From Frigoribacterium endophyticum (lineage in GTDB: Bacteria; Actinomycetota; Actinomycetes; Actinomycetales; Microbacteriaceae), in NCBI RefSeq assembly GCF_011759585.1, contig NZ_JAAOYV010000002.1, positions 741,510-805,509 of the forward strand: a DNA stretch of 64,000 nucleotides, read 5' to 3'. The notes under the pieces were generated by a model that worked only from the letters and a program-made list of their open reading frames with translations, was not told where the DNA came from and ran no database searches. The position numbers were made by a program, and so were the translations under genes. This document shows, piece by piece, positions 1-64,000 of this stretch. Numbering within the stretch: position 1 is the first letter of the stretch; every line of letters starts with the position of its first letter.

Positions 1-1
1 C

Positions 2-601
2 GGCTACGCCATCGAGAAGAAGTTCAAGCGCCTGCTCGTCGCTCCCCGCTACCTGCGGCGCGGGCTGCTCAAGCAGATCCAGACCGAGATCGAGCACGCC
101 CAGGCGGGCCGCGCCTCCGGCATCCGCATCAAGATCAACTCGATCGTCGACGAGCAGATCATCGACGCCCTCTACCGCGCCAGCCAGGCCGGCGTGCCGG
201 TCGACGTGTGGGTGCGCGGCATCTGCACCATCAAGCCCGGGCAGCCCGGGCTCAGCGAGACCATCCGGGTGCGCTCGATCCTCGGGCGCTACCTCGAGCA
301 CTCGCGGCTCTTCTGGTTCGCGAACGACGGCGACCCGCAGGTCTTCATCGGCAGCGCCGACATGATGCACCGCAACCTCGACCGTCGGGTGGAGGCGCTC
401 GTGCGCCTCACCCAGCCCGACCACCTCGACGAGGTCGGCTCGCTGTTCGAGCGCGCGATGAGCGACGAGACCGCCTCGTGGTGGCTCGCCGCCGACGGCA
501 CCTGGACGCGCCACGCCCGCGACGAGGCGGACAAGCCGCTCGTCGACATGCAGAATTCGCTGATGAAGATGATCACGCAGCGGAAGAAGAGCAGCCGGTG
601 A
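2..601 (+). CDS. ppk: Polyphosphate kinase 1, C-terminal part (5' end outside window)
   Basis: Makes inorganic polyphosphate from the terminal phosphate of ATP, reversibly. The frame is open from base 2, so only about the last 199 residues are present. They cover the C-terminal phospholipase D-like domain of PPK1, with the family blocks VDVWVRGICTIKPG, PGLSETIRVRSI, YLEHSRLFWF and MMHRNLDRRVE all intact. The stop overlaps the GTG of the Nudix gene (GTGA), so the two are probably translationally coupled. The phosphate-specific transport operon follows, consistent with a phosphate storage and uptake neighbourhood. Identity is clear from the conserved blocks; the N-terminal and head domains cannot be judged here. 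Confidence 0.95.
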   Translation, partial: GYAIEKKFKRLLVAPRYLRRGLLKQIQTEIEHAQAGRASGIRIKINSIVDEQIIDALYRASQAGVPVDVWVRGICTIKPGQPGLSETIRVRSILGRYLEHSRLFWFANDGDPQVFIGSADMMHRNLDRRVEALVRLTQPDHLDEVGSLFERAMSDETASWWLAADGTWTRHARDEADKPLVDMQNSLMKMITQRKKSSR

Positions 602-1539
602 CGGTGGCCTCCACGACGGTCGTCGCGGCGGGCGCCGTGTGCTTCCGGTACGTCGGGGGCGCCGTGCGCGTGCTGCTCATCCACCGCGACCACCACGGCG
701 ACGTCTCGTTGCCGAAGGGCAAGGTCGACCCCGGCGAGTCGACGCCGCAGACCGCGGTGCGCGAGATCCACGAAGAGACCGGCTACCGCGTCTCGCTCGG
801 GGCGCCGCTCGGCACGGCCGAGTACGTGATGCCCGGCGGGCGCGACAAGGTCGTGCACTACTGGGCCGCCGAGGTCACCGACGAGTCGTTCGCCGCCGCG
901 GGCACGTTCGTGCCCAACAGCGAGGTCGCCGCGATCCGCTGGGTGCCTCTCGCCGAGGCGCGGGCCGCCCTCACCTACGAGCGCGACGCCGAGGTGCTCG
1001 ACCGGTTCGCCGACCGCGTCGAGCGCGGGGCGGCGCGCACCTTCGCCCTCGTGGCGCTGCGCCACGCCAAGACCACGTCGCCGGCCGAGTGGAGCGGCTC
1101 CGACGCGACCCGCCCGCTGCTGCCGCAGGGGCGCCGGCAGGCCAAGACGATCGCCCCCGCCATCGCCGCGTGGGCCCCGCAGCGGCTCATCAGCAGCACC
1201 GCGGCCCGCTGCCTCGCGACCCTCGAGCCGCTCTCCGCCCTGACCCACGTGGGCGTCAAGCAGACCGACTCGCTCAGCCAGGACGCCTTCGAGCGCCACG
1301 ACGACGACGTCGTCGGGGTCGTCGCGAAGAGGCTCAAGAAGAGGGTGCCGGCGGTGTTCTGCACGCACGCCCCGGTGCTGCCGGAGCTGCTGCGTCAGAT
1401 CGCCACGAGCACGAAGGGGGGCGAGCGGCTCGACCTGCGCCGCGCCTCCTCGCTGAGCCCCGCCGAGTTCACGGTGCTGCACGTCTCCGTCGAGGGCGGC
1501 GCCCTCGTCGCCGTCGAGACCCACGGGCCGGTGGGCTGA
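598..1539 (+). CDS. mutT1: MutT1-type Nudix hydrolase fused to a histidine phosphatase domain
   Basis: Predicted to hydrolyse oxidised nucleotides or dinucleoside polyphosphates, with a second phosphatase domain acting on the product. GTG start at 598 gives 313 residues. The N-terminal Nudix domain carries a complete Nudix box, G-x5-E-x7-REIHEETGY, around residues 40-62. The C-terminal half (from about 145) has the phosphohistidine phosphatase start LRHAKTT and later conserved His and Arg positions, the SixA/MutT1 layout of mycobacteria. The start overlaps the ppk stop. Pairing with ppk is common in actinobacteria and suggests a role in polyphosphate or nucleotide clean-up; the true substrate is not evident from sequence. 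Confidence 0.9.
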   Translation: MTVASTTVVAAGAVCFRYVGGAVRVLLIHRDHHGDVSLPKGKVDPGESTPQTAVREIHEETGYRVSLGAPLGTAEYVMPGGRDKVVHYWAAEVTDESFAAAGTFVPNSEVAAIRWVPLAEARAALTYERDAEVLDRFADRVERGAARTFALVALRHAKTTSPAEWSGSDATRPLLPQGRRQAKTIAPAIAAWAPQRLISSTAARCLATLEPLSALTHVGVKQTDSLSQDAFERHDDDVVGVVAKRLKKRVPAVFCTHAPVLPELLRQIATSTKGGERLDLRRASSLSPAEFTVLHVSVEGGALVAVETHGPVG

Positions 1540-1573
1540 GGCCGCCCCCCACCCCGGCCCGCGGGTCGGTGCC

Positions 1574-1615
1574 GAGCCCCCGGGGCCGCCGTCGAGGCGG
1601 TGGCCCCGGGGGCTC
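1574..1615 (+). terminator. Hairpin terminator after ppk-mutT1
   Basis: A perfect 14-bp inverted repeat (arms 1574-1587 and 1602-1615) with further GCC/GGC pairing inside lies 34 nt after the Nudix stop. There is no U-tract, as is usual in this GC-rich genome. It separates ppk-mutT1 from the pst promoter. Confidence 0.75.
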
Positions 1616-1684
1616 CGTCGTCGACGGACGGTCGCGACGGGACGGGCGTCGGGTCGCCGGAGGCGGGCCGGACCCCCGGCCGAT

Positions 1685-1717
1685 GTTCCCGCCTCGTTAA
1701 CCTCCCGTTCACCGAGG
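1685..1717 (+). promoter_or_regulatory. Putative PHO box (PhoP binding site) upstream of pstS
   Basis: Three head-to-tail 11-nt units, GTTCCCGCCTC, GTTAACCTCCC and GTTCACCGAGG, sit at 1685, 1696 and 1707 with exact 11-nt periodicity. The third unit is close to the streptomycete PhoP direct-repeat consensus G(G/T)TCAYYYRG. A TAGCGT -10-like box follows at 1745. Position and spacing suggest PhoP-dependent induction of pstSCAB on phosphate starvation. The family consensus is established knowledge; its use here is inference. Confidence 0.72.
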
Positions 1718-1810
1718 CAGACGACCGTGGTCAACTGCCGGACGTAGCGTCACGCACGGGTCGGCACCTGGCCCGCACACACAGCCAACACATCCCACAA
1801 AGGAACCTCT

Positions 1811-2908
1811 GTGAACTTCAAGCGCACCGGCAGCATCTTCACGATCGCCGCGGTCGGCACCCTGCTCCTCGCGTCCTGCGCCAGCAACGAGGGCGGCGCG
1901 GAGGCCGGCGACACCGCCAGCGCCTCGGACCTCTCGGGCACCATCTCCGGCATCGGCGCGAGCTCGCAGCAGAGCGCGCAGGAGTCGTGGGTCGCGGGCT
2001 TCCAGACCTCGAACCCCGACGTGACCGTCAACTACGACCCCCAGGGCTCGGGCGGCGGCCGTGAGAGCTTCATCTCCGGCGCTGCGGACTTCGCGGGCTC
2101 GGACCGCGCCTTCAAGGCCGACGAGATCTCCGGCAGCACCTTCGCCGGCTGCACGCCCGACACCGACATCGTCGAGCTGCCCGCCTACGTCTCGCCCATC
2201 GCCGTCATCTTCAACCTGGACGGCGTCGACGAGCTGAACCTGTCGCCCGCCACCATCGCCGGCATCTTCAACGGCTCGATCACCTCGTGGGACGCCGAGG
2301 AGATCAAGGCCGACAACCCCGACGCCGACCTGCCGAGCACGGCCATCACGCCCGTCCACCGCTCGGACGACTCGGGCACCACCGAGAACTTCACCGACTA
2401 CCTGCACGCCACCGCTCCCGACGTGTGGACGGCCGAGGCCGACGGCGTGTGGCCGCTCGACAGCGGCGAGGGCGCCAACCAGACCTCCGGCATGATCGAC
2501 GCGGTCACCAACGGCACCGGCACCATCGGCTACGCCGACGCCTCGCGCGCCGGTGACCTGGGCGTCGCCAAGGTCAAGGTCGGCGACGAGTTCGTCGAGT
2601 ACTCGGCCGAGGCCGCCGCCGCCATCGTCGACGCCTCCCCCGCCGAGGAGGGCCGTGGCGAGGGCGACCTCGCCATCGAGCTCGACCGCACCTCCGACGA
2701 GGCCGGCGTCTACCCGATCGTCCTGGTCAGCTACCTGATCGCGTGCGAGTCCTACGAGGACGCCGCCAAGGGCGAGATCGTCAAGTCGTACCTCTCGTAC
2801 GTCACCAGCGAGGAGGGCCAGCAGGTCGCGGCGGACGCCGCCGGCTCCGCTCCCATCTCGAGCGACCTCTCCAGCAAGGTCGCCGCGGCCATCGAGCTGA
2901 TCAAGTAG
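1811..2908 (+). CDS. pstS: Phosphate ABC transporter, substrate-binding lipoprotein
   Basis: Extracytoplasmic phosphate receptor of the high-affinity Pst importer. GTG start with AAAGGA upstream; 365 residues. A type II signal with lipobox LASC places the lipidated Cys at residue 23. Conserved phosphate contacts are visible in QGSGGGRESF (about residue 77) and RSDDSGTTENFTDY (about residue 190). First gene of pstS-pstC-pstA-pstB, behind the PHO-box repeat. A strong hairpin follows the stop, before pstC, which would let the receptor be made in excess of the permeases. Family assignment is secure. Confidence 0.96.
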   Translation: MNFKRTGSIFTIAAVGTLLLASCASNEGGAEAGDTASASDLSGTISGIGASSQQSAQESWVAGFQTSNPDVTVNYDPQGSGGGRESFISGAADFAGSDRAFKADEISGSTFAGCTPDTDIVELPAYVSPIAVIFNLDGVDELNLSPATIAGIFNGSITSWDAEEIKADNPDADLPSTAITPVHRSDDSGTTENFTDYLHATAPDVWTAEADGVWPLDSGEGANQTSGMIDAVTNGTGTIGYADASRAGDLGVAKVKVGDEFVEYSAEAAAAIVDASPAEEGRGEGDLAIELDRTSDEAGVYPIVLVSYLIACESYEDAAKGEIVKSYLSYVTSEEGQQVAADAAGSAPISSDLSSKVAAAIELIK

Positions 2909-2922
2909 CACCCGCTCCACCG

Positions 2923-2955
2923 GGCCCGGGACCGCACGACGTGCGGTCCCGGGCC
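2923..2955 (+). terminator. Intercistronic hairpin between pstS and pstC
   Basis: A perfect 15-bp stem (2923-2937 with 2941-2955) and a GAC loop begin 15 nt after the pstS stop. There is no U-tract. It probably acts as a partial terminator or a 3' barrier stabilising the pstS transcript, since pstC has no obvious promoter of its own. Confidence 0.7.
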
Positions 2956-3062
2956 GTCGCCCTGACAGGGCACGCACCGCCCGGCCCCACCCTCCGTGCC
3001 GCCCCAGCACGGCCACCCGAGCACCACCCCAGACCGAGCACCCACCCGGAGGACCTCGTCCG

Positions 3063-4025
3063 ATGACCGCCCCCGCATCGACCGCCACGAAGGTCGGCCC
3101 GCCCCGAGCACCACGGCGCCCGGCCGACCGCATCTTCTCCGGCAGCACCGTGGTCGCCGGCGGGCTGATCCTCGCGATCCTCGCCGCCGTCGCCCTCTTC
3201 CTCATCGTGCAGAGCATCCCCGCGCTCACCGCCGACCCGGCCGACATCTCGCTCTCCGGCTTCCCCGACTCGTTCTGGCAGTACGTCGGCCCGCTGGCCT
3301 TCGGCACCGTCTACGCGGCCGCGCTCGCCCTCCTGATGGCCCTCCCGGTCGCCGTCGGGATCGCGCTCTTCATCTCGCACTACGCCCCCCGTCGGCTCGC
3401 ACAGAGCCTCGGCTACGTGATCGACCTCCTGGCCGCCGTGCCGTCGGTCGTCTTCGGCCTCTGGGGCAGCATCGTCCTCGCCCCCGCGATCCAGCCGTTC
3501 TACTCCTGGCTCGTCGACACCTTCGGCTGGGTCCCGCTCTTCGCGGGGCCGGTCTCGGGCACGGGCCGCACGCTGCTCACCGCCTCCGTCGTGCTCGCCG
3601 TGATGATCCTGCCGATCATCACCGCCCTCAGCCGCGAGGTCTTCCTCCAGACGCCGACGCTGCACGAGGAGGCCGCGCTGGCCCTCGGAGCGACGCGCTG
3701 GGAGATGATCCAGGTCGCCGTCCTCCCGTTCGGGCGCCCCGGCGTCATCTCGGCCTCGATGCTCGGCCTCGGTCGAGCGCTCGGCGAGACGATGGCCGTC
3801 GCGCTGGTGCTGTCGCCCGCGCTCGTCATCAACCCGGCGATCCTCACCTCGACGAACTCCTCCACGATCGCGGCGAACATCGCGCTGCGCTTCCCCGAGG
3901 CGCACGACATCGGCATCAACACCCTCATCGCCACGGGCCTCGTGCTCTTCGTCATCACGCTGATCGTCAACTCGATCGCCCGCGTCGTCATCAACCGCCG
4001 CAAGGCCTTCTCGGGAGCGAACTGA
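3063..4025 (+). CDS. pstC: Phosphate ABC transporter permease PstC
   Basis: Integral membrane subunit of the Pst phosphate importer; pairs with PstA to form the channel. 320 residues with about six membrane spans, the first near residues 30-52. The EAA-type loop that docks on the ATPase is visible as [16 protein letters not shown] around residue 202, followed by the family block [15 protein letters not shown]. The start follows a GGAGGA ribosome site. Its stop overlaps the pstA start by one base (TGATG), so translation is likely coupled. Confidence 0.95.
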
Positions 4026-5125
4026 TGGTCACCACCACCTCCCCCCGCCCGGTCCGGCCGGCGAACCGCACCGTCAACGCGCTCACGACGGGCCGCCTCC
4101 CCAAGATGGCGCCCCTCGCCATCCTGCTCGGCAGCTGGGTCGTCATGGGCGTCGTCTTCGCCCTGCTCCAGGCCGGAGGCGTCACCGACGGCTTCAACTG
4201 GGTCACGGCCATCATCCTCGGCACCGTGCTCTACGCCGTCCTCGTCTTCGTCGTCGCCCTGCAGGTCGAGGGCGTCCGCCGCGCGAAGGACAGGGTCGTC
4301 ACGACGGCCGTCAGCGCCGCGTTCATCATCGCCCTGGTGCCGCTGGTGTCGGTGCTGGTCACGGTCGTGACCTCCGGTGCCAACAGGTTCGACGCCGACT
4401 TCTTCGCCATGTCGATGCGCAACGTCGTCGGCGCGGGCGGCGGCGGGCTGCACGCCCTCACCGGCACGCTCCTCATCACGGGCCTCGCCGCGGTGATCTC
4501 CGTGCCCATCGGCCTCCTCACCGCGATCTACCTGGTCGAGTACGGCCGTGGCCGGCTCGCCCGGGCCATCACGTTCTTCGTCGACGTCATGACGGGCATC
4601 CCGTCGATCGTCGCCGGCCTCTTCGCCTACGCGCTCTTCGTGATCTTCTTCGGCGAGGGCGTCCGCATGGGCGCGGCCGGCTCGGTCGCCCTGGCCGTGC
4701 TGATGATCCCGGTCGTGGTCCGGAGCACGGAGGAGATGCTCAAGCTCGTCCCGAACGAGCTCCGCGAGGCGGCGTACGCCCTCGGGGTGCCGAAGTGGCT
4801 CACCATCCTCAAGGTCGTGCTGCCGACCTCGATCGCCGGCATCACGACGGGCGTCATGCTCGCCATCGCCCGCGTCATCGGAGAGACCGCGCCGTTGCTC
4901 ATCACGGCCGGCTTCACGGCGAGCATGAACTACGACCTGTTCGACGGCCGCATGCAGTCGCTGCCGGTGTTCGCCTACAGCTCGTACGTCAGCCAGGGCA
5001 CCGACGCGGCCGCCTACATCGACCGCGCCTGGACCTCGGCTCTCCTGCTCATCCTCATCGTGATGGCGCTCAACCTCCTGGCCCGGCTCATCGCCCGCGT
5101 CTTCGCCCCCAAGCTCGGCCGCTGA
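4025..5125 (+). CDS. pstA: Phosphate ABC transporter permease PstA
   Basis: Second membrane subunit of the Pst importer. ATG at 4025 shares a base with the pstC stop and gives 366 residues, longer than the roughly 300 of enteric PstA because of an N-terminal extension holding two or three extra membrane spans, common in actinobacteria. The cytoplasmic loop [20 protein letters not shown] and the block [15 protein letters not shown] are diagnostic. Expressed with pstC and pstB. Confidence 0.94.
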
Positions 5126-5154
5126 CGGCCTCCACCCCTCCCCGAAGGAACAGC

Positions 5155-5934
5155 ATGTCCAAGCGCATCGAGGTCAACGACCTCAACGTCTACTACGGCA
5201 AGTTCAAGGCCGTGGAGGACGTCAACATCACCATCGAGCCCCGCACGGTCACGGCCTTCATCGGCCCCTCCGGCTGCGGCAAGTCGACCTTCCTCCGCAC
5301 GCTCAACCGCATGCACGAGGTCATCCCCGGCGCGTACGTCGAGGGCGAGGTGCTCATCGACGGCAACGACCTCTACAGCCCCGGCGTCGACCCGGTGCTC
5401 GTCCGCCGTCAGGTCGGCATGGTCTTCCAGCGACCGAACCCCTTCCCCACCATGAGCATCCGCGACAACGTGCTCGCCGGCGTCAAGCTGAACAACCGAC
5501 GCCTCTCGAAGGGCGACCAGGACTCCCTCGTCGAGAAGTCGCTCCAGGGCGCCAACCTCTGGAACGAGGTCAAGGACCGCCTCGACAAGCCCGGCTCCGG
5601 CCTCTCCGGCGGTCAGCAGCAGCGTCTCTGCATCGCCCGCGCGATCGCGGTCTCCCCCGACGTCGTGCTGATGGACGAGCCCTGCTCGGCCCTCGACCCG
5701 ATCTCGACCCTCGCCATCGAGGACCTCATCGAGGAGCTCAAGCAGGAGTACACGATCGTCATCGTGACCCACAACATGCAGCAGGCGAGCCGCGTCAGCG
5801 ACAAGACCGCCTTCTTCAACATCGCCGGCACCGGCAAGCCCGGCAAGCTCATCGAGTACGACGACACCGCGACGATGTTCTCGAAGCCCAGCGTCCAGGC
5901 CACCGAGGACTACGTCTCCGGCCGCTTCGGCTGA
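5155..5934 (+). CDS. pstB: Phosphate ABC transporter ATPase PstB
   Basis: Cytoplasmic ATPase that powers phosphate import through PstC/PstA. 259 residues, the usual length. Walker [10 protein letters not shown] at residues 37-45, signature LSGGQQQR near 153, Walker [13 protein letters not shown] following, and the H-loop VTHNMQQA near 205. ATG at 5155 is preceded by GAAGGA. Last gene of the operon, closed by a long hairpin. A phoU gene is not adjacent in this window. Confidence 0.97.
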
Positions 5935-5957
5935 TCGACGCCCGGCCCGCAGGGGCC

Positions 5958-6023
5958 GACCCTGCGACGACGGAGGCGGTCCACCGATCTGGTGGGCCGC
6001 CTCCGTCGTGCTGTGGCAGGGTC
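5958..6023. terminator. Long bidirectional terminator between pstB and the anti-sigma gene
   Basis: A 19-bp stem (5967-5985 with 5991-6009, one G-U pair) and a 5-nt loop are extended by an outer 8-bp pair (5958-5965 with 6016-6023). It lies between convergent genes and can serve both strands. Confidence 0.85.
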
Positions 6024-6042
6024 GCGTCGCCGCGGCGGGCGC

Positions 6043-6936
6043 CTACGCGCTGCTGACCGCCATGATCGGCTCGCTGGTCGGGGCGTCGGAGCCGCCCGCC
6101 GGCTCGACCGTGAGGCCGATGGTGGCCCCGGGCGTCATCTCGCCCTTGAGCACCTGGGTGACCGTGGAGTCGGAGGCCGTGTCGAACGTGCCGGCCGGCA
6201 CGGCTCCGCGGGCCTCGTCGATGTACCAGAGCTCGTACGTCTGGTCGCCGGGCAGCGAGGTGAGGCCGTCGAAGACGACCGCCGAGCGCTTGAGGTCCTC
6301 CGACCACACCAGGGTCGCGGTGCCGCCGGTGCTGACGTCGGCCACGGAGCGCTGGAAGTCCTTCGCCGCGTAGATCTCGTCGAGGGCCGACGCGGTGGAC
6401 TCGGTGCCCTGCCCGGGGCCGGAGACCTGCTGGAGGACGGCGCCGCCGCCGAAGAACAGGGCTGCGGCCGCTGCGGCCACGCCGAGCACCGCCACGGGGC
6501 GGGTGAACCAGCGGGCACGAGCCGGGCCGGTCGCCTCGAGGAGGCGGCCCGCGGTCTCGGACTCGGAGGGCTCCATCTCGGGCACCGACCGGCGGACGGG
6601 AGCGACCTCGTGGTCGTCACCCGCGCCTCCTGCGGTGTCGGGGGCGACCGAGGCCTGCTGCGCCGGGAGCTGCGGCAGGGTGCGGATCGCGTCGAGGACG
6701 CTGGAGCGGAGGGCCGCCGAGGGGGCGACCGGCGTCGCCGCGTGGGCGAGCAGCAGGACGGTCTCGCTCATGCCGGTCACCTCCTTCCTGGTGGTCTCGG
6801 AGCGGCTCATCAGAGCCTCGAAGTCGTGTCGTTCGTCGTCGCTCAGCGCGTTGAGGACGTAGCTGCCCGCGAGGGCCGCCGTCTCGTCGTCGCCGGGCTG
6901 TCGGTCGGTGCCCGTGGGCTCGTCGTGGTCGGTCAC
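6043..6936 (-). CDS. RskA-type anti-sigma factor (membrane)
   Basis: Holds the partner ECF sigma factor inactive at the membrane until a signal releases it. 297 residues from a GTG that overlaps the sigma stop (GTGA). The N-terminal anti-sigma domain (about 1-90, with YVLNALSDDERHDFE) is cytoplasmic. An Ala-rich membrane span covers about 147-168. The outer C-terminal domain has the RskA fold, with blocks such as YELWYIDEARGAVPAGTFD. No HxxxCxxC zinc motif is present, as in the RskA group. The releasing signal and any protease are not in this window. Confidence 0.9.
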   Translation of the reverse strand: MTDHDEPTGTDRQPGDDETAALAGSYVLNALSDDERHDFEALMSRSETTRKEVTGMSETVLLLAHAATPVAPSAALRSSVLDAIRTLPQLPAQQASVAPDTAGGAGDDHEVAPVRRSVPEMEPSESETAGRLLEATGPARARWFTRPVAVLGVAAAAAALFFGGGAVLQQVSGPGQGTESTASALDEIYAAKDFQRSVADVSTGGTATLVWSEDLKRSAVVFDGLTSLPGDQTYELWYIDEARGAVPAGTFDTASDSTVTQVLKGEMTPGATIGLTVEPAGGSDAPTSEPIMAVSSA

Positions 6937-7529
6937 GAGGCCACCCCCATCTCGTCGCGCAGGCGGATCATGCCGTCGCGCAGTCTCGTCTTGACGGTGC
7001 CGATCGGCACCCCCAGCATCGCGGCCACCTCGCTGTGGCTGTAGCCGCCGTAGTACGCCAGCCGGACGGCCTGGCGCTGGAGTTCGGTGAGGCGCCCCAG
7101 GGCGCGTTCGACCCGCTCGTGCTCGATGCGGATCTCGACCGACTCGGTGACCGAGTCGAAGTCGGTGTCGAGGTCTCGGACCCCGATGCGCAGGTCGCGG
7201 TCACGGCCGGCCTGCGAGGCACGGACCCGGTCGACGGCGCGGCGGTGGGCCATGGTGAGCATCCAGCTCGAGGCGCTGCCCCGGGCGGTGTCGAACCGGG
7301 TGGCCGTCTGCCAGATCTCGAGGAACACCTCCTGGGTGACCTCCTCGCTCTGCGCGTGGTCCTTCAGGAGGCGCTTGACGAGCCCCAGCACACGCGGTGC
7401 GGTCTGGTCGTAGAGCTCGGCGAACGCGAGCTGGTCTCCGCCGGCGACCCTGGTCAGCAGCTCGTCGGGAGTCGACGGCCGGAGATCGTCCTCCGGAGTC
7501 TCGGTTTCACGGGTCACGAGTTTCAGCAT
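6933..7529 (-). CDS. ECF RNA polymerase sigma factor (SigK-like)
   Basis: Directs RNA polymerase to a small stress regulon. 198 residues. Region 2 (FAELYDQTAPRV through VTQEVFLEIWQTA, about residues 36-76) binds core enzyme and the -10 element. Region 4 (RQAVRLAYYGGYSHSEVAAM then GVPIGTVKTRLRDG, about 150-190) is the -35-binding helix-turn-helix. Translationally coupled to the downstream RskA-type anti-sigma gene, the usual SigK/RskA order. ATG at 7529 was chosen; a GTG seven codons on (VTRETE) is an alternative. No conserved target promoter was recognised nearby. Confidence 0.92.
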   Translation of the reverse strand: MLKLVTRETETPEDDLRPSTPDELLTRVAGGDQLAFAELYDQTAPRVLGLVKRLLKDHAQSEEVTQEVFLEIWQTATRFDTARGSASSWMLTMAHRRAVDRVRASQAGRDRDLRIGVRDLDTDFDSVTESVEIRIEHERVERALGRLTELQRQAVRLAYYGGYSHSEVAAMLGVPIGTVKTRLRDGMIRLRDEMGVAS

Positions 7530-8064
7530 ATGTCAGGTCTCACCTCGATCCCCTGGTCGCTCGGGTCCGTCACGGGATCATGACGGTGTGGGACCGCCCC
7601 TCCGCGAGGCCGTCTGGGATGGCGATGAGGCCCGGACCCGCGGAGGGAGCAGCCCGCCCGGCGGGCCGTAGGGGGCCGTGTCGGGCGGAGGATCTGCACG
7701 ATCCCTCACGTCAATGGTTCGGCACCGGGGAGCACCCGGATTGGGCGAGTTTCGCCCGGTGGACGAGAGATGCACGACGACGGTCGCGGAGCGGGGGCCT
7801 CGCCGGGAGGCGCGTGGGCCTCGACGGGGCGTGCCCGGAGGACGAGGGTGCCGGACCGCAGGAACGCCTCTCGGCGCGAGTCCGCTCGAAGCGGCTGAAT
7901 TTGGAGCCCGGGGTTACTGCGGCCCGACCTGAACGAGTTTAGCCGCCCGAGCCGGGGCTCGTCACAGGGTTCGCCGGGTGCGAACGGCGGCGCGCCTCCT
8001 GGGCGGTCGTGCTGGACCGCGCCGCGGCGCGGGTCTGCTGCGCTGGTCCGCCCTGCCGCGGTGG
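7530..8064. other. Gap of 535 bp without a recognised gene
   Basis: Lies between the start of the sigma gene and the end of the next reverse-strand gene, so it should carry the sigma promoter. All open frames here are short, arginine-rich and lack ribosome sites. The only structures seen are GC-rich hairpins such as the CGAGCC/GGCTCG pair at 7947-7960. No RNA gene or family was recognised. Confidence 0.5.
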
Positions 8065-8694
8065 CTACGCGAGGCCGCCGTCGCGCCAGAGCGCGGCACA
8101 GGCGGTGAGGTCGACGGCGAGCTCGGAGAAGCGGAGCGCCCGTCGGGTGAGGGTCGTGGCGAGGTCGGAGCCGATCGAGTCCTGGTCGTCGGCGACGCTC
8201 GTGGCGCCCGCGGCGGCGAGCCGGCAGAACGCCGCACCCCGCTCGAGGGCGAGGGCGAAGTCGCCCACGAAGACGCCGCGGAGGATGAGGTCGGCGAGCT
8301 CGACGACCTCCTCCGGGCTGGCCGGGGCCGGTGCTCCCGCGACGATCGGGTCGATGGTCGACGAGGCCGTCACGCCGCGGTCGAAGAGCAGGGCGACCTC
8401 GTCGGGCGCCTGCCGGATGACGGCGCGGACGAGGTAGATGCGCCAGAGCGCCCCCGGCAGCGTGTGCGCGGCGGCGTGCGCCCAGAGCTCGGCGACCGCG
8501 TCGATGCCGTGCAGGTCGGTGTAGCTGACCAGGCGGTCGAGGATCTCGGGGCTCGGGTCGTCCTTCACCCGCGCGACGAGGGCCGCGGCCGACTCGTGGG
8601 CGACCCGGTTCAGCGTCGCCGGGTCGTCGCCGCCCTGGTACGCCTCGAACTGGGCGCCGGAGAACTGGGTGGGACGGTGGAATTCGCGAGGCAT
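8065..8694 (-). CDS. Conserved hypothetical protein, alpha-helical
   Basis: 209 residues from ATG 8694 (MPREFHRPTQF). The frame continues upstream but becomes a low-complexity Arg/Pro stretch, so the shorter start is preferred. A TAAGCT box 7 nt before this ATG fits a leaderless promoter. The protein is rich in Ala, Leu and Glu and looks mostly helical, with blocks such as RLVSYTDLHGIDAVAELWA and GALWRIYLVRAVIRQ. No signal peptide, membrane span or catalytic motif is visible. It resembles an uncharacterised actinobacterial family, but I cannot name a function. Confidence 0.75.
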   Translation of the reverse strand: MPREFHRPTQFSGAQFEAYQGGDDPATLNRVAHESAAALVARVKDDPSPEILDRLVSYTDLHGIDAVAELWAHAAAHTLPGALWRIYLVRAVIRQAPDEVALLFDRGVTASSTIDPIVAGAPAPASPEEVVELADLILRGVFVGDFALALERGAAFCRLAAAGATSVADDQDSIGSDLATTLTRRALRFSELAVDLTACAALWRDGGLA

Positions 8695-8701
8695 CAGGCA
8701 G

Positions 8702-8707
8702 AGCTTA
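8702..8707 (-). promoter_or_regulatory. -10 box (TAAGCT) for a likely leaderless transcript
   Basis: TAAGCT on the reverse strand ends 7 nt before the ATG at 8694, matching the TANNNT box and spacing seen at other genes in this window. Confidence 0.5.
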
Positions 8708-8854
8708 GGCGCGGTCGCCGGGCGACGTGCGGGCGGGCGCCGCCGCTTCGCTGAGGGCGGAGCGGGAGCCGGGGAGGCGCGGGTCGATGCCGGTCGGGCC
8801 ACCTCGGCCCCTCCGGACTTCTCGGGGCCCTCCGCCCCTCTCAGCTCACCCTGT

Positions 8855-8872
8855 TCTCTCAAATTTGAGAGA
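8855..8872. promoter_or_regulatory. 18-bp perfect palindrome, unidentified operator
   Basis: TCTCTCAAATTTGAGAGA reads the same on both strands. A near-identical site is at 23707-23722, 15 kb away, also in a long gap between genes. The symmetry and AT-rich centre in a GC-rich genome suggest a dimeric repressor site; the regulator is unknown. Confidence 0.55.
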
Positions 8873-8993
8873 GATCGACCACGAGACACGAGAACAGCGC
8901 CCTGGAACGGTCCCCCTCGGCCGGATCCCTCTCGCTTTCCGACGACACAGTCGGGGAGGCGCGGGCCGGCCGCCGAGGACGCGCGGCATCCCG

Positions 8994-8999
8994 TATCGT
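8994..8999 (+). promoter_or_regulatory. -10 box of tRNA-Lys promoter
   Basis: TATCGT lies 11 nt before the tRNA 5' end, so transcription would start only a few bases upstream of the mature tRNA. No convincing -35 hexamer is seen. Confidence 0.5.
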
Positions 9000-9010
9000 T
9001 GAGCGCGCAG

Positions 9011-9083
9011 GGGCCTCTAGCTCAGTTGGTAGAGCATCGGACTTTTAATCCGCGGGTCGTGGGTTCGAGCCCCACGGGGCCCA
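9011..9083 (+). tRNA. tRNA-Lys (anticodon UUU)
   Basis: A 73-nt cloverleaf. The seven-pair acceptor stem GGGCCTC/GGGGCCC contains one T-G pair. The D-loop has AGTTGGTAGA, the anticodon loop CTTTTAA gives anticodon TTT, and the T-arm is GTGGG-TTCGAGC-CCCAC. The discriminator base is A; CCA is not encoded. A hairpin terminator follows. Confidence 0.96.
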
Positions 9084-9106
9084 CGACGCACGCGCGTGAC
9101 GCACAG

Positions 9107-9135
9107 GAGGCCCTCCCCGACTCGGGGAGGGCCTC
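9107..9135 (+). terminator. Terminator of tRNA-Lys
   Basis: A perfect 12-bp stem (9107-9118 with 9124-9135) and a 5-nt loop lie 24 nt after the tRNA. Confidence 0.8.
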
Positions 9136-9830
9136 CGACGTGCGAGGGTGGGGCCGTCATCACGTACCCCTACGTGGCGGCCCCACCGCAGGGGCGCGGA
9201 CCCGAATCCTGCCCCCGACACCGGGCGTCTGGTCACCGCCCGGTACCCGACGAGCGTACGCCATCTCGCGGCACGACGGGAGGGGATCTCACCATCTCAG
9301 GGCCGTTCCGGGGGACACCACCCGGGTGGTCTCTGCCGGGCCGGTGCCGACTTGGTGCATGACCAGCGGTTCTCCGGTGCGGGGCGTCGCCCTGGCGAAC
9401 CCGGAGGGGTTCAGGTGGCCCGACCCGAATCGGGCCACCTCGCGCGGGATCCGAGAGGATCTCCTGTCGCTTACCCGAGATCGATCAAACCATCGGCGGG
9501 AGCGACCCCGCGTCCCCCATTCCGAGTGCCCCTCGCACGGGGACGATGCCCGACCGGGGCTCGACGGAGGCGCCACCAGGGCATGCCGGAGCGCCGCCGA
9601 GCAGGGCCCCGGGGAGGAAGAGGCGTGCCCCCGCCGAGCGCGGTGCGCGGGCGGGGGCACGTGCGCCGACGATGCAGGACGCCATTCGGATCAGGAAAAG
9701 AGCGGCCTGCGTCTACGTCGACGGCGTTCGTCCGGTAACCAGCCGGAACGAGTCGACACGCTACCCCGATTCGCCCCCGCCGCAGAAGGATTCCCAGCAA
9801 CTTGCGCAATTAGGACAATTTGCTGGTCAC

Positions 9831-9874
9831 CCGACCCGCGCCTCCGGACAGGGCCAGGCGGAGGCGCGGGTCGG
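9831..9874 (-). terminator. Terminator of the galM transcript
   Basis: A perfect 16-bp stem (9831-9846 with 9859-9874) and a 12-nt loop lie just beyond the galM stop. On the reverse strand it runs into the local AT-rich patch. Both arms contain the repeated word GGAGGCGCGGGTCG in opposite orientations. Confidence 0.75.
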
Positions 9875-9905
9875 CCCGGCTGCCGCCCCCACGCCCGACG
9901 CCCGG

Positions 9906-10838
9906 TCAGCCCGCGACGTGGCGGATGCCCCAGGAGCCCGACCAGCGCTCGCCCGGCTCGAGGCGGAGGAGCCCCTCGCCGGTCGCGAGGGCGTTCGGCG
10001 GCGCCGTCATCGGCTCGGCGGCCACGGCCAGGCCGAGGACGCCGTCGCGGGGGAAGTTGCGCGGGGTGAACACCTGCACGTAGCCGAACGAGGCGTCCTG
10101 CCAGAGCTCGGTCGCCGTGCCGTCAGGAGCCGTCAGGCGGGTGCGGCGGACGCCGTCGTCGCCCGGTGCGACGTCACGGTAGGGGGTGTCGAGGTCGAGG
10201 TCGCCGACCACCGGCGCGCCGCGGAGGTCGTAGGCGGTGCCCTCGACCGGCTCGGTGCCGGTGGGGACGCCGCGCTCGTCGACGACGAAGCGCGTCGCCG
10301 CGTCGAGCGACACGGTGAGGTCGGCCACGTCGACGTCGCCCACGCGGAGGAAGGGGTGAGCCCCCACCGCGAACGGCGCCGGCCGCGCGCCGACGTTCTC
10401 GACCTCGTAGCTGACCCGCAGCCCGTCGGCGACGAGCTCGTGCCGCACCGTCAGGTCGAGCTGCAACGGCCAGCCGTGCTGCGGGTAGACCGTCGCCGCC
10501 TGGGTGACCGCGTGCTCGTCGCGCTCGACGAGGCGGTAGCTGGTGTAGCGCAGCAGGCCGTGGCTGGCGTTGCCCTTCGACGGCTCGGTGATGTCGAGCT
10601 GCTGCGCCTCGCCGTCGAGCGACCAGCGGCCGCCGTCGACGCGGTTCGGCCACGGGAAGAGCGTGATGCCGCACGCCGACGGCGGCACGACCGTGTCGGG
10701 GAAGGTCTCGGTCAGCGCGCGGCCGTCGACGGTCAGCGACCGCAGGCCGGCGGCGACGGAGGTCACCACGGCCTCGACGACGCGGCCGTCGACCTCTCGG
10801 CGCAGGTGCAGCTGGTCTCCGGTGGGTGAGCTCGTCAC
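9906..10838 (-). CDS. galM: Aldose 1-epimerase
   Basis: Interconverts alpha and beta anomers of galactose or glucose so that GalK receives the right form. 310 residues; GTG start overlaps the stop of the DeoR regulator (GTGA). Galactose mutarotase motifs are present: FPWPNRVDGGRW near residue 62, GNASHGLLRY with a catalytic His near 94, VGAHPFLRVG near 162, and the late acidic site AAEPMTAPPNA with the catalytic Glu near 280. It sits with galT, galK and a sugar regulator, supporting a galactose role, though some members act on other hexoses. Confidence 0.9.
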   Translation of the reverse strand: MTSSPTGDQLHLRREVDGRVVEAVVTSVAAGLRSLTVDGRALTETFPDTVVPPSACGITLFPWPNRVDGGRWSLDGEAQQLDITEPSKGNASHGLLRYTSYRLVERDEHAVTQAATVYPQHGWPLQLDLTVRHELVADGLRVSYEVENVGARPAPFAVGAHPFLRVGDVDVADLTVSLDAATRFVVDERGVPTGTEPVEGTAYDLRGAPVVGDLDLDTPYRDVAPGDDGVRRTRLTAPDGTATELWQDASFGYVQVFTPRNFPRDGVLGLAVAAEPMTAPPNALATGEGLLRLEPGERWSGSWGIRHVAG

Positions 10839-11659
10839 GGTCGTCCTCTCTCGTCGTCGTGGTCGGCCTCGGCCACGGTCAGGCCCGCGGCGCGCAGGGC
10901 GGTGACCCGGTGCTCGTCGGCCCCGGCGGTCACGAGCCCCTCGAACACGTCGAGGGGGCCGATGACGCCGAGGTGCGCCTCCCCCAGCTTGCTCCCGTCG
11001 GCGACGATGTAGCTACGTCGTGACGTCGTCGTCATGAGCCGCTTGAGGTCGGTCTCGGGCAGGTTGACGTTCGTGACGCCGTGGTCGGGGTGCACCCCGG
11101 TGCAGCCGATGAAGGCGATGTCGGCCGTGATCGCCGAGAAGACCGTGGTCGCGAGCGGGTTGACCAGGGAGTGCTGGAGGGGCCGGAGCGTTCCGCCCGA
11201 GACGATCACCGTGAAGCGCGGCACCGCCTGCTCGAGGGCGAGGGCGATCGTCAGGCTGTTGGTCACGACGACGACGCCCTCGAGCTCGTGCCGCTCGAGC
11301 AGCGCCAGCGCGATCTGCGTGGTCGTCGTGCCGACGTCGAGCACGACGCAGTCGCCCGACCGCACCAGGGCCGCGGCCCGCACGCCGATCGCGTGCTTGG
11401 CGTCGATGCCGACCGCGCTCTCCTCCTCGAAGGGGCGCTCGACCACCGGGCGGTCGACCGAGAGCGCGCCGCCGTGCACGCGCGAGACGAGGCCGTCGGC
11501 GGCGAGGCTCTCGAGGTCGGTGCGGATGGTGACCTCGGAGAGCCGGAACTCGCGGGCGAGCTCGGCGGTGCGGACGAAGCCCCGGCGGCCGACGAGGTCG
11601 GCGATGCGGTCGCGCCGCCGCTCGCCCGGGAGGGGCTGTTCGGCGGATTTGGCGTTCAC
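10835..11659 (-). CDS. DeoR-family regulator of the galactose genes
   Basis: Predicted repressor whose sugar-phosphate-binding domain senses a galactose metabolite. From GTG 11659 it has 274 residues; a GTG eight codons upstream (11683) is possible but overlaps the proposed operator. The N-terminal winged helix reads GERRRDRIADLVGRRGFVRT then LSEVTIRTDLESLAADGLV. The C-terminal DeoR sensor domain has VVLDVGTTTTQIALAL and YIVADGSKLG. Co-transcribed with galM by a GTGA overlap and divergent from galT-galK, the classical layout for local control. Confidence 0.88.
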   Translation of the reverse strand: MNAKSAEQPLPGERRRDRIADLVGRRGFVRTAELAREFRLSEVTIRTDLESLAADGLVSRVHGGALSVDRPVVERPFEEESAVGIDAKHAIGVRAAALVRSGDCVVLDVGTTTTQIALALLERHELEGVVVVTNSLTIALALEQAVPRFTVIVSGGTLRPLQHSLVNPLATTVFSAITADIAFIGCTGVHPDHGVTNVNLPETDLKRLMTTTSRRSYIVADGSKLGEAHLGVIGPLDVFEGLVTAGADEHRVTALRAAGLTVAEADHDDERGRP

Positions 11660-11674
11660 GGGGTCATCTTCGTA

Positions 11675-11691
11675 TGCTTTCACCTGCTTTC
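11675..11691. promoter_or_regulatory. Direct-repeat operator in the deoR-galT divergent region
   Basis: TGCTTTC occurs at 11675 and again at 11685, one helical turn apart, in a locally AT-rich stretch between the divergent starts. DeoR-family proteins often bind short direct repeats, so this is the likely site for shared control of galT-galK and deoR-galM. Confidence 0.55.
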
Positions 11692-11738
11692 GCAAATGCA
11701 GGCTGCAGTCGTGGGAGCGCCGACCCCGAGGAGGGACA

Positions 11739-12838
11739 ATGGCACCCATCGCCGTCCGCACGTCGACCCTGGCCGACGGTCGCGAGCTGATCTGGTTCGA
11801 CGACGCCGACACGACGCTCGGCAGCGAGCGCCGCGTCGACGCGCGCGTGCTCGACCCGCGGCCCGAGACCGCCTCGATGCGACAGGATCCACTCACCGGC
11901 GACTGGGTGTCGATCGCGGCGTCGCGCCAGAACCGCGTCTTCCTCCCCCCGGCCGAGCTCGACCCGCTCGCGCCCGCCAGCGAGACGAACCCCAGCGAGA
12001 TCCCCGACGTTTACGACGTCGCCGTGTTCGAGAACCGCTCACCGTCGTTCGGCCCCGCGCTGACCGACCCCGAGGCCCCCGCCGGGCTCGACGACCTCGC
12101 CGAGGTCGGCCTCGGCCGCGTGCGCCGCAGCGTCGGCCGCTGCGAGGTCGTCTGCTTCAGCCCCGACACCGTCGGCTCGTTCGCGACCCTCAGCGACTCG
12201 CGCGCCCGCACGGTGGTCGAGGCCTGGGCGCACCGCACCGAGGCGCTCAGCGCGCTGCCCGGCGTCGAGCAGGTCTTCCCGTTCGAGAACCGCGGCCAGG
12301 CCATCGGCGTGACCCTGCACCACCCCCACGGCCAGATCTACGCCTACCCCTACGTCACCCCGCGGACCGCGTTGCTGCTGCGGAGCATCGAGGCCTACGG
12401 CCCCGACCTCTTCCACGACCTGCTCGAGAGCGAGCGCCAGGGGCCCCGCGTCGTGCTCGCCGGCGAGCACTTCACCGCCTTCGTGCCGTTCGCGGCGCGC
12501 TGGCCCATCGAGATCCACCTGCTGCCGCACCGCCACGTGCCCGACTTCGCCGGCCTCACGAGCGACGAACGTGACGAGCTCGCGGTCATGTACAAGACGC
12601 TGCTGCGCGGCCTCGACGCGCTCTACGGCGACGAGACGCCCTACATCGCCGCCTGGCACCAGGCGCCGGTCTCGGTCGGCCGCGACACCGTGCGGCTCAT
12701 GCTGCAGATCACCTCGCCCCGCCGGGCCGAGACGAGGCTGAAGTTCCTGGCCGGCTCCGAGGCCGCGATGGGAGCCTGGGTGGGCGACCTCGTGCCCGAG
12801 GCCCAGGCCGACCGACTGAGAGAGGCGATGACGCGCGC

Positions 12839-12842
<4 letters not shown>
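11739..12842 (+). CDS. galT: Galactose-1-phosphate uridylyltransferase
   Basis: Leloir pathway enzyme: exchanges UMP between UDP-glucose and galactose 1-phosphate. ATG at 11739 follows GAGGAGGGA; 367 residues. The HIT-type active site HHPHGQIYAYPY, whose second-motif His carries the UMP, is near residue 189. The N-terminal blocks RQDPLTGDWVSIA and VFENRSPSF and the late block IEIHLLPHRHVPDFAGL are typical of GalT. The galK start overlaps its stop (ATGA). Divergent from deoR-galM across the putative operator. Confidence 0.95.
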
Positions 12843-14062
<1,220 letters not shown>

Positions 14063-14150
14063 GCGCGCCGGGCCGCGGCCGGGCCGGGCCAGTCGGCCGG
14101 TGCCGGCCGGTGCCAGCGACATCAGCCGGTGCCGACGGCACTCTCGATCA

Positions 14151-14208
14151 CGGGCGAGTACGACGAAGGCGGGCCACCGTGGTGGCCCGCCTTCGTCGTA
14201 CTCGCCCG
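14151..14208. terminator. 28-bp perfect inverted repeat between galK and folD
   Basis: Arms 14151-14178 and 14181-14208 are perfect reverse complements separated by only GT. It lies between convergent genes and should terminate both. The stem is much longer than the other terminators here. Confidence 0.85.
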
Positions 14209-14228
14209 CGGTCGGCGCGGATCTAGGC

Positions 14229-14281
14229 CAGCGGCCGCAGCCGCAGCCGCAGTCGCGGCCGCGTCACGCGTCACGCGTCGC
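14229..14281. repeat. Short tandem repeats at the folD stop codon
   Basis: GCCGCA-type hexamers run through 14231-14254 and three copies of GCGTCAC (the last imperfect) through 14261-14281. The folD stop codon (14271-14273) lies inside the second heptamer. Confidence 0.6.
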
Positions 14282-15254
14282 GCTCGGCGGCCTCCACGAC
14301 GTTCTTGAGCAGCATCGCCCGGGTCATCGGGCCGACGCCGCCGGGCACCGGCGACAGGGCACCCGCGACCTGCGCGACCGCCGGGTCGACGTCGCCCCGC
14401 AGCTTGTACTTGCCCGTCTCCTCGACGAACACGCGCGTGATGCCCACGTCGATCACGGTCGCCCCCGGGGCGACCCAGTCGGGCTGCACCAGCCCGGCCA
14501 CGCCGGCCGCCGCGACGACGATGTCGGCGCGGCGCACCTCGGCTGCGACGTCGACCGTGCGCGAGTGCGTGAGGGTGGCCGTCGCCTCGAGGCGGGTGAG
14601 CAGCAGGCCGAGCGGCCGCCCGACGGTGAGGCCCTGGCCGATGATCGTCACGTGACGGCCCGCGATCGGCACGTCGTAGGCGCGCAGCATCTCGACGATG
14701 CCGCGCGGCGTGCACGGCAGGGGCGTGTCGATCGAGCCCTTGCCGCCGGGCACGGCGAGCACGAGCTCGCCGAGGTTGACGGGGTGGAGGCCGTCGGCGT
14801 CCTTCGCCGGGTCCATCAGCTCGAGCATCGCCGTCGGGTCGATGCCGACGGGCAGCGGCAGCTGGATGATGAAGGCGGTGACGGCGGGGTCGACGTTCAT
14901 CGTCTCGATCGCCGCGCGGATCTCCGCCTCGCTGGCCGTGTCGGGCAGGTCGAGGCGGATGGACTCGATGCCGACCTCCGCGCAGTCGCGGTGCTTGCCG
15001 GCCACGTACGACAGCGACCCGGGGTTGGCCCCCACGAGGATCGTGCCGAGCCCGGGCACCACGCCTCGGGCGCGCAGCGCGTCGACCCGGACGCGCAGGT
15101 CGGCCTTGACGGCGGCCGCGAGGGCCGTGCCGTCGATCTTCACCGCGCTGCCCGGCCCCGCGATGAGCGGGCGGTCAGCGGGGTCGACGGGTGCCGTCGC
15201 GGGAGCGCCGGGTGCCGCGTCGACCGCGGCTCCCGGCCCGACGCCGGCGCTCAC
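14271..15254 (-). CDS. folD: Methylenetetrahydrofolate dehydrogenase/cyclohydrolase
   Basis: Bifunctional one-carbon enzyme: oxidises 5,10-methylene-THF with NADP and hydrolyses the product to 10-formyl-THF. Visible blocks are [14 protein letters not shown] with the catalytic Lys, DADGLHPVN, the nucleotide site [15 protein letters not shown] in its actinobacterial form, and [17 protein letters not shown]. The start is uncertain. GTG 15254 overlaps the glyA stop (GTGA) and gives 327 residues with an Ala/Pro-rich extension. GTG 15143 ([12 protein letters not shown]) gives 290 residues, the usual FolD length. Downstream of glyA, so under the same ZTP riboswitch. Confidence 0.92.
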
Positions 15255-16525
15255 GCGTAGAGCGGGAACGCGTCGGTGAGCGCCTTCACGCGCGCCGCGA
15301 GGGCCTCGATGTCGGGCTCGGGCATCAGCGCCAGGGCGATGACGTCGGCGACCTCGGCGAACTCCGCGTCGTCGAAGCCGCGGGTCGCGAGCGCCGGCGT
15401 GCCGATCCGGACGCCCGAGGTGACCATCGGCGGGCGAGGATCCCACGGGACGGAGTTCCGGTTGACGGTGATGCCGACCTGGTGCAGGAGGTCCTCCGCC
15501 TGCTTGCCGTCGACCTCGCTGGCGCGCAGGTCGACGAGCACGAGGTGCACGTCGGTGCCGCCGGTGAGCACGTCGATGCCGGCCGCCTTCGCGTCGGGCG
15601 CGGTGAGGCGGGCGGCGAGGAGCTGGGCGCCGCGGATGGTGCGCTCCTGGCGGTCCTTGAACTCGGGCTCGGCCGCGAGCTTGAAGGCCGTGGCCTTGGC
15701 CGCGATGACGTGCATCAGCGGGCCGCCCTGCTGGCCGGGGAAGACCGCGGAGTTGAGCTTCTTGAAGAGCGGCTCGTGGTTCGACAGGATCACGCCCGAG
15801 CGCGGGCCGGCGAGGGTCTTGTGCACCGTCGACGAGACGACGTGGGCGTGGGGCAGCGGCGACGGGTGCAGGCCCGCGGCGACGAGGCCGGCGAAGTGCG
15901 CCATGTCGACCCAGAGGTACGCGCCGACCTCGTCGGCGATGGCGCGGAAGGCCGCGAAGTCGAGCTGGCGCGGGTAGGCCGACCAGCCGGCGATGATGAC
16001 CTTCGGCTTGTGCTCGAGCGCCTGGCGACGCACGGTCTCCATGTCGATGAGGTACGTCTCGGGGTCGACCTCGTAGGCCACGGCCTTGTACATCTTGCCG
16101 GAGAAGTTGAGCTTCATGCCGTGGGTCAGGTGGCCGCCGTGGGCGAGCTCGAGGCCGAGGATGGTGTCGCCGATGCTGGCGATGGCCGAGAGCACGGCGG
16201 CGTTGGCCTGGGCGCCCGAGTGCGGCTGGACGTTGGCGAAGTCGGCGCCGAACAGCGTCTTGGCCCGCTCGATGGCGAGGTTCTCGGCGACGTCGACGAA
16301 CTCGCAGCCGCCGTAGTAGCGACGCCCCGGGTAGCCCTCGGCGTACTTGTTCGTCAGCACCGAGCCCTGCGACTCGAGCACGGCCCGCGGCACGAAGTTC
16401 TCGGAGGCGATCATCTCGAGGTAGTCACGCTGACGGCCGAGCTCCTGCTCGAGCACCGCGGCGATCTCGGGGTCGACCTCGCTGAGCGGGGCGTTGAAGG
16501 TCGAGGGCGTCTTCTGGGGGGTCAT
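15251..16525 (-). CDS. glyA: Serine hydroxymethyltransferase
   Basis: PLP enzyme converting serine and THF to glycine and 5,10-methylene-THF, the substrate of FolD. 424 residues. Conserved blocks: [16 protein letters not shown] near residue 40, [15 protein letters not shown] near 58, [12 protein letters not shown] near 209, and [14 protein letters not shown] near 234 with the PLP-binding Lys. It leads the glyA-folD operon and is preceded by a ZTP riboswitch in a roughly 145-nt leader, divergent from clpS. Confidence 0.97.
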
Positions 16526-16591
16526 GGCAGGGCTCTCTCTACACGGTCACGGGACGAGGGCGGCACGAGGTGCCGGTTCTTCAGGTGGCGT

Positions 16592-16670
16592 GGTGGCCCA
16601 GGCGTACGGCCACGTACCGTGTGTGCGTCGCTCCCCGATGGTCGACCATCTGAACGCCAGTCGCGACCCG
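16592..16670 (-). promoter_or_regulatory. ZTP (pfl) riboswitch upstream of glyA-folD
   Basis: Read on the reverse strand, the leader begins GGGTCGCGACTGGCG, then ACCATCGGGGAGCGAC and, after a variable loop, CCGTACGCCTGGGCC. These match the two conserved halves of the ZTP-sensing pfl motif, including the GCCTGGGC element. The RNA would begin almost at the predicted start site. A small CGGCAC/GTGCCG hairpin (16561-16575) follows and may belong to the expression platform. ZTP accumulates when 10-formyl-THF is short, which fits control of glyA and folD. Confidence 0.85.
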
Positions 16671-16673
16671 TCG

Positions 16674-16679
16674 AGCATA
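16674..16679 (-). promoter_or_regulatory. -10 box of the glyA-folD promoter
   Basis: TATGCT on the reverse strand lies about 7 nt before the start of the riboswitch fold, placing the transcript start at the first conserved riboswitch bases. Confidence 0.55.
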
Positions 16680-16750
16680 CCTCCGCGGGCAGGGGCGCGG
16701 GAGGCGCGGAGGCGGTCGTGCGGACCGCCGCGGCGTGGCACGCTGGGGGC

Positions 16751-17053
16751 GTGACGCAGACCCTGGACGACACGCGCGTCGGCACCGAGACCGACCCGCG
16801 CCTCCTCGTCGCGCCCGACCGCCCGTGGGTCACGCTGGTCTGGGACGACCCGGTCAACCTGATGTCGTACGTGAGCTACGTCTTCCGCAGCTACTTCGGC
16901 TACTCGGCCCGCGAGTCGGAGCGGCTGATGATGCAGGTGCACACCACCGGCAGGGCCGTCGTCGCCACCGGCCCGCGCGAGGAGATGGAGCGGCACGTCG
17001 AGGCGATGCACGACTTCGGCCTCTGGGCGACCGTCTCGAAGGCCGACGAGTGA
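16751..17053 (+). CDS. clpS: ATP-dependent Clp protease adaptor ClpS
   Basis: Delivers N-degron substrates to the ClpC/ClpP protease. 100 residues from GTG 16751; a CACGCT box ends 6 nt before it. The core matches Clp[21 protein letters not shown] near residues 29-48 with the conserved D-DPVN contacts, and [19 protein letters not shown] near 60-78. The DUF2017 start overlaps its stop (GTGA), as in many actinobacteria. Confidence 0.95.
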
Positions 17054-17514
17054 TCCCTTTCCGTCGCGGCCGGGACGGCATGGAGCTCACGCTGCCGGAC
17101 CACGAACGTGCCCTGCTGGCCGACCTCGTCGCGCAGCTCGTGAGCGTGCTCGAGGGCGGCGACCCCGGCGACCCGGCCGTGGCGCGCCTCCTGCCCTCCG
17201 CGTACCCGGACGACGAGGAGGCGGCGGCCGAGTTCCGCAGGTTCACCGCCGACGACCTGACCGCCCGCAAGGTCGCGAACGCCCGACGGGTGCTCGACGA
17301 CCTCGGCCCGCCGCCGACCTCGCGGCTCGACGAGGCCGCGCAGCAGTCGTGGCTGCGCACGCTGACCGACCTGCGGCTGGTGCTCGGCAGCCGCCTCGGC
17401 GTCACCGACGATGGGCCGGCGCCGACGGACGACCCGCAGCTGCTGGTGATGCACGACGTGTTCGACTGGCTGGGCTACCTGCAGGAGAGCCTCGTCCAGG
17501 CGCTGACGGGCTGA
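17050..17514 (+). CDS. DUF2017 family protein
   Basis: 154 residues from a GTG overlapping the clpS stop. The sequence fits the actinobacterial DUF2017 family, regularly found next to clpS: an opening [10 protein letters not shown], a helical middle with [19 protein letters not shown], and an ending [19 protein letters not shown]. No catalytic motif, signal or membrane span. The genomic link suggests a role in Clp-dependent proteolysis, but no function is established. Confidence 0.88.
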
Positions 17515-17571
17515 CGGGCCGGGCCCTGCCGACCGCGTCGGCGACGGGCCTGGCGCAACGGGCCCGGGCCG

Positions 17572-17754
17572 CTAGCGCTCCTTGGGGAAGAGCACCCACA
17601 GCACCACGTAGAGCAGCACCTGGGGGCCGGGGAGCAGCAGCGACGCGACGAAGATCACGCGGACGAGGAACGGGCTGAGCCCGAAGCGGTTCGCCAGGGC
17701 AGCGCAGACGCCCGCGATCATCTTGCCGCGGCGGGGACGAGTGAGGGTGGCCAT
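17572..17754 (-). CDS. PspC-domain small membrane protein
   Basis: 60 residues. An N-terminal cytoplasmic segment, RPRRGKMIAGVCAALANRFG, is the PspC signature, followed by a membrane span (about 27-55) ending WVLFPKER. PspC proteins act in envelope-stress responses, often with other phage-shock genes, but none are adjacent here. Convergent with the DUF2017 gene; the 57-nt spacer holds small GC hairpins. Confidence 0.85.
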   Translation of the reverse strand: MATLTRPRRGKMIAGVCAALANRFGLSPFLVRVIFVASLLLPGPQVLLYVVLWVLFPKER

Positions 17755-17908
17755 GCGCCCCAGCGTGCCAGCCGAGGCTGGGGCGTGCCCGAGCGTCGGC
17801 GACTCCTCGGCCGAGGCTCGTCCCTCCCCAGGGCGTGGCCGTCCCGAGGAGCACGCCCGACCCGGCCCCGACCTCGGGGCTCGCCCTCCGGCCTGGGATG
17901 ATGGGGGG

Positions 17909-19600
17909 ATGAGCGCATCACTCGTGGCCAAGGGCCTCGCCGGCGGCCACGGGCACCGCACGCTGTTCGACGACCTCGACCTCACGGTCGCGCCGGGCGA
18001 CGTCGTCGGCGTGGTGGGCGTGAACGGGGCCGGCAAGTCGACGCTGCTGCGCCTCCTCGCGGGCGTCGACGAGCCGCAGGCCGGCAGCGTCACCCTCAGC
18101 CCGGGCGACGCCTTCGTCGGCTGGCTGCCGCAGGAGCACGAGCGCGTGCCGGGCGAGACGGTCGCCGGGTACATCGGGCGCCGCACCGGCAGCACGCAGG
18201 CCACCGCCGAGATGGACGCCGCCGCCGCGGCCCTCGGCGAGGTCGACGCGGCACCGCGCGCCGACGGGCTCGACCCGGCCGACGTGTACTCGACGGCTCT
18301 CGACCGCTGGCTCGCGAGCGGGGCGGCCGACCTCGACGACCGCCTCCCCCAGGTGCTCGCCGACCTCGGGCTCGACAGCGACGGCGACGGCGCGGTCGGC
18401 CCCGCGTCGCTGATGACCGCGCTGAGCGGCGGCCAGGCCGCCCGCGTGGGCCTCGCGGCGCTGCTGCTCAGCCGCTTCGACGTCGCCCTGCTCGACGAGC
18501 CCACCAACGATCTCGACCTCGACGGCCTCGAGCGGCTCGAGCGCTTCGTCGAGGGGCAGCGCGGCGGCATCGTGCTGGTCAGCCACGACCGCGAGTTCCT
18601 CGGCCGGTGCGTCACGAAGGTGCTCGAGCTCGACCTCGCCCAGTCGTCGAACCGGGTCTTCGGCGGCGGCTACGACTCGTACCTGGAGGAGCGCGAGACC
18701 GCGCGGCGTCACGCCCGCGAGGCGTACGACGAGTTCGCCGACAAGAAGGCCGACCTCGTCGGCCGGGCCCGCACCCAGCGCGAGTGGTCGAGCCAGGGCG
18801 TGCGCAACGCGATGAAGAAGGCGCCCGACAACGACAAGATCCGTCGCAAGGCGTCGGCCGAGTCGAGCGAGAAGCAGGCGCAGAAGGTGCGTCAGATGGA
18901 GAGCCGCATCGCCCGGCTCGACGAGGTCGACGAGCCCCGCAAGGAGTGGCAGCTCGAGTTCACCATCGGCTCGGCGCCGCGGTCGAGCGCGGTCGTGTCG
19001 ACGCTCAGCGGCGCGGTGTTCCGCCAGGGCGACCCCGAGACGGGCGAGTTCGTGCTCGGGCCGGTGTCGCTGCAGGTGGCGGGCGGCGACCGCATCGGCA
19101 TCACCGGGCCCAACGGCGCCGGCAAGTCGACGCTGCTGCGCGGCCTCCTCGGGCGGCAGGCGCCGACCGAGGGCGGCGCGAGCACCGGCACGAGCGTCGC
19201 CGTCGGCGAGATCGACCAGGCCCGCGCGCAGCTCGCCGGCACCGTGCCGCTGGCCGAGGCCTTCGAGGCGCTCGTGCCCGACTGGCCCCAGGCCGAGGTC
19301 CGCACGCTGCTCGCCAAGTTCGGGCTCAAGGCCGACCACGTGTCGCGCCCGGTCGACGAGCTCTCGCCCGGCGAGCGCACCCGAGCGGGCCTCGCGCTGC
19401 TGCAGGCCCGCGGCGTCAACGTGCTCGTGCTCGACGAGCCCACCAACCACCTCGACCTCGCGGCCATCGAGCAGCTCGAGCAGGCGCTCGAGACGTACGA
19501 GGGCACGCTCCTCCTCGTGACCCACGACCGCCGGATGCTCGAGACGGTCCGCCTCGACCGGCACTGGCGGGTCGAGGGCGGCAGGGTGACCGAGTCGTGA
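17909..19600 (+). CDS. ABC-F family ATPase (ribosome-associated)
   Basis: Soluble twin-ATPase protein of the group that binds the ribosomal E site and relieves stalled or antibiotic-blocked translation. 563 residues. Domain 1 has Walker A GVNGAGKST near 38, signature LSGGQAAR near 172 and LLDEPTNDLDLD. Domain 2 has GPNGAGKST near 404, LSPGERTR and VLDEPTNHLDL. Between them a charged linker (KKAPDNDKIRRKASAESSEK) is typical of ABC-F. No membrane domain exists. GATGAT ends 6 nt before the ATG. Which subgroup it belongs to cannot be told by eye. Confidence 0.92.
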   Translation: MSASLVAKGLAGGHGHRTLFDDLDLTVAPGDVVGVVGVNGAGKSTLLRLLAGVDEPQAGSVTLSPGDAFVGWLPQEHERVPGETVAGYIGRRTGSTQATAEMDAAAAALGEVDAAPRADGLDPADVYSTALDRWLASGAADLDDRLPQVLADLGLDSDGDGAVGPASLMTALSGGQAARVGLAALLLSRFDVALLDEPTNDLDLDGLERLERFVEGQRGGIVLVSHDREFLGRCVTKVLELDLAQSSNRVFGGGYDSYLEERETARRHAREAYDEFADKKADLVGRARTQREWSSQGVRNAMKKAPDNDKIRRKASAESSEKQAQKVRQMESRIARLDEVDEPRKEWQLEFTIGSAPRSSAVVSTLSGAVFRQGDPETGEFVLGPVSLQVAGGDRIGITGPNGAGKSTLLRGLLGRQAPTEGGASTGTSVAVGEIDQARAQLAGTVPLAEAFEALVPDWPQAEVRTLLAKFGLKADHVSRPVDELSPGERTRAGLALLQARGVNVLVLDEPTNHLDLAAIEQLEQALETYEGTLLLVTHDRRMLETVRLDRHWRVEGGRVTES

Positions 19601-20874
19601 GGGCCGCACCGCGACTCCTCTCGCGCCTCGGCCTCGTCGCGGGCCTGGGGCTGCTCGGCCTCGGGCTGACGGCGTGCACCACGGGCGAGACGGCGCCCGC
19701 CGCGGAGACGTCGGGCTCGGCGAGCTCACCCGCGCCGAGCGCCACGGGCCCGTCGGGGGCCTCCGGGTCCTCCTCGGCCGACGCCTGGGCGACCTGGGAC
19801 GCGGCCCTGGCCGCCGTCGACGACGAGCCGGCCCGCTGGCTCGCCGTGGGCGACTCGATCACCGAGGGGCAGGGCGCCTCGTCGCTCGGCACCCGCTGGG
19901 TCGACCTCACGCGGGACGGGCTGCGGGCGGCGCACCCGGTCGAGGGAGTCGCGGGCGGGGTCGGCTACCGCCCGGCCGCCTTCGCGACGTACGGCCCCGA
20001 CTCCCCCTGGGCGCAGTGGGCCACCGCCCGCGACGGCCGCACCACGGCGGTCTCCGACGTGGCCGACCTGGGGCACCGCGCCGTCGAGCTCGAGGCGGGC
20101 TCCAGCCTCCGCTACGACACGGTCGGCACCGACCTCGACCTCTGGTGGACGCCGGGCGAGGGGGCGTTCTCGTACCGCGTCGACGCGCAGGCGGAGGTGG
20201 TGGTGGACACGGCGGCCGGCGGCTCGGGCGGCTCGAGCGGCGCGGATGCCTCGGACGGCTCGGATGCCTCCGGCGCGGTCGGCGTGACCGAGGTCACGGG
20301 GCTCGCGTCCGGGCCGCACGTCGTCACGATCTCCGTCGCCGACGACGCCCCGGCGAGCGTGGTGCTGCAGGGCCTGGCCCAGTTCGACGGAGACCGCGGG
20401 CGCGGCGTCACCCTGTACGACTCAGCACGGTCGGGCGCGACGGTGTCGACGTTCACCGACGACCTCGACGGGTTCCTCGCGGCGGCCGGGGCGGCTCAGC
20501 CCGACCTCGTCACCGTCACGCTGGGCGCCAACGACGCCGTGACGACGAGCCCCGACGACCTCGCGACCGGCTACACCACGCTGATCGAGGGGCTGCAGGG
20601 CCTCGACTCGGCACCCTCGGTGCTGATCGTGGACGAGTTCACGCCGGCGCTCAGCGTCGCCTCGGCGTGGAACGGCCCCGCCGCCGACTACCGGAGCGCC
20701 GTCGAGGAGGTCGCCCGGCAGACGGGCGCCGCGCGCGTGACGATCGACGAGGCCCTGGCCGGATCGGGGGTCACCGACCTCGGCTCGCTGCTGTCGGCCG
20801 ACGGGCTCCACCCGAACGACGCGGGGCAGCGCGTGCTGGCCGACTACCTGACCGCGACGCTCGCGCGGGGCTGA
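19597..20874 (+). CDS. SGNH/GDSL hydrolase lipoprotein
   Basis: Predicted secreted, lipid-anchored esterase or acyl hydrolase. GTG 19597 overlaps the ABC-F stop; 425 residues. Lipobox GLTAC near residue 24, then a Ser/Ala/Gly-rich linker. The SGNH blocks are all present: VGDSITEG near 88 (nucleophile Ser), a Gly in block II, TLGANDAVTT near 308 (Asn) and DGLHPNDAGQ near 407 (catalytic Asp-x-x-His). A roughly 100-residue beta-rich insert holds a Gly/Ser/Asp-rich loop. Substrate unknown. Confidence 0.88.
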   Translation: MRAAPRLLSRLGLVAGLGLLGLGLTACTTGETAPAAETSGSASSPAPSATGPSGASGSSSADAWATWDAALAAVDDEPARWLAVGDSITEGQGASSLGTRWVDLTRDGLRAAHPVEGVAGGVGYRPAAFATYGPDSPWAQWATARDGRTTAVSDVADLGHRAVELEAGSSLRYDTVGTDLDLWWTPGEGAFSYRVDAQAEVVVDTAAGGSGGSSGADASDGSDASGAVGVTEVTGLASGPHVVTISVADDAPASVVLQGLAQFDGDRGRGVTLYDSARSGATVSTFTDDLDGFLAAAGAAQPDLVTVTLGANDAVTTSPDDLATGYTTLIEGLQGLDSAPSVLIVDEFTPALSVASAWNGPAADYRSAVEEVARQTGAARVTIDEALAGSGVTDLGSLLSADGLHPNDAGQRVLADYLTATLARG

Positions 20875-20905
20875 GCAGCGCCGTCGAGCCGCACGAGAGG
20901 CACGC

Positions 20906-20957
20906 CCTCGCCGCGGGACCAGGCCACAGCATGGCCCCGGGCGAGGTCGTGGTCCCG
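20906..20957. terminator. Probable bidirectional terminator
   Basis: CCTCGCC (20906) pairs with GGCGAGG (20940) around an inner GGCCA/TGGCC stem; alternatively CGGGACCA (20914) pairs with TGGTCCCG (20950). It lies between convergent genes. Confidence 0.5.
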
Positions 20958-20969
20958 TCGGCGGCCCGG

Positions 20970-21623
20970 CTAGTCGAGCAGGGCGTACGTCAGCGCGAGC
21001 GTGTCGTCGGTCGAGAGCGGCTCGTCGCCCTCGCCGGCGGCGGTCGAGCCGACGATGACGAGGCCGTGCGGCGTGATGACGCTCGCCTGCGTGGTGGGCA
21101 CGTCGGCCTGGTCGATCGTCGACACGAAGGCGCGGCCGCCGACCGCCGAGGCGAGGCCGTCGTCGACGGACTCGGTGCCCTCGGACGCGGTGATCTGCGA
21201 GACCTGCTCGTCGATGGCCGCGGCGTCGAGCTCCTGGGCGCTGGCGAGGGCGATGATCGCCGAGCCCTCCTGGGGCTCGACGCCCGGCGTCGACCAGATG
21301 CACTGGACGCTGGAGGCGCTGGTGCTGCCGCCCTCCTGCAGCTCGAGCCCGTCGATCGCCCCGCCGAGCGCGGTGCCGACCTCGTCGCACGAGGCGAAGG
21401 AGGTGAGCGTGCCGCTCTCGGGAGCCTCGGCCTCCGGGGCCGAGCCGTCGGAGCCGCCCGCGCTGTCGCTGCTGCTGCTGCTGTCGCCGCTGCCCTCGCT
21501 GCTGCCGCCGCTCACGTCGCCCGAGTCGTCTCCCCCGGCCGTGCAGCCGGTGAGCAGCAGTTCGAGCGCGAGGGCCCCGGTGGTGAGGGCGGTCAGCGCC
21601 GCCCTCGAAGTCGTCGTGGTCAT
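20970..21623 (-). CDS. Hypothetical lipoprotein
   Basis: 217 residues with a lipobox LLTGC near residue 27, a long Gly/Ser/Asp linker (about 30-65), and a globular domain beginning SFASCDEVGTALGG with a second Cys in VQCIWSTPG. The paired cysteines and beta-strand pattern recall small surface lipoproteins of the DUF3558 kind, but the match is not good enough to assign. No operon partner. Function unknown. Confidence 0.8.
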   Translation of the reverse strand: MTTTTSRAALTALTTGALALELLLTGCTAGGDDSGDVSGGSSEGSGDSSSSSDSAGGSDGSAPEAEAPESGTLTSFASCDEVGTALGGAIDGLELQEGGSTSASSVQCIWSTPGVEPQEGSAIIALASAQELDAAAIDEQVSQITASEGTESVDDGLASAVGGRAFVSTIDQADVPTTQASVITPHGLVIVGSTAAGEGDEPLSTDDTLALTYALLD

Positions 21624-21792
21624 GGGTCCCCCTGCTGTCGCCGGCGACGCTCGTCGTCGCCGGACCGGGCCACCCTACGCGGCGGGGCGTCCGCTGGCCG
21701 CCGGCCGCTGGCCGCGTAGCGCGCCCGGCCGGACGGCTCCCGGCGACGGCGGGTACCGTCGACCGCCCACGACCACCACGAAGGAGACCCTC

Positions 21793-21912
21793 ATGGCCTC
21801 GCTGCTCCGCCGCCTCGCCCCCCTGCTCATCCCGATCATCATCCGCCAGGTCCAGAAGCGCACCGGCAAGGGCGGCTCGACCGGCAAGGGCGGCAGCACG
21901 CGCCGTCGCTGA
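21793..21912 (+). CDS. 39-residue basic small protein
   Basis: ATG at 21793 lies 6 nt after an exact AAGGAG, with a TACCGT -10-like box 33 nt further upstream, so it is probably expressed. The N-terminal half (LLRRLAPLLIPIIIRQV) forms an amphipathic or membrane-associated helix. The C-terminal half is a basic Gly/Ser/Thr tail with two GKGGST repeats. It stands alone between a lipoprotein gene and an MFS gene. Function unknown. Confidence 0.6.
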   Translation: MASLLRRLAPLLIPIIIRQVQKRTGKGGSTGKGGSTRRR

Positions 21913-21998
21913 CCGACGCCACGGGCGACCCGTCACCTGAGGGAGGCGCGGTGCCGGCACCGGAGCAGGGGCGCGTCGAGCGCGACCTGGCTGCAGTC

Positions 21999-22093
21999 CC
22001 GGCACCGCGCCTCCGTCGTGTCCGGCCGTGCCTCCGTCGTGTCCGGCACCGCGCCTCCGTCGCGTACCGGCGCCGCGCCTCTGTCGTCCGGCA
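21999..22093. repeat. Imperfect 21-24 bp tandem repeats
   Basis: Four degenerate copies of a unit close to CCGGCACCGCGCCTCCGTCG lie just beyond the stop of the MFS gene (reverse strand). Copies differ by small substitutions and 1-3 base length changes. Confidence 0.7.
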
Positions 22094-22108
22094 GGAGCCC
22101 GACGTGCG

Positions 22109-23413
22109 TCAGCGCGGCGAGCGCCGCATCAGGACGGCGTCGGTGACCAGCACGACGACGAGCATCACCGCGGCGACGACCACGTAGAGCAGCGGGAGCA
22201 CGTCGAGACCGGCTCCGTCGAGCACGAGGGCGCCGATCAAGGCACCGCCGCCGATGCCGGCGTTGAAGCCGGTCGTGTAGAACGCGCTCGCGATGTCGCG
22301 GAGGCGCGACGGGGAGACCTGCAGCATCTTCGTCTGGAACAGCGGCGGCAGGGCCCCGAACGTGACGCCCCAGACGACGAACGCGACGAGCGACGGGCCG
22401 GGCTGCCCCTCCAGCGCCACCATCGCGAGCACGGCGACGACGACCACGGCCATGCCGACCGGGATGGTGATGCGCGGGCGCTTGCCGAGGAACCACCCGA
22501 CGAGCAGCAGGCCGACTCCGCCCGCGATGCCGAACGCGAAGAGCGCGAGGCTGAGCTGCGACTCCTCGATGCCGGTCGAGCGCACCAGGTACGGCGCGAT
22601 GTAGGTGAAGAACGAGTAGTGGCCGACCATGAAGACGGCGGTCACGACGCAGCTGAAGACGATGCCGAGCACCGACGGCGCGGGCATGCGGCGGCGTGCC
22701 GCGGTCTTCGCCGACGGCGTGGTCGCGGAGGCGGAGGCTGCGGCCGTCGAGTCGGCCGCGTCGATGGTCGGCACCGCCCCGGTGACGGTGCTCGGGTCGG
22801 GGGCGGGCACCGGCGGCAGCAGCCGCCAGACGAGCAGCGCGCCGAGCGCCATGGCTCCCGCGAGCACGCCGAACGCCGCTCGCCAGCCGAGGGCCTGGCC
22901 GAGCGCCGTGCCGAGCGGCACGCCCAGCACGAAGGCGAGGGTGCCGCCGCTCATGGCGACGGCGAGCGCGCGGCCCACCTGCTCACGCGGCACGAGGTGC
23001 GCCGCGTAGGCGCCGCCGATCGCCCAGAACATGCCGTGCGCGAGGCCGCCGAGGATGCGCGACGCCACGACCAGCTCGTAGCTCGGCGCGATCGCGGTGA
23101 GCGCGGCGCTCACCGCGAGCACGGCGATCAGGCCGACGACGAGCAGGTGCCGCGGCAGGCGGCGCGTGAGGTGCGTGAGGGTCGTACTGGTGAGCACGAC
23201 CGTGAACGCGAAGACGCTGACGAGCAGGCCGATGGCCGACTCGGTCACGCCGAGCTCGCTGCTCATCTCGGGCAGCAGGCCCGTCGGCAGCATCTCGCCG
23301 GAGATGGAGAGGAAGGTCGCCACGGCGAGCGCGAGCAGGCCGGCGAGGGGGAAGCGGGTGGAGCGTCCGTCACCGGCCGGGAGGCGCGGGGGACGCGGAG
23401 GTGCGAGGGTCAT
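22109..23413 (-). CDS. MFS transporter, DHA1 drug/sugar efflux type
   Basis: 434 residues with about 12 membrane spans in two halves joined by an Ala/Ser/Thr-rich cytoplasmic loop (about 210-245). The first half has the MFS loop LTHLTRRLPRHLLVV and the motif GVPLGTALGQALGWRAAF used by antiporters of the AraJ/YdhP kind. Likely proton-coupled export of a drug, sugar or amino-acid metabolite. A TACCCT box about 120 nt upstream may be its promoter. Substrate cannot be inferred. Confidence 0.9.
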   Translation of the reverse strand: MTLAPPRPPRLPAGDGRSTRFPLAGLLALAVATFLSISGEMLPTGLLPEMSSELGVTESAIGLLVSVFAFTVVLTSTTLTHLTRRLPRHLLVVGLIAVLAVSAALTAIAPSYELVVASRILGGLAHGMFWAIGGAYAAHLVPREQVGRALAVAMSGGTLAFVLGVPLGTALGQALGWRAAFGVLAGAMALGALLVWRLLPPVPAPDPSTVTGAVPTIDAADSTAAASASATTPSAKTAARRRMPAPSVLGIVFSCVVTAVFMVGHYSFFTYIAPYLVRSTGIEESQLSLALFAFGIAGGVGLLLVGWFLGKRPRITIPVGMAVVVVAVLAMVALEGQPGPSLVAFVVWGVTFGALPPLFQTKMLQVSPSRLRDIASAFYTTGFNAGIGGGALIGALVLDGAGLDVLPLLYVVVAAVMLVVVLVTDAVLMRRSPR

Positions 23414-23706
23414 GGAGGGTCTCGGTCAGTCGGCGGGCGCCGTTCTCTCGACCCGTGGTGCACGGGGAGGATGGTGATCCCGACTGCGCGCTGTCGTGCA
23501 CGCCCGGGGCCGCGCGTGACGCACGACCACCGTCGAGGGTACGCGACGCGGCCGCGAGGCGCCAGGGTGCGGAGCTCGGGTGCGGCGGGCACGTCCGAGG
23601 CACGGGCGCGGCGGGCGCGTTCGCGGAGGTGGGCGGAGGAAGACGCGAGTGATCCGGCGATCGGCCCCGCGCCTCCCGCCTGTTCTCGTCATCGAGCGGC
23701 TGATCT

Positions 23707-23722
23707 CTCTCAGATTTGAGAG
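23707..23722. promoter_or_regulatory. Second copy of the CTCTCA-ATTTGAGAG palindrome
   Basis: CTCTCAGATTTGAGAG differs from the 8855-8872 site at one central base. It lies 116 nt before the DUF2256/DUF3253 gene, in a similar position to the first copy. Confidence 0.55.
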
Positions 23723-23750
23723 GAGAGGAGGAGAGGAGGAGAGGAGGAGC
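23719..23750 (+). repeat. Purine-only tandem repeat (GAGGAGAG)
   Basis: GAGGAGAG-type units repeat about four times directly after the palindrome, a mirror-like purine tract able to form unusual DNA structure. Confidence 0.6.
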
Positions 23751-23837
23751 GGCGGCGCGGAAGAACTGAGGCGCGGAGGCGCTGGGCGGGGGCTCGGTGC
23801 TCGGGCGGCTCACGGAGGCGGGGAGCAGCATGGGGCC

Positions 23838-24221
23838 ATGCCCGAGCACGACGAGAAGACCTGCCGCTCGTGCGGCCGCCGCATCGAGTGGCGCAAGAAG
23901 TGGGCCGCGAACTGGGACGAGGTCGCGTACTGCAGCGACGCGTGCCGTAAGCGCAAGGTGTCGGCGCTCGACCGGGAGCTGGAGGAGCGCATCCGGTCGC
24001 TCCTCGCCAGCCGGGCCGCCGCCTCCACCATCTGCCCCTCCGACGTCGCCCGGTCGATCGCTCCCGACGACGAGGCCGCCTGGCGCGACCTGATGGAGCC
24101 GGTGCGCCGCGCCGCCCGCCGCCTGGTCGCCGCGGGCGAGGTCGACATCACCCAGGGCGGGTCGGTCGTCGACCCGTCGACGGCGAAGGGGCCGATCCGC
24201 ATCCGTCGCCACCGCGGCTGA
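23838..24221 (+). CDS. DUF2256 plus DUF3253 protein
   Basis: 127 residues. The N-terminal DUF2256 segment (about 5-38) is a small zinc-ribbon-like unit, CRSCGRRIEWRKKWAANWDE then YCSDACR, with four cysteines. The C-terminal DUF3253 segment (about 45-127) looks like a winged helix, with TICPSDVARSIAPDDEAAWR and RRLVAAGEVDITQGG. This fusion is known in proteobacteria and actinobacteria but uncharacterised. A nucleic-acid-binding role is plausible. CAGCAT ends 6 nt before the ATG. Confidence 0.85.
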   Translation: MPEHDEKTCRSCGRRIEWRKKWAANWDEVAYCSDACRKRKVSALDRELEERIRSLLASRAAASTICPSDVARSIAPDDEAAWRDLMEPVRRAARRLVAAGEVDITQGGSVVDPSTAKGPIRIRRHRG

Positions 24222-24262
24222 CGCCTGCACGCGGCGTGGGCGGGCTCGTCGCCGCGTCAGGC

Positions 24263-24318
24263 ACCACGTCCTCGCACCGGAACCACGCCGCGGCGTGGTT
24301 CCCGTGCGACGAAGTGGT
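24263..24318. repeat. 56-nt nested-hairpin element, copy 1
   Basis: The outer arms start ACCACGTC and end GAAGTGGT. The inner perfect palindrome is GAACCACGCC/GGCGTGGTTC. It begins 42 nt after the DUF3253 stop. A second copy of equal length is at 32247-32302. Confidence 0.75.
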
Positions 24319-24344
24319 TCGTCGCCCCTCGGGGCCGCCCGCAG

Positions 24345-24350
24345 TAGCGT
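24345..24350 (+). promoter_or_regulatory. -10 box (TAGCGT), leaderless start
   Basis: Ends exactly 6 nt before the GTG at 24357, so transcription would begin at the start codon. Confidence 0.65.
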
Positions 24351-24356
24351 GAGGGG

Positions 24357-24719
24357 GTGACCGCGCGCCGCTTCCCCTCGTCCGTCTACGGCGTGGGCAG
24401 CGAGCCCGACGCCCGCTTCACGCTGGCCAACGAACGCACCTTCCTCGCGTGGATCCGCACCGCCCTCGCCCTGCTCGCCGGCGGCGTCGCCCTCGAGGCG
24501 CTCGGGCTGGGCCTCGAGCCGCACCTCCGGCTGGCCGCCTCGCTCGTGCTCATCGCCGCCGGCGTGGCCACCCCCGTGCAGGCCTGGTTCGGCTGGGCCC
24601 AGGCGGAGCGCGCGCTGCGTCTCGGCCGCCCGCTGCCCTCGGCTCGGCTGGCCCTGCCGATCGGCGTCGCCGTCGTGGTGGCCGGGGCGCTCGTGCTGCT
24701 CGCGGTGGTGCTCGCGTGA
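24357..24719 (+). CDS. DUF202 (YidH-type) membrane protein
   Basis: 120 residues. The DUF202 signature TLANERTFLAWIRTALALLA is near residues 21-40, followed by three membrane spans and a short basic loop (RALRLGRPLPSARLAL). Such proteins are small inner-membrane proteins of unknown function. A second, divergent DUF202 protein follows after 112 nt, so the two may form a heteromer. The GTG start is supported by the TAGCGT box 6 nt upstream. Confidence 0.88.
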   Translation: MTARRFPSSVYGVGSEPDARFTLANERTFLAWIRTALALLAGGVALEALGLGLEPHLRLAASLVLIAAGVATPVQAWFGWAQAERALRLGRPLPSARLALPIGVAVVVAGALVLLAVVLA

Positions 24720-24763
24720 CCCGGGCGGTGGCTGGCAGGTGCCGAGTGGCGACGCCGCGCACG

Positions 24764-24830
24764 TCGGCTGCGGCGCCGCACGGGTCGGCTGCGGTGGGCA
24801 CGGGCGCGGCGGCGCGCAGGTCGGCTGCGG
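24764..24830. repeat. Repeated GTCGGCTGCGG word between two DUF202 genes
   Basis: GTCGGCTGCGG occurs at about 24764, 24784 and 24820, with related GC-rich filler. It lies between the two DUF202 genes and overlaps possible upstream starts of the second. Confidence 0.55.
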
Positions 24831-24831
24831 C

Positions 24832-25224
24832 GTGAGCGAGGGAGGCGCGGGTCGGGTCGACTGCTCCGCCCGCCCGTTCGACCCCGGGCTCCAGCCCGAG
24901 CGCACCGCGCTCGCCTGGCGGCGGACGGCCCTCGCCCTCCTGGTCGGGTCGCTCGTCGGGCTCCGCGTGCTGCCCCTGCTGCTCGGCGACGGCGGCGTGA
25001 CGTACGCGGTCGCCGGGCTCGGGGTCGCGGCGTCGGTCACGGTGCTCGTGGGAGCGCACCGGCGGTACCGGAGGGTGCACCGCCTCCTCACCTCCGGGGC
25101 GGACGACCGTGCTCCGATCGGCGGCGGGCTGCTGCCGGCGGCGGTCGCGCTGCTGACGTTCGCGGCGGGCGTCGCGGCGCTCGCGCTGGCGCTGGGCGGT
25201 GCCGTGGGGGCCGGGCGGGGCTGA
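24832..25224 (+). CDS. Second DUF202 membrane protein
   Basis: 130 residues from GTG 24832. GTG 24739 in the same frame would add only repeat-encoded residues, so the later start is preferred. It has the DUF202-like opening QPERTALAWRRTALALLVGS (about 21-40) and three membrane spans, with a basic loop AHRRYRRVHRLL between the second and third. It differs clearly from the preceding DUF202 protein, so this is an old pair rather than a recent duplication. Confidence 0.82.
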   Translation: MSEGGAGRVDCSARPFDPGLQPERTALAWRRTALALLVGSLVGLRVLPLLLGDGGVTYAVAGLGVAASVTVLVGAHRRYRRVHRLLTSGADDRAPIGGGLLPAAVALLTFAAGVAALALALGGAVGAGRG

Positions 25225-25393
25225 GCCGCCGCCGTCACCGTCGCCGCGTCGCCGCGGCCGCCGCGGTCGCCGTCGCCGCGGAGTCGGCGGGTCGCCGTCA
25301 CCCGCGGCGGGGCCCGAGATCGAGTCGGCGGGCCCGCGTCGCTCTGGGCGGGTCGGCGCCCGCCCGCCCAGGACGACACCGACCCGCCGCACC

Positions 25394-25912
25394 TCAGCGA
25401 CGCACGTCGTGGAGGTGGTGCACTGGGTCGTGCACGAAGTAGCGCGCGAGCGACTCGACCGTGAAGGCCGAGCCGTCCGACCGGAGGCCGGTGCGCCCGA
25501 GCTGCTCGTCGGCCACGGCCTCGAAGCGGGCGGCGACGACCTCGGCCGCGGCGACCAGCTCGGCGGCGACCGCGGCCGGCTGCTGCTCGGAGTAGCGGTC
25601 GGCCAGGGCGGTGGCGTCCTGGTCCCAGTTCGCGAAGGCGGGCGCCTCCTCGCGGAGCATCAGCGCGAGCCGCTCGTCGAACACCCGGAAGACGTCGCGC
25701 ACGTGGGCGCCGTACTCGAGGGCCGACCAGGTGCGGTCGTCGGGGCGGACGGCCGCGTCGGGGGCTGCGAGCACCCCGGGCCACGCCGCCGCGTTCTCGC
25801 GGACGAGGCGGGGCACCTCGCGGAACTCCGTCCCCGGCCCGTCGTACCCGCAGTCGCTGCAGGTCTCGTCGAGCACCCAGGTCCAGTTCTTCGTGTCGGG
25901 GACGATCGCCAT
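25394..25912 (-). CDS. DinB-superfamily metal-binding protein
   Basis: 172 residues. Four-helix DinB fold with candidate metal ligands in GAHVRDVFRVFDER near residue 70 and in VHDPVHHLHDVRR at the C-terminus. An N-terminal CSDCGYDG pair of cysteines is unusual for the fold and may bind another metal. Related proteins include thiol-dependent transferases and isomerases of mycothiol-producing actinobacteria. Function unassigned. TAGCGT 6 nt before the ATG indicates a leaderless transcript. Confidence 0.82.
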   Translation of the reverse strand: MAIVPDTKNWTWVLDETCSDCGYDGPGTEFREVPRLVRENAAAWPGVLAAPDAAVRPDDRTWSALEYGAHVRDVFRVFDERLALMLREEAPAFANWDQDATALADRYSEQQPAAVAAELVAAAEVVAARFEAVADEQLGRTGLRSDGSAFTVESLARYFVHDPVHHLHDVRR

Positions 25913-25918
25913 GTCGCG

Positions 25919-25924
25919 ACGCTA
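25919..25924 (-). promoter_or_regulatory. -10 box (TAGCGT), leaderless start of the DinB gene
   Basis: On the reverse strand it ends exactly 6 nt before the ATG at 25912. Confidence 0.65.
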
Positions 25925-26120
25925 CCGACGCCCCGGGAGGCGCGCCACCGACATCCTGCCGACCAGCGACGAGCGCCTGCCGCGGCCGGGCGAGCGAGGC
26001 TCGTTCGCCTCCTCTGGCGCCGCAATTCCCGACCATCTGCACCCGAGGGCACACCTGGTGCGGGAAAGATCACGTATTGCAGGCTCGGCGGTCGGCATTT
26101 GCAACCACCGGCACGCGAGC

Positions 26121-26180
26121 AGCGGCGGCGGCGCGGGTCAGACGGGCTGGAGCGGCGGCGGCGCGGGTCAGACGGGCTGG
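26121..26180. repeat. 30-nt tandem duplication at the MOSC stop codon
   Basis: The 30-base block 26121-26150 is repeated exactly at 26151-26180. The second copy contains the MOSC stop (26168-26170) and the first copy lies immediately beyond it. Confidence 0.85.
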
Positions 26181-26713
26181 AGCGGCAGGGGCTCGCCGGC
26201 GGGCAGCTCGACGACGACCTCGTCGCCCGCACGCACGGCGCCGCCGACGAGCACGACCGACATGACGCCGGCGCGGCGCTCGACCTGGCCGTCGGGGCCC
26301 CGGCCGACCATCTGCTTCAGGAGCCCGGGCTCGAAGCCCTCGATCTGCGTGCAGGGGTTGCGCAGCCCGGTCACCTCGACGACGGCCTCCGCCCCGAGCC
26401 GCAGACGGGTGCCGGTCGGCAGGCCGAGCAGGTCGACGCCCCGGGTGGTGACGTTCTCGCCCATCTCGCCGGGCGAGACGTCGAGGCCGGCCGAGCGCGC
26501 CTCCTCGAGGACCTCCTCGTGCATCAGGTGCACCTGCCGCAGGTTCGGCTGGCTCGGGTCGCGCCGCACGCGCGACCGGTGCTGCACCGTCGTGCCGGAG
26601 TGCGCGTCGCCCTCCACGCCGAGCCCCGCCACGAGCGTGATCTCGTCGACCACCGGCTTGCTGAAGCGGTGGGCGGAGTCGCGGCTGACGGAGACGACGG
26701 AGGCGCGGGTCAT
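26168..26713 (-). CDS. MOSC domain protein
   Basis: 181 residues from ATG 26713. MOSC domains bind molybdenum-cofactor or sulfur-carrying ligands, usually through a Cys. Here the block VTGLRNPCTQIEGF near residue 122 carries that Cys. Other family blocks are GLGVEGDAHSG near 32, RQVHLMHEEVL and GEMGENVTTRGVDLLGLPTG near 83. The length fits stand-alone MOSC proteins of the YiiM kind. An XdhC-type gene lies about 1 kb away, but no molybdenum enzyme is in the window. Confidence 0.88.
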   Translation of the reverse strand: MTRASVVSVSRDSAHRFSKPVVDEITLVAGLGVEGDAHSGTTVQHRSRVRRDPSQPNLRQVHLMHEEVLEEARSAGLDVSPGEMGENVTTRGVDLLGLPTGTRLRLGAEAVVEVTGLRNPCTQIEGFEPGLLKQMVGRGPDGQVERRAGVMSVVLVGGAVRAGDEVVVELPAGEPLPLQPV

Positions 26714-26763
26714 GACCACATCCTCCCCCCGGTCGACGACGGGGTCACCCCCTCCGCCCCATC

Positions 26764-27591
26764 TCAGCGCACGGCGGGGGTGACGAGGATCACGACCGAG
26801 GCCAGGGGCTCCCAGCCGAGCGACCCGTAGAGCAGGGCGCCGTCGACCGAGGCCACGAGCAGTCCGCGGGTCGCACCGCGGCGCCGGGACTCCGCGACGA
26901 GGGCGTGCACGACGGCCCCGCCGAGGCCGCGACGGCGGTGCTCGTCGTCGGTCTCGACGCGGTCGAGCACGGCAGTGCCCACGGGGGTGAGGGCCGCCCG
27001 GCCGGTGGCGGCGTCGTCCCCCTCGCCGGGGTGGCCCTCGCCGACCCAGGCGGTCGCCCGCAGGACGGTGGCCGGGGCGGGAGCGAGCTCGGCGTCGACC
27101 CGGGCGACGCCGACGGCCGCTCCGACCTCCTGCACGTCGAGCTCGTACGGCGCCGGCACCTCGCGCACGGCCTGCTGGTCGAGGGCGATGCCCATCAGCG
27201 ACTCCTCGGCGCTCCGCACCTCGAAGCCGGAGCGCCGGCCGGCCGCCACGACGGCCTCGGGGTCGTGGCCGACCACGGTCACCCAGACACGGTCGCCGAG
27301 ACGCCCGACCTCGGCGGCCTCGGCGAGCACGGCGGCGAGCTGCTCCGTGCGCGCGGCGCGGGACGCGGCCGAGGAGGACGAGCGGGAGGCCGCGTCGCCC
27401 GCTCCGGGGCCGCCGTCGAGCGGCACGACGAACTCGGCCCAGCGGTCGGGGTGCCCGAACGGCACGCGCCACGAGCCGTCGCGCTCGACGGCGACGACCC
27501 CGCGCGAGGCCGTCCAGCCCGCGACCCAGTCGGCGACGACCTCGCGGAGGGGACGGGCGGAGGCGGGGGTCGGCACGGCGGGGTCGGTCAC
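26764..27591 (-). CDS. GNAT-family N-acetyltransferase
   Basis: 275 residues from GTG 27591; CAGACT ends 6 nt before it. The N-terminal half (to about 150) is divergent, with an Ala/Ser-rich loop near 80-90. The C-terminal half is a GNAT domain: VGTAVLDRVETDDEHRRRGL followed by GGAVVHALVAESRRRGA forms the acetyl-CoA loop (R-R-R-G-L-G), and YGSLGWEPLASVVI is the usual end. Acceptor substrate unknown. Confidence 0.83.
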   Translation of the reverse strand: MTDPAVPTPASARPLREVVADWVAGWTASRGVVAVERDGSWRVPFGHPDRWAEFVVPLDGGPGAGDAASRSSSSAASRAARTEQLAAVLAEAAEVGRLGDRVWVTVVGHDPEAVVAAGRRSGFEVRSAEESLMGIALDQQAVREVPAPYELDVQEVGAAVGVARVDAELAPAPATVLRATAWVGEGHPGEGDDAATGRAALTPVGTAVLDRVETDDEHRRRGLGGAVVHALVAESRRRGATRGLLVASVDGALLYGSLGWEPLASVVILVTPAVR

Positions 27592-27721
27592 CCCCCGAGT
27601 CTGCCGCAGCCGGGCGCGGGCCCGCGGCAGGCCCGCGCCCGCAGCAGGCCCGGGCCCGGGCGCCGGGTACGATCGGCGGACCCGCCCGCGCGCCCCGCGC
27701 GCCCTCCTCCGAGGAGCCCCC

Positions 27722-28819
27722 GTGTTCGAGATCGCCGACCGCCTGCTCGCCCGCCTCGACGCGGGAGAGCGCGTCGCGGTCGCGACCGCCGTCTCGGTCG
27801 TGGGCAGCGCGCCCCGCACGGTCGGCACCTCCATGGTCGTGACGGCCGACGGCACCGTGATCGGCAGCATCTCCGGCGGCTGCGTCGAGGGGGCCCTCTA
27901 CGAGGCCTGCGAACGGGTGCTCGCCGACGGCGTGCCCGTGCTCGAGTCGTTCGGCTTCAGCGACGAGGCCGGCTTCGAGGTCGGCCTCAGCTGTGGCGGC
28001 ACCATCGAGGTCGTCGTGCAGCGGCTCTCCGCCGACGACGACGAGGTCGTCCGCCAGCTGCGGGAGGCGCGGGCCGGCCGCCCGGCGTCGCTCACGCGGG
28101 TCGTCGGCGCGGCCGCCACGGCCGACGGGCGCGACGCCGCCGCCACCGACGGGCGCGACGCCGCGGGCACCGCCGGGAGCGCGGGCACCGCGGGCACTGC
28201 CGGCAGCGCCGGCACCGCGGGCAGCGCCGACGCCGCCCGCCTCGGCGACGTCGTCGACCCGGCCGACCTCGACGCGTGCGCGGGGCTCCGCCTGGTGACC
28301 GAGCGCTCGGTGCCGGCCCCGCGACTCCTCGTGGTCGGGGCCGTGGAGTTCGCGGTCGCCCTCTGCGCCGCCGGCTCCGCCCTCGGCTACCGCGTCACCG
28401 TCTGCGACCCGCGGCCGGTGTTCCTGACCGCCGAGCGCTTCCCCTCCGCCGAGGAGGTCGTCGTCGCCTGGCCGCCGACCTGGCTCGCGAGCACCGAGAT
28501 CGACGAGCGCACCGTCGTCGCCGTGCTCTCGCACGACGACCGGTTCGACGCCGAGCTGGTCGCGGCGGCGCTCGCCTCCCCCGCCGCGTACGTCGGCGCG
28601 ATGGGGTCGCGCGGCACGCACGAGCGGCGCGTCCGTCAGCTGCGGGCCCTCGAGGTCGACGAGGAGTCGCTGGCCCGCCTGCACTCCCCCATCGGCCTCG
28701 ACCTCGGGGCGAGCACCCCGGAGGAGACCGCGATCTCGGTGCTCGCCGAGGTGCTCGCGGTGCGCTCGGGAGCGACGGGCGTCCGGCTGCGCGACCGCTC
28801 CGACGCCATCCACCGCTGA
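27722..28819 (+). CDS. XdhC/CoxI family protein
   Basis: 365 residues; GTG start preceded by GAGGAG. The XdhC N-terminal domain (about 1-110) has VVGSAPRTVGTSMVV and GSISGGCVEGALYEAC. The C-terminal Rossmann domain (about 195-340) has YRVTVCDPRPVFLT and AYVGAMGSRGTHERR. These proteins sulfurate and insert molybdenum cofactor into xanthine dehydrogenase-type enzymes. Two oddities: a 40-residue low-complexity Gly/Thr/Ala/Ser linker (about 133-172, base repeats visible), and VGAVEFAVAL replacing the usual GxGH nucleotide loop. No target oxidase is present nearby. Confidence 0.88.
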   Translation: MFEIADRLLARLDAGERVAVATAVSVVGSAPRTVGTSMVVTADGTVIGSISGGCVEGALYEACERVLADGVPVLESFGFSDEAGFEVGLSCGGTIEVVVQRLSADDDEVVRQLREARAGRPASLTRVVGAAATADGRDAAATDGRDAAGTAGSAGTAGTAGSAGTAGSADAARLGDVVDPADLDACAGLRLVTERSVPAPRLLVVGAVEFAVALCAAGSALGYRVTVCDPRPVFLTAERFPSAEEVVVAWPPTWLASTEIDERTVVAVLSHDDRFDAELVAAALASPAAYVGAMGSRGTHERRVRQLRALEVDEESLARLHSPIGLDLGASTPEETAISVLAEVLAVRSGATGVRLRDRSDAIHR

Positions 28820-28832
28820 CGGGCGCCCCCGC

Positions 28833-28838
28833 TACCCT
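28833..28838 (+). promoter_or_regulatory. -10 box (TACCCT), leaderless start
   Basis: Ends exactly 6 nt before the ATG at 28845. Confidence 0.65.
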
Positions 28839-28844
28839 CGCAGC

Positions 28845-30032
28845 ATGACCGAGCCGAGCCCCGCCGCGAGCGCTGCCGCCCACCCCGCCGCGCAGCCCGC
28901 CTGGGACCACGTCGTCGTCGGGGCCGGCGTCGTGGGCGCCGCGACGGCCCGGGCCCTGGCCCGCTCGGGCGCCCGCGTGCTCGTCGTCGAGCGCTTCGCC
29001 CGCGGCCACGAGGCCGGCTCGTCGCACGGCGCCACCAGGATCTTCCGCCGCGGCTACACCGCCGACGACTACGTCGCGATGACCGGCGCCGCCATCGCCG
29101 AGTGGCGCGAGCTGGAGCGCGAGACCGGCCGCGACCTGCTCGACCTCACCGGCGCCGTCGACCACGGCGACCCCGCCGTGCTCGACGCGATCCAGGCCGC
29201 GTTCGAGCGCGCCGGCGTCGCGCACGAGCGCCTCGCCCCCGCCGAGGCCGAGGCCCGCTGGCCCGGGCTCCGCATCGACACGAGCGCGCTCGTCCACGCC
29301 GAGGCCGGCCGCCTGCGCTCCGCCGACGCGATCGAGGCGATGCTCGACTCCGCGGTCGCGCACGGGGCCGAGCTCCGCTTCGAGACCCGCCTGCGCGACC
29401 TCGACCTGACCGACGACGGGGCGGTGCTCCGCCTCGAGGGCGCAGGAGGCGCCTCCTCGGTGGTCCGCGTCGCCAGCGTCGTGCTCGCGGTCGGCTCGTG
29501 GGCCCACGACCTCGTCGCCGAGCACGCCGTCGCGGCGGGCACCCCGCTGCCCCCGGTGCGCGTGACGCAGGAGCAGCCGGCGCACTTCGCCTCCGCCCTG
29601 CCCGACGAGGCGTGGCCGAGCTTCGTGCACTACCCCTCCGACCCGGCCCTGCGCTCCGTGGTGAGCAGCGTCTACGGGCTGCTGACGCCGGGCGAGGGCG
29701 TCAAGGTCGGCACCCACGGCACGGGCCGCGAGGTGCACCCCGACGAGCGCGACTTCGCCCCGACCGCCGAGGGCACGGCCGTGCTGCGCGAGTACGTCGC
29801 GCAGTGGGTGCCCGGCGTCGACGTCGACAGCCTCGTGCCGATCAGCTGCCTGTACGACACGACCCCGACCGAGGACTTCGTGCTCGACCGGGTCGGTGCC
29901 GCGACCGTCGCGACCGGGTTCGCGGGGCACGGCTTCAAGTTCGGGCCCCTGCTCGGCACGCTGCTCGCGGGCGTCGCGACGGGCACTCCGGCGCCCGGGA
30001 GGTTCCGGCTCGGGGTGGTCGCGGCGAGCTGA
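28845..30032 (+). CDS. Monomeric sarcosine oxidase / N-methyltryptophan oxidase-type FAD enzyme
   Basis: FAD-dependent amine oxidase of the MSOX/SolA group, removing N-methyl groups from sarcosine-like amines with hydrogen peroxide as by-product. 395 residues. The FAD-binding motif VVVGAGVVGAATARALARSG is near residue 24; RFARGHEAGSSHGATRIFRR follows. SCLYDTTPTEDFVLDR near 336 contains the Cys that in MSOX binds flavin covalently. GFAGHGFKFGPLLG is the C-terminal signature. The exact amine is not determined. Transcript probably leaderless. Confidence 0.9.
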   Translation: MTEPSPAASAAAHPAAQPAWDHVVVGAGVVGAATARALARSGARVLVVERFARGHEAGSSHGATRIFRRGYTADDYVAMTGAAIAEWRELERETGRDLLDLTGAVDHGDPAVLDAIQAAFERAGVAHERLAPAEAEARWPGLRIDTSALVHAEAGRLRSADAIEAMLDSAVAHGAELRFETRLRDLDLTDDGAVLRLEGAGGASSVVRVASVVLAVGSWAHDLVAEHAVAAGTPLPPVRVTQEQPAHFASALPDEAWPSFVHYPSDPALRSVVSSVYGLLTPGEGVKVGTHGTGREVHPDERDFAPTAEGTAVLREYVAQWVPGVDVDSLVPISCLYDTTPTEDFVLDRVGAATVATGFAGHGFKFGPLLGTLLAGVATGTPAPGRFRLGVVAAS

Positions 30033-30070
30033 CGCGCCGGGGCCGCCCTCCGCGGGCAGCCGGGCGCTCA

Positions 30071-30090
30071 GCGCAGCTCAGCGCAGCTCA
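30071..30090. repeat. 10-nt tandem repeat beside a stop codon
   Basis: GCGCAGCTCA is repeated at 30071 and 30081, with half units on both sides. It lies immediately beyond the stop (30093-30095) of the reverse-strand gene. Confidence 0.6.
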
Positions 30091-30092
30091 GG

Positions 30093-30308
30093 TCAGCCCT
30101 GCGCCTGGCTCTCGCCGCCGCCCGGGCGCACCTTGGCGGTGTCGGCGACGTCGATGCGCGTGACGCCGTCGGGGCGCTCCTCGGTCGTGATGCGCGGAGC
30201 CGCGTCCGTCTCGTCCGACTTCGGCGCCCGGGTGAGCTGGTCGTGGCGCTTCTCGTCGGCGGTCATCCCCCTGCTGTCGGGGGCGTCGTGCTCGCTGTCG
30301 TGGCTCAT
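30093..30308 (-). CDS. Small hydrophilic hypothetical protein
   Basis: 71 residues, highly charged, no Cys, no signal or membrane span. It ends with an ordered-looking segment, PRITTEERPDGVTRIDVADT, preceded by a disordered Asp/Glu/Lys-rich region (MTADEKRHDQLTRAPKSDE). TAGCGT lies exactly 6 nt before the ATG, supporting expression as a leaderless mRNA. Similar short proteins occur in related genera without known function. Confidence 0.7.
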   Translation of the reverse strand: MSHDSEHDAPDSRGMTADEKRHDQLTRAPKSDETDAAPRITTEERPDGVTRIDVADTAKVRPGGGESQAQG

Positions 30309-30314
30309 GCTGCG

Positions 30315-30320
30315 ACGCTA
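30315..30320 (-). promoter_or_regulatory. -10 box (TAGCGT), leaderless start
   Basis: On the reverse strand it ends exactly 6 nt before the ATG at 30308. Confidence 0.65.
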
Positions 30321-30439
30321 CGCGACCCGGTCGCCGCGCGGCCGGGGTACACCCTGGGACGACGCCCGGGCGGACCGGGCGCAGGCTGGGGGCGACCGCG
30401 GGGAGCACCGCGGCGCCACCGACGCAGAAGGAGAACACC

Positions 30440-30613
30440 ATGGCAGGCATCGCCGACAAGGCCGGAGACTTCCTGAACAGCGACAAGGGCGAGAAGGTCT
30501 CGGACACCGGGCTCGACAAGGCCGGCGACGCCGCCGACAAGGCCACCGGCGGCGGCCACTCGGAGCAGATCGACAAGGCCACCGAGGCTGCCGACAAGAA
30601 GGTCGGCCACTGA
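30440..30613 (+). CDS. Rv0909/MT0933-type small antitoxin-like protein
   Basis: 57 residues; AGAAGGAGA lies 8 nt before the ATG. The protein is almost all Ala, Asp, Gly and Lys, with repeated motifs (ADKAGDFL, LDKAGDAADKAT, IDKATEAADKKV). This matches the small actinobacterial family annotated as antitoxin after M. tuberculosis Rv0909. In that species it partners a toxin gene (Rv0910-like). No such toxin follows here; the next gene is ohrR. The antitoxin role is therefore doubtful. A strong terminator closes it. Confidence 0.72.
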   Translation: MAGIADKAGDFLNSDKGEKVSDTGLDKAGDAADKATGGGHSEQIDKATEAADKKVGH

Positions 30614-30628
30614 CCCACGCCGCCCGTC

Positions 30629-30669
30629 ACGAGACCCGTCGCCCCGCCTCGCGGGGCGACGGGTCTCGT
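30629..30669 (+). terminator. Terminator after the small antitoxin-like gene
   Basis: A perfect 19-bp stem (30629-30647 with 30651-30669) and a CTC loop begin 16 nt after the stop. Confidence 0.88.
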
Positions 30670-30702
30670 CGTCTCGGCCCTCGCACTGCTTTACGTTGCG
30701 TT

Positions 30703-30723
30703 GCGTCCAACCGAGTTGTGCGC
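30703..30723. promoter_or_regulatory. Putative OhrR operator
   Basis: An imperfect palindrome, GCG-TC-CAAC-CGA-GTTG-TG-CGC, lies just upstream of and close to the ohrR -10 box (30731), well placed for autorepression. Confidence 0.45.
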
Positions 30724-30730
30724 GATGTGG

Positions 30731-30736
30731 TAGCGT
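30731..30736 (+). promoter_or_regulatory. -10 box (TAGCGT) of ohrR
   Basis: Ends 7 nt before the ATG at 30744, which favours that ATG over the one at 30738. Confidence 0.55.
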
Positions 30737-30743
30737 CATGGCC

Positions 30744-31229
30744 ATGACGACGACGAGCGCGACCCCGGTGGCGGAGGCGACCACCGCCTCCCCGGCGACC
30801 GCTCCCCTGCTCGACGAGCAGATCTGCTTCGCCCTCTACGCGGCGTCGCGCGCCCTGACCGCCCGGTACCGTGAGCTGCTCGAGCCGCTCGGCCTGACCT
30901 ACCCGCAGTACCTCGCCATGCTCGTGCTCTGGGAGCAGGGCCCGACCGGCGTCTCCGCCCTCGGCGAGCGCCTGCACCTCGACTCGGGCACCCTCTCGCC
31001 GCTGCTCCGCCGCCTCGACGCCCAGGGCCTCGTGACCCGGGTGCGCGGCGGCCGCGACGAGCGCGCGGTGACGGTGTCGCTGACCCCGGCGGGCGACGAC
31101 CTGCGCGGCTCCGCCGCGCGCATCCCCGAGAGCATCTGCGCCGCGACCGGCCTCCGGCCCGCCGACATCGCCGACCTGACCGAGACCCTCGGCGCGGTGG
31201 CCGACAGCGTGCGCGCGGCGTCCTCGTAG
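30744..31229 (+). CDS. ohrR: MarR-family organic peroxide sensor OhrR
   Basis: Redox-sensing repressor of ohr. 161 residues from ATG 30744; ATG 30738 is an alternative. LDEQICFALYAASRAL (about residues 25-40) holds the single reactive Cys used by OhrR to sense organic hydroperoxides. LGLTYPQYLAMLVLWEQGPT is the strongly conserved following block. The winged helix includes LHLDSGTLSPLLRRLDAQGL and VRGGRDERAVTVSLTP. A further Cys in ESICAATGL may give a two-Cys mechanism. The peroxide-detoxifying ohr lies directly downstream. Confidence 0.92.
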   Translation: MTTTSATPVAEATTASPATAPLLDEQICFALYAASRALTARYRELLEPLGLTYPQYLAMLVLWEQGPTGVSALGERLHLDSGTLSPLLRRLDAQGLVTRVRGGRDERAVTVSLTPAGDDLRGSAARIPESICAATGLRPADIADLTETLGAVADSVRAASS

Positions 31230-31313
31230 GCCGCCCCGCGACTCCTCGGCCCTCCCCCCTGACTCCTCCGACCACCCGCGACACCCGACCCACACCGACG
31301 AAAGAGAGACAGC

Positions 31314-31754
31314 ATGCCCACTCGCACCGCTCGCACCGCCTGGAACGGAAGCCTCGAGACCGGCGAGGGCCAGGTCGAGATGACCAGCTCCGGCGTCGGC
31401 ACCTACGACGTGTCGTTCCCGAAGCGCGCCGCTGACGAGGCGAACGGCTCGACCAGCCCCGAGGAGCTGCTCGCCGCTGCCCACTCCGCCTGCTACGCCA
31501 TGCAGTTCAGCGCCGTGCTCGGCGCGGCCGGCGGCACCGTCGAGGCGCTCGACGTCAAGGCCGACGTCACGCTCGGCCCGGACTCGGCCGGCGGGTTCCG
31601 CCTCACGGGCATCGCCCTCACCGTCCGTGGCGAGGTCTCCGGCATCGACGAGGCCGCCTTCCAGGCCGCCGCGCAGGACGCCAAGGAGACCTGCCCGGTC
31701 AGCAAGGCCCTCACCGGCGTCGAGATCACGCTCGACGCGACCTTCGAGGGCTAG
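31314..31754 (+). CDS. ohr: Organic hydroperoxide resistance protein (OsmC/Ohr)
   Basis: Thiol peroxidase that reduces organic hydroperoxides. 146 residues, standard length; AAAGAGAGA precedes the ATG. The two catalytic cysteines are in AAHSACYAMQFSAV near residue 61 and in KETCPVSKALTGV near 126, with the conserved Arg/Glu context of Ohr less clear than the cysteines. SPEELLAAAHSACYA is diagnostic of the superfamily. Position behind ohrR supports Ohr rather than OsmC. A terminator follows. Confidence 0.9.
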   Translation: MPTRTARTAWNGSLETGEGQVEMTSSGVGTYDVSFPKRAADEANGSTSPEELLAAAHSACYAMQFSAVLGAAGGTVEALDVKADVTLGPDSAGGFRLTGIALTVRGEVSGIDEAAFQAAAQDAKETCPVSKALTGVEITLDATFEG

Positions 31755-31775
31755 GCAGCCGCACCGCCTCCCTCC

Positions 31776-31812
31776 CGGGCGCCCCGTCACGCAGGTCGTG
31801 GCGGGGCGCCCG
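31776..31812 (+). terminator. Terminator of ohrR-ohr
   Basis: CGGGCGCCCCG at 31776 pairs with CGGGGCGCCCG at 31802, extended inward by CAC/GTG, with a 7-nt loop, 22 nt after the ohr stop. Confidence 0.8.
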
Positions 31813-31833
31813 TGCGTGGTGGGCGCGAGCACG

Positions 31834-31887
31834 GCGCCGGCACCGCCCCGGCACAGTGTCGGCACCGCGCCGGCACCGCCCCGGCAC
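31834..31887. repeat. 21-nt direct repeat of GGCAC-rich sequence
   Basis: The block at 31834-31854 recurs exactly at 31867-31887, with a shorter GGCACCGC unit between. Composition resembles the repeat array at 21999. Confidence 0.65.
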
Positions 31888-31977
31888 CCGGACTGGGGAC
31901 GCCGCCGCACCCAACCCGGCGCGGCCGCGCCCCGAAGACTCCTCGACCGCCCGCCCCGACGACACCAGGAGGACACG

Positions 31978-32217
31978 ATGACCCCGCGCGACTCCTCCCT
32001 CGACCGCCCCGCCCGCTGCGCCGAGTGCGGCGGCCCGGCCCGTCTCGTGCGGAACCCGTTCTTCGGCTCGGGGCTGTCGGTGCACCCCGAGCTGCTGACC
32101 TGCACCTCGTGCCGGTCGGTCACCTTCGTGCCCGCGCCGCCGCGGCGGGCCTGCACGCCGCCGGCCGGCCGACGCCGCGGCCTCCGTCGCGTCGCGCGCT
32201 GGTTCTGCCGCCGCTGA
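31978..32217 (+). CDS. Small zinc-ribbon-like protein
   Basis: 79 residues; ATG preceded by AGGAGGA. Two CxxC pairs, ARCAECGGPA near residue 13 and LTCTSCRSVTF near 42, form a likely zinc ribbon. The C-terminal third is strongly basic (RRRGLRRVARWFCRR), which could contact nucleic acid. No named family recognised. Confidence 0.72.
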   Translation: MTPRDSSLDRPARCAECGGPARLVRNPFFGSGLSVHPELLTCTSCRSVTFVPAPPRRACTPPAGRRRGLRRVARWFCRR

Positions 32218-32246
32218 CGCGCCGCCGCCGAGCCGAGCTGAGACAC

Positions 32247-32302
32247 ACCACGTCCTCGCCGGCGAACCACGCCGCGGCCTGGCTCGGGTGCGACGACGTG
32301 GT
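32247..32302. repeat. 56-nt nested-hairpin element, copy 2
   Basis: Same length and layout as the copy at 24263: outer arms ACCACGTC and GACGTGGT, inner GAACCACGCCGCGGC centre. It begins 29 nt after the zinc-ribbon gene stop. Its inner stem has diverged more than that of copy 1. Confidence 0.75.
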
Positions 32303-32335
32303 TCGTCGCCGTCCGACCGCCGCGTCGGCGCTCAG

Positions 32336-32375
32336 GCGCCGAGCCGCCCGATCACGCGCCGAGCCGCCCGATCAC
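32336..32375. repeat. 20-nt tandem duplication at the HAD gene stop codon
   Basis: The 20-base block 32336-32355 is repeated exactly at 32356-32375. The stop codon (32352-32354) is in the first copy; the second copy encodes the last residues. Confidence 0.85.
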
Positions 32376-33110
32376 GCTGTCGTCGAGGCCGCGCAGCAGA
32401 GCGGCCACGTCGTCGACGACCTCGGCCGCGCCGGCCTCGGTGAGCTCGCTGCGCGACATGCCGCCGGTCAGCACGCCGACGCAGGCGACGCCGGCCCGAC
32501 CGGCCGCCTCGACGTCCCACACCGCGTCGCCGACCATGACGGCGTGGTCGGCGTCGACCCCGGCCTCGTCGAGCGCGGCCTGGACGATGCCGGGGTCGGG
32601 CTTGGCCGTCTCGGCGTCCTCCGACGAGGTGACGGCCCAGAGGGCGCCCTCGACGTCGAGCAGGGGGCGCAGCACCTCGAGCTCCTCCTCCGGGGCGCTG
32701 GTCGCGAGCACGACGCGGTGCCCGCGGCGGCCGATCTCGGCGAGCAGCTCGGGCACCTGGTCGAAGACGTGCAGGTCGGTGTCGCCGTGGGGCAGGTAGT
32801 GCGCGGAGTGGCGCTCCTTCGCCTCCTCGCCCCGCGCCTCCCCGACGTCGTCGCCGAGGAGGGAGCTGAGCAGCAGCGAGCTGTCCTTCCCGATCGCGCG
32901 GTGGATCCGCCAGCTGTCGACGGGGTGCCCGATGTCGGCGAAGGCCTTCGCCCAGGCGTCGACGTGCGCGTAGTTCGAGTCGACGAGCGTGCCGTCGATG
33001 TCGAAGAGGACGGCGGTCGTCGGGGCGTCGGACCCGGCGGAGTCGCGGGTCGGGTCGGAAGAGGAAGAAGCAGAGGAGGCCTGGGCGGAGGCGCGGGTCG
33101 AGTCGGTCAT
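32352..33110 (-). CDS. HAD-superfamily phosphatase (phosphoglycolate phosphatase-like)
   Basis: 252 residues. A disordered Ser/Ala/Asp N-terminus of about 30 residues precedes the catalytic motif LFDIDGTLVDS (nucleophile Asp). Motif II is LATSAPEEEL, motif III AKPDPG with the Lys, and motif IV MVGDAVWDVEAA. A helical cap lies between motifs I and II. Likely acts on a small phosphorylated sugar or glycolate; related proteins include trehalose and beta-phosphoglucomutase homologues. The tail of N-terminal low complexity includes the TRAS peptide encoded by the repeated 14-base word. Confidence 0.88.
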   Translation of the reverse strand: MTDSTRASAQASSASSSSDPTRDSAGSDAPTTAVLFDIDGTLVDSNYAHVDAWAKAFADIGHPVDSWRIHRAIGKDSSLLLSSLLGDDVGEARGEEAKERHSAHYLPHGDTDLHVFDQVPELLAEIGRRGHRVVLATSAPEEELEVLRPLLDVEGALWAVTSSEDAETAKPDPGIVQAALDEAGVDADHAVMVGDAVWDVEAAGRAGVACVGVLTGGMSRSELTEAGAAEVVDDVAALLRGLDDSVIGRLGA

Positions 33111-33260
33111 GCACCCAGCCTGCGCCTGCAGACCGTGCACCGTTCGGGGCTGGACACGCGCCTCCCGCGTCCTGTCGGGACGGGCGACACGGCTGGGCAC
33201 CGCCTCCGAGGTGGCTGGGAGCGGGAACACGCGGCCGCCCGACGGGCGTTGGCTGACGAC

Positions 33261-33938
33261 ATGACCACATACGGAATCATCGGAGCAGGCAACATCGGCA
33301 GCCAGGTCGCCCGGGCCCTCATCGCCCAGGGGCACGACGTCGTCATCAGCAACTCGCGCGGGCCCGAGACCCTCGGCGACCTCGTCGCCGACCTGGGCGA
33401 CAACGCGCGCGCCGCGACGTCCGAGGAGGCGGCGGAGGCCGGCGAGGTCGTCGTCGTCACGGTGCCGCTGAAGAACTACGAGCAGGTGCCCGTGGCCCCG
33501 CTCGCCGGCAAGGTCGTCATCGACACGAACAACTACTACTTCGAGCGCGACGGGCAGATCCCCGCCCTCGACAACGGCCTCGACACCGTGTCGGGCATGC
33601 TGCAGCGCCACCTGCCCGAGAGCAAGGTCGCCAAGGGCTTCAACCACATCATGGCGAAGGACATCACGACCGACGGCAAGCCCGCGGGCGACCCCGACCG
33701 TCGTGCGCTCGCCACCTCGAGCGACTTCGAGGAGGCCGCCGAGCTCGTGCAGCGCCTCTACGACGAGGTCGGCTTCGACACCGTCAACGTCGGCCCGCTG
33801 AGCGAGAGCTGGCGCGTCGAGCGCGACCAGCCCGCCTACGTCGTCTCGCAGACCCGCTCGGAGCTCGTCGAGAACCTCGCGAAGGCCACCCGCGCCACCG
33901 CGACCGCCGAGCCGGCGCCGCACCCCTCCGAGGCGTAG
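33261..33938 (+). CDS. NADPH-dependent F420 reductase-like oxidoreductase
   Basis: 225 residues. Rossmann fold of the PF03807 group: YGIIGAGNIGSQVARALIAQ at residues 4-23, then VVISNSRGPETL for NADP phosphate recognition, and VVTVPLKNYEQVP. KGFNHIMAKDITTDGKPAG near 130 resembles F420 reductase relatives that no longer use F420. Actual substrate unknown. Convergent with the secreted protein gene, separated by a strong hairpin. Confidence 0.85.
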   Translation: MTTYGIIGAGNIGSQVARALIAQGHDVVISNSRGPETLGDLVADLGDNARAATSEEAAEAGEVVVVTVPLKNYEQVPVAPLAGKVVIDTNNYYFERDGQIPALDNGLDTVSGMLQRHLPESKVAKGFNHIMAKDITTDGKPAGDPDRRALATSSDFEEAAELVQRLYDEVGFDTVNVGPLSESWRVERDQPAYVVSQTRSELVENLAKATRATATAEPAPHPSEA

Positions 33939-33993
33939 CCCCCTCGCCCCGCCCGGCGTGAGCCGAGCGGTGCGGCCGGCACCACGCGTCGAG

Positions 33994-34045
33994 CCCCGGA
34001 CCGGACGCCGCACCCTGATCACAGGGCGCGGCGACCGGACCGGGG
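33994..34045. terminator. Bidirectional terminator
   Basis: A nested hairpin: outer CCCCGGACCGG with CCGGACCGGGG, inner CGCCGCACCCTG with CAGGGCGCGGCG, loop ATCA; two mismatches in total. It lies between convergent genes. Confidence 0.75.
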
Positions 34046-34064
34046 CCCTCTCGTTCCCGCCGGC

Positions 34065-36152
34065 CTAGCGCGTCACGACGACGAACCCGCCGGCCTTGAC
34101 GAGCACCACGCTGCGGCCCGACACGGCCTTCTCCGACACGAGCCGGCCGCGCGAGTCGTAGCTCGACACCGTCGACCGGGTGCCGGATGCCCCGACCGTC
34201 GCCGGCAGCGGCAGCCGCGACGTCGACGACACCAGGTCGGTCGCCCGCCCGCCGGCCCCGGTCAGCGACAGCCGCTGCACGAGCGGCCGCACGATCAGCG
34301 CGTCGATCGTCACGGGCTGCGAGCCCCGGGCGGTCACGGTGACCGCGGTGGCGCCCGGCCCGACCGGCACGGGCAGCGTCTGCGGCAGCAGGGCCCCGGA
34401 GGCGCCGTTCACGCCCTGGGCACCGACCCGCGTCGACAGCGTGCCGAGCGGCACCTTCCCGGCACGCCAGACCGAGGTCGAGACGACTCCCTCGGCACCG
34501 AGCAGCACGGGCTCGACGTGGCGGAGCCCCGACCCGGCGGGCACCGTGATGGTCGCGGTCTGCCCGGGCTGGAGCGTGAGCGCCGAGCCACCGCTGAGCT
34601 GCGACTCCCCCGTCCACGCCGACTCGGGCGTCACGACCGTGCCCGTGGTCGCCGTGGCGGCCTCGGCCTCGACCGTCGTGAGGCCGTCTCGGGCGGCGAC
34701 CGTCGTCGACGCCTGCGCGAGCGCCGACACGTCGGGCGCACCGTCGAGCGCGATCATCGAGAGCAGGCCGTGGATGGTGCTCTCGGCCCCGCTGTTGCGG
34801 TTGACGCTGCCGTCGGCCTGCACGCCGTCGTTGGTCACGCCCGTCGCCCGGTCGTAGACGGACTGCCCGGAGCGGTTCGTGCCGAAGTACCAGCTGGCGG
34901 CCACCGCCGCGACCTCCCGGAACCCGGCACCGCCCGAGGCGTCGGCCACGGCGAGCGCCGACTGGAGGCGCGAGTCGGCGCCGTAGGCGATCTGCGTCTG
35001 GTCGACCGGGGTCGGGTACCAGGCGTTGTCGGGGCCGCTCGCGGTGAGCAGGGTCGTCGTGAACGACGCCGTGTCGACGACGGCGGGCGCGAGCAGGTCG
35101 GCACGGCCGAGCACGGTCGAGGCCCGCGCGAGCGCGGCCGGCATCTGCGACGCCCACGAGTGCCACATCGACCGCGAGTTCGTCCAGGGCAGGACGGCCC
35201 CGTAGGGCCAGGTCTGCGGGTCTCCGGAGGCCATGCGGGCCACGCCCTCGGCGAGCTGCGTCGTGGCCGTCCGCACGACGGCGTCGTCGGGGGCCGCGGC
35301 GACGTACGCGCCCAGGCCGAGCACCGCCTCCGCCGTGGCGTCCGCGCCGTCGACGATCAGCCAGGCGGGCACCTGCACGCCGTCGGCGACGTCGTACTGC
35401 CCGTACCGCGAGAGGGTGTCGCCCTGCAGCGCCGCGACGCCGAGCTGGAGGCGCTGCTGCAGGAAGGCGGCGAACTCCGGGTCGTCGTCGCGGAAGGCCG
35501 CGAAGCCCTCGCCGAACGCCCAGAGGCTGCGGGCCAGCCAGTAGCTGTTGCCGCTGTCGGACGGGTCGGGCAGCTCGACCGGCACCGGGCTGCGGTTGAA
35601 CGTGCCGTCGGGCTGCATCCACAGCACGACGTTGCCCGCGGCCGGGCCGGTGGTGGTCTGGAAGTACGCGGTCGCGCGCAGCAGCTCGTACGCCTTCTCA
35701 CGGCTCGCCTCCGCCCCGGTCAGCTGCCAGTCGCGCAGGTAGACCACGGCCGCCCGCGAGACGTCGTCGGAGTTGTACGCGCCCTGGCCCCAGTACCCGG
35801 TGGCCGGGTCGAGCGGCCCGCCGCCCACGCGGGCGAAGGCGCCGCCGTCGCGGGCGTCGGCGTACGTCCACGGCAGCGTCAACGCCGGCTCGGAGTCGAG
35901 CCGGTAGGAGGTGTGGCCCTCCTCCGGCGCCGGCGTCGCCTGGTCGAGGAGGAAGTCGAGGTGGGCGAGGTTCGTCAGCGGTGCCGGGGCCGCCGCGGGC
36001 GCGCCGGCCGCCGGGGCGGGAGCCGCCGGGGCCGCCGGGGCGGGAGCGGCGGGAGGCACGGCGGAGGCGGGCAGCGCCCCCGTCACCCCCAGCGCGAGGG
36101 CTGTCGTGGCGGCCAGGGCGAGCCCTGCCCATCGTGCGGTGCGTGCGGTCAT
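34065..36152 (-). CDS. Secreted alpha/alpha-barrel protein, probable glycoside-active enzyme
   Basis: 695 residues, last gene of the LacI/GH130 operon. Signal peptide 1-31 ends ALPASA, followed by a Pro/Ala linker (about 32-60). The large middle part (about 60-480) is helical with repeated Trp/Tyr/Gly motifs: YWGQGAYNSDDVSRAAVVY, SGNSYWLARSLWAFGEGF, NSRSMWHSWASQMP and NRNSGAESTIHGLLSM. This pattern is common in (alpha/alpha)6 glycosidases and lyases. The C-terminal 200 residues are beta-rich (AEAATATTGT onward), possibly a CBM35-like carbohydrate-binding module. I cannot assign a GH family. Role inferred: first attack on the polymer outside the cell. Confidence 0.78.
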   Translation of the reverse strand: MTARTARWAGLALAATTALALGVTGALPASAVPPAAPAPAAPAAPAPAAGAPAAAPAPLTNLAHLDFLLDQATPAPEEGHTSYRLDSEPALTLPWTYADARDGGAFARVGGGPLDPATGYWGQGAYNSDDVSRAAVVYLRDWQLTGAEASREKAYELLRATAYFQTTTGPAAGNVVLWMQPDGTFNRSPVPVELPDPSDSGNSYWLARSLWAFGEGFAAFRDDDPEFAAFLQQRLQLGVAALQGDTLSRYGQYDVADGVQVPAWLIVDGADATAEAVLGLGAYVAAAPDDAVVRTATTQLAEGVARMASGDPQTWPYGAVLPWTNSRSMWHSWASQMPAALARASTVLGRADLLAPAVVDTASFTTTLLTASGPDNAWYPTPVDQTQIAYGADSRLQSALAVADASGGAGFREVAAVAASWYFGTNRSGQSVYDRATGVTNDGVQADGSVNRNSGAESTIHGLLSMIALDGAPDVSALAQASTTVAARDGLTTVEAEAATATTGTVVTPESAWTGESQLSGGSALTLQPGQTATITVPAGSGLRHVEPVLLGAEGVVSTSVWRAGKVPLGTLSTRVGAQGVNGASGALLPQTLPVPVGPGATAVTVTARGSQPVTIDALIVRPLVQRLSLTGAGGRATDLVSSTSRLPLPATVGASGTRSTVSSYDSRGRLVSEKAVSGRSVVLVKAGGFVVVTR

Positions 36153-36176
36153 CGTCGACCGCCTCCTTCTGTCTCG

Positions 36177-36233
36177 TCGTGCGGAGTGGTGGGAGTCGTG
36201 CGGGGTGGTGGGAGTCGTGCGGGGTGGTGGGGG
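36177..36233. repeat. Three 19-nt tandem repeats filling a spacer
   Basis: TCGTGCGGGGTGGTGGGAG-type units at 36177, 36196 and 36215 occupy most of the gap between the GH130 gene and the secreted protein gene. The array ends on the base before the GH130 stop codon. Confidence 0.85.
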
Positions 36234-37373
36234 TCAGGCGTGGTCGAGGCGGGCGACGCCGATCTTGGAGTCGGCCATGCCGTAGAAGACCCACGGCACC
36301 CCGTCGACATCCTCGATCGCGGTCGGGAAGACGACGTTCGGCACGATGCCGGCGCGCTCGTCGTCGGTCTCGGCCTCGAGCAGCGGCTCGGCCGAGCGGG
36401 CGAGCACCCGGGAGGGGTCGTCGGCGTCGAGGATCATCCCGCCCGCGGCGTAGTTGACGTTCTGCTGCTGCGCGAAGGCGTCCTCGATGACGCCGGTGAC
36501 GCCGTGGTGCAGCAGCAGCCAGCCCTCGGGCACGCGGCGCGGGGGCGGGCCGCCGCCGATCTTGAGCTCCTCGAACGGGGCCGCGGGCCCGGCGACCGGC
36601 CGGTGCTGCCCCCAGCGGGCGAGGGCGCGCAGGTCGCGCTCGACGGCCTCGACCGGCACGTAGCTGATCCAGATCGAGTGGCGGCCGTCGGTCACCCCCG
36701 CCGGCAGCGGGCTGCCCTCGCCCGGCACGGTCGCGCCGATGTGCCACATCGGCCGGTGCAGCACGGCGAAGCTGCGCACCCCGTCGGGCGCCGTCACCGG
36801 CTCGGGGAAGAACGTCGTGTCCTTGTTGTGGAAGAGGCCGAGGTCGGTGTCGAGCTCGTCGACGTAGTCGAACGTCACGGGCCCGAGCCGGCGCCACTCG
36901 CGCAGGTCGTCGCTGACGGCGACGGCGGTGCGCGGGCCGAGCGGCCCGTACGCGACGTAGGTCATCACGTGCAGGCCGAGCTCGTCGACCCGCGTGACGC
37001 GGGGGTCCTCGACGCCCGAGTGGGTCGCCCCGCGCTCCCAGCCGCGGTCGGGGGCGAGCACGACGCCCTGGCGCTCGACGCCGACGGGCACGCCGTCGTC
37101 GACGAGCACGCGGGCGAGGCCGACGCGCGAGACGTTGCCGGCGGCGACGAGCCGCGGCAGCAGGTACAGCTCGCCGTCGGGCCCGCGGCCCGAGCCGGGG
37201 TTGAGCACGCCCTCGGCCTCGAGCGGGTCGCCCGGGTCGGGGGTCATGACGACCCCGGCGCGGGTCAGCCGGTAGGGGAAGGCGCCCGGCGCGACGGCGG
37301 TGGCGGAGCCGCCCGAGGGGCCGGTGGAGACGGTGGAGGCGGTGGAGGCGGTGGTGCGGGATGCGGTGGTCAC
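36234..37373 (-). CDS. GH130 glycoside phosphorylase
   Basis: 379 residues. Five-bladed propeller of family GH130, whose members phosphorolyse beta-mannosides such as mannosyl-glucose or mannobiose. Blocks seen: LNPGSGRGPDGELYLLPR, THSGVEDPRVTRVDE with the catalytic Asp, MWHIGATVPGEGS, KIGGGPPPRRVPEGWLLLHHGV and WVFYGMADSKIGVARL. Phosphate-binding Arg/His positions appear present. A variable Ser/Thr N-terminus of about 25 residues precedes the fold. In the cell it would release mannose 1-phosphate or a related sugar phosphate from imported oligosaccharide. Confidence 0.9.
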   Translation of the reverse strand: MTTASRTTASTASTVSTGPSGGSATAVAPGAFPYRLTRAGVVMTPDPGDPLEAEGVLNPGSGRGPDGELYLLPRLVAAGNVSRVGLARVLVDDGVPVGVERQGVVLAPDRGWERGATHSGVEDPRVTRVDELGLHVMTYVAYGPLGPRTAVAVSDDLREWRRLGPVTFDYVDELDTDLGLFHNKDTTFFPEPVTAPDGVRSFAVLHRPMWHIGATVPGEGSPLPAGVTDGRHSIWISYVPVEAVERDLRALARWGQHRPVAGPAAPFEELKIGGGPPPRRVPEGWLLLHHGVTGVIEDAFAQQQNVNYAAGGMILDADDPSRVLARSAEPLLEAETDDERAGIVPNVVFPTAIEDVDGVPWVFYGMADSKIGVARLDHA

Positions 37374-37385
37374 GGGGATCTCCTG

Positions 37386-38219
37386 TCAGCCCTTCACGCT
37401 CGAGCCGACGTCGGTCGAGATGAAGTAGCGCTGGAACACGATGAACAGCACGACCACGGGCGCCGCGAGCACGACGGCCCCGGCCAGGGTCGCGCCGAAG
37501 GGGTTGGCGGCGGTCGCGGCGACGTTCGAGATGTAGTTCGCCAGCGAGACCGCGAGCGGCTGCATCGACGCCTCCTTCGTGATGAGGAACGGCCAGAGGA
37601 ACTCGTTCCACGGCCCGATGAAGGTGAGCAGCAGCGCGGTGACGAGGGCCGGCCGCACCAGCGGCAGCGCGATGTTCCACAGCAGCCGGAACTCGCCGGT
37701 GCCGTCGATGCGGGCCGCCTCGAACAGCTCGCGCGGCAGCTGGAGGAAGTACTGCCGGAAGATGATGACCGCCGTCGAGTTGATGGCGAACGGCAGGATC
37801 ATGCCCAGGTAGCTGTCGCTGAGGCCGTAGTTGCGGGCGATCAGCACGTAGAGCGGGATGACCAGCAGCTGGAACGGCACGACCTGCACGAGCAGCGCGA
37901 GCGCGAACGTCACCCCGCGCCCCCGCCACTGCAGCACGGCCAGCGCGTAGCCGACGAGCACGCCGAAGACGACGGTGCAGATCAGCACGCCCCCGGTGAA
38001 GATGCCCGAGTTCACCAGCCCGGTCAGCAGACCGATGCGGCTGTCGATGGCGGCGTAGTTCGCGCCCGTCAGGTTCGACGGGTGCGGGAAGGCCCCGGCG
38101 ACGGTGGGGTCGGGCTTCGTCTGCAGCGAGCCGATCACCATGTAGTAGAAGGGGAAGAGGAACGCGAGCGCCCCCACGGCGAGGACGACGCCCCGCAGCA
38201 CGACCTGGAACCTCGACAT
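37386..38219 (-). CDS. Sugar ABC transporter permease, MalG type
   Basis: 277 residues, about six membrane spans. The EAA loop is ELFEAARIDGTGEFRLLWN followed by IALPLVRPAL. It ends VFQRYFISTDVGSSVKG, a typical MalG-type end. Starts one base after the stop of the MalF-type partner. Together with the preceding binding protein it forms a CUT1 importer. The ATPase is not encoded here, so a shared MsiK-type ATPase is expected, as in many actinobacteria. Confidence 0.92.
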   Translation of the reverse strand: MSRFQVVLRGVVLAVGALAFLFPFYYMVIGSLQTKPDPTVAGAFPHPSNLTGANYAAIDSRIGLLTGLVNSGIFTGGVLICTVVFGVLVGYALAVLQWRGRGVTFALALLVQVVPFQLLVIPLYVLIARNYGLSDSYLGMILPFAINSTAVIIFRQYFLQLPRELFEAARIDGTGEFRLLWNIALPLVRPALVTALLLTFIGPWNEFLWPFLITKEASMQPLAVSLANYISNVAATAANPFGATLAGAVVLAAPVVVLFIVFQRYFISTDVGSSVKG

Positions 38220-38220
38220 G

Positions 38221-39234
38221 TCAGTCCTCCTTCCCGCCGGCGAAGCGGTTCTGCAGCAGCGCGATCACGAGCACGAGCACGACGAGCACGACGCCGATGG
38301 CGGCCGCCTGGTCGGGGTTCCCCTGCTCGATGCCCTTCTGGTACATCAGCAGGACGGGCGAGGTCGACGCGCCGTTCGGCCCGCCTCCCCCGGTCAGCAG
38401 GTAGGGCTCGGTGAACAGGTTCGCGCCCGTCACGGTCGAGACGAGCAGCACGAGCACCGTCGCGGGCCGGACGCCCGGCACGGTCACCGTGAAGAACGAC
38501 CTGACCACGCCGGCGCCGTCGCTCGACGCCGCCTCGTAGAGCTCCTTCGGCACGTTCTGCAGCGCCGCGAGGTAGAGCAGGATGTAGAACCCCAGCTGCT
38601 TCCACGTGACGAACAGCGCGATCGAGGGCATCGCCCAGGCCGAGTTGATGAGCCACGACGGCGACGGCGCCAGCGGCCCGAGCACCTGGTTGACGAGCCC
38701 GTTGCCGTTGAACAGGAAGAGCCACACCGCGACGACCGCGACGCTCGCCGTGAGGTACGGCACGTAGTAGGCCACCCGCAGGAAGCCCTTGAACCGCACG
38801 ACCTTGTTGAGCGCCGTCGCGAGCACGATGCTCAGCACGACCGTGAGCGGCACGTTGATGACCAGGAACACGCCGACGTTGGCGAACGACCGCAGCACGG
38901 CCGGGTCGGTGAACGCGGTGACGAAGTTCTGCAGCCCGACGAACGGGCGCTCGACCTGGGCGCCGGGGGCCGTGAAGAAGTAGTCGTGGAAGGCGATGTA
39001 CACCGCGTAGCCGAGCGGGTACGCGAAGACCGCGAGCACGAAGACCAGGTACGGCGCGCTGAAGAGCAGGCCGAGGGGGTTCTTGCCGAGCGGGCCGCCG
39101 CGACGGCGACGCACGGGGCCGCGACCGCCCGACCGGGCCCCGCCGGGGCGGGGGCGGCCCGAGGAGGCGCGGGGCGCCTCCTCGGAGCCGCCCCCGGCCG
39201 CCGGCGTGGCCGGCTCGGCGCTGAGGGTCGACAC
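38221..39234 (-). CDS. Sugar ABC transporter permease, MalF type
   Basis: 337 residues. A disordered, basic N-terminus of about 55 residues (ending RRRRGGPLGKNPLG) precedes six membrane spans. The EAA loop is VPKELYEAASSDGAGVVRSF. CUT1 permease partner of the MalG-type gene. Starts 4 nt after the binding-protein stop. Confidence 0.92.
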   Translation of the reverse strand: MSTLSAEPATPAAGGGSEEAPRASSGRPRPGGARSGGRGPVRRRRGGPLGKNPLGLLFSAPYLVFVLAVFAYPLGYAVYIAFHDYFFTAPGAQVERPFVGLQNFVTAFTDPAVLRSFANVGVFLVINVPLTVVLSIVLATALNKVVRFKGFLRVAYYVPYLTASVAVVAVWLFLFNGNGLVNQVLGPLAPSPSWLINSAWAMPSIALFVTWKQLGFYILLYLAALQNVPKELYEAASSDGAGVVRSFFTVTVPGVRPATVLVLLVSTVTGANLFTEPYLLTGGGGPNGASTSPVLLMYQKGIEQGNPDQAAAIGVVLVVLVLVIALLQNRFAGGKED

Positions 39235-39237
39235 GGC

Positions 39238-40524
39238 CTAGCCCTGGGCCGCGAGCTCGTCGACCTTCGTGGCCGCGTCGCCGAGGGCCTGGTCGACGTC
39301 GCCCTCGCCGAAGATGACGCTCTTCGACCAGGCGTCGCGGAGGGCCTGCAGCTCGGCCACGGTGTTCGGGCCGGACGGCACCTCGATGGTGCGGGCCGCC
39401 TGGTCGCCGAAGAGCGCGTAGGCGGGGTTGGCCTCGAAGTAGTCGGCGTACGTCGTCGCGAGGTCGGTGCGGATCGGCATCTGGCCGGTCGTCTCGAGCA
39501 GGGCGCGGTCCTGCTCCTCGCTCGTGGTGAACTTCAGGAACTCCCACGCGGTGCCCTGGTTCTCGCACGCCGTGTACATGCCGACGTTCTTGGCGTCGCT
39601 GAAGGTGTACGTCTCGTCGGCGGGCGTGCCGTCCTCGGTCGGCACGGGCACGGCGCCCCAGTTCACGTCGGAGTAGACGTTGACGGCCCACGGCCCGACG
39701 ATCGACATCGCGGCCTCGCCGTCGGCGAACGAGTCGCCGGTGTACTGCTCCTGGCCGGCGAGCCCCTGGTCGTAGAGGTCGCGCCAGAACCCGGCGACGG
39801 TCTCACCCTCGTCGTCGGCGAAGGTGGCCTTGCCGTCCTCGACGAGACCGGTGCCGCCGGTCGCCGCGGCGTAGAGCGGCATGAAGTCGAACTGCGTCTG
39901 GAAGAACTCGCTGGTCGGCGCCGGGTGGATCGCGTAGTCGGAGACGCCCGCGTCGACGAGCGTCTTGCTCGTGGCCAGGAAGTCGTCGTAGGTCGAGAGC
40001 GCGGGGGCCTCGGCGTCGAGGCCGGCCTGCGTGAAGAGGTCCTTGTTGTAGAAGATCATCACGGGGTTCGACTTCCAGGGCAGCTGGTAGTACTTCCCGT
40101 CGGCGTCCTGGTACTGCTCGGCGAGGTCGCCGCTGCGCTCCTCGACGTAGTCGGCGCCGTCGTCGAAGCTCGACAGGTCGACGAGGCCGCCCTGCTTCTG
40201 GAACTGGCCGACGGCGCTCGGGGCCGTGTTGTAGACGAGGCAGGGTGCGTTGCCGGCCGTGATGGCCGCGCCGATGACCTCTTCGCTCGACTTGCCGGCG
40301 GGGATCTCCTGGCCCTTCACCTGCTCGTCGGGGTGGTCGGCGTTCCAGGCCTCGACGGCGGCCTTGCCCCAGGCGACCTCCGACTCGTTGTTCGAGTACC
40401 AGATCGTGATCGGGCCCTTCGCGGTGAGGGCGTCGCCGCCGCCTCCCCCGCCGCCGGAGCAGGCGGTCAGGCCGAGGCCGGCGAGCAGGACGGTGGCGCC
40501 GATGAGTGTGGTGCGTCGTTGCAC
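39238..40524 (-). CDS. Sugar-binding lipoprotein (CUT1 family)
   Basis: 428 residues. Lipobox LTAC near residue 22, then a run of glycines. The mature protein opens GPITIWYSNNESEVAWGKAA, typical of extracellular solute-binding proteins for oligosaccharides. Later blocks include GKYYQLPWKSNPVMIFYNKD and ALFGDQAARTIEVPSGPNT. It supplies imported sugar to the two permeases. Ligand is inferred from the neighbouring GH130-type enzymes, most likely a beta-mannoside-like oligosaccharide. Confidence 0.92.
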   Translation of the reverse strand: MQRRTTLIGATVLLAGLGLTACSGGGGGGGDALTAKGPITIWYSNNESEVAWGKAAVEAWNADHPDEQVKGQEIPAGKSSEEVIGAAITAGNAPCLVYNTAPSAVGQFQKQGGLVDLSSFDDGADYVEERSGDLAEQYQDADGKYYQLPWKSNPVMIFYNKDLFTQAGLDAEAPALSTYDDFLATSKTLVDAGVSDYAIHPAPTSEFFQTQFDFMPLYAAATGGTGLVEDGKATFADDEGETVAGFWRDLYDQGLAGQEQYTGDSFADGEAAMSIVGPWAVNVYSDVNWGAVPVPTEDGTPADETYTFSDAKNVGMYTACENQGTAWEFLKFTTSEEQDRALLETTGQMPIRTDLATTYADYFEANPAYALFGDQAARTIEVPSGPNTVAELQALRDAWSKSVIFGEGDVDQALGDAATKVDELAAQG

Positions 40525-40593
40525 GGTGTTCTCCTTGATCGGGTGGTGCGCTGTGAGGGGGTGCCGCCACCGGCGAGCCGGCGCGGGCGGAGG

Positions 40594-41739
40594 TCAGGAG
40601 GCGCGGGTCGGGCCCGCCGCCTCGCGGTAGACGTAGAGCTCGCGGCGGCCGGGAGGCGCGTCCCAGCCCTGCGCGAAGGTCCAGCGGCCGTCGACCCGGC
40701 TGAGCCCGCCCCAGCTGAGCGAGCCGCCCGGCGTGAGGTCGAGCTGCTCGAACGGCCGGTCGACGTCGTAGCGGGCCTGGCTCGCGGCGAAGCGGCCGTC
40801 GACGTCGTGGAAGACGTCGAGCACGAGGTGCCCGTCGCCCGTGACGATCGCCGCGGCGACCTCGTGCAGGTGGCCGCCGACGCTCGACAGGTCGAGGTAG
40901 TCGACCGGCTCGAAGGCCCAGGTGCGCATGTCGTCGGAGCGGCCGACGTGCAGCACGCCGTCGAAGCCCTCGCTGACGAACATGAGGTACTCGCCGCCGA
41001 GGCGGACGGCCTCGCCGTGCTCGTCGCGGGGCACCACGGCGCCCTTCGCCCAGAGCCGCGTCTGCTCGGGCGGGGCGATCGGGCCGAGGCGCTGCCAGGT
41101 CACGAGGTCGTCGCTGACGGCGAGCATCATCTCGCAGCCGACCGCCCCGACGGGGTAGCCCGTGCTCGGGAACGCGGCCCGCGCCTCCTCGGTGATCGGG
41201 TGGACGCCGTTGTAGAACAGCCACCAGCGGCCCTCGGCGCGGTAGACCTTCGGGTCCTCCGTGCCGAGCAGCTCGAGGTCGTCGGTCGGGCGGACGACCG
41301 GGTTGGCGGGGTCGTCGACCCACGAGGCGCCCGGGGCCGTGAGGTCGAGGGTCGCGTGGCCGATGCGGCTGCCGAGGCTCTCCTTGACGGGCGACGCCCG
41401 GTAGAAGAGGTGCAGCGTGCCGTCGTGCTCGACCATCGAGGGGTTGTAGAGCGACGAGCTCGTCCAGCCGATGCCGTCGGGGTCGCCCCACTGGCCCTCG
41501 AGCGTGAAGGTCAGGGCGGGGTCGGGCTCGAACGGGCCGACGGCCCAGTCGGGGCGGTCGGGGCCGTAGGCGGCCGGGCCGGAGAAGGTCAGCTGCGCGA
41601 GGGCGCCGGTCTGCTCGTTCTCGTGCACCAGGGCGTCGTCGAGCACGGCGCGGAGGGCGTCGGGCGTGAGCGGCTCGAGGCGACGGGCTGCGTCGGTGCT
41701 GGTGTTGCTGCTGCTGCTGCTGGTGCTGGCGGGGGTCAT
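40594..41739 (-). CDS. Glycoside hydrolase/phosphorylase, five-bladed propeller (GH130/GH43-like)
   Basis: 381 residues, first gene of the operon. A Ser-rich N-terminus encoded by CTG repeats (SSSSSN) is followed by a propeller with LYNPSMVEHDGTLHLFYRAS, LELLGTEDPKVYRAEGRWWL, WAKGAVVP and GHLHEVAAAIVTGDGHLVL. The NPSM and EDPKV blocks are shared with GH130 and relatives (GH32/43/68 clans), yet it differs strongly from the other GH130 gene. Probably intracellular, since no signal is seen. Exact family needs a profile search. Confidence 0.75.
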   Translation of the reverse strand: MTPASTSSSSSNTSTDAARRLEPLTPDALRAVLDDALVHENEQTGALAQLTFSGPAAYGPDRPDWAVGPFEPDPALTFTLEGQWGDPDGIGWTSSSLYNPSMVEHDGTLHLFYRASPVKESLGSRIGHATLDLTAPGASWVDDPANPVVRPTDDLELLGTEDPKVYRAEGRWWLFYNGVHPITEEARAAFPSTGYPVGAVGCEMMLAVSDDLVTWQRLGPIAPPEQTRLWAKGAVVPRDEHGEAVRLGGEYLMFVSEGFDGVLHVGRSDDMRTWAFEPVDYLDLSSVGGHLHEVAAAIVTGDGHLVLDVFHDVDGRFAASQARYDVDRPFEQLDLTPGGSLSWGGLSRVDGRWTFAQGWDAPPGRRELYVYREAAGPTRAS

Positions 41740-41788
41740 GGGGCTCCGACTTCGTCGTCGTGGCGGTCTGGCTGGTGTGGCGAGTGGT

Positions 41789-41806
41789 TACCGAAACGTT
41801 TCGGTA
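41789..41806. promoter_or_regulatory. LacI-family operator of the first sugar locus
   Basis: TACCGAAACGTTTCGGTA is an 18-bp perfect palindrome with the central CG typical of LacI-family sites. It lies 50 nt before the first gene of the catabolic operon and just beyond the lacI-type gene, so it should control the reverse-strand operon. Confidence 0.85.
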
Positions 41807-41867
41807 GACAGGAAGCTAACACGGCGGGGCACCGAGCGGAAGGGGCTCGGCCGACGAGGCGCGGGGC

Positions 41868-42884
41868 TCAGCGCGCGGCGGGGGCGGTGGAGTCGCGGAC
41901 GAGCAGGCGGGCCGGCGCCACCGAGGCGTCGGGCCCGGCCTGGCCCTCGACGGCCGCGAGCAGCAGCCGGGCGGCCTCGGCCCCGATCAGCCGGGGCGTC
42001 GTCGTGAGGGTCGTCAGCGCGGGGCGCACGTACGAGCCGAGCTCGATGCCGTCGAACCCGGCGACGCTGACGTCGTCGGGCACGCGCACGCCGAGCCGGT
42101 CGGCCTCGGCCATGAAGCCGATGGCGGCCAGGTCGTTCGCGCAGAAGACCGCGGTGGGCCGCTCCGGGCGCGACAGGAGGTCGGCCGCGGCCCGACGCCC
42201 GCCGTCGTAGGTGAAGTCGGCCTCGACGACGACGCCGGGGTCGTGGCCGACGGCGACCAGCGACTCCTGCCAGGCCTCGACGCGGTGGACGGCGTGCACG
42301 AAGCGGGCGGGCCCGGCGACGTGCGCGAAGCGGCGGTGCCCCAGCCCGACGAGGTGGTCGACGAGCTCGCGCACGCCCGCGGCGACGTCCTGCCGGACCG
42401 CCGGCAGGGGGAAGCCGGGGGCGGGGTTGACGCCGACGGCGGGCAGGCCGAGCTGCTGCACGAGCGGCACGCGCGGGTCGTCGACGACGAGCTCGTTGAG
42501 GAAGACCCCGTCGACGCGGCGCCCGGCGGCGAGGCGGCGGTAGCGGTCGAGGGTCTCGTCGGCCGCGGAGCCCATCTGCAGGATGAGCGCCCAGCCGCGG
42601 GGGTCGAGCACCGACTCGAGGCCGCCGATGAAGCTGCCGAAGAACGGGTCGCTCTCGAGGACGAACGGGTCGCGGTGCACGACGAGGCCGACGGTGAAGG
42701 CGCGGCCGGAGCTGAGCGAGCGGCCGCGCACGTTCGGCACGAAGCCGAGGTCGGCGGCGGCCTGCTTGATGCGCGCCCGGGTCTGGTCGGAGACCCCGGG
42801 CCGGTCGTTCAGGGCGCTCGACACCGAGCTGATCGCGACCCCGGCGCGGGCGGCGACCTCGACGATGGTGACCCGCTGGGTCAT
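41868..42884 (-). CDS. LacI-family transcriptional regulator (first sugar locus)
   Basis: 338 residues. The N-terminal helix-turn-helix reads VTIVEVAARAGVAISSVSSA then LNDRPGVSDQTRARIKQAA, and the hinge GFVPNVRGRSLSSGRA. The periplasmic-binding-type sensor follows, with PTAVFCANDLAAIGFMAEAD near residue 240 and DDVSVAGFDGIELGSYVRP. Upstream of and in the same direction as the operon, with a perfect palindrome between them. The inducer is presumably an oligosaccharide or sugar phosphate from the pathway. Confidence 0.93.
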   Translation of the reverse strand: MTQRVTIVEVAARAGVAISSVSSALNDRPGVSDQTRARIKQAAADLGFVPNVRGRSLSSGRAFTVGLVVHRDPFVLESDPFFGSFIGGLESVLDPRGWALILQMGSAADETLDRYRRLAAGRRVDGVFLNELVVDDPRVPLVQQLGLPAVGVNPAPGFPLPAVRQDVAAGVRELVDHLVGLGHRRFAHVAGPARFVHAVHRVEAWQESLVAVGHDPGVVVEADFTYDGGRRAAADLLSRPERPTAVFCANDLAAIGFMAEADRLGVRVPDDVSVAGFDGIELGSYVRPALTTLTTTPRLIGAEAARLLLAAVEGQAGPDASVAPARLLVRDSTAPAAR

Positions 42885-43057
42885 GTCGCGCCTCCTCGCC
42901 TCGCCCGTGACGGCTCCGCCGCGGCGAGCGCCGCGGACCGGGACGATGCTACGGCAGGCGTCACGGCACCTCGCGGAGTGGTCGTTCAGCGCGCGTGCAC
43001 GCGCGGGTCTGCGGACTCACAGCCGTTCCATCGGATCCCGCCAAGAGACTGCAGGAC

Positions 43058-44362
43058 ATGCACCTTCCCTGGCACCGCGGGCGCGCGGACGACGACGCGG
43101 CCACCTCGACGGGCTCCGCCGACCTCGACGTGTCGGTCGCGCCTCCCCGGGCCCCTGCCGCGACGGTCGCGCCGGAGGCGCGGGTCGCCTCCGCGGGCGC
43201 GGTCGTGCCGGAGGCGGCGGTCGCCTCCGCGAGCGCGGTCGCGCCGCCTGCCCCCTCGCCCCCGGCCGCCTCGGCCGTCCCGCCCGCGATGCAGCTCGCC
43301 GGCGCCTGGGGCTGGCGGCTGCTCGCCGTCGCCGGCTGCCTCGCCGTCGCGGGCTGGCTGATCGCGACCCTCGAGGAGATCGTGGTGCCGCTGCTCATCG
43401 CGATCCTCATCTGCGCCCTGCTGCAGCCGGTGGTGCGCCTGCTGACGCGCCGCCGCCTCCCCCACTGGCTGGCGATCGTCATCGCGCTGCTCGGCCTCGT
43501 CGTCGTGGTCGGCGGGCTGCTCGTGCTCGTCGTCACGCAGGTGCGGGCCGGCGCGGACGACCTGACGGCGAAGGGGGTGGCGTCGTACGACGCGCTGCGG
43601 GAGTTCCTCCGCACCTCGCCGCTGCAGCTCACCGACCGGGAGTTCGACCAGTACGTCGGCCAGGCCGGGCAGGCCCTGCAGGACGCGAGCCAGCAGATCC
43701 TGAGCGGGGTGGCGGCCCTCGGCTCGGCGGCCGGGCACGTGCTGGCGGGCGGGCTGCTGACGCTGTTCGCGACGATCTTCCTGCTGATCGACGGCCGCGG
43801 CGTGTGGCACTGGGTCGTGGCGCTGTTCCCGCGCGCGGCGCGGCCGGCCGTCGACGGCGCGGGCCTCGCCGGGTGGCAGACGCTCGCGTCGTTCGTGCGG
43901 GTGCAGGTAGTCGTGGCCGCGGCGAACGCGGTGGGCATCGGGCTGTTCGCGGCGTTCCTCGGGCTGCCGCTGGCCATCCCGATCGCGATCCTCGTCTTCC
44001 TCGCGTCGTTCATCCCCGTCATCGGCGCGATCGTGACCGGGGCCCTGGCCGTGCTGCTCGCGCTCGTCGTCGCGGGCCCGGTGCAGGCGCTCGTCATGCT
44101 CGGCGGGGTGCTGATCGTGCACCTGCTCGAGGCGCACGTGCTGCAGCCGCTCGTGATGGGGGGCGCGGTGCGCGTGCACCCGCTCGCCGTCGTCTTCGCG
44201 GTGGCGGCCGGGTCGCTCGTCGCGGGCATCCCCGGCGCGCTGTTCGCCGTGCCGACGGCGGCGACGGTCAACGTCATGGTCAAGCACGTCGCCTCGGGCC
44301 GGTGGCGGGCGGCGGTCGAGGGGCCCGCCCTGCCCGACGGCACGCCCGCGAAGGGCGCCTAG
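43058..44362 (+). CDS. AI-2E family (PF01594) membrane protein
   Basis: 434 residues from ATG 43058; the frame extends upstream to 42995 but without a ribosome site. A long disordered Ala/Pro/Val N-terminus (about 1-80) with the imperfect repeats PEARVASAGAVVPEAAVASA precedes eight membrane spans. AI-2E signatures include GGLLTLFATIFLLIDG, IPIAILVFLASFIPVIGAIV and EAHVLQPLVMGGAVRVHPL. Members export autoinducer-2 or act as ion/proton antiporters. Its stop overlaps that of the reverse-strand gene. Confidence 0.9.
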   Translation: MHLPWHRGRADDDAATSTGSADLDVSVAPPRAPAATVAPEARVASAGAVVPEAAVASASAVAPPAPSPPAASAVPPAMQLAGAWGWRLLAVAGCLAVAGWLIATLEEIVVPLLIAILICALLQPVVRLLTRRRLPHWLAIVIALLGLVVVVGGLLVLVVTQVRAGADDLTAKGVASYDALREFLRTSPLQLTDREFDQYVGQAGQALQDASQQILSGVAALGSAAGHVLAGGLLTLFATIFLLIDGRGVWHWVVALFPRAARPAVDGAGLAGWQTLASFVRVQVVVAAANAVGIGLFAAFLGLPLAIPIAILVFLASFIPVIGAIVTGALAVLLALVVAGPVQALVMLGGVLIVHLLEAHVLQPLVMGGAVRVHPLAVVFAVAAGSLVAGIPGALFAVPTAATVNVMVKHVASGRWRAAVEGPALPDGTPAKGA

Positions 44363-44568
44363 CGGCGGGCGGGCCCCCGGGCCGGCCAGGGGTCGACGGA
44401 GCGCGAGCCCGCACGGGAGCGCTGCTCGGAGCGGAGCAGCCAGCGGCCGAGACGGCCCCGGAGGGTCGCCTTCTGCGCGGCGTCGCGCGCCCGTCGCTCA
44501 TCCACCGACGCGAGGATGGCACGAGCCATCTCGATCGTCTCCGGGTGGTCGTGACGATCCCAGGTCAT
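44359..44568 (-). CDS. Small basic hypothetical protein
   Basis: 69 residues, rich in Arg and Ala, predicted helical (PETIEMARAILASVDERRAR), no signal or membrane span. ATG 44568 overlaps the stop of the upstream gene (ATGA), so the two form a small operon. Convergent with the AI-2E gene: the two stop codons share bases 44360-44361. Function unknown. Confidence 0.65.
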   Translation of the reverse strand: MTWDRHDHPETIEMARAILASVDERRARDAAQKATLRGRLGRWLLRSEQRSRAGSRSVDPWPARGPARR

Positions 44569-44822
44569 GGCCTTCCTCCGTCTCCGTGGTCGCGGTCAGC
44601 GTGCTCGATCTCTGATGAGATCACGGCTGCGATGTCATCATCCTCACTCGTCGCCCAGGGCAGCGCAAGCAGCACCCGCATCATGGCGACCCCGGTCCGC
44701 CGATCGTCAGCGTCCGGCCCCAGGCACCTCTCCAGGGTCCACGACCACCTCGTCCACCACTGCTCACGGACGGTCGCGGCGTCGAGGCGGCGTCGTGACC
44801 GGCGAGCGTCGGCCACGGTCAC
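44565..44822 (-). CDS. Small hypothetical protein, coupled to the next gene
   Basis: 85 residues if started at GTG 44822; an ATG at 44864 is in frame but would overlap the start of the opposite-strand DUF6578 gene. Contents include EQWWTRWSWTLERCLGPDAD and LLALPWATSEDDDIAAVISS. No known domain. Stop overlaps the ATG of the following gene. The ATGA link is the best evidence that it is real. Confidence 0.55.
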   Translation of the reverse strand: MTVADARRSRRRLDAATVREQWWTRWSWTLERCLGPDADDRRTGVAMMRVLLALPWATSEDDDIAAVISSEIEHADRDHGDGGRP

Positions 44823-44856
44823 CCCGACGCTGACGACGGCGTGCTTCGCTGGGCGG

Positions 44857-45252
44857 ATGCGCATCGGTGTGTTCGTCTCGAGCTGGGAGCAGGGCTGCTG
44901 CGGCAGGGCGGCCGACGTCGGCGACGAGGTGACGTGGGAGCTGACCTGGGGCCGCGAGTGGATCGAGCAGTCGTACGGCCCGGAGGAGGCGGCCGGCGTC
45001 GACTTCGCCGAGACGCACCACGGCGGCGACGACGCGCCTCGGGTCGCCGTGACCGGGCGGATCGCCTCCGTCGACGCCGTCCGACAGCGCTCCCACCGGC
45101 CGGACCCCGCGGGCCCGTGGACGAACGTCGTCGGCGAATCGACCAGCGTCGCCGTCGAGCGCCTCCCCGGCCACGGCGAGGGCGAGGACGTCGCCGGGTG
45201 GAGGGTCCAGCTCGACGTCGACGACGGCACGGCCCTGCCAGAGGCTCGCTGA
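44857..45252 (+). CDS. DUF6578-like protein
   Basis: 131 residues. The opening MRIGVFVSSWEQGCCGRAAD and the following VGDEVTWELTW resemble the actinobacterial DUF6578 family, where a CC pair follows a Trp. The rest is acidic with an ASVDAVRQRSHRP segment. No signal or membrane span. It is divergent from, and 5' adjacent to, the reverse-strand small operon. Function unknown. Confidence 0.7.
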   Translation: MRIGVFVSSWEQGCCGRAADVGDEVTWELTWGREWIEQSYGPEEAAGVDFAETHHGGDDAPRVAVTGRIASVDAVRQRSHRPDPAGPWTNVVGESTSVAVERLPGHGEGEDVAGWRVQLDVDDGTALPEAR

Positions 45253-45394
45253 CGGACGCTCGTCGACGTCGCGCCCCGGCACGGCCCAGACGACGACCGT
45301 CGGCGTACTCTCGACGGGACGACGACACGCGTCGCACAACTGCGGCGGTCGTCGTGACGTGCAGGACCTACATCGACGGCAAGGGAGCCACGAC

Positions 45395-46138
45395 ATGGAA
45401 CGACTGACAGACAAGATCGCCCTCATCAGCGGAGGCGCGCGGGGCATGGGCGCCTCGCACGCCCGAGCGATCGTGGCGGAGGGGGGCAGGGTCGTCGTGG
45501 GCGACCTGCTCGACGACGAGGGCCGGGCCCTCGCGGCTGAGCTGGGCGACGCGGCCCGCTACGTCCACCTCGACGTCACCTCGGAGGCCGACTGGGCCAC
45601 GGCGGTGTCGACGGCCGTCGACGAGTTCGGCGGGCTGAACGTGCTCGTCAACAACGCGGGCATCGTCAACTTCGGCCGACTCGGCACGTACACGCTCGAC
45701 CAGTGGAACCTCATCCTGAGCATCAACGTGACGGGGGCCTTCCTCGGCATCACGGCCGCCCGCGACGCACTCGTGGCGTCGGCACCCTCCTCGATCGTCA
45801 ACATCTCGTCGACGGCGGGCCTGCAGGGCACCACGGCGCTGCACGGCTACGTCGCGTCGAAGTTCGCGATCCGCGGCCTGACGAAGTCGGTCGCGCTCGA
45901 GCTCGGCGCGGAGAACGTGCGCTCGAACTCGGTGCACCCCGGCGTCATCCGCACGCCGATGACCGACGGCCTCGAGCTCGGCGACCAGCTCGGCGCCCTG
46001 CACCGCATCGGCGAGCCGGCCGAGGTGTCGAACCTCGTCGTCTACCTCGCCAGCGACGAGTCCAGCTTCCAGACCGGAGCGGAGTTCGTCATCGACGGCG
46101 GCGAGCTCGCCGGCGAGAGCGACAGCGTCAGCGAGTGA
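45395..46138 (+). CDS. Short-chain dehydrogenase/reductase
   Basis: 247 residues; AAGGGAG precedes the ATG. Classical SDR with the cofactor loop GGARGMGASHA near residue 14, NNAG near 89, catalytic Ser in NISSTAG near 139 and YVASK (Tyr, Lys) near 152. The Asp of VVGDLLDDEG near 37 suggests NAD rather than NADP. Nearest in style to 3-alpha/20-beta-hydroxysteroid or 3-oxoacyl reductases. It sits between the two sugar loci but is not in an operon with either. Confidence 0.9.
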   Translation: MERLTDKIALISGGARGMGASHARAIVAEGGRVVVGDLLDDEGRALAAELGDAARYVHLDVTSEADWATAVSTAVDEFGGLNVLVNNAGIVNFGRLGTYTLDQWNLILSINVTGAFLGITAARDALVASAPSSIVNISSTAGLQGTTALHGYVASKFAIRGLTKSVALELGAENVRSNSVHPGVIRTPMTDGLELGDQLGALHRIGEPAEVSNLVVYLASDESSFQTGAEFVIDGGELAGESDSVSE

Positions 46139-46143
46139 CCCGC

Positions 46144-46174
46144 CCGGGGCCGCGTCGTCACGGCGCGGCCCCGG
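46144..46174. terminator. Bidirectional terminator
   Basis: CCGGGGCCGCG (46144-46154) pairs with CGCGGCCCCGG (46164-46174) around a 9-nt loop, between convergent genes. Confidence 0.78.
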
Positions 46175-46181
46175 CCCGGCC

Positions 46182-48143
46182 TCAGCCCCGCCCCTCCCCC
46201 ACCGGCAGCCACACGCGCATCGTCGACGGCCCGCGGTTGCCCCACGAGGCGTAGGGCACGAGGTCGACGCGGCCGAGCTGCTCGACCGTCGCCGCGACGG
46301 GCTGGCCGTACGGCCAGGGCGTCGGCCGGGTCCAGCTGCGGGTCAGCGCCACGCGGGCGCCGGTCGGCGTCGTGACCGGGGCGACCCGCGTGTCGACGAG
46401 CACGTCGGCGACGCTGCCCGAGGGCAGGTCGACCGACTCCAGCGCCAGCACCAACGGCCCCCGCTGCACGGCCACCTGGCCGCGCACCGCGTCGATCCGC
46501 GGGTCGGGGTGCACCCAGGAGGCGCGGGTCGGCAGGTCGAGGACGACCACGTCGCCCGCGGCGAACGCCCGCCGCACGACCACGGTCGAGGTCGCGTGCC
46601 GGCTGACCTCGCCGTCGGGCGCGATCAGGGTGACGGCCGCGCCCTCCGTCCACGACGGCACCCGGAGCGTCAGCTCGACCTCACGGTCGGTGGCCTCCCG
46701 CCAGGTCACCTCGACGCGGCCGTCGAACGGGTACCCGCTCGCCACCGAGAGGGCGACGGGCGTGCCGTCGGGCAGCTCGACGTCGACGTCGTAGCTGCCG
46801 TACTGGTGCAGCTGCACGCCGTCGTCGGTGCGGGTCGCGAAGTACTGCTCCACGCTCGCCAGCGTCCGCGCGACGTTCGTCGGGCAGCACGACACCTCGA
46901 ACCAGGGTGCGCGGAGGCTCGACAGCGCACGGGCGTTGACCTCGAGCTCGTCGGGCACGGTGCCCTCGGTGCGCTGGTGCAGCGTGTTCGTGTAGAAGAA
47001 CGCGTGCCCGTCCTCGCGCGGCGACGCCAGCACGACGTTGAGCAGCGTCCGCTCGATCAGGTCGGCGTACCGGGCGTCGCCGTCGGCCAGGAGCAGCCGC
47101 CACGACAGCATCGTGGAGGCGATGCCCGCGCAGGTCTCGGAGTACGCGCGGTCGGGCGGCAGCTCGTGGTCGGCGCCGAACGCCTCGTCCTGGTGGTGGG
47201 AGCCCATGCCGCCGGTCACGTACGTGCGGTGCGCGACCGTCGCCTCCCACTGTCGGCGGACGGCGTCGGCCAGCTCGTCGTCGCGCGTCTCGACGGCGAC
47301 GTCGAGGGCGCCCGCCGCGAGGTACAGCGCACGCACGGCGTGGCCGCGCAGCACGTCGGCCTCGCGCACGGGCCGGTCGTCCTGGAAGTACTCCGCGCCG
47401 TACTCGATCTCGGCGAGCAGGCCGCGGCCGCGACGGTCGACGAAGAGCCGGGCGAGCTCGACCCAGCGGGGCTCGTCGAGCGCGCGACCGAGCTCGGCCA
47501 GCGCCACCTCGATCTCGGGGTGACCGCAGATCGCGACCCGCCCCTCCGGCCCGAACTCACGCCACAGGTGCTCGGCCAGGCGGCGGCCGACCTCGACGAG
47601 GCGGGGTCCGGTGCCCGTCCGCTCCGCGGCGACGACGGCCTGCAGGAGGTGCCCCATCGAGTACAGCTCGTGGCCCCACTCGAGGTCGCTCCACCGGGCG
47701 CGCTGCCAGGGGCGGCCGAAGCTGGTGTGCAGGTAGCCGTCGTCGTCCTGCGCGCCCGAGACGCGCTCGACGAGGTCGTCGTAGCGACGCTGCAGGTCGG
47801 GGTCGTGCTGACGGCCGAGCTCCCACGCCATGCCCTCGAGCAGCTTGTAGACCTCGCTGTCGACGAACTCGATGCCGGAGTGCGGCCACTCCTCGTCGGG
47901 CTGGTCGCGGCCCGCGGCGGCGAGGTCGAAGTTGCGGATCCAGCCGATGCGCTCCATCCAGTCCTCGCAGTGCCGCAGCACGACGTCGGAGTTCAGCTGC
48001 TGCTTCTCGGCCCAGAACCCGCCGGTCAGGCGCACCTGGGTCGCGTCGAGGGGGGTCAGGGTCGACGTGCGGGGGTCGACGGGCCCGGCGAACCGGCGCC
48101 GGTCGCCCGCGAGCGTGGTGGGGCGGGGGGAGGTGGTGGTCAC
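46182..48143 (-). CDS. GH127 beta-L-arabinofuranosidase
   Basis: Removes terminal beta-L-arabinofuranose, as found on plant hydroxyproline-rich glycoproteins. From GTG 48143 (AGGAG 9 nt upstream) it has 653 residues; GTG 48197, just after the permease stop, is an alternative. The GH127 features are present: RLTGGFWAEKQQLNSD near the start, GHPEIEVAL, SETCAGIASTMLSW, and WFEVSCCPTNVART with the Cys pair that binds zinc and acts as nucleophile. No signal peptide, so it probably works on imported oligosaccharides. Last gene of the operon. Confidence 0.92.
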   Translation of the reverse strand: MTTTSPRPTTLAGDRRRFAGPVDPRTSTLTPLDATQVRLTGGFWAEKQQLNSDVVLRHCEDWMERIGWIRNFDLAAAGRDQPDEEWPHSGIEFVDSEVYKLLEGMAWELGRQHDPDLQRRYDDLVERVSGAQDDDGYLHTSFGRPWQRARWSDLEWGHELYSMGHLLQAVVAAERTGTGPRLVEVGRRLAEHLWREFGPEGRVAICGHPEIEVALAELGRALDEPRWVELARLFVDRRGRGLLAEIEYGAEYFQDDRPVREADVLRGHAVRALYLAAGALDVAVETRDDELADAVRRQWEATVAHRTYVTGGMGSHHQDEAFGADHELPPDRAYSETCAGIASTMLSWRLLLADGDARYADLIERTLLNVVLASPREDGHAFFYTNTLHQRTEGTVPDELEVNARALSSLRAPWFEVSCCPTNVARTLASVEQYFATRTDDGVQLHQYGSYDVDVELPDGTPVALSVASGYPFDGRVEVTWREATDREVELTLRVPSWTEGAAVTLIAPDGEVSRHATSTVVVRRAFAAGDVVVLDLPTRASWVHPDPRIDAVRGQVAVQRGPLVLALESVDLPSGSVADVLVDTRVAPVTTPTGARVALTRSWTRPTPWPYGQPVAATVEQLGRVDLVPYASWGNRGPSTMRVWLPVGEGRG

Positions 48144-48199
48144 GGTGGTGCTCCTGGTCTCGGGGGGTACGGCGAGGGGCTGCGCGGCGGCGGTCACGG

Positions 48200-49093
48200 T
48201 CAGTCCTTGACGGCGCCGGCGGTGACGCCGGCGGCGACGTAGCGCTGGGCGACGACCAGCAGCACCGTCGCGGGGATCGAGGCGACGACCGCGGTCGCCA
48301 TGATCGAGTTCCACTCCTGGTTGTTGTTGCCGATGTAGCGGTAGATGCCGAGGGTGATGGTCTGCGCGTCGCCGCCGCTGTTGAGGGTCGACGAGAAGAC
48401 GAAGTCCGACCAGGCCCAGAGGAACGCGAAGAGACCGACGGTCACGGCCGAGTTGCGGCTGACCGGCAGCACGATCGAGACGAAGGTGCGCCAGGTGCCG
48501 GCCCCGTCGAGCTTCGCGGCCGAGAGGAGCTCGTCGGGGATGCCCTGCATGAACGCGGTGAAGATCAGCACGCCGAAGGGCACCGCGAGGGTCGAGTCGG
48601 CGATGACGAGGCCCCACCACTCGTTGAGGATCCCGAGGTTGAGGTAGATGGCGTAGAAGCCCATCGCCATGATGACCTGCGGGATCATCTGCGCGACGAT
48701 CATCACGAAGCTCAGGGCTCCGCCGCCGACGGGCCGCAGCTTGGCGAGCGAGTATGCCGCGGGGGCCGACAGCGCGATCGTCACCACGACGGTGCCGAGC
48801 CCGACGAGCAGGCTCGTGCCGAGGTAGGGCAGCTGCTCGCTGACGACGGCTCGGTAGCCGTCGAGGGTCGGCTGCGCCGGGAACCACGACGGCGGGCTCT
48901 GCCGCATCTGCGCGGTGGGCGTCAACGACACGTTGATCATCCAGTAGATCGGGAAGAGCATCACCGCGGTCAGCGCGACGCCGACGACGGTGGTGCCGAG
49001 GCTGCGTCGGCCGAGGCGCCTCGAGGAGGCGCGGCGGGCGTCGCTGGGCCTGCTCGCTGCCCCGGTGGGCCGGGTGGTGGTGGCGGCGGTCAC
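48200..49093 (-). CDS. Sugar ABC transporter permease, MalG type (second locus)
   Basis: 297 residues from GTG 49093, which overlaps the MalF-type stop (GTGA). A basic N-terminus (RRASSRRLGRRSLG) precedes six spans. The EAA loop is IPDELLSAAKLDGAGTWRTF. It ends LVVAQRYVAAGVTAGAVKD, the usual MalG end. CUT1 importer for the GH127 substrate; no ATPase gene is present here. Confidence 0.92.
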   Translation of the reverse strand: MTAATTTRPTGAASRPSDARRASSRRLGRRSLGTTVVGVALTAVMLFPIYWMINVSLTPTAQMRQSPPSWFPAQPTLDGYRAVVSEQLPYLGTSLLVGLGTVVVTIALSAPAAYSLAKLRPVGGGALSFVMIVAQMIPQVIMAMGFYAIYLNLGILNEWWGLVIADSTLAVPFGVLIFTAFMQGIPDELLSAAKLDGAGTWRTFVSIVLPVSRNSAVTVGLFAFLWAWSDFVFSSTLNSGGDAQTITLGIYRYIGNNNQEWNSIMATAVVASIPATVLLVVAQRYVAAGVTAGAVKD

Positions 49094-50082
49094 GAGTTCG
49101 CCTGCTTCCTCTGCACGCGCAGGTAGACGAGGCCACAGATCAGGGCCATGACGATGAGGAGGTTGCCCACGGCGGCCGCGGGCCCGAAGGTGGGCAGCGT
49201 CGAGCCGAAGCCGAGCTGGTACGACCAGATGGCGAACGTGGTCGAGGCGTCGCCCGGCCCGCCGCGCGACATGATCCAGATGATGTCGAAGACCTTCAGC
49301 GTGTAGACGAGGCCGAGCAGGATCGTGATCGCCGAGACCGGCCCGAGCAGCGGGAAGGTGATGCGCCAGAAGGCCTGCCACGCGTTCGCGCCGTCGAGCG
49401 AGGCGGCCTCGTAGACGTCCGCCGAGATGTTCTGCAGCCCGCTGTAGAGGATGACGAGGTTGAACGGGATGCCGATCCAGATGTTCGCGATGATCACGCT
49501 CGTCAGCGCCCACTGCGGCGAGGTCAGCCAGTTGACCTGCTCGCCGCCGACGGCGCGGATGACGGAGTTGACGACGCCGCTCTCGCTGTTCAGCATCCAC
49601 GACCAGGTCGACGCGCTGACGATGAGCGGCAGCAGCCACGGCACGAGGAAGAGCGCCCGGAGCGTCGACGAGAGCGGGAACTTCTGGAAGAAGAAGACCG
49701 CGAGGGCCATGCCGATCGAGAACTGGAACGCGATCGAGATCGATGTGAAGAGGAGGGTGTTGACGAGAGCCGGGCCGAAGGTGGGGCTCTGGAAGACCTC
49801 GACGAAGTTCTGAAGGCCGATGAACGGCGCGGTGCCGTCGATGAACGACCGCACCGTGTAGTCGCGGACCGAGAGGTCGACGTTCCGCAGCAGCGGGTAG
49901 ACGTAGAAGACGGCGAGGTAGGCGACCACGGGGGCGAGGAACGCCCAGGCCGCGGCTTGGCCGGGCTCGACGCGTCGACGGCGGCGCGCCGCGGAGGGGG
50001 CCGGCGGGGCGCCGGGGGCCGGCGGGGAGGCCGGCCGTGCTGCTCGGGTCGCCTCCGGGCGGGGGACGGTGTCGGTGGTCAT
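49090..50082 (-). CDS. Sugar ABC transporter permease, MalF type (second locus)
   Basis: 330 residues. Ala/Pro-rich N-terminus of about 45 residues, then six spans. The EAA loop is ISADVYEAASLDGANAWQAF. Conserved MalF-like start WAFLAPVVAYLAVFYVYPLL. Starts about 90 nt after the binding-protein gene, with a hairpin in between, and is coupled to the MalG-type gene. Confidence 0.92.
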   Translation of the reverse strand: MTTDTVPRPEATRAARPASPPAPGAPPAPSAARRRRRVEPGQAAAWAFLAPVVAYLAVFYVYPLLRNVDLSVRDYTVRSFIDGTAPFIGLQNFVEVFQSPTFGPALVNTLLFTSISIAFQFSIGMALAVFFFQKFPLSSTLRALFLVPWLLPLIVSASTWSWMLNSESGVVNSVIRAVGGEQVNWLTSPQWALTSVIIANIWIGIPFNLVILYSGLQNISADVYEAASLDGANAWQAFWRITFPLLGPVSAITILLGLVYTLKVFDIIWIMSRGGPGDASTTFAIWSYQLGFGSTLPTFGPAAAVGNLLIVMALICGLVYLRVQRKQANS

Positions 50083-50144
50083 CTGCTGCTGCTCCTCGTC
50101 GGGGGACGGTGCGGGGGTGTCGCGGGGGCCGGGGCGCCGTGCGC

Positions 50145-50170
50145 GCCCCGGCCGGGTGCCAGGCCGGGGC
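50145..50170 (-). terminator. Hairpin between sugar-binding protein and permease genes
   Basis: GCCCCGGCC (50145-50153) pairs with GGCCGGGGC (50162-50170), 8-nt loop, 4 nt beyond the binding-protein stop. Likely a partial terminator giving more binding protein than permease, as in pstS-pstC. Confidence 0.6.
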
Positions 50171-50174
50171 CTCG

Positions 50175-51428
50175 CTACTTCGTGGCGGACTCGGCGGCCT
50201 GCTGCGCCTCCTGCAGGGCCTCCTCCGGGGTCGACGACCCGCTCAGGCTGTTCTGCACGGCCTTCCAGAGCTGCTCCGAGATCTTCGGGTAGTCCGTGCC
50301 GAGGTCGTCGCTGGTGCGGCCCTTCGCGTCGGCGACCGCGTCGACCCAGGGCTGGAGGTCGGGGTCGGCGGCGACCTGCGCCTCCTGCGCCTCCGTCGTC
50401 GGGGCGACGTACGAGAGCGTCGTGTCGGTCGCGACGAGGTTGTCGGTGCTCGTCAGGCAGGCCTGGATCTTCTCGGAGACCGCGTAGCGCGCGTCGTCGG
50501 ACTGCACGGGCACCGTCAGGAACTCGCCGCCGGTCGGGGCCGGGGCGGCGCCGCCGTCCTTCGAGGGGATGGAGATGATGCCGTAGTCGATGCCCGACTC
50601 CTTGACCCCGGCCAGCTGCCAGGTGCCGTTCTCGCCGAAGGCGTAGTCGCCGGTGAGGAACTCCTGCCAGCTGGTCGTCTGCGTGTTGCCGATCACCGAG
50701 TTGGGGGCGTAGCCGGCGTCGACCCAGTCGGTCCACAGGGCGAGGGCCGACTGCCCGTCGTCGGAGTCGAGCGTGGTCAGGTCGGCGCCCGAGCCCCAGA
50801 ACCAGGGCAGGAACTGGAAGCTGCCCTCCTCGGTGCCGATGGCCGAGAAGGTGATGCCCTTCTTCCCCGCCGCGGTGACCGCCTCGAGGGCGGTGGTCAG
50901 GCTGTCCCAGTCGGTGATCGAGGCCGGGTCGACGCCGGCGGCGTCGAGGACGCTCTTGTTGTAGTAGAGAGCGAGCGTGTTGGCGCCGATCGGGACGCCG
51001 TAGGTCTTCCCGTCGAGCTGGCCCGCGGCGAGCAGGTTCGCCTCGACGGCGGAGGTGTCGGCGCCGGTCTCGTCGGTGTCGGTGAGCAGGCCTGCCTCGG
51101 CGAGCGTGGAGACGACGGGGTTGTCGACGAGCAGCAGGTCTGGGCTGTTGCCCTGCTGGCCGGCGAGGAGCGCCTTGCTCGTCAGGTCGGAGGTGTCGTA
51201 GCCCGTGCGCTCGATCGTGACGCCGGCGTCGGTGCCGCACGAGCTGACGAGTTTGGCCCAGTCGCTGGAGTCGTCGAACTGGGGGTACGGGTCCCAGAAG
51301 GTGTAGGTGCCCGACGCGGCGTCGGACGAGCCTCCGCCCGATCCGCCGGCGCAGCCGGTGAGCGCGGCCGCGGTGGCGAGCCCGACGACGGTGACGATGG
51401 CGGCCTTGCGGCGAGTGTTCGTGTTCAC
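50175..51428 (-). CDS. Sugar-binding lipoprotein (second locus)
   Basis: 417 residues from GTG 51428. Lipobox LTGC near residue 26. The mature domain begins GTYTFWDPYPQFDDSSDWAK, a common opening of CUT1 binding proteins. Other family blocks are NSPDLLLVDNPVVSTLAEAG, YGVPIGANTLALYYNKSVL and WQEFLTGDYAFGENGTWQL. First gene of the GH127 operon. Ligand inferred to be an arabinose-containing oligosaccharide from the enzymes encoded around it. Confidence 0.92.
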   Translation of the reverse strand: MNTNTRRKAAIVTVVGLATAAALTGCAGGSGGGSSDAASGTYTFWDPYPQFDDSSDWAKLVSSCGTDAGVTIERTGYDTSDLTSKALLAGQQGNSPDLLLVDNPVVSTLAEAGLLTDTDETGADTSAVEANLLAAGQLDGKTYGVPIGANTLALYYNKSVLDAAGVDPASITDWDSLTTALEAVTAAGKKGITFSAIGTEEGSFQFLPWFWGSGADLTTLDSDDGQSALALWTDWVDAGYAPNSVIGNTQTTSWQEFLTGDYAFGENGTWQLAGVKESGIDYGIISIPSKDGGAAPAPTGGEFLTVPVQSDDARYAVSEKIQACLTSTDNLVATDTTLSYVAPTTEAQEAQVAADPDLQPWVDAVADAKGRTSDDLGTDYPKISEQLWKAVQNSLSGSSTPEEALQEAQQAAESATK

Positions 51429-51532
51429 GGTGATCCTCTCTGGTGCTGCAGGGATCTCGCAGAGAGGCCGCGCGGTCCGCGCATCTCACCGTCGAGAAAG
51501 TAGGGGGTGTCGGCTCCGGTGCGGGGCGGACA

Positions 51533-51548
51533 CCGAAACTGGTTTCGG
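51533..51548. promoter_or_regulatory. LacI-family operator of the second sugar locus
   Basis: CCGAAACTGGTTTCGG is a near-perfect palindrome with the same CCGAAAC half-site as the operator at 41789. It sits between the divergent binding-protein operon and the lacI-type gene. Confidence 0.75.
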
Positions 51549-51607
51549 GGATGAAGCTATGCCTGCTCGGCTTGCTTGTCAACACAGACATGAACTAATT
51601 TCGGTAC

Positions 51608-52651
51608 ATGGCCACGACAGGGGACAGGGCGGGGTCGACGACGGTCACCCTCGCCGACGTGGCGCGGGTCGCGGGGGTCTCGGTGGCGACGGCATCGAAG
51701 GCCCTGAACGGCCGGGCCCAGGTCGCGGCCGGCACGCGGCTCAAGGTCGAGGAGGCCGCGGCGGCCCTCTCGTTCACCCCGAACTTCTTCGCGAGGGCCC
51801 TCAACTCGGCTCGCACCGGCACCATCGGCATGGTGACGAGCGACCTCGACAACCGCTTCGTGCTGCCGATCCTCCTCGGGGCGGAGGACGCCTTCGGCTC
51901 CGGCTCGCTCTCCGTGCTGCTGGCCGACGCCCGCGACGACGCCCTCCGCGAGCAGCTGCAGATCGACTCCCTCCTGACCCGACGGGTCGACGGCCTCCTC
52001 ATCGTCGGCCGGACGACGAACCCGCGGCCGCCCGCCGCCGTGCCCCCCGACGTGCCGGTGGTCTACGTGTACGCGCCCTCGACCGGCGACGGCGACGTGT
52101 CGTTCACGCCCGACAACGTCCAGGCCGGCACCGCCGCGGCCGAGCACCTGCTCGGCCTGGGCCGCCGGCACATCGCCCTCGTCAACGGCGAGGCGTCGTA
52201 CGCCGCCGCCCGCGACCGCGCCGCCGGGGTCGCCGGGGCCCTGCGCGCGGCCGGGCTCGGCCTCGTCGGCGGCGACTCGCTCTACGGGCAGTGGGGCGAG
52301 GCCTGGGGCCGCGACTGCGCGCGCTTGCTCGTGCGCGGCAGCGACCCCCTCGACGCCGTCGTCGCGGGCAGCGACCACATCGCCCGGGGCGTGCTCGACA
52401 CGCTCCGCGACGAGGGCCTGCGGGTGCCCGACGACGTCGCGGTCGTCGGCTTCGACAACTGGGACCTCCTCGTTCGGGAGTCCCGCCCCCCGCTGACGAG
52501 CGTCGACATGGAGCTCGAGGTGCTCGGGCGCACCGCGGCGCAGCACCTGGTCGACATCATCGAGGGGACCGTCTCCGCCGGCGTGTTCCCGCAGCCGGTG
52601 CGCGTGCAGGCGCGAGCGTCGACCGTGCCGCGCACCGACGCCGGGGCGTGA
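51608..52651 (+). CDS. LacI-family transcriptional regulator (second sugar locus)
   Basis: 347 residues. Helix-turn-helix VTLADVARVAGVSVATASKA then LNGRAQVAAGTRLKVEEAA. The sensor domain includes GTIGMVTSDLDNRFVLPILL near residue 73, DAVVAGSDHIARGVLDTLRD near 255, and VAVVGFDNWDLL. Divergent from the importer-GH127 operon and upstream of the secreted GH39-like gene, so it can control both sides. A half-site-like ATTTCGGTAC runs up to its start codon. Confidence 0.93.
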   Translation: MATTGDRAGSTTVTLADVARVAGVSVATASKALNGRAQVAAGTRLKVEEAAAALSFTPNFFARALNSARTGTIGMVTSDLDNRFVLPILLGAEDAFGSGSLSVLLADARDDALREQLQIDSLLTRRVDGLLIVGRTTNPRPPAAVPPDVPVVYVYAPSTGDGDVSFTPDNVQAGTAAAEHLLGLGRRHIALVNGEASYAAARDRAAGVAGALRAAGLGLVGGDSLYGQWGEAWGRDCARLLVRGSDPLDAVVAGSDHIARGVLDTLRDEGLRVPDDVAVVGFDNWDLLVRESRPPLTSVDMELEVLGRTAAQHLVDIIEGTVSAGVFPQPVRVQARASTVPRTDAGA

Positions 52652-52776
52652 CGCCCGACGTGAGGCGCTGAGCCCTCGCGTGCCCTGAGCCCGGCGCCGT
52701 CGCCACTCCGCGACCCGGCCGCGAAACCACTTCAGGGCCCCTTCTTGTTTAGTGCGTATGCCTCTGCCAGTCTCAG

Positions 52777-52790
52777 CGAAAGCGGTTTCG
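52777..52790. promoter_or_regulatory. LacI-type operator before the secreted glycosidase
   Basis: CGAAAGCGGTTTCG is a palindrome apart from its four central bases, 49 nt before the ATG at 52840. The half-site resembles those at 41789 and 51533, so the adjacent LacI protein probably controls this gene too. Confidence 0.6.
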
Positions 52791-52839
52791 GACAATGCCG
52801 TCCCACACGGCGCCGCTCGTCCACGCGAAGGAGCACAGG

Positions 52840-54564
52840 ATGAGAAAGACCAAGAAGACCATGGGGGCCGTCCTCGCCCTCGGCCTGAGCGCAGCCGTCG
52901 TCGCGGCGCTCGTCACCCCGGGGGCGACGGCCAGCGCCGCCGGGAACACGCTCGTCGTCGACGCGTCGAGCAGCATCCGGCCCGTCACCCACGTCGGGGC
53001 CGGCGGCCTGTACGCCGTCTCGAGCACCACGGAGCCGGCACCGGGCCTGCTGACCCCGCTGCGGCTCAAGCAGCACACCCAGCCGGCGCCCGGGGTGCAG
53101 CAGCTCGGCAACGGAGCCACCGTCCCCTCCGGCGACGTCCTCGTGACGGCGCCCGCGTTCACGCGCGACGGTGCGCAGTCGTACGCCCGCATGCCCGACG
53201 TGTACCCGGACTTCCCGTACCGCTGGATCAGCTGGGCCGACTGGACCCAGAAGATCGACACGATGGTGAAGGCGCGCGTCGACGCCACCGGCACGACGAA
53301 CATCAACGGCTGGGAGCTCTGGAACGAGCCCGACGGCACCTGGGACACCGCGAAGGCCGGCCCCTTCCTCGACGGCTGGACCCGCACCTACCGCCAGGTG
53401 AAGCTGCAGGACACGACGACGCCCATCGTCGGCCCGAGCTACAGCCGCTACTACCCCGACCTGATGCGCGACTTCATGGCCCGGGCCAAGGCCGACGGCA
53501 CCCTGCCCGACGTCGTGGTCTGGCACGAGCTGGAGGACGAGACCTACAACACCGTCGATGAGCACGTCGCCGACTACCGGGCCATCGAGCGCTCGCTCGG
53601 CATCAGCCCGCGCCCCATCTCGATCAACGAGTACGGCTCGCCGTCGCAGGTCGACACCCCCAGCGTCGCGGCGCACTACATCGCCCAGTTCGAGCGCACC
53701 GGCATCAACGACGCCGAGCGGGCGTACTGGTACGAGTCGGGCACCGTCGGCGGGCTCGTCTGGAACGGCGCCCCCACCGGCTCGTACTGGCTGTACAAGT
53801 GGTACGGCGAGATGGCCGGGAACATGCTCGCGGTCACGCCCTCGGGCGACCTCGACGGCTTCGCGTCGTACGACTCGACCCGCAAGATCGTCAACGTCGC
53901 CCTCGGGGGCACCTTCGGCGACAACGCCGTCCAGGTGAAGGGGCTCGCCTCGTTCGGCTCGCAGGTGAAGGTCACCGTGAACTACACGCCACGCTCGGGC
54001 CGCATGACGAACGTCGCCGCCCCGACCCAGATCTCGAGCACGACGGCGACCGTCGTGGACGGAGCCGTGACGGTGCCGATCACGAACCAGGACTACCTGG
54101 GCGCCTACCAGGTGGTCGTCACGCCGGCTGCCGGGCCGACGACGTCGTACCAGCAGGTGTACGAGGCCGAGAACGCCACGGTCGTGAACGCGCAGCGCCT
54201 GTCGTCGGCCACGGCCTCGAACGGCGGCTACGTCGGTCGCATCGACGGCCTGGGCGACGGCCGCTCGAACAGCTTCGTCGACTTCGTCGTCGAGGTGCCG
54301 ACCGCGGGCGCCTACTCGCTGACCACCCGGTACGCCAACGGAGGCGCGGCCACGTCCACCCAGGGCCTCGCCTACAACGGGGGCGCGTTCTCGACGGTCT
54401 CGTACCCGACCACGGGCGGATGGGGCCGGTTCGCCGACTCCGCCGCCGCCCCCCTCACCCTGAAGGCCGGCTACAACGTCATCAGGCTCGCGAAGGGCTC
54501 GCCGAACTACGCCGGCGGCAGCGGCTTCGCGGAGATCGACTCGATCACGGTCCGGCCCCGCTGA
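52840..54564 (+). CDS. Secreted GH39-like glycosidase with C-terminal CBM35/6-type module
   Basis: 574 residues; GAAGGAG precedes ATG 52840 (an in-frame ATG at 52795 is less likely). A Sec signal peptide ends ATASA near 36. A TIM-barrel follows, with the acid/base Glu in NGWELWNEPDGTW (about residue 160) and a nucleophile Glu candidate in ISINEYGSPSQV (about 265), the clan GH-A arrangement. A beta-sandwich linker domain and then a carbohydrate-binding module (YEAENATVVNAQRLSSATAS to the end) complete it. Family GH39 is my best guess; some GH39 members act on arabinan or arabinogalactan side chains, fitting the GH127 neighbour. Confidence 0.8.
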   Translation: MRKTKKTMGAVLALGLSAAVVAALVTPGATASAAGNTLVVDASSSIRPVTHVGAGGLYAVSSTTEPAPGLLTPLRLKQHTQPAPGVQQLGNGATVPSGDVLVTAPAFTRDGAQSYARMPDVYPDFPYRWISWADWTQKIDTMVKARVDATGTTNINGWELWNEPDGTWDTAKAGPFLDGWTRTYRQVKLQDTTTPIVGPSYSRYYPDLMRDFMARAKADGTLPDVVVWHELEDETYNTVDEHVADYRAIERSLGISPRPISINEYGSPSQVDTPSVAAHYIAQFERTGINDAERAYWYESGTVGGLVWNGAPTGSYWLYKWYGEMAGNMLAVTPSGDLDGFASYDSTRKIVNVALGGTFGDNAVQVKGLASFGSQVKVTVNYTPRSGRMTNVAAPTQISSTTATVVDGAVTVPITNQDYLGAYQVVVTPAAGPTTSYQQVYEAENATVVNAQRLSSATASNGGYVGRIDGLGDGRSNSFVDFVVEVPTAGAYSLTTRYANGGAATSTQGLAYNGGAFSTVSYPTTGGWGRFADSAAAPLTLKAGYNVIRLAKGSPNYAGGSGFAEIDSITVRPR

Positions 54565-54579
54565 CCCGGGCCGGGCAGA

Positions 54580-54622
54580 GCCGACGGCCACGTCACGGGA
54601 GCCCCGTGACGTGGCCGTCGGC
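54580..54622 (+). terminator. Terminator after the secreted glycosidase
   Basis: A perfect 20-bp stem (54580-54599 with 54603-54622) and an AGC loop begin 15 nt after the stop. Confidence 0.88.
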
Positions 54623-54750
54623 CTGTGCGGTGGCCACCGCCGCGGCTGGTGCCCGGAGGGGGGCGTGAGTCCCGTCGAGGTCGGCGCCCGAGGGGCGTCC
54701 CCGACGCCTCGATTGGTCCTTCTGCCTCAAAAGTCAGAGAATTGCTCCTC

Positions 54751-56727
54751 ATGTCAGGAAACCAGCAGGCCCCCCGACCTACCGATCCGCCCGGCGACCA
54801 CCGCCACGACCGCACCGCCGGAGGCGCGCGACGCCTCGTCCGCGACTTCACCGAGCCGCCGCCGAGCGGGGTGCACCCCGCCCTGATCCCGGGCCTCGGC
54901 GTCGAGCAGACCGGCCGCGTGTTCCGCACCGACCGCACCGTCTTCGGCGTCGCCATCCTCTTCGCGGTCGCCTTCCTGGCGTGGGGCGTCCTCGGCGGCG
55001 GGAGCCTCGCCTCCACCGCCTCGGCCGTCCTCGCCTGGGTGATCGAGTACACCGGCTGGTTCTTCACGTCGATCGCGACCGTGATCATGGTCTTCATGCT
55101 CTGGGTCGGGTTCGGCCGCTTCGGGCGCATCCGCCTCGGGCGTGACGACGAGGCACCCGAGTTCTCGATGTTCTCCTGGATCTCGATGCTCTTCGCCGCC
55201 GGCATGGGCATCGGCCTCGTGTTCTGGGGCGCGGCCGAGCCGCTGACCTTCTTCGAGACGCCTCCCCCCGGCACCGACGAGGCCGAGACGGTGGAGGCGA
55301 TGCACACGGCCCTGACGCAGGTCCTGTACCACTGGGGCCCGCAGGCGTGGTCGTTCTACGCCCTCATCGGCGGAGCGATCGCCTACGGCGCGTACCGCCG
55401 CGGCCGCACCCCGCTGATCTCGTCGATCTTCGCGTCGCTGCTCGGCGAGGGCCGCACCCAGGGCCCCCTCGGCAAGACCATCGACATCTTCGCCATCATC
55501 GTGACGCTCTTCGGCACGGCCGCCTCGCTCGGCCTCGGCGCCTTGCAGATCGGCCACGGCGTCGAGCTGATCAGCGGCATCGGCCAGGCCGGCAACACGC
55601 TGCTGGTCGGCGTCATCACCGTGCTGACCATCGCCTTCATCATCTCCGCCGTGTCGGGGGTCTCGCGCGGCATCCAGGCCCTCTCGAACATCAACACGGT
55701 CGTGGCGCTCCTGCTGGCGCTCTTCGTGTTCTTCGTCGGCCCGTCGATGCTGATCCTCAACGTGATCCCCTCGGTCGCCGCCCAGTTCGTCGGCGACCTG
55801 CCGATGATGATCGGGCGCTCCGGCTCGCAGGGCGAGGAGGCCCAGGCCTTCCTGTCGAGCTGGACCATCTTCTACTGGGCGTGGTGGATCTCGTGGTCCC
55901 CCTTCGTCGGCATGTTCATCGCGAAGATCTCGCGCGGCCGCACGCTGCGCCAGTTCGTCTCCGTCGTCGTGGTCGTGCCGTCGATCGTGTCGTTCATCTG
56001 GTTCGCGATCTTCGGCGTCACCGCCATCGACCAGCGCATGAAGGACGCTCCGCTGCCCAGCAGCCCGCCCGAGGAGGTGCTGTTCGGCATGCTCGGCGGC
56101 CTCCCGCTGGCGGGCGTCACGACGGTCATCGCCGCGATCCTCGTCGCGATCTTCTTCGTCACCGGCGCCGACTCGGCGTCGCTCGTGATGGGCACGCTGT
56201 CGCAGCAGGGCCGCCCCGAGCCGTCGCGTTGGGTCACCGTGACCTGGGGCGTGCTCGTCGGCGCGATCGCCGCGGTGCTGCTCGTCGCCGGCGGGGAGGA
56301 CGGCGCGGGGCTGAGCGCGCTGCAGAACGTGACGATCATCGCGGCGCTGCCGTTCGCCATCATCATGGCGTTCATCATGATCGCGTTCCTCAAGGACCTC
56401 CGCCGCGATCCGCTCATCCTCCGCGACCAGTACGCCGAGCGCGTCGTGCGCCACAGCGTGCGCAACGGCCTCGAGGAGTTCGGCGACGACTTCGCGCTGG
56501 TGCCGGCCGCGTACGACCACTCGAAGGACGACCTCGCCTGGGTCGAGCACGACGCCGACGAGGGGCTGAGCGCCTCCTACGCGGCGGTCGAGGCCGACGC
56601 GGCCGCCGAGGCCGAGGCCTCCGAGGCCGCCGAGGCTTCCGGTGCGGACGAGACCCGGGGAGGCGCGGACGACGCCTCCGTCGCCGAGGGAGCCGTCCCC
56701 GGCAGCGGCGAGCAGCACCGCTCCTAG
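54751..56727 (+). CDS. BCCT-family betaine/choline/carnitine transporter
   Basis: Sodium- or proton-coupled uptake of compatible solutes such as glycine betaine, usually for osmotic stress. 658 residues with twelve spans. Family blocks: GMGIGLVFWGAAEPLTFF near residue 150 (Trp cage region), FYWAWWISWSPFVGMFIAKI near 372, and SRGRTLRQFVSVVVVVPSIV. A long C-terminal tail (about 590-658) rich in Ala and Glu, AEAEASEAAEASGADE, could be an osmosensing extension as in BetP, though the charge pattern differs (BetP is basic). ATG 54751 chosen; the frame extends upstream without support. Confidence 0.94.
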   Translation: MSGNQQAPRPTDPPGDHRHDRTAGGARRLVRDFTEPPPSGVHPALIPGLGVEQTGRVFRTDRTVFGVAILFAVAFLAWGVLGGGSLASTASAVLAWVIEYTGWFFTSIATVIMVFMLWVGFGRFGRIRLGRDDEAPEFSMFSWISMLFAAGMGIGLVFWGAAEPLTFFETPPPGTDEAETVEAMHTALTQVLYHWGPQAWSFYALIGGAIAYGAYRRGRTPLISSIFASLLGEGRTQGPLGKTIDIFAIIVTLFGTAASLGLGALQIGHGVELISGIGQAGNTLLVGVITVLTIAFIISAVSGVSRGIQALSNINTVVALLLALFVFFVGPSMLILNVIPSVAAQFVGDLPMMIGRSGSQGEEAQAFLSSWTIFYWAWWISWSPFVGMFIAKISRGRTLRQFVSVVVVVPSIVSFIWFAIFGVTAIDQRMKDAPLPSSPPEEVLFGMLGGLPLAGVTTVIAAILVAIFFVTGADSASLVMGTLSQQGRPEPSRWVTVTWGVLVGAIAAVLLVAGGEDGAGLSALQNVTIIAALPFAIIMAFIMIAFLKDLRRDPLILRDQYAERVVRHSVRNGLEEFGDDFALVPAAYDHSKDDLAWVEHDADEGLSASYAAVEADAAAEAEASEAAEASGADETRGGADDASVAEGAVPGSGEQHRS

Positions 56728-56740
56728 CCGTCCACCACCC

Positions 56741-56777
56741 GAGGGCGCCCCGCACGACAGCCGTCCGGGGCGCCCTC
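56741..56777 (+). terminator. Terminator after the BCCT gene
   Basis: GAGGGCGCCCCG (56741-56752) pairs with CGGGGCGCCCTC (56766-56777), 13-nt loop. Confidence 0.82.
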
Positions 56778-56848
56778 CGTGCGCCCGGCGGCGCCGAGCG
56801 AGGTCGTGCCGACTCGACGGGGCCCCTTGCGGTGACCTGGGACGTTGC

Positions 56849-56854
56849 TAGCGT
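56849..56854 (+). promoter_or_regulatory. -10 box (TAGCGT), leaderless start
   Basis: Ends exactly 6 nt before the ATG at 56861, which selects this ATG over the GTG at 56858. Confidence 0.65.
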
Positions 56855-56860
56855 GTCGTG

Positions 56861-57088
56861 ATGAACACCGCCACGGTCGTCGTGACCCTCATCGTCCTGG
56901 GCATCATCGCGGCCACGGCCGTGGTCGTCCTCCGCGAGCGCCGGTCGCGCGCCCTCGCCGCACGGCTCGACGCGCAGGAGCACGAATCGGGCCTGCGCGC
57001 CCAGGCCGACGCCGAGCGACAGCAGGAGGGCCCGCGCGGCGAGGCCGGCGGCATGTCGTGGTCGGCCGGCGGGCACAACTCGGCCTGA
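56861..57088 (+). CDS. Small single-span membrane protein
   Basis: 75 residues. N-terminal membrane span (VVVTLIVLGIIAATAVVVL, residues 6-24) followed by a basic, helical cytoplasmic tail (RERRSRALAARLDAQEHESG) ending in a Gly/Ser-rich stretch. No known family. Likely leaderless mRNA. Confidence 0.7.
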   Translation: MNTATVVVTLIVLGIIAATAVVVLRERRSRALAARLDAQEHESGLRAQADAERQQEGPRGEAGGMSWSAGGHNSA

Positions 57089-57164
57089 GGGTGGGGGCGG
57101 CCGTCGGGCCGTGCCTCGACGATGTCCGCCCCCGCGAACTCGTCGCCTGATGTCGACAGTGGCC

Positions 57165-57170
57165 TAGCCT
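57165..57170 (+). promoter_or_regulatory. -10 box (TAGCCT), leaderless start
   Basis: Ends exactly 6 nt before the ATG at 57177. Confidence 0.65.
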
Positions 57171-57176
57171 GACCGC

Positions 57177-57749
57177 ATGTCGACGAAGAACGAGGGGGCG
57201 GCCGCACTCGCCGTGCTGGCCGTCGTCGGGGGCCTGCTCCTGACCGGCTGTGCGTCGGGGAACGCGGCGGCCGGGGCTCCGTCGCAGACGTCGTCGCCCC
57301 AGGCCGCCGTCGACACGGGCGCCGGCGACGACGACTGGCCCGACGGCGCCGACGCGAGCACGCCGGCGTGCCAGGACGCGGCGGCCGCGACCCTGGCCGT
57401 CGTCAACACGTCGCTGCACGAGTCATCGGTCGCGAACGGCACGGTCGAGTCCGTCCTGCCGTGGCTCAGTGCCCGACCCGACACCGACCTCGGCACGTGG
57501 ACGCTGACCGGCCTCGTCGAGAACGCGCAGACCGCACAGGGCACGGAGGGCGGCTACTTCGTCGTCTTCGCGACCGACTCGGACCCCACCTCACCGACGT
57601 TCGACGGTCAGGTCTCGGCGGTCGGCGGCGCCAGCGCCGCCGTGACGACGCTGCCTCCCCTCCAGCCGGCCTACGTCGGGCCGACCGACATGGACGACGT
57701 CCCGGCGGGCGCGCTCGCCTGCGGGACGCAGCGGTCACGGGAGCCCTGA
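57177..57749 (+). CDS. Hypothetical lipoprotein
   Basis: 190 residues with lipobox LLTGC near residue 25 and a short Ala/Ser/Gly/Asp linker. The globular part has two further cysteines (TPACQDAAA near 62 and ALACGTQRS near the end) that could form a disulfide, and the strand-like stretches ESVLPWLSARPDTDLGTWTL and EGGYFVVFATDSDP. No family recognised. Transcript probably leaderless. Confidence 0.78.
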   Translation: MSTKNEGAAALAVLAVVGGLLLTGCASGNAAAGAPSQTSSPQAAVDTGAGDDDWPDGADASTPACQDAAAATLAVVNTSLHESSVANGTVESVLPWLSARPDTDLGTWTLTGLVENAQTAQGTEGGYFVVFATDSDPTSPTFDGQVSAVGGASAAVTTLPPLQPAYVGPTDMDDVPAGALACGTQRSREP

Positions 57750-57768
57750 CCGCGCGACCCCACGACGA

Positions 57769-57807
57769 ACGACGTGCCGCACACCCGAGGGGCATGCGGC
57801 ACGTCGT
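57769..57807. terminator. Bidirectional terminator
   Basis: ACGACGTGCCGCA (57769-57781) pairs with TGCGGCACGTCGT (57795-57807), 13-nt loop, between convergent genes. Confidence 0.82.
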
Positions 57808-57822
57808 GTCTCCGGAGCTGAC

Positions 57823-60800
57823 CTAGCGCGGGTCGCGCACCGCCTCGTCGGCGGCGTCCTGCGTCGCCGTCAGGGGCTCGAGACCACGGCGCCGGGCGAC
57901 GACCGCTGCCGAGCCGAGGCCGAGCAGGGCGAGCGCCAGCATCGCCAGGACTCCGGTCGCGACGCCGGGGCCGGTGTACGCGAGGTCGGAGGCACCGGCA
58001 CCGGAGCCCGGGCGGGCCGTGATCGGCGTGGCACCGGAGGCCGCGGGCACGACCGGCACCGCGACTCCTGCACCCGCACCCGCACCGGGCGCACCCGGGG
58101 CCGGCGCACCGGGCGTGCCCGGGTCGACCGGAGCCGGGTCGCCGGGCGTCGGCACGACGGCCTCGGCACCCACGCGGTAGCTCGCCGTCGCGGTCAGGCC
58201 GGAGCCCGCCCCGAGCGCGCTCACCGTGCGGACCCCGTCGGGGGCGTCGGCCGCGATCGTGCTGACCAGCGCGAAGGAGCCGGCCGAGTCGGCGATCACG
58301 GTCTCGACGAGGGGCTCGCCCTCGTCGACCACCGCGACGGTCGGCGCGCCGGGGGCCGTGGCGGCCTCGGGGGCGATCGTCACCGCGACGGCCTCGCCGA
58401 CCCGGAAGCCCGAGCCCGAGATGGTCAGCGACTGGCCCTGCTGCACGACGTCGTCCGACACCGTGAGCGTGCCGGCCTCGGCCTGCGCCTCGGCGCACGC
58501 GTCGCCCTGCACCCCGACGGCCGGGGCCATCGGCAGCACCGTCGCGGGCACGGTCGCCGTCGGCACCGTCACCACCGCGTCGTCCTCACGCACCGTCACC
58601 CAGCCGAAGCTGTCGCCGATGGTCGAGCCCTCCTGCGTGTTCGAGATCGTCGCGCGGAACCGCGTCGTGGCCGTCGGGCTCGACAGGTCGTCGCCCGTCG
58701 TCGGCACCGTGACCACCTTGCAGGTCTCGCCGGGCGCGAAGGTCAGGGGCCGCATCGCGACGTCGACCTTGCCGCTCGGCGTGCCGATCGCGCTGAACCA
58801 CGCGGTGGTCGGAGCGTCGGAGGCGCGGCTGAGCAGCACCGGGACGTCCACCGACCCGAGGCCGTCGCCCTCCTCGATCGCCACGTCGGGCACCGAGACG
58901 AACGGACGGGTCGAGATCGCGGCCGTGCCGACGCTCGGCGCCGCGAGGAACGACAGGTCGCTGAGCAGCGCACCGCCGGCGACGCGGGGAGCCGTGAAGC
59001 GCACCTCGCGCACGTCGGCCAGGTCGACGCCGGTGAACGACGCGACGGGGATCTCCAGCTGCTGGAGCAGCAGCTTGCGGAGCGGCGCCTTCGTGCCGGG
59101 CAGCACCTGCAGGGCGTCGCCGAACTCCGAGGCGGGCAGGCTCGCCGAGCCGCCCTTCCCGTCGACCAGCGTGACGACCAGGTCGGTGCGGGCCGCGACG
59201 GTCTCGTCGGGGCTCACCCGGACCGACAGCCGTTCGTAGCCCGAGACGTCGGTCGGGCCGCCGGGCATCGGGACGCGCAGCTCCGCCGGGGCGGCGGTCG
59301 CCGACGCGGGCTCGGTCCAGGTGAACCGCAGCGACGGCGTGGTCGGCACCGACGGCGCGAAGTTCGCCGGGGTGAAGTCGGGCACCTGGGCCGACAGCAG
59401 CGAGGTGGCGCAGTAGGGCTGCGTGCCGGGCACCGGGCGACCGGCGAGGCTGGCGCACCAGGCGTACGTGCCGGCGCCGGCCACGCGCACGGCGGGGTCG
59501 GGCACGGCGAACGTCTGCACGTCGAGGCGGGTCGAGGCGGGCTGCGAGGCGGTGACGCGCACGTCGGCGCGGCCGGCCGAGGCGGGCACCTCGTCGGAGC
59601 CGTCGAACATCGGCAGGAACTGCTGCTCGCCGCCCATGGTCAGGCGGAAGAAGCCCGTGAGGTAGGCGGTGCCGACGTCGTACTGCTCGTCGTCGGTGAG
59701 GCGGGCGGGCGCCGTGCCGTAGCCGCAGTCGGGGTCGACCTGCTGGCGGTCCTGCGCGGCCCAGTCGTCGCTGGCCGAGTAGGCGTACTTGCTCGGCGTC
59801 CACGTCGTGTTGTAGAAGTTGTGGTTCGTGCCCATCACGAGCACCGACGAGCGCAGCACGTCGTCGCCGTAGGCGAGGCGCGAGTCGTCGAAGAAGTGCT
59901 GGCCCTGCAGGTTCGACACGTCGCCGTCGCAGTACGGCAGCACGACGGCCATCGGCACGTCGGGCAGCGTCATGCGGCCGAAGTCGGTCGGCGCGAGCGG
60001 CAGCACGGCCTCGATGCCGAAGGGCTCGGGCAGCTCGGCGTTCAGCAGCGCGGCGCGCACGGCGCCGTCACCGCCGCGCGAGTGGCCCATCAGACCGACG
60101 TGGTCGAGGTCGAGGCGCCCGGCGAGGGCGGGGCTGAGGCCGACGGCCGTGCCGGAGTTCGCCTGCTCGAGCAGCGCGAGGTGGTCGAGGATCAGCTGGG
60201 CCCGGGCGACCGCGCCGTTGTCGTCGGAGAGCGTGCCGTCGAGGGCGTTGATCGCGTTGGCCGAGATCGAGACGACGGCGTAGCCCTGGCTGGCGAGCAC
60301 GTCGGCCGAGTCCTGGTACCCCCGGTAGCTCTCGACGTCGACCTGGTCGGGGCCGCAGGGCCAGGCGAGCGGGTTGCGGGTGCCGCCCGAGCACGAGGTG
60401 TGACGCCCGTGCAGGAACATCACGACCGGACGCTCGCCGGTCGCCCCGACGGGCATCGTGACCGACGCGCGCATCTCGCCGAGGCGCCCGAAGCCGCGGA
60501 TCTCCTCCGCCTCGTCGCCGAGGTCGTAGTCGAGCCGCTCGGTGCCGTAGGCGCCGGTCGTCGCGGGGTCGGCCGCGAGCAGGCGCTGCGCGTCGGCGAC
60601 GCCGTCGTCGGGCACGGCGTCGGTGGTGGGGGCCGGCGCGGGCGCGGCCTGGCGCCGCTGGGCCTGGCCGCCCGAGGCGCGGGCCGGGTCGCCCTCGCCC
60701 GTCCAGCCCGCCTGCACCGAGGAGGCGGTGGCGGCGGCGGGCAGGGTGGTCACGACGGTGAGGGTGAGACCGTCGAGGCTCTCGGTCGCGACGCCGAGCT

Positions 60801-61092
60801 CGACGCCGTCGGCCCACAGGGTCGGGGCGGCGCTGCGCTGCTCGACGGGGGCGTCGAGCGTCTTCGTGACGACGTACCCGCCGGCGGCGGGCGTGACCGA
60901 CCAGTCCGAGCCCTGGGCGAGGGTCGTGACCGTGGGAGGCGCGGCGGAGGCCGGGGCCCCGAACGCGAGCGTGCCGGCGGCGACGCAGAGGGTGGTGGCG
61001 ACGGCGACGCGTCGCCAGAGGCGGTCGAGCGGACGCGACGGGGCGCGACCGACGGAGGGCCTGGGGGCAGGCCGAGGGGCAGACGAGGGCAC
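57823..61092 (-). CDS. Large cell-wall-anchored alpha/beta hydrolase with Calx-beta-like and LAYTG signal
   Basis: From GTG 61092 (AGGAG 5 nt upstream) it has 1089 residues; ATG 61197 would add 35. The signal peptide ends GAPASA near 50. The alpha/beta hydrolase core (about 185-470) has VVMFLHGRH (oxyanion) near 223, nucleophile elbow GLMGHSRGGDGA (Ser338) and a candidate His in VMGTNHNFYNT. Beta-rich domains follow, one resembling Calx-beta (VPDVAIEEGDGLGSVDVPVL then LTFAPGETCKVVTVPTTGDD), then an IPT-like domain, a Pro/Gly/Ala stalk, LAYTG at 1037, a hydrophobic span and RRR. LAxTG is the class E sortase motif, so the enzyme is probably covalently attached to the wall. Substrate unknown. 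The 20 residues after RRR are unusually long. Confidence 0.83.
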   Translation of the reverse strand: MPSSAPRPAPRPSVGRAPSRPLDRLWRRVAVATTLCVAAGTLAFGAPASAAPPTVTTLAQGSDWSVTPAAGGYVVTKTLDAPVEQRSAAPTLWADGVELGVATESLDGLTLTVVTTLPAAATASSVQAGWTGEGDPARASGGQAQRRQAAPAPAPTTDAVPDDGVADAQRLLAADPATTGAYGTERLDYDLGDEAEEIRGFGRLGEMRASVTMPVGATGERPVVMFLHGRHTSCSGGTRNPLAWPCGPDQVDVESYRGYQDSADVLASQGYAVVSISANAINALDGTLSDDNGAVARAQLILDHLALLEQANSGTAVGLSPALAGRLDLDHVGLMGHSRGGDGAVRAALLNAELPEPFGIEAVLPLAPTDFGRMTLPDVPMAVVLPYCDGDVSNLQGQHFFDDSRLAYGDDVLRSSVLVMGTNHNFYNTTWTPSKYAYSASDDWAAQDRQQVDPDCGYGTAPARLTDDEQYDVGTAYLTGFFRLTMGGEQQFLPMFDGSDEVPASAGRADVRVTASQPASTRLDVQTFAVPDPAVRVAGAGTYAWCASLAGRPVPGTQPYCATSLLSAQVPDFTPANFAPSVPTTPSLRFTWTEPASATAAPAELRVPMPGGPTDVSGYERLSVRVSPDETVAARTDLVVTLVDGKGGSASLPASEFGDALQVLPGTKAPLRKLLLQQLEIPVASFTGVDLADVREVRFTAPRVAGGALLSDLSFLAAPSVGTAAISTRPFVSVPDVAIEEGDGLGSVDVPVLLSRASDAPTTAWFSAIGTPSGKVDVAMRPLTFAPGETCKVVTVPTTGDDLSSPTATTRFRATISNTQEGSTIGDSFGWVTVREDDAVVTVPTATVPATVLPMAPAVGVQGDACAEAQAEAGTLTVSDDVVQQGQSLTISGSGFRVGEAVAVTIAPEAATAPGAPTVAVVDEGEPLVETVIADSAGSFALVSTIAADAPDGVRTVSALGAGSGLTATASYRVGAEAVVPTPGDPAPVDPGTPGAPAPGAPGAGAGAGVAVPVVPAASGATPITARPGSGAGASDLAYTGPGVATGVLAMLALALLGLGSAAVVARRRGLEPLTATQDAADEAVRDPR

Positions 61093-61313
61093 GGGTCTCC
61101 TGGGTGAGGGGGCGATGACGGACGGTCGTCCGCCCCCGGGCTCCGTCGGCGGCGTGCTCTCCGACGCCCCGGCTCTGGGCGGATCCAGGGGAACCATAGA
61201 GCCGTTCCACAGGCCCCCACGTCGTTTCGTATACGTTCTTCACACAGCCGAAACGGGGCCGTAACACCGGGTGCCAGAAGGCGAACGGAGCCCCGCCCAC
61301 GAGGGAGGGGCCC

Positions 61314-61319
61314 TAGAGT
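61314..61319 (+). promoter_or_regulatory. -10 box (TAGAGT) near the DUF1304 start
   Basis: Ends 7 nt before the ATG at 61327. Confidence 0.55.
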
Positions 61320-61326
61320 CGGCCCC

Positions 61327-61725
61327 ATGCTCATCGCCCTGATCGCCGGCGCCCTCGCCGCGCTGCTGCACGTCTACATCTTCGTCATGGAGTCCGTGCT
61401 GTGGACGACCCCGCGGGTCCGGGCCACGTTCGGCATCTCGAGCGACGCCCAGGCCGAGCACACGAAGCCGCTCGCCTACAACCAGGGCTTCTACAACCTC
61501 TTCCTCGCGATCGTCACCGTGGTCGGCGTCGTGCTGATCGCGTCCGACGACTCGGCGGGCGCCTCCCCCGCGGGCGTGGCCCTGCTCGTCGCGGGCACCG
61601 GCTCGATGCTCGCCGCCGCCCTCGTGCTCGTGCTGAGCGACCGCACGAAGGTGCGCGCGGCGACGCTGCAGGGCGTGTTCCCGCTGGTCTCGCTCGTGGC
61701 GCTGCTCATCGCCACGGTCGCGTAG
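61327..61725 (+). CDS. DUF1304 family membrane protein
   Basis: 132 residues with four membrane spans. The DUF1304 motif HVYIFVMESVLWTTPRVRAT near residues 15-34 and NQGFYNLFLAIVTVVG near 57-72 are intact. Small bacterial integral membrane protein of unknown function. Its likely leaderless promoter is independent of the divergent hydrolase gene. Confidence 0.9.
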   Translation: MLIALIAGALAALLHVYIFVMESVLWTTPRVRATFGISSDAQAEHTKPLAYNQGFYNLFLAIVTVVGVVLIASDDSAGASPAGVALLVAGTGSMLAAALVLVLSDRTKVRAATLQGVFPLVSLVALLIATVA

Positions 61726-61743
61726 CACGCCCGCCGCCCGCAC

Positions 61744-61749
61744 TACCCT
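61744..61749 (+). promoter_or_regulatory. -10 box (TACCCT), leaderless start of purU
   Basis: Ends exactly 6 nt before the GTG at 61756. Confidence 0.65.
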
Positions 61750-61755
61750 GGGCTG

Positions 61756-62631
61756 GTGACCGACCCGACCAGCGACTCCCCCACCACCACGCACTGGACC
61801 TTGACGCTGGTCTGCGAAGACCAGCCCGGCATCGTGCACGCCGTCAGCGGGGCCGTGGTGGAGGCGGGGGGCAACATCACGGAGTCGGCCCAGTTCTCGA
61901 GCCACGACACCGGCACCTTCTTCATGCGCCTGCAGGTCGAGGCCCCCGGCGAGCGCGCCGCCTTCGAGGCGCAGCTCGCCCCGGTCGTCGAGCGCTACGG
62001 CATGCAGCACGCCCTCGACGTGGTCGGGCGCCCGACGCGCACCCTGGTGCTCGCGAGCAAGGCCGCGCACTGCGTCAACGACCTGCTCTTCCGGCAGCGC
62101 GCCGGGCAGCTGCCGATCGAGGTGCCGCTCATCCTCGCCAACCACGACGACCTGTCGGGCCTCGCCGAGTTCTACGGCAAGCGCTTCGAGCACCACCCGG
62201 TCACCGACGCGGAGTCGAAGGCCGCCTTCGAGGCCCGTGTGCTGCAGGTCGTCGACCGCTACGACATCGAGCTCGTCGTGCTCGCCCGCTACATGCAGAT
62301 CCTCAGCCCCGAGCTCTGCGCGGCGCTCGAGGGGCGGGCGATCAACATCCACCACTCGTTCCTGCCCGGGTTCAAGGGCGCGAACCCGTACCGCCAGGCC
62401 CACGCCCGCGGCGTCAAGCTGATCGGCGCGACGGCCCACTTCGTCACGAGCGACCTCGACGAGGGCCCGATCATCGAGCAGAACGTCGTGCGCGTCGACC
62501 ACACCCGCAGCGCCCCCGAGCTGATGGCGATCGGCCAGGACGAGGAGAGCCGCACGCTCACCCAGGCGGTGCGCTGGTTCGCGGAGGACCGCGTGCTGCT
62601 CGACGGGGCCCGCACGATCGTCTTCCGCTAG
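61756..62631 (+). CDS. purU: Formyltetrahydrofolate deformylase
   Basis: Hydrolyses 10-formyl-THF to formate and THF, balancing one-carbon pools and feeding formate to PurT where present. 291 residues from GTG. An N-terminal ACT domain (about 14-85: LTLVCEDQPGIVHAVSGAVV) binds glycine or methionine regulators. The C-terminal formyltransferase fold has ILANHDDLSG, INIHHSFLPGFKGANPYRQA with the catalytic His, and TSDLDEGPIIEQ with the catalytic Asp. Functionally linked to folD and glyA at 14-16 kb. Confidence 0.95.
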   Translation: MTDPTSDSPTTTHWTLTLVCEDQPGIVHAVSGAVVEAGGNITESAQFSSHDTGTFFMRLQVEAPGERAAFEAQLAPVVERYGMQHALDVVGRPTRTLVLASKAAHCVNDLLFRQRAGQLPIEVPLILANHDDLSGLAEFYGKRFEHHPVTDAESKAAFEARVLQVVDRYDIELVVLARYMQILSPELCAALEGRAINIHHSFLPGFKGANPYRQAHARGVKLIGATAHFVTSDLDEGPIIEQNVVRVDHTRSAPELMAIGQDEESRTLTQAVRWFAEDRVLLDGARTIVFR

Positions 62632-62720
62632 GAGCGGCGCGGCGCGGCGCGGGTCGGGTCGGCGCCGACGCTCGGGCCGTCCCGCCCGCGGTGCCGGGGC
62701 GGGCGCCGAGCCGCCGGACG

Positions 62721-62726
62721 TACGCT
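62721..62726 (+). promoter_or_regulatory. -10 box (TACGCT), leaderless start
   Basis: Ends exactly 6 nt before the GTG at 62733. Confidence 0.65.
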
Positions 62727-62732
62727 GGCCCG

Positions 62733-63116
62733 GTGACACCGACCTCCTCCGCGCCTCCCCCCGGCCCCTCGCGCACCGGGCCCGTCACGCCGCTCGGCGT
62801 GCTGCGCGTCGCGACGATGGCCTTCGGCCTGCTGAGCCTCGCGGCGTGGGGCTACCTGGCGTGGCCGTTCCCGTGGCCGGCGGTGCTGGCCATGGTCGCC
62901 GCTCCGCTGTTCGCCGTCGTCGTGTGGCTGCTGTTCCGGTCGCCCCGCTCGGTGGTGCGGACCGACCGGGTCGGCAAGACCCTGGTCGAGACGGCCGTCG
63001 TCGGCGCGGTCGTCGTCGTCTGGGTGCAGCTCGGCTACCCCGTGGTCGCGGTCGTCGTCGCGGTCGTCGCGCTCGTGACCGGCGTGCTGGTCGCGAGGCG
63101 GGAGGGCGACTCCTGA
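62733..63116 (+). CDS. DUF2568 / YrdB-like membrane protein
   Basis: 127 residues from GTG 62733, supported by the TACGCT box. Four membrane spans after a Pro/Ser/Thr N-terminus, with the conserved cytoplasmic stretch FRSPRSVVRTDRVGKTLVET typical of the YrdB/DUF2568 family. Function unknown. The downstream nagA frame overlaps its stop. Confidence 0.82.
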   Translation: MTPTSSAPPPGPSRTGPVTPLGVLRVATMAFGLLSLAAWGYLAWPFPWPAVLAMVAAPLFAVVVWLLFRSPRSVVRTDRVGKTLVETAVVGAVVVVWVQLGYPVVAVVVAVVALVTGVLVARREGDS

Positions 63117-64000
63117 CCGTCCTGTTCCGCGGAGCGCACGCGGTCGACGCCACGGGCGAGCGGCCCGGCACGTGGTTGCTCGTCGACGGTGACCGCATCG
63201 TCGCGACCGGTCGCGAGGGCGACCTCGACGTCGACGCGGAGCCCCGGGCCTCGGCGCCCGGGCAGCCTGCAGAAGGCGCGGTGCCGGTCGCCGACGCGAC
63301 CGTCGACCTCGCGGGGGCCCACCTGACGCCGGGGATGGTCGACCTGCACTCCCACGGGGCCGGAGGCGCGTCCTGGGACGACGACCTCGCCGACGTCGAG
63401 AGCGGCCTGGCCGTGCACCGCGCGCACGGCACCACGCGCTCCGTCCTGAGCCTGGTCTCGGCGCCCCTCCCGCGCCTCCGGCGGTCGCTCGAGCGGGTCG
63501 CCGCGCTGCGGGAGCGCAACCCGCTCGTGCTCGGGGCGCACCTCGAGGGGCCGTTCCTCGCCCCGGGGAGACGGGGCGCCCACGACCCGCGCCACCTCGT
63601 CGCGCCCTCGCCGGAGGCGGTCGACGCCCTGCTCGCCGCTGCGCCCGGCGTGCTGCGGCAGGTGACCGTCGCGCCCGAGCTGCCGGGCGGCCTCGAGGCG
63701 ATCGAGCGGTTCGTGGCGGCGGGCGTCGTGGCCGCCGTGGGCCACACGGAGGCCGACCACGCGCTGACGGCCGCGGCGTTCGAGCGCGGGGCGACGGTGC
63801 TCACGCACGCCCTCAACGCGATGCCCGGGCTGCACCACCGGGAGCCCGGGCCCGTCGGGGCGGCGGTCGGCGACGAGCGCGTGACGCTGGAGCTCGTGCT
63901 CGACGGGCGGCACGTGCACCCGCAGGTGGCGGCGCTGCTCTTCGCCACCGCGCCCGGCAGGGTCGCGCTGGTGACCGACGCGATGGCCGCCGCGGGCGCG
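63113..64000 (+). CDS. nagA: N-acetylglucosamine-6-phosphate deacetylase (3' end outside window)
   Basis: First committed step in use of GlcNAc-6-P: releases acetate to give glucosamine 6-phosphate. The frame is open to the window end, about 296 residues. Amidohydrolase motifs are present: VDLHSHGAGG (metal His pair), HLEGPFLAPGRRGAHDP (metal Glu), VGHTEADH and LTHALNAMPGLHHREPGP (metal His residues), VTDAMAAAG (catalytic Asp). No ATG, GTG or TTG opens the frame early enough. The best start is CTG at 63113, overlapping the previous stop as CTGA, in line with NTGA overlaps elsewhere here. Confidence 0.9.
   Translation, partial: MTVLFRGAHAVDATGERPGTWLLVDGDRIVATGREGDLDVDAEPRASAPGQPAEGAVPVADATVDLAGAHLTPGMVDLHSHGAGGASWDDDLADVESGLAVHRAHGTTRSVLSLVSAPLPRLRRSLERVAALRERNPLVLGAHLEGPFLAPGRRGAHDPRHLVAPSPEAVDALLAAAPGVLRQVTVAPELPGGLEAIERFVAAGVVAAVGHTEADHALTAAAFERGATVLTHALNAMPGLHHREPGPVGAAVGDERVTLELVLDGRHVHPQVAALLFATAPGRVALVTDAMAAAGA

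Follow-up and report, generated by a model that had tools for sequence, protein, structure and literature searches.

A ZMP/ZTP riboswitch upstream of glyA-folD and the -10 box at its 5' edge in Microbacteriaceae

The glyA-folD leader in the window (the whole 64-kb stretch of DNA analysed here) holds a real ZMP/ZTP riboswitch, and from sequence comparison this riboswitch very probably controls glyA-folD in an RNA that starts at the +1 of the aptamer, a judgement that excludes the translation step. ZTP switches activate one-carbon genes under 10-formyl-THF shortage. At this locus, an extended-type -10 promoter without a -35 element would let the RNA begin at, or 1–2 bases from, the first P1 base pair; a start at the first pair would leave the aptamer without a 5' overhang and with a P1 of just 5 bp. 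When 10-formyl-THF runs short, ZMP/ZTP would accumulate and bind the aptamer, in which P1-P2 would be joined to P3 via the GGCG/CGCC pseudoknot. The ligand-bound aptamer would then raise glyA-folD expression and restore one-carbon units, and glyA would be controlled at translation, perhaps through a helix between the P1-P3 linker and the bases ahead of the ribosome-binding site. We infer both ZMP/ZTP as the ligand and the turning ON of expression from the riboswitch class; in the available text on a Pectobacterium ZTP reporter, expression is likewise activated by ligand binding (PMC10117056).

Identity, helices and genes of the riboswitch

An Infernal search (cmscan) of the whole window matched the Rfam family RF01750 (ZMP-ZTP) on the minus strand over model positions 1-86 of 86, with 53.9 bits where the gathering score is 39 (the E-value, for a search space of 64 kb and 4227 families, is 5.7e-6). 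The match bears out the pfl/ZTP motif that the earlier note had read here, and the conserved halves which that note named are present in the sequence. A tRNA is the other of the two above-threshold Rfam matches in the window, and an Rfam search of the genome (3.32 Mb, 6 contigs) found the copy upstream of glyA as its sole ZTP riboswitch. The coordinates of the features are collected in Table 1.

Table 1. Features of the glyA-folD locus, in positions of the window
Feature	Position	Strand	Basis
-10 hexamer TATGCT (TANNNT)	16674..16679	-	G at -14 of extended -10, no -35
Predicted transcription start, G, first paired P1 base	16667	-	seven bases after hexamer; inferred
ZMP/ZTP aptamer, RF01750	16589..16674	-	cmscan 53.9 bits
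P1 helix, 5 bp: 16667-16663 (GUCGC) with 16631-16627 (GCGAC)	16627..16667	-	covariance model and family pairing
P2 helix GAUGG/CCAUC: 16650-16646 with 16641-16637	16637..16650	-	covariance model and family alignment
P3 helix GUGGCC/GGCCAC: 16613-16608 with 16598-16593	16593..16613	-	outer pairs covary in family
Pseudoknot GGCG (16658-16655) with CGCC (16604-16601)	16601..16658	-	four pairs, each formed in 59 or 60 of 60 aptamers
Possible switch helix: P1-P3 linker ACACGGU (16622-16616) with ACCGUGU (16547-16541), before ribosome-binding region	16541..16622	-	weak
Weak purine-rich ribosome-binding region AGAGAGAG	16533..16540	-	3 of 5 to AGGAG
glyA, serine hydroxymethyltransferase	15251..16525	-	NCBIfam NF000586, 600 bits, cut-off 335
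folD, methylene-THF dehydrogenase/cyclohydrolase	14271..15149	-	NCBIfam NF010789, 412 bits, cut-off 401

The helices are conserved as structure in the family. In an alignment (A1) of 60 of the 109 family loci, less than 80% alike and at most 100 bases long (L009 shortened at its 3' end), 97.4% of the cells of 22 pairs are paired, both-side changes occur at 9 pairs, and for P1, P2 and P3 none of 500 shuffles equals any of five measures. An earlier count of both-side changes at 13 of 26 pairs had included four pairs from the outer part of P1 in the Rfam model, which were added as a test, are 44.0% paired, and are omitted from the 22-pair recount. The inner P1 with its adjoining pairs is 99.0% paired, P2 99.0%, and P3 93.3% with many compensatory changes among its outer pairs, and the J1/2 GGCG - L3 CGCC pseudoknot is 98.8% paired but invariant. 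In the phylum, four loci (L112, L115, L117 and L125) carry ACTGACG together with CGTCTGGG, a compensatory GACG/CGUC change in this normally invariant pseudoknot; two of them, the boxless L115 and L117, seem not to differ anywhere in the displayed stretch. We regard a chance resemblance, or a decayed and non-functional aptamer, as highly improbable: the unconstrained fold of the window's leader did not recover the aptamer and was no better than shuffles (z 1.02), which would fit such a reading, but against it stand the 53.9 bits, an Rfam consensus whose capital-letter core is mostly retained and the covariation among relatives.

Downstream lie purine/one-carbon genes as expected for RF01750, namely glyA and then folD, and the earlier note's placing of both behind the riboswitch holds at scores above the NCBIfam cut-offs; the start codon of folD and its co-transcription with glyA are presumed. 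The accessible text of Weinberg 2010 (PMC2864571) names glyA and folD among the pfl-motif genes, which makes this riboswitch nothing out of the ordinary within a class already described; with that class it shares the core sequence, the P1-P2-P3 layout, the pseudoknot and the downstream glyA/folD. On the other side, clpS (16751..17053, plus strand) is divergent from glyA. Another gene brought up by the earlier note, purU (61756..62631, plus strand), does lie ~45 kb from the riboswitch and without a ZTP leader: cmscan of the whole window gave no Rfam family at threshold near it, and a permissive scan of 61000-62000 gave a single sub-threshold match, RF00523 (19.4 vs 39 bits), within purU. There, TACCCT plus seven bases (61744..61756, plus strand) puts the predicted start on the G that opens the GTG start codon, at 61756, and from its sequence purU looks leaderless.

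The ZTP riboswitch is common in the Microbacteriaceae, occurring in 176 of 199 genomes at E 0.001 (174 above the cut-off), and was found in 132/198 genomes of an order sample, 125/296 of a class sample and 34/296 of a phylum sample, these samples overlapping. We took the family as Microbacteriaceae: one of its loci (L024) is identical over 1500 bases to that of Terrimesophilobacter mesophilus (L215). By tblastn, a glyA match lies downstream in 106 of 111 family loci; the five others are L071 and L012, L044, L063 and L090, and in the last four the first codons after the riboswitch read alike and may be those of purH, which they resemble. One locus (L157) belongs to a record that bears the Firmicutes name Planococcus sp. 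APC 4015, and yet its glyA locus is nearest to that of a Microbacteriaceae genome (L105, 85% over 1231 bases); the genome is probably mislabelled or mixed. When 32 of the genomes behind the pattern-found loci were searched again, 20 were above the Rfam cut-off (6/7 Actinomycetota and 14/25 others), so that part of the pattern matches are chance.

The -10 box and the 5' edge of the aptamer

The TATGCT box of the earlier note is present, and no other TANNNT occurs in a 210-base interval that opens 60 bases before the aptamer core GACTGGCG and closes 150 bases after it; no sigma-70 site with two hexamers turned up when 16000-17200 was scanned. TANNNT is given as the -10 motif from mapped starts in the available text on Streptomyces lividans and S. 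avermitilis (PMC8079986, PMC8780764). In the family, its last base lies between model positions -2 and 4 in 111/111 loci and at 0 or 1 in 105 of them, compared with a mean of 10/111 and a maximum of 19 in shuffled upstream sequence over a 15-position interval; here and outside the family, such chance levels come from single-base shuffles, and the related loci are not independent. The G of the extended -10 is found in 83/107 family loci, the -35 place carries at most 0.06 bits (107 loci), and the seventh base after the box is G in 85/107 and A in 10/107 (purine 95/107). The columns further upstream are near background, so the box needs more than shared descent as its explanation.

Pairing in P1 provides a test of the start that is independent of the box, since bases upstream of the predicted start should not pair if they are untranscribed. 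Position 8 of the model is the predicted +1 for a box whose last base is at position 1, as in the window. Across the 99 of 111 family loci tested (12 were missed by the regex for the P1 3' strand), pairing of each locus with its own 3' strand was 0.96, 1.00, 0.98, 0.97 and 0.93 from position 12 to 8, and fell to 0.49, 0.41, 0.27 and 0.27 from 7 to 4; with the strands of other loci as a control, the values were 0.96, 0.99, 0.97, 0.90 and 0.85, and then 0.40, 0.40, 0.24 and 0.28. With next to no variation at positions 10-12, the own-over-other excess lies at 8 and 9, and the test rests on these two and on the outward drop, with an excess of similar size at position 7 (0.49 vs 0.40) and values close to chance farther out. 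Both-side changes number 6 at position 8 and 9 at position 9 among 60 sequences. The later locus table holds 109 family loci, as L078 was omitted by hand and L100 was missed.

In addition, P1 varies in length with the place of the box. A box that ends at 2 goes with a P1 of 3 bp (n=11), and one that ends at 1 with a P1 of 5 bp (n=124); at -1 (n=19) or -3 (n=6), P1 is about 7 bp and pairing reaches positions 7 and 6; at -2 (n=21) the extra pairing is weak and the pattern less clear. This comparison lost 5 of 131 newly fetched loci together with L100, L125, L127, L132 and L137, and L116, L130, L133, L134 and L078 were omitted by hand.

Outside the family, TANNNT ends between -8 and 4 in 141 of 145 phylum loci (shuffles: mean 7.8, max 15). 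The P1 start follows the predicted +1 with a Spearman coefficient of 0.42 (n=137), and of 0.63 among named Actinomycetota (n=47), although the loci are related and p-values would overstate the evidence. It falls within 2 bases of the predicted +1 in 108/137 loci (permuted mean 84.5, max 97) and in 39/47 of the named ones (permuted mean 30.3, max 38), while the overhang is 5-8 bases in 13/137 and -3 or -4 in 4/137. The 137 omit 8 of the 145 loci: four without a box (L115, L117, L129, L390), one with two boxes (L114) and three with a P1 below 2 bp; seven wrong aptamer cores were re-picked by best P1 pairing. The 47 are the boxed loci among the 52 of 80 named loci taken as Actinomycetota, L157 included, with L142, L174, L181, L189 (upstream cut off) and L195 left out, and the best-pairing register was taken for their P1, which inflates the inner pairs. 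No TANNNT was found in the named loci L142 and L181, although both resemble real aptamers. Five loci from Nocardioides, Intrasporangium, Rhodococcoides and Actinoplanes (L161, L177, L190, L204, L214) have a 3-bp P1, CAC/GTG, and a correspondingly later box; the two of these pattern matches whose genomes were re-checked by Rfam (L161 and L190) are both above the cut-off.

The earlier note had the transcript start at the aptamer itself, which is supported comparatively by the fixed box and by P1 pairing that ends at the predicted start; its motif start (16669) and end coordinate (16670) agree with the predicted +1 within 2-3 bases. It is improbable, in our estimate, that the main promoter is something other than the -10-like box and that the glyA transcript begins farther upstream, with a P1 that is short for structural reasons. 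The 225 bases between the divergent glyA and clpS starts would leave room for a second promoter, the start in the window is itself a prediction, and many loci beyond the family have a pyrimidine at the predicted +1 (60/140, with a purine in 80/140, vs the 95/107 purines of the family). Such an upstream start is countered by a TANNNT that is near-fixed in the family while most neighbouring columns carry little information, by the extended -10 G and the +1 purine, and by P1 pairing that moves with the box, if less clearly at -2.

Closeness to the promoter as a speciality of ZTP riboswitches was considered, and is rejected by TPP and FMN controls from the same family (29/30 loci each, from L392-L451; L401 and L439 were too short). 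The box ends at most 9 bases from the model start in 28/29 TPP loci, and 10-15 bases before it in 24/29 FMN loci. These riboswitches of Microbacteriaceae thus sit close behind a box as the ZTP one does, with different ligands and genes, and the likeness concerns box distance alone, since the comparison of P1 with the start covers ZTP only. If the compact leader pointed out in the earlier note was meant as unusual, that part does not stand: it is common for ZTP across the phylum sample, and TPP boxes are placed similarly. These bacteria seem generally to keep the 5' overhang short, and there may be a general rule for the position of aptamers relative to TANNNT.

Expression platform

On one hand, the family leaders point to translation as the step that is controlled. 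They extend 24-111 bases beyond the aptamer (median 51), and a full AGGAG is present in 85/103, an upper figure because the start codon was picked for the best ribosome-site score; leader length and AGGAG both point this way, though the window's own site is weak. An intrinsic terminator platform, with a U-run hairpin overlapping P3, is rejected for the family: intrinsic-terminator-like sites occur in just 3 of 103 leaders, and the minus strand of 16000-17200 yielded none. We lean towards control of glyA at translation rather than by a terminator, and rank it ahead of termination.

On the other hand, the same riboswitch could have a transcriptional platform, in which ligand-free RNA would be ended by Rho or by a terminator that has no U-run and ZTP would bring readthrough into glyA. 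We consider this the less probable course, though a serious one. According to the available text of each source, the Fusobacterium ZTP switch works by a terminator (PMC7484762), predicted terminators overlap many pfl RNAs (Weinberg 2010, PMC2864571), and TaRTLEt reports termination at some ZMP-ZTP loci (PMC12121620). The pfl ZTP riboswitches of Fusobacterium ulcerans and Clostridium beijerinckii, of the same aptamer class as that of the window, have been studied as transcriptional (PMC7484762 and PMC10085676, as far as their accessible text goes), whereas no terminator was found at the glyA-folD locus. A hairpin, GGCAC-CUC-GUGCC, at 16574-16562 would suit a transcriptional platform, as would the energy of opening the ribosome site, which was equal with and without the aptamer fold (p=0.51, simple folding model, 97 loci). 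The scarcity of terminator-like sites in the family, and their absence on the minus strand of 16000-17200, speak against it.

For control at translation, a helix between the P1-P3 linker and the stretch before the ribosome site is suggestive only. The window's own pair reaches p=0.07. Across 97 of 103 family loci, the linker of each locus scored a mean of 11.5 with its own stretch, against 10.1 for shuffles (sd 0.39, z 3.6) and 10.7 for other loci (sd 0.40, z 2.1); the test omits five loci with a ribosome-site score of 3 (L001, which is the window locus, L006, L033, L034 and L043) and one with a short stretch (L064), and as L033 and L034 are close relatives of the window locus, the signal excludes all three. 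The signal is not clean, since both controls exceed their own shuffles: the 22 bases directly after the aptamer gave 10.97 vs 9.42 (sd 0.75, n=30), and a coding stretch 9.60 vs 9.06 (sd 0.38, n=97). A wider version of the helix gave 11.7% of 103 loci at p<=0.05.

Relation to known systems and meaning

The switch is expected biology and of low novelty, while the coupling of promoter and aptamer is of moderate novelty. P1 is 5 bp here vs 10 in the Rfam RF01750 model, and the locus differs from the class in that the box ends at model position 1 and in that an intrinsic terminator was not found. Among open-licence papers we found no published description of a ZTP aptamer layout that abuts the promoter. 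A joint reading for the Actinomycetota is tentative and, to us, rather doubtful as a whole: the ZTP aptamer would have its 5' edge set by the promoter, P1 would coevolve with the -10 box, the initiating nucleotide would be the outermost P1 base, and the length of P1 (3 to about 8 bp) would be set by where RNA polymerase starts, so that the choice of start could tune the switch; and, without a terminator, a helix between the P1-P3 linker and the bases ahead of the ribosome site would be a new kind of ZTP expression platform.

The family supplies ZTP switches in large number that have no visible terminator. In these bacteria, the 5' boundaries of aptamers are largely readable from the -10 box, which gives start points for constructs, and the prediction follows that extra 5' bases or a moved start would alter P1.
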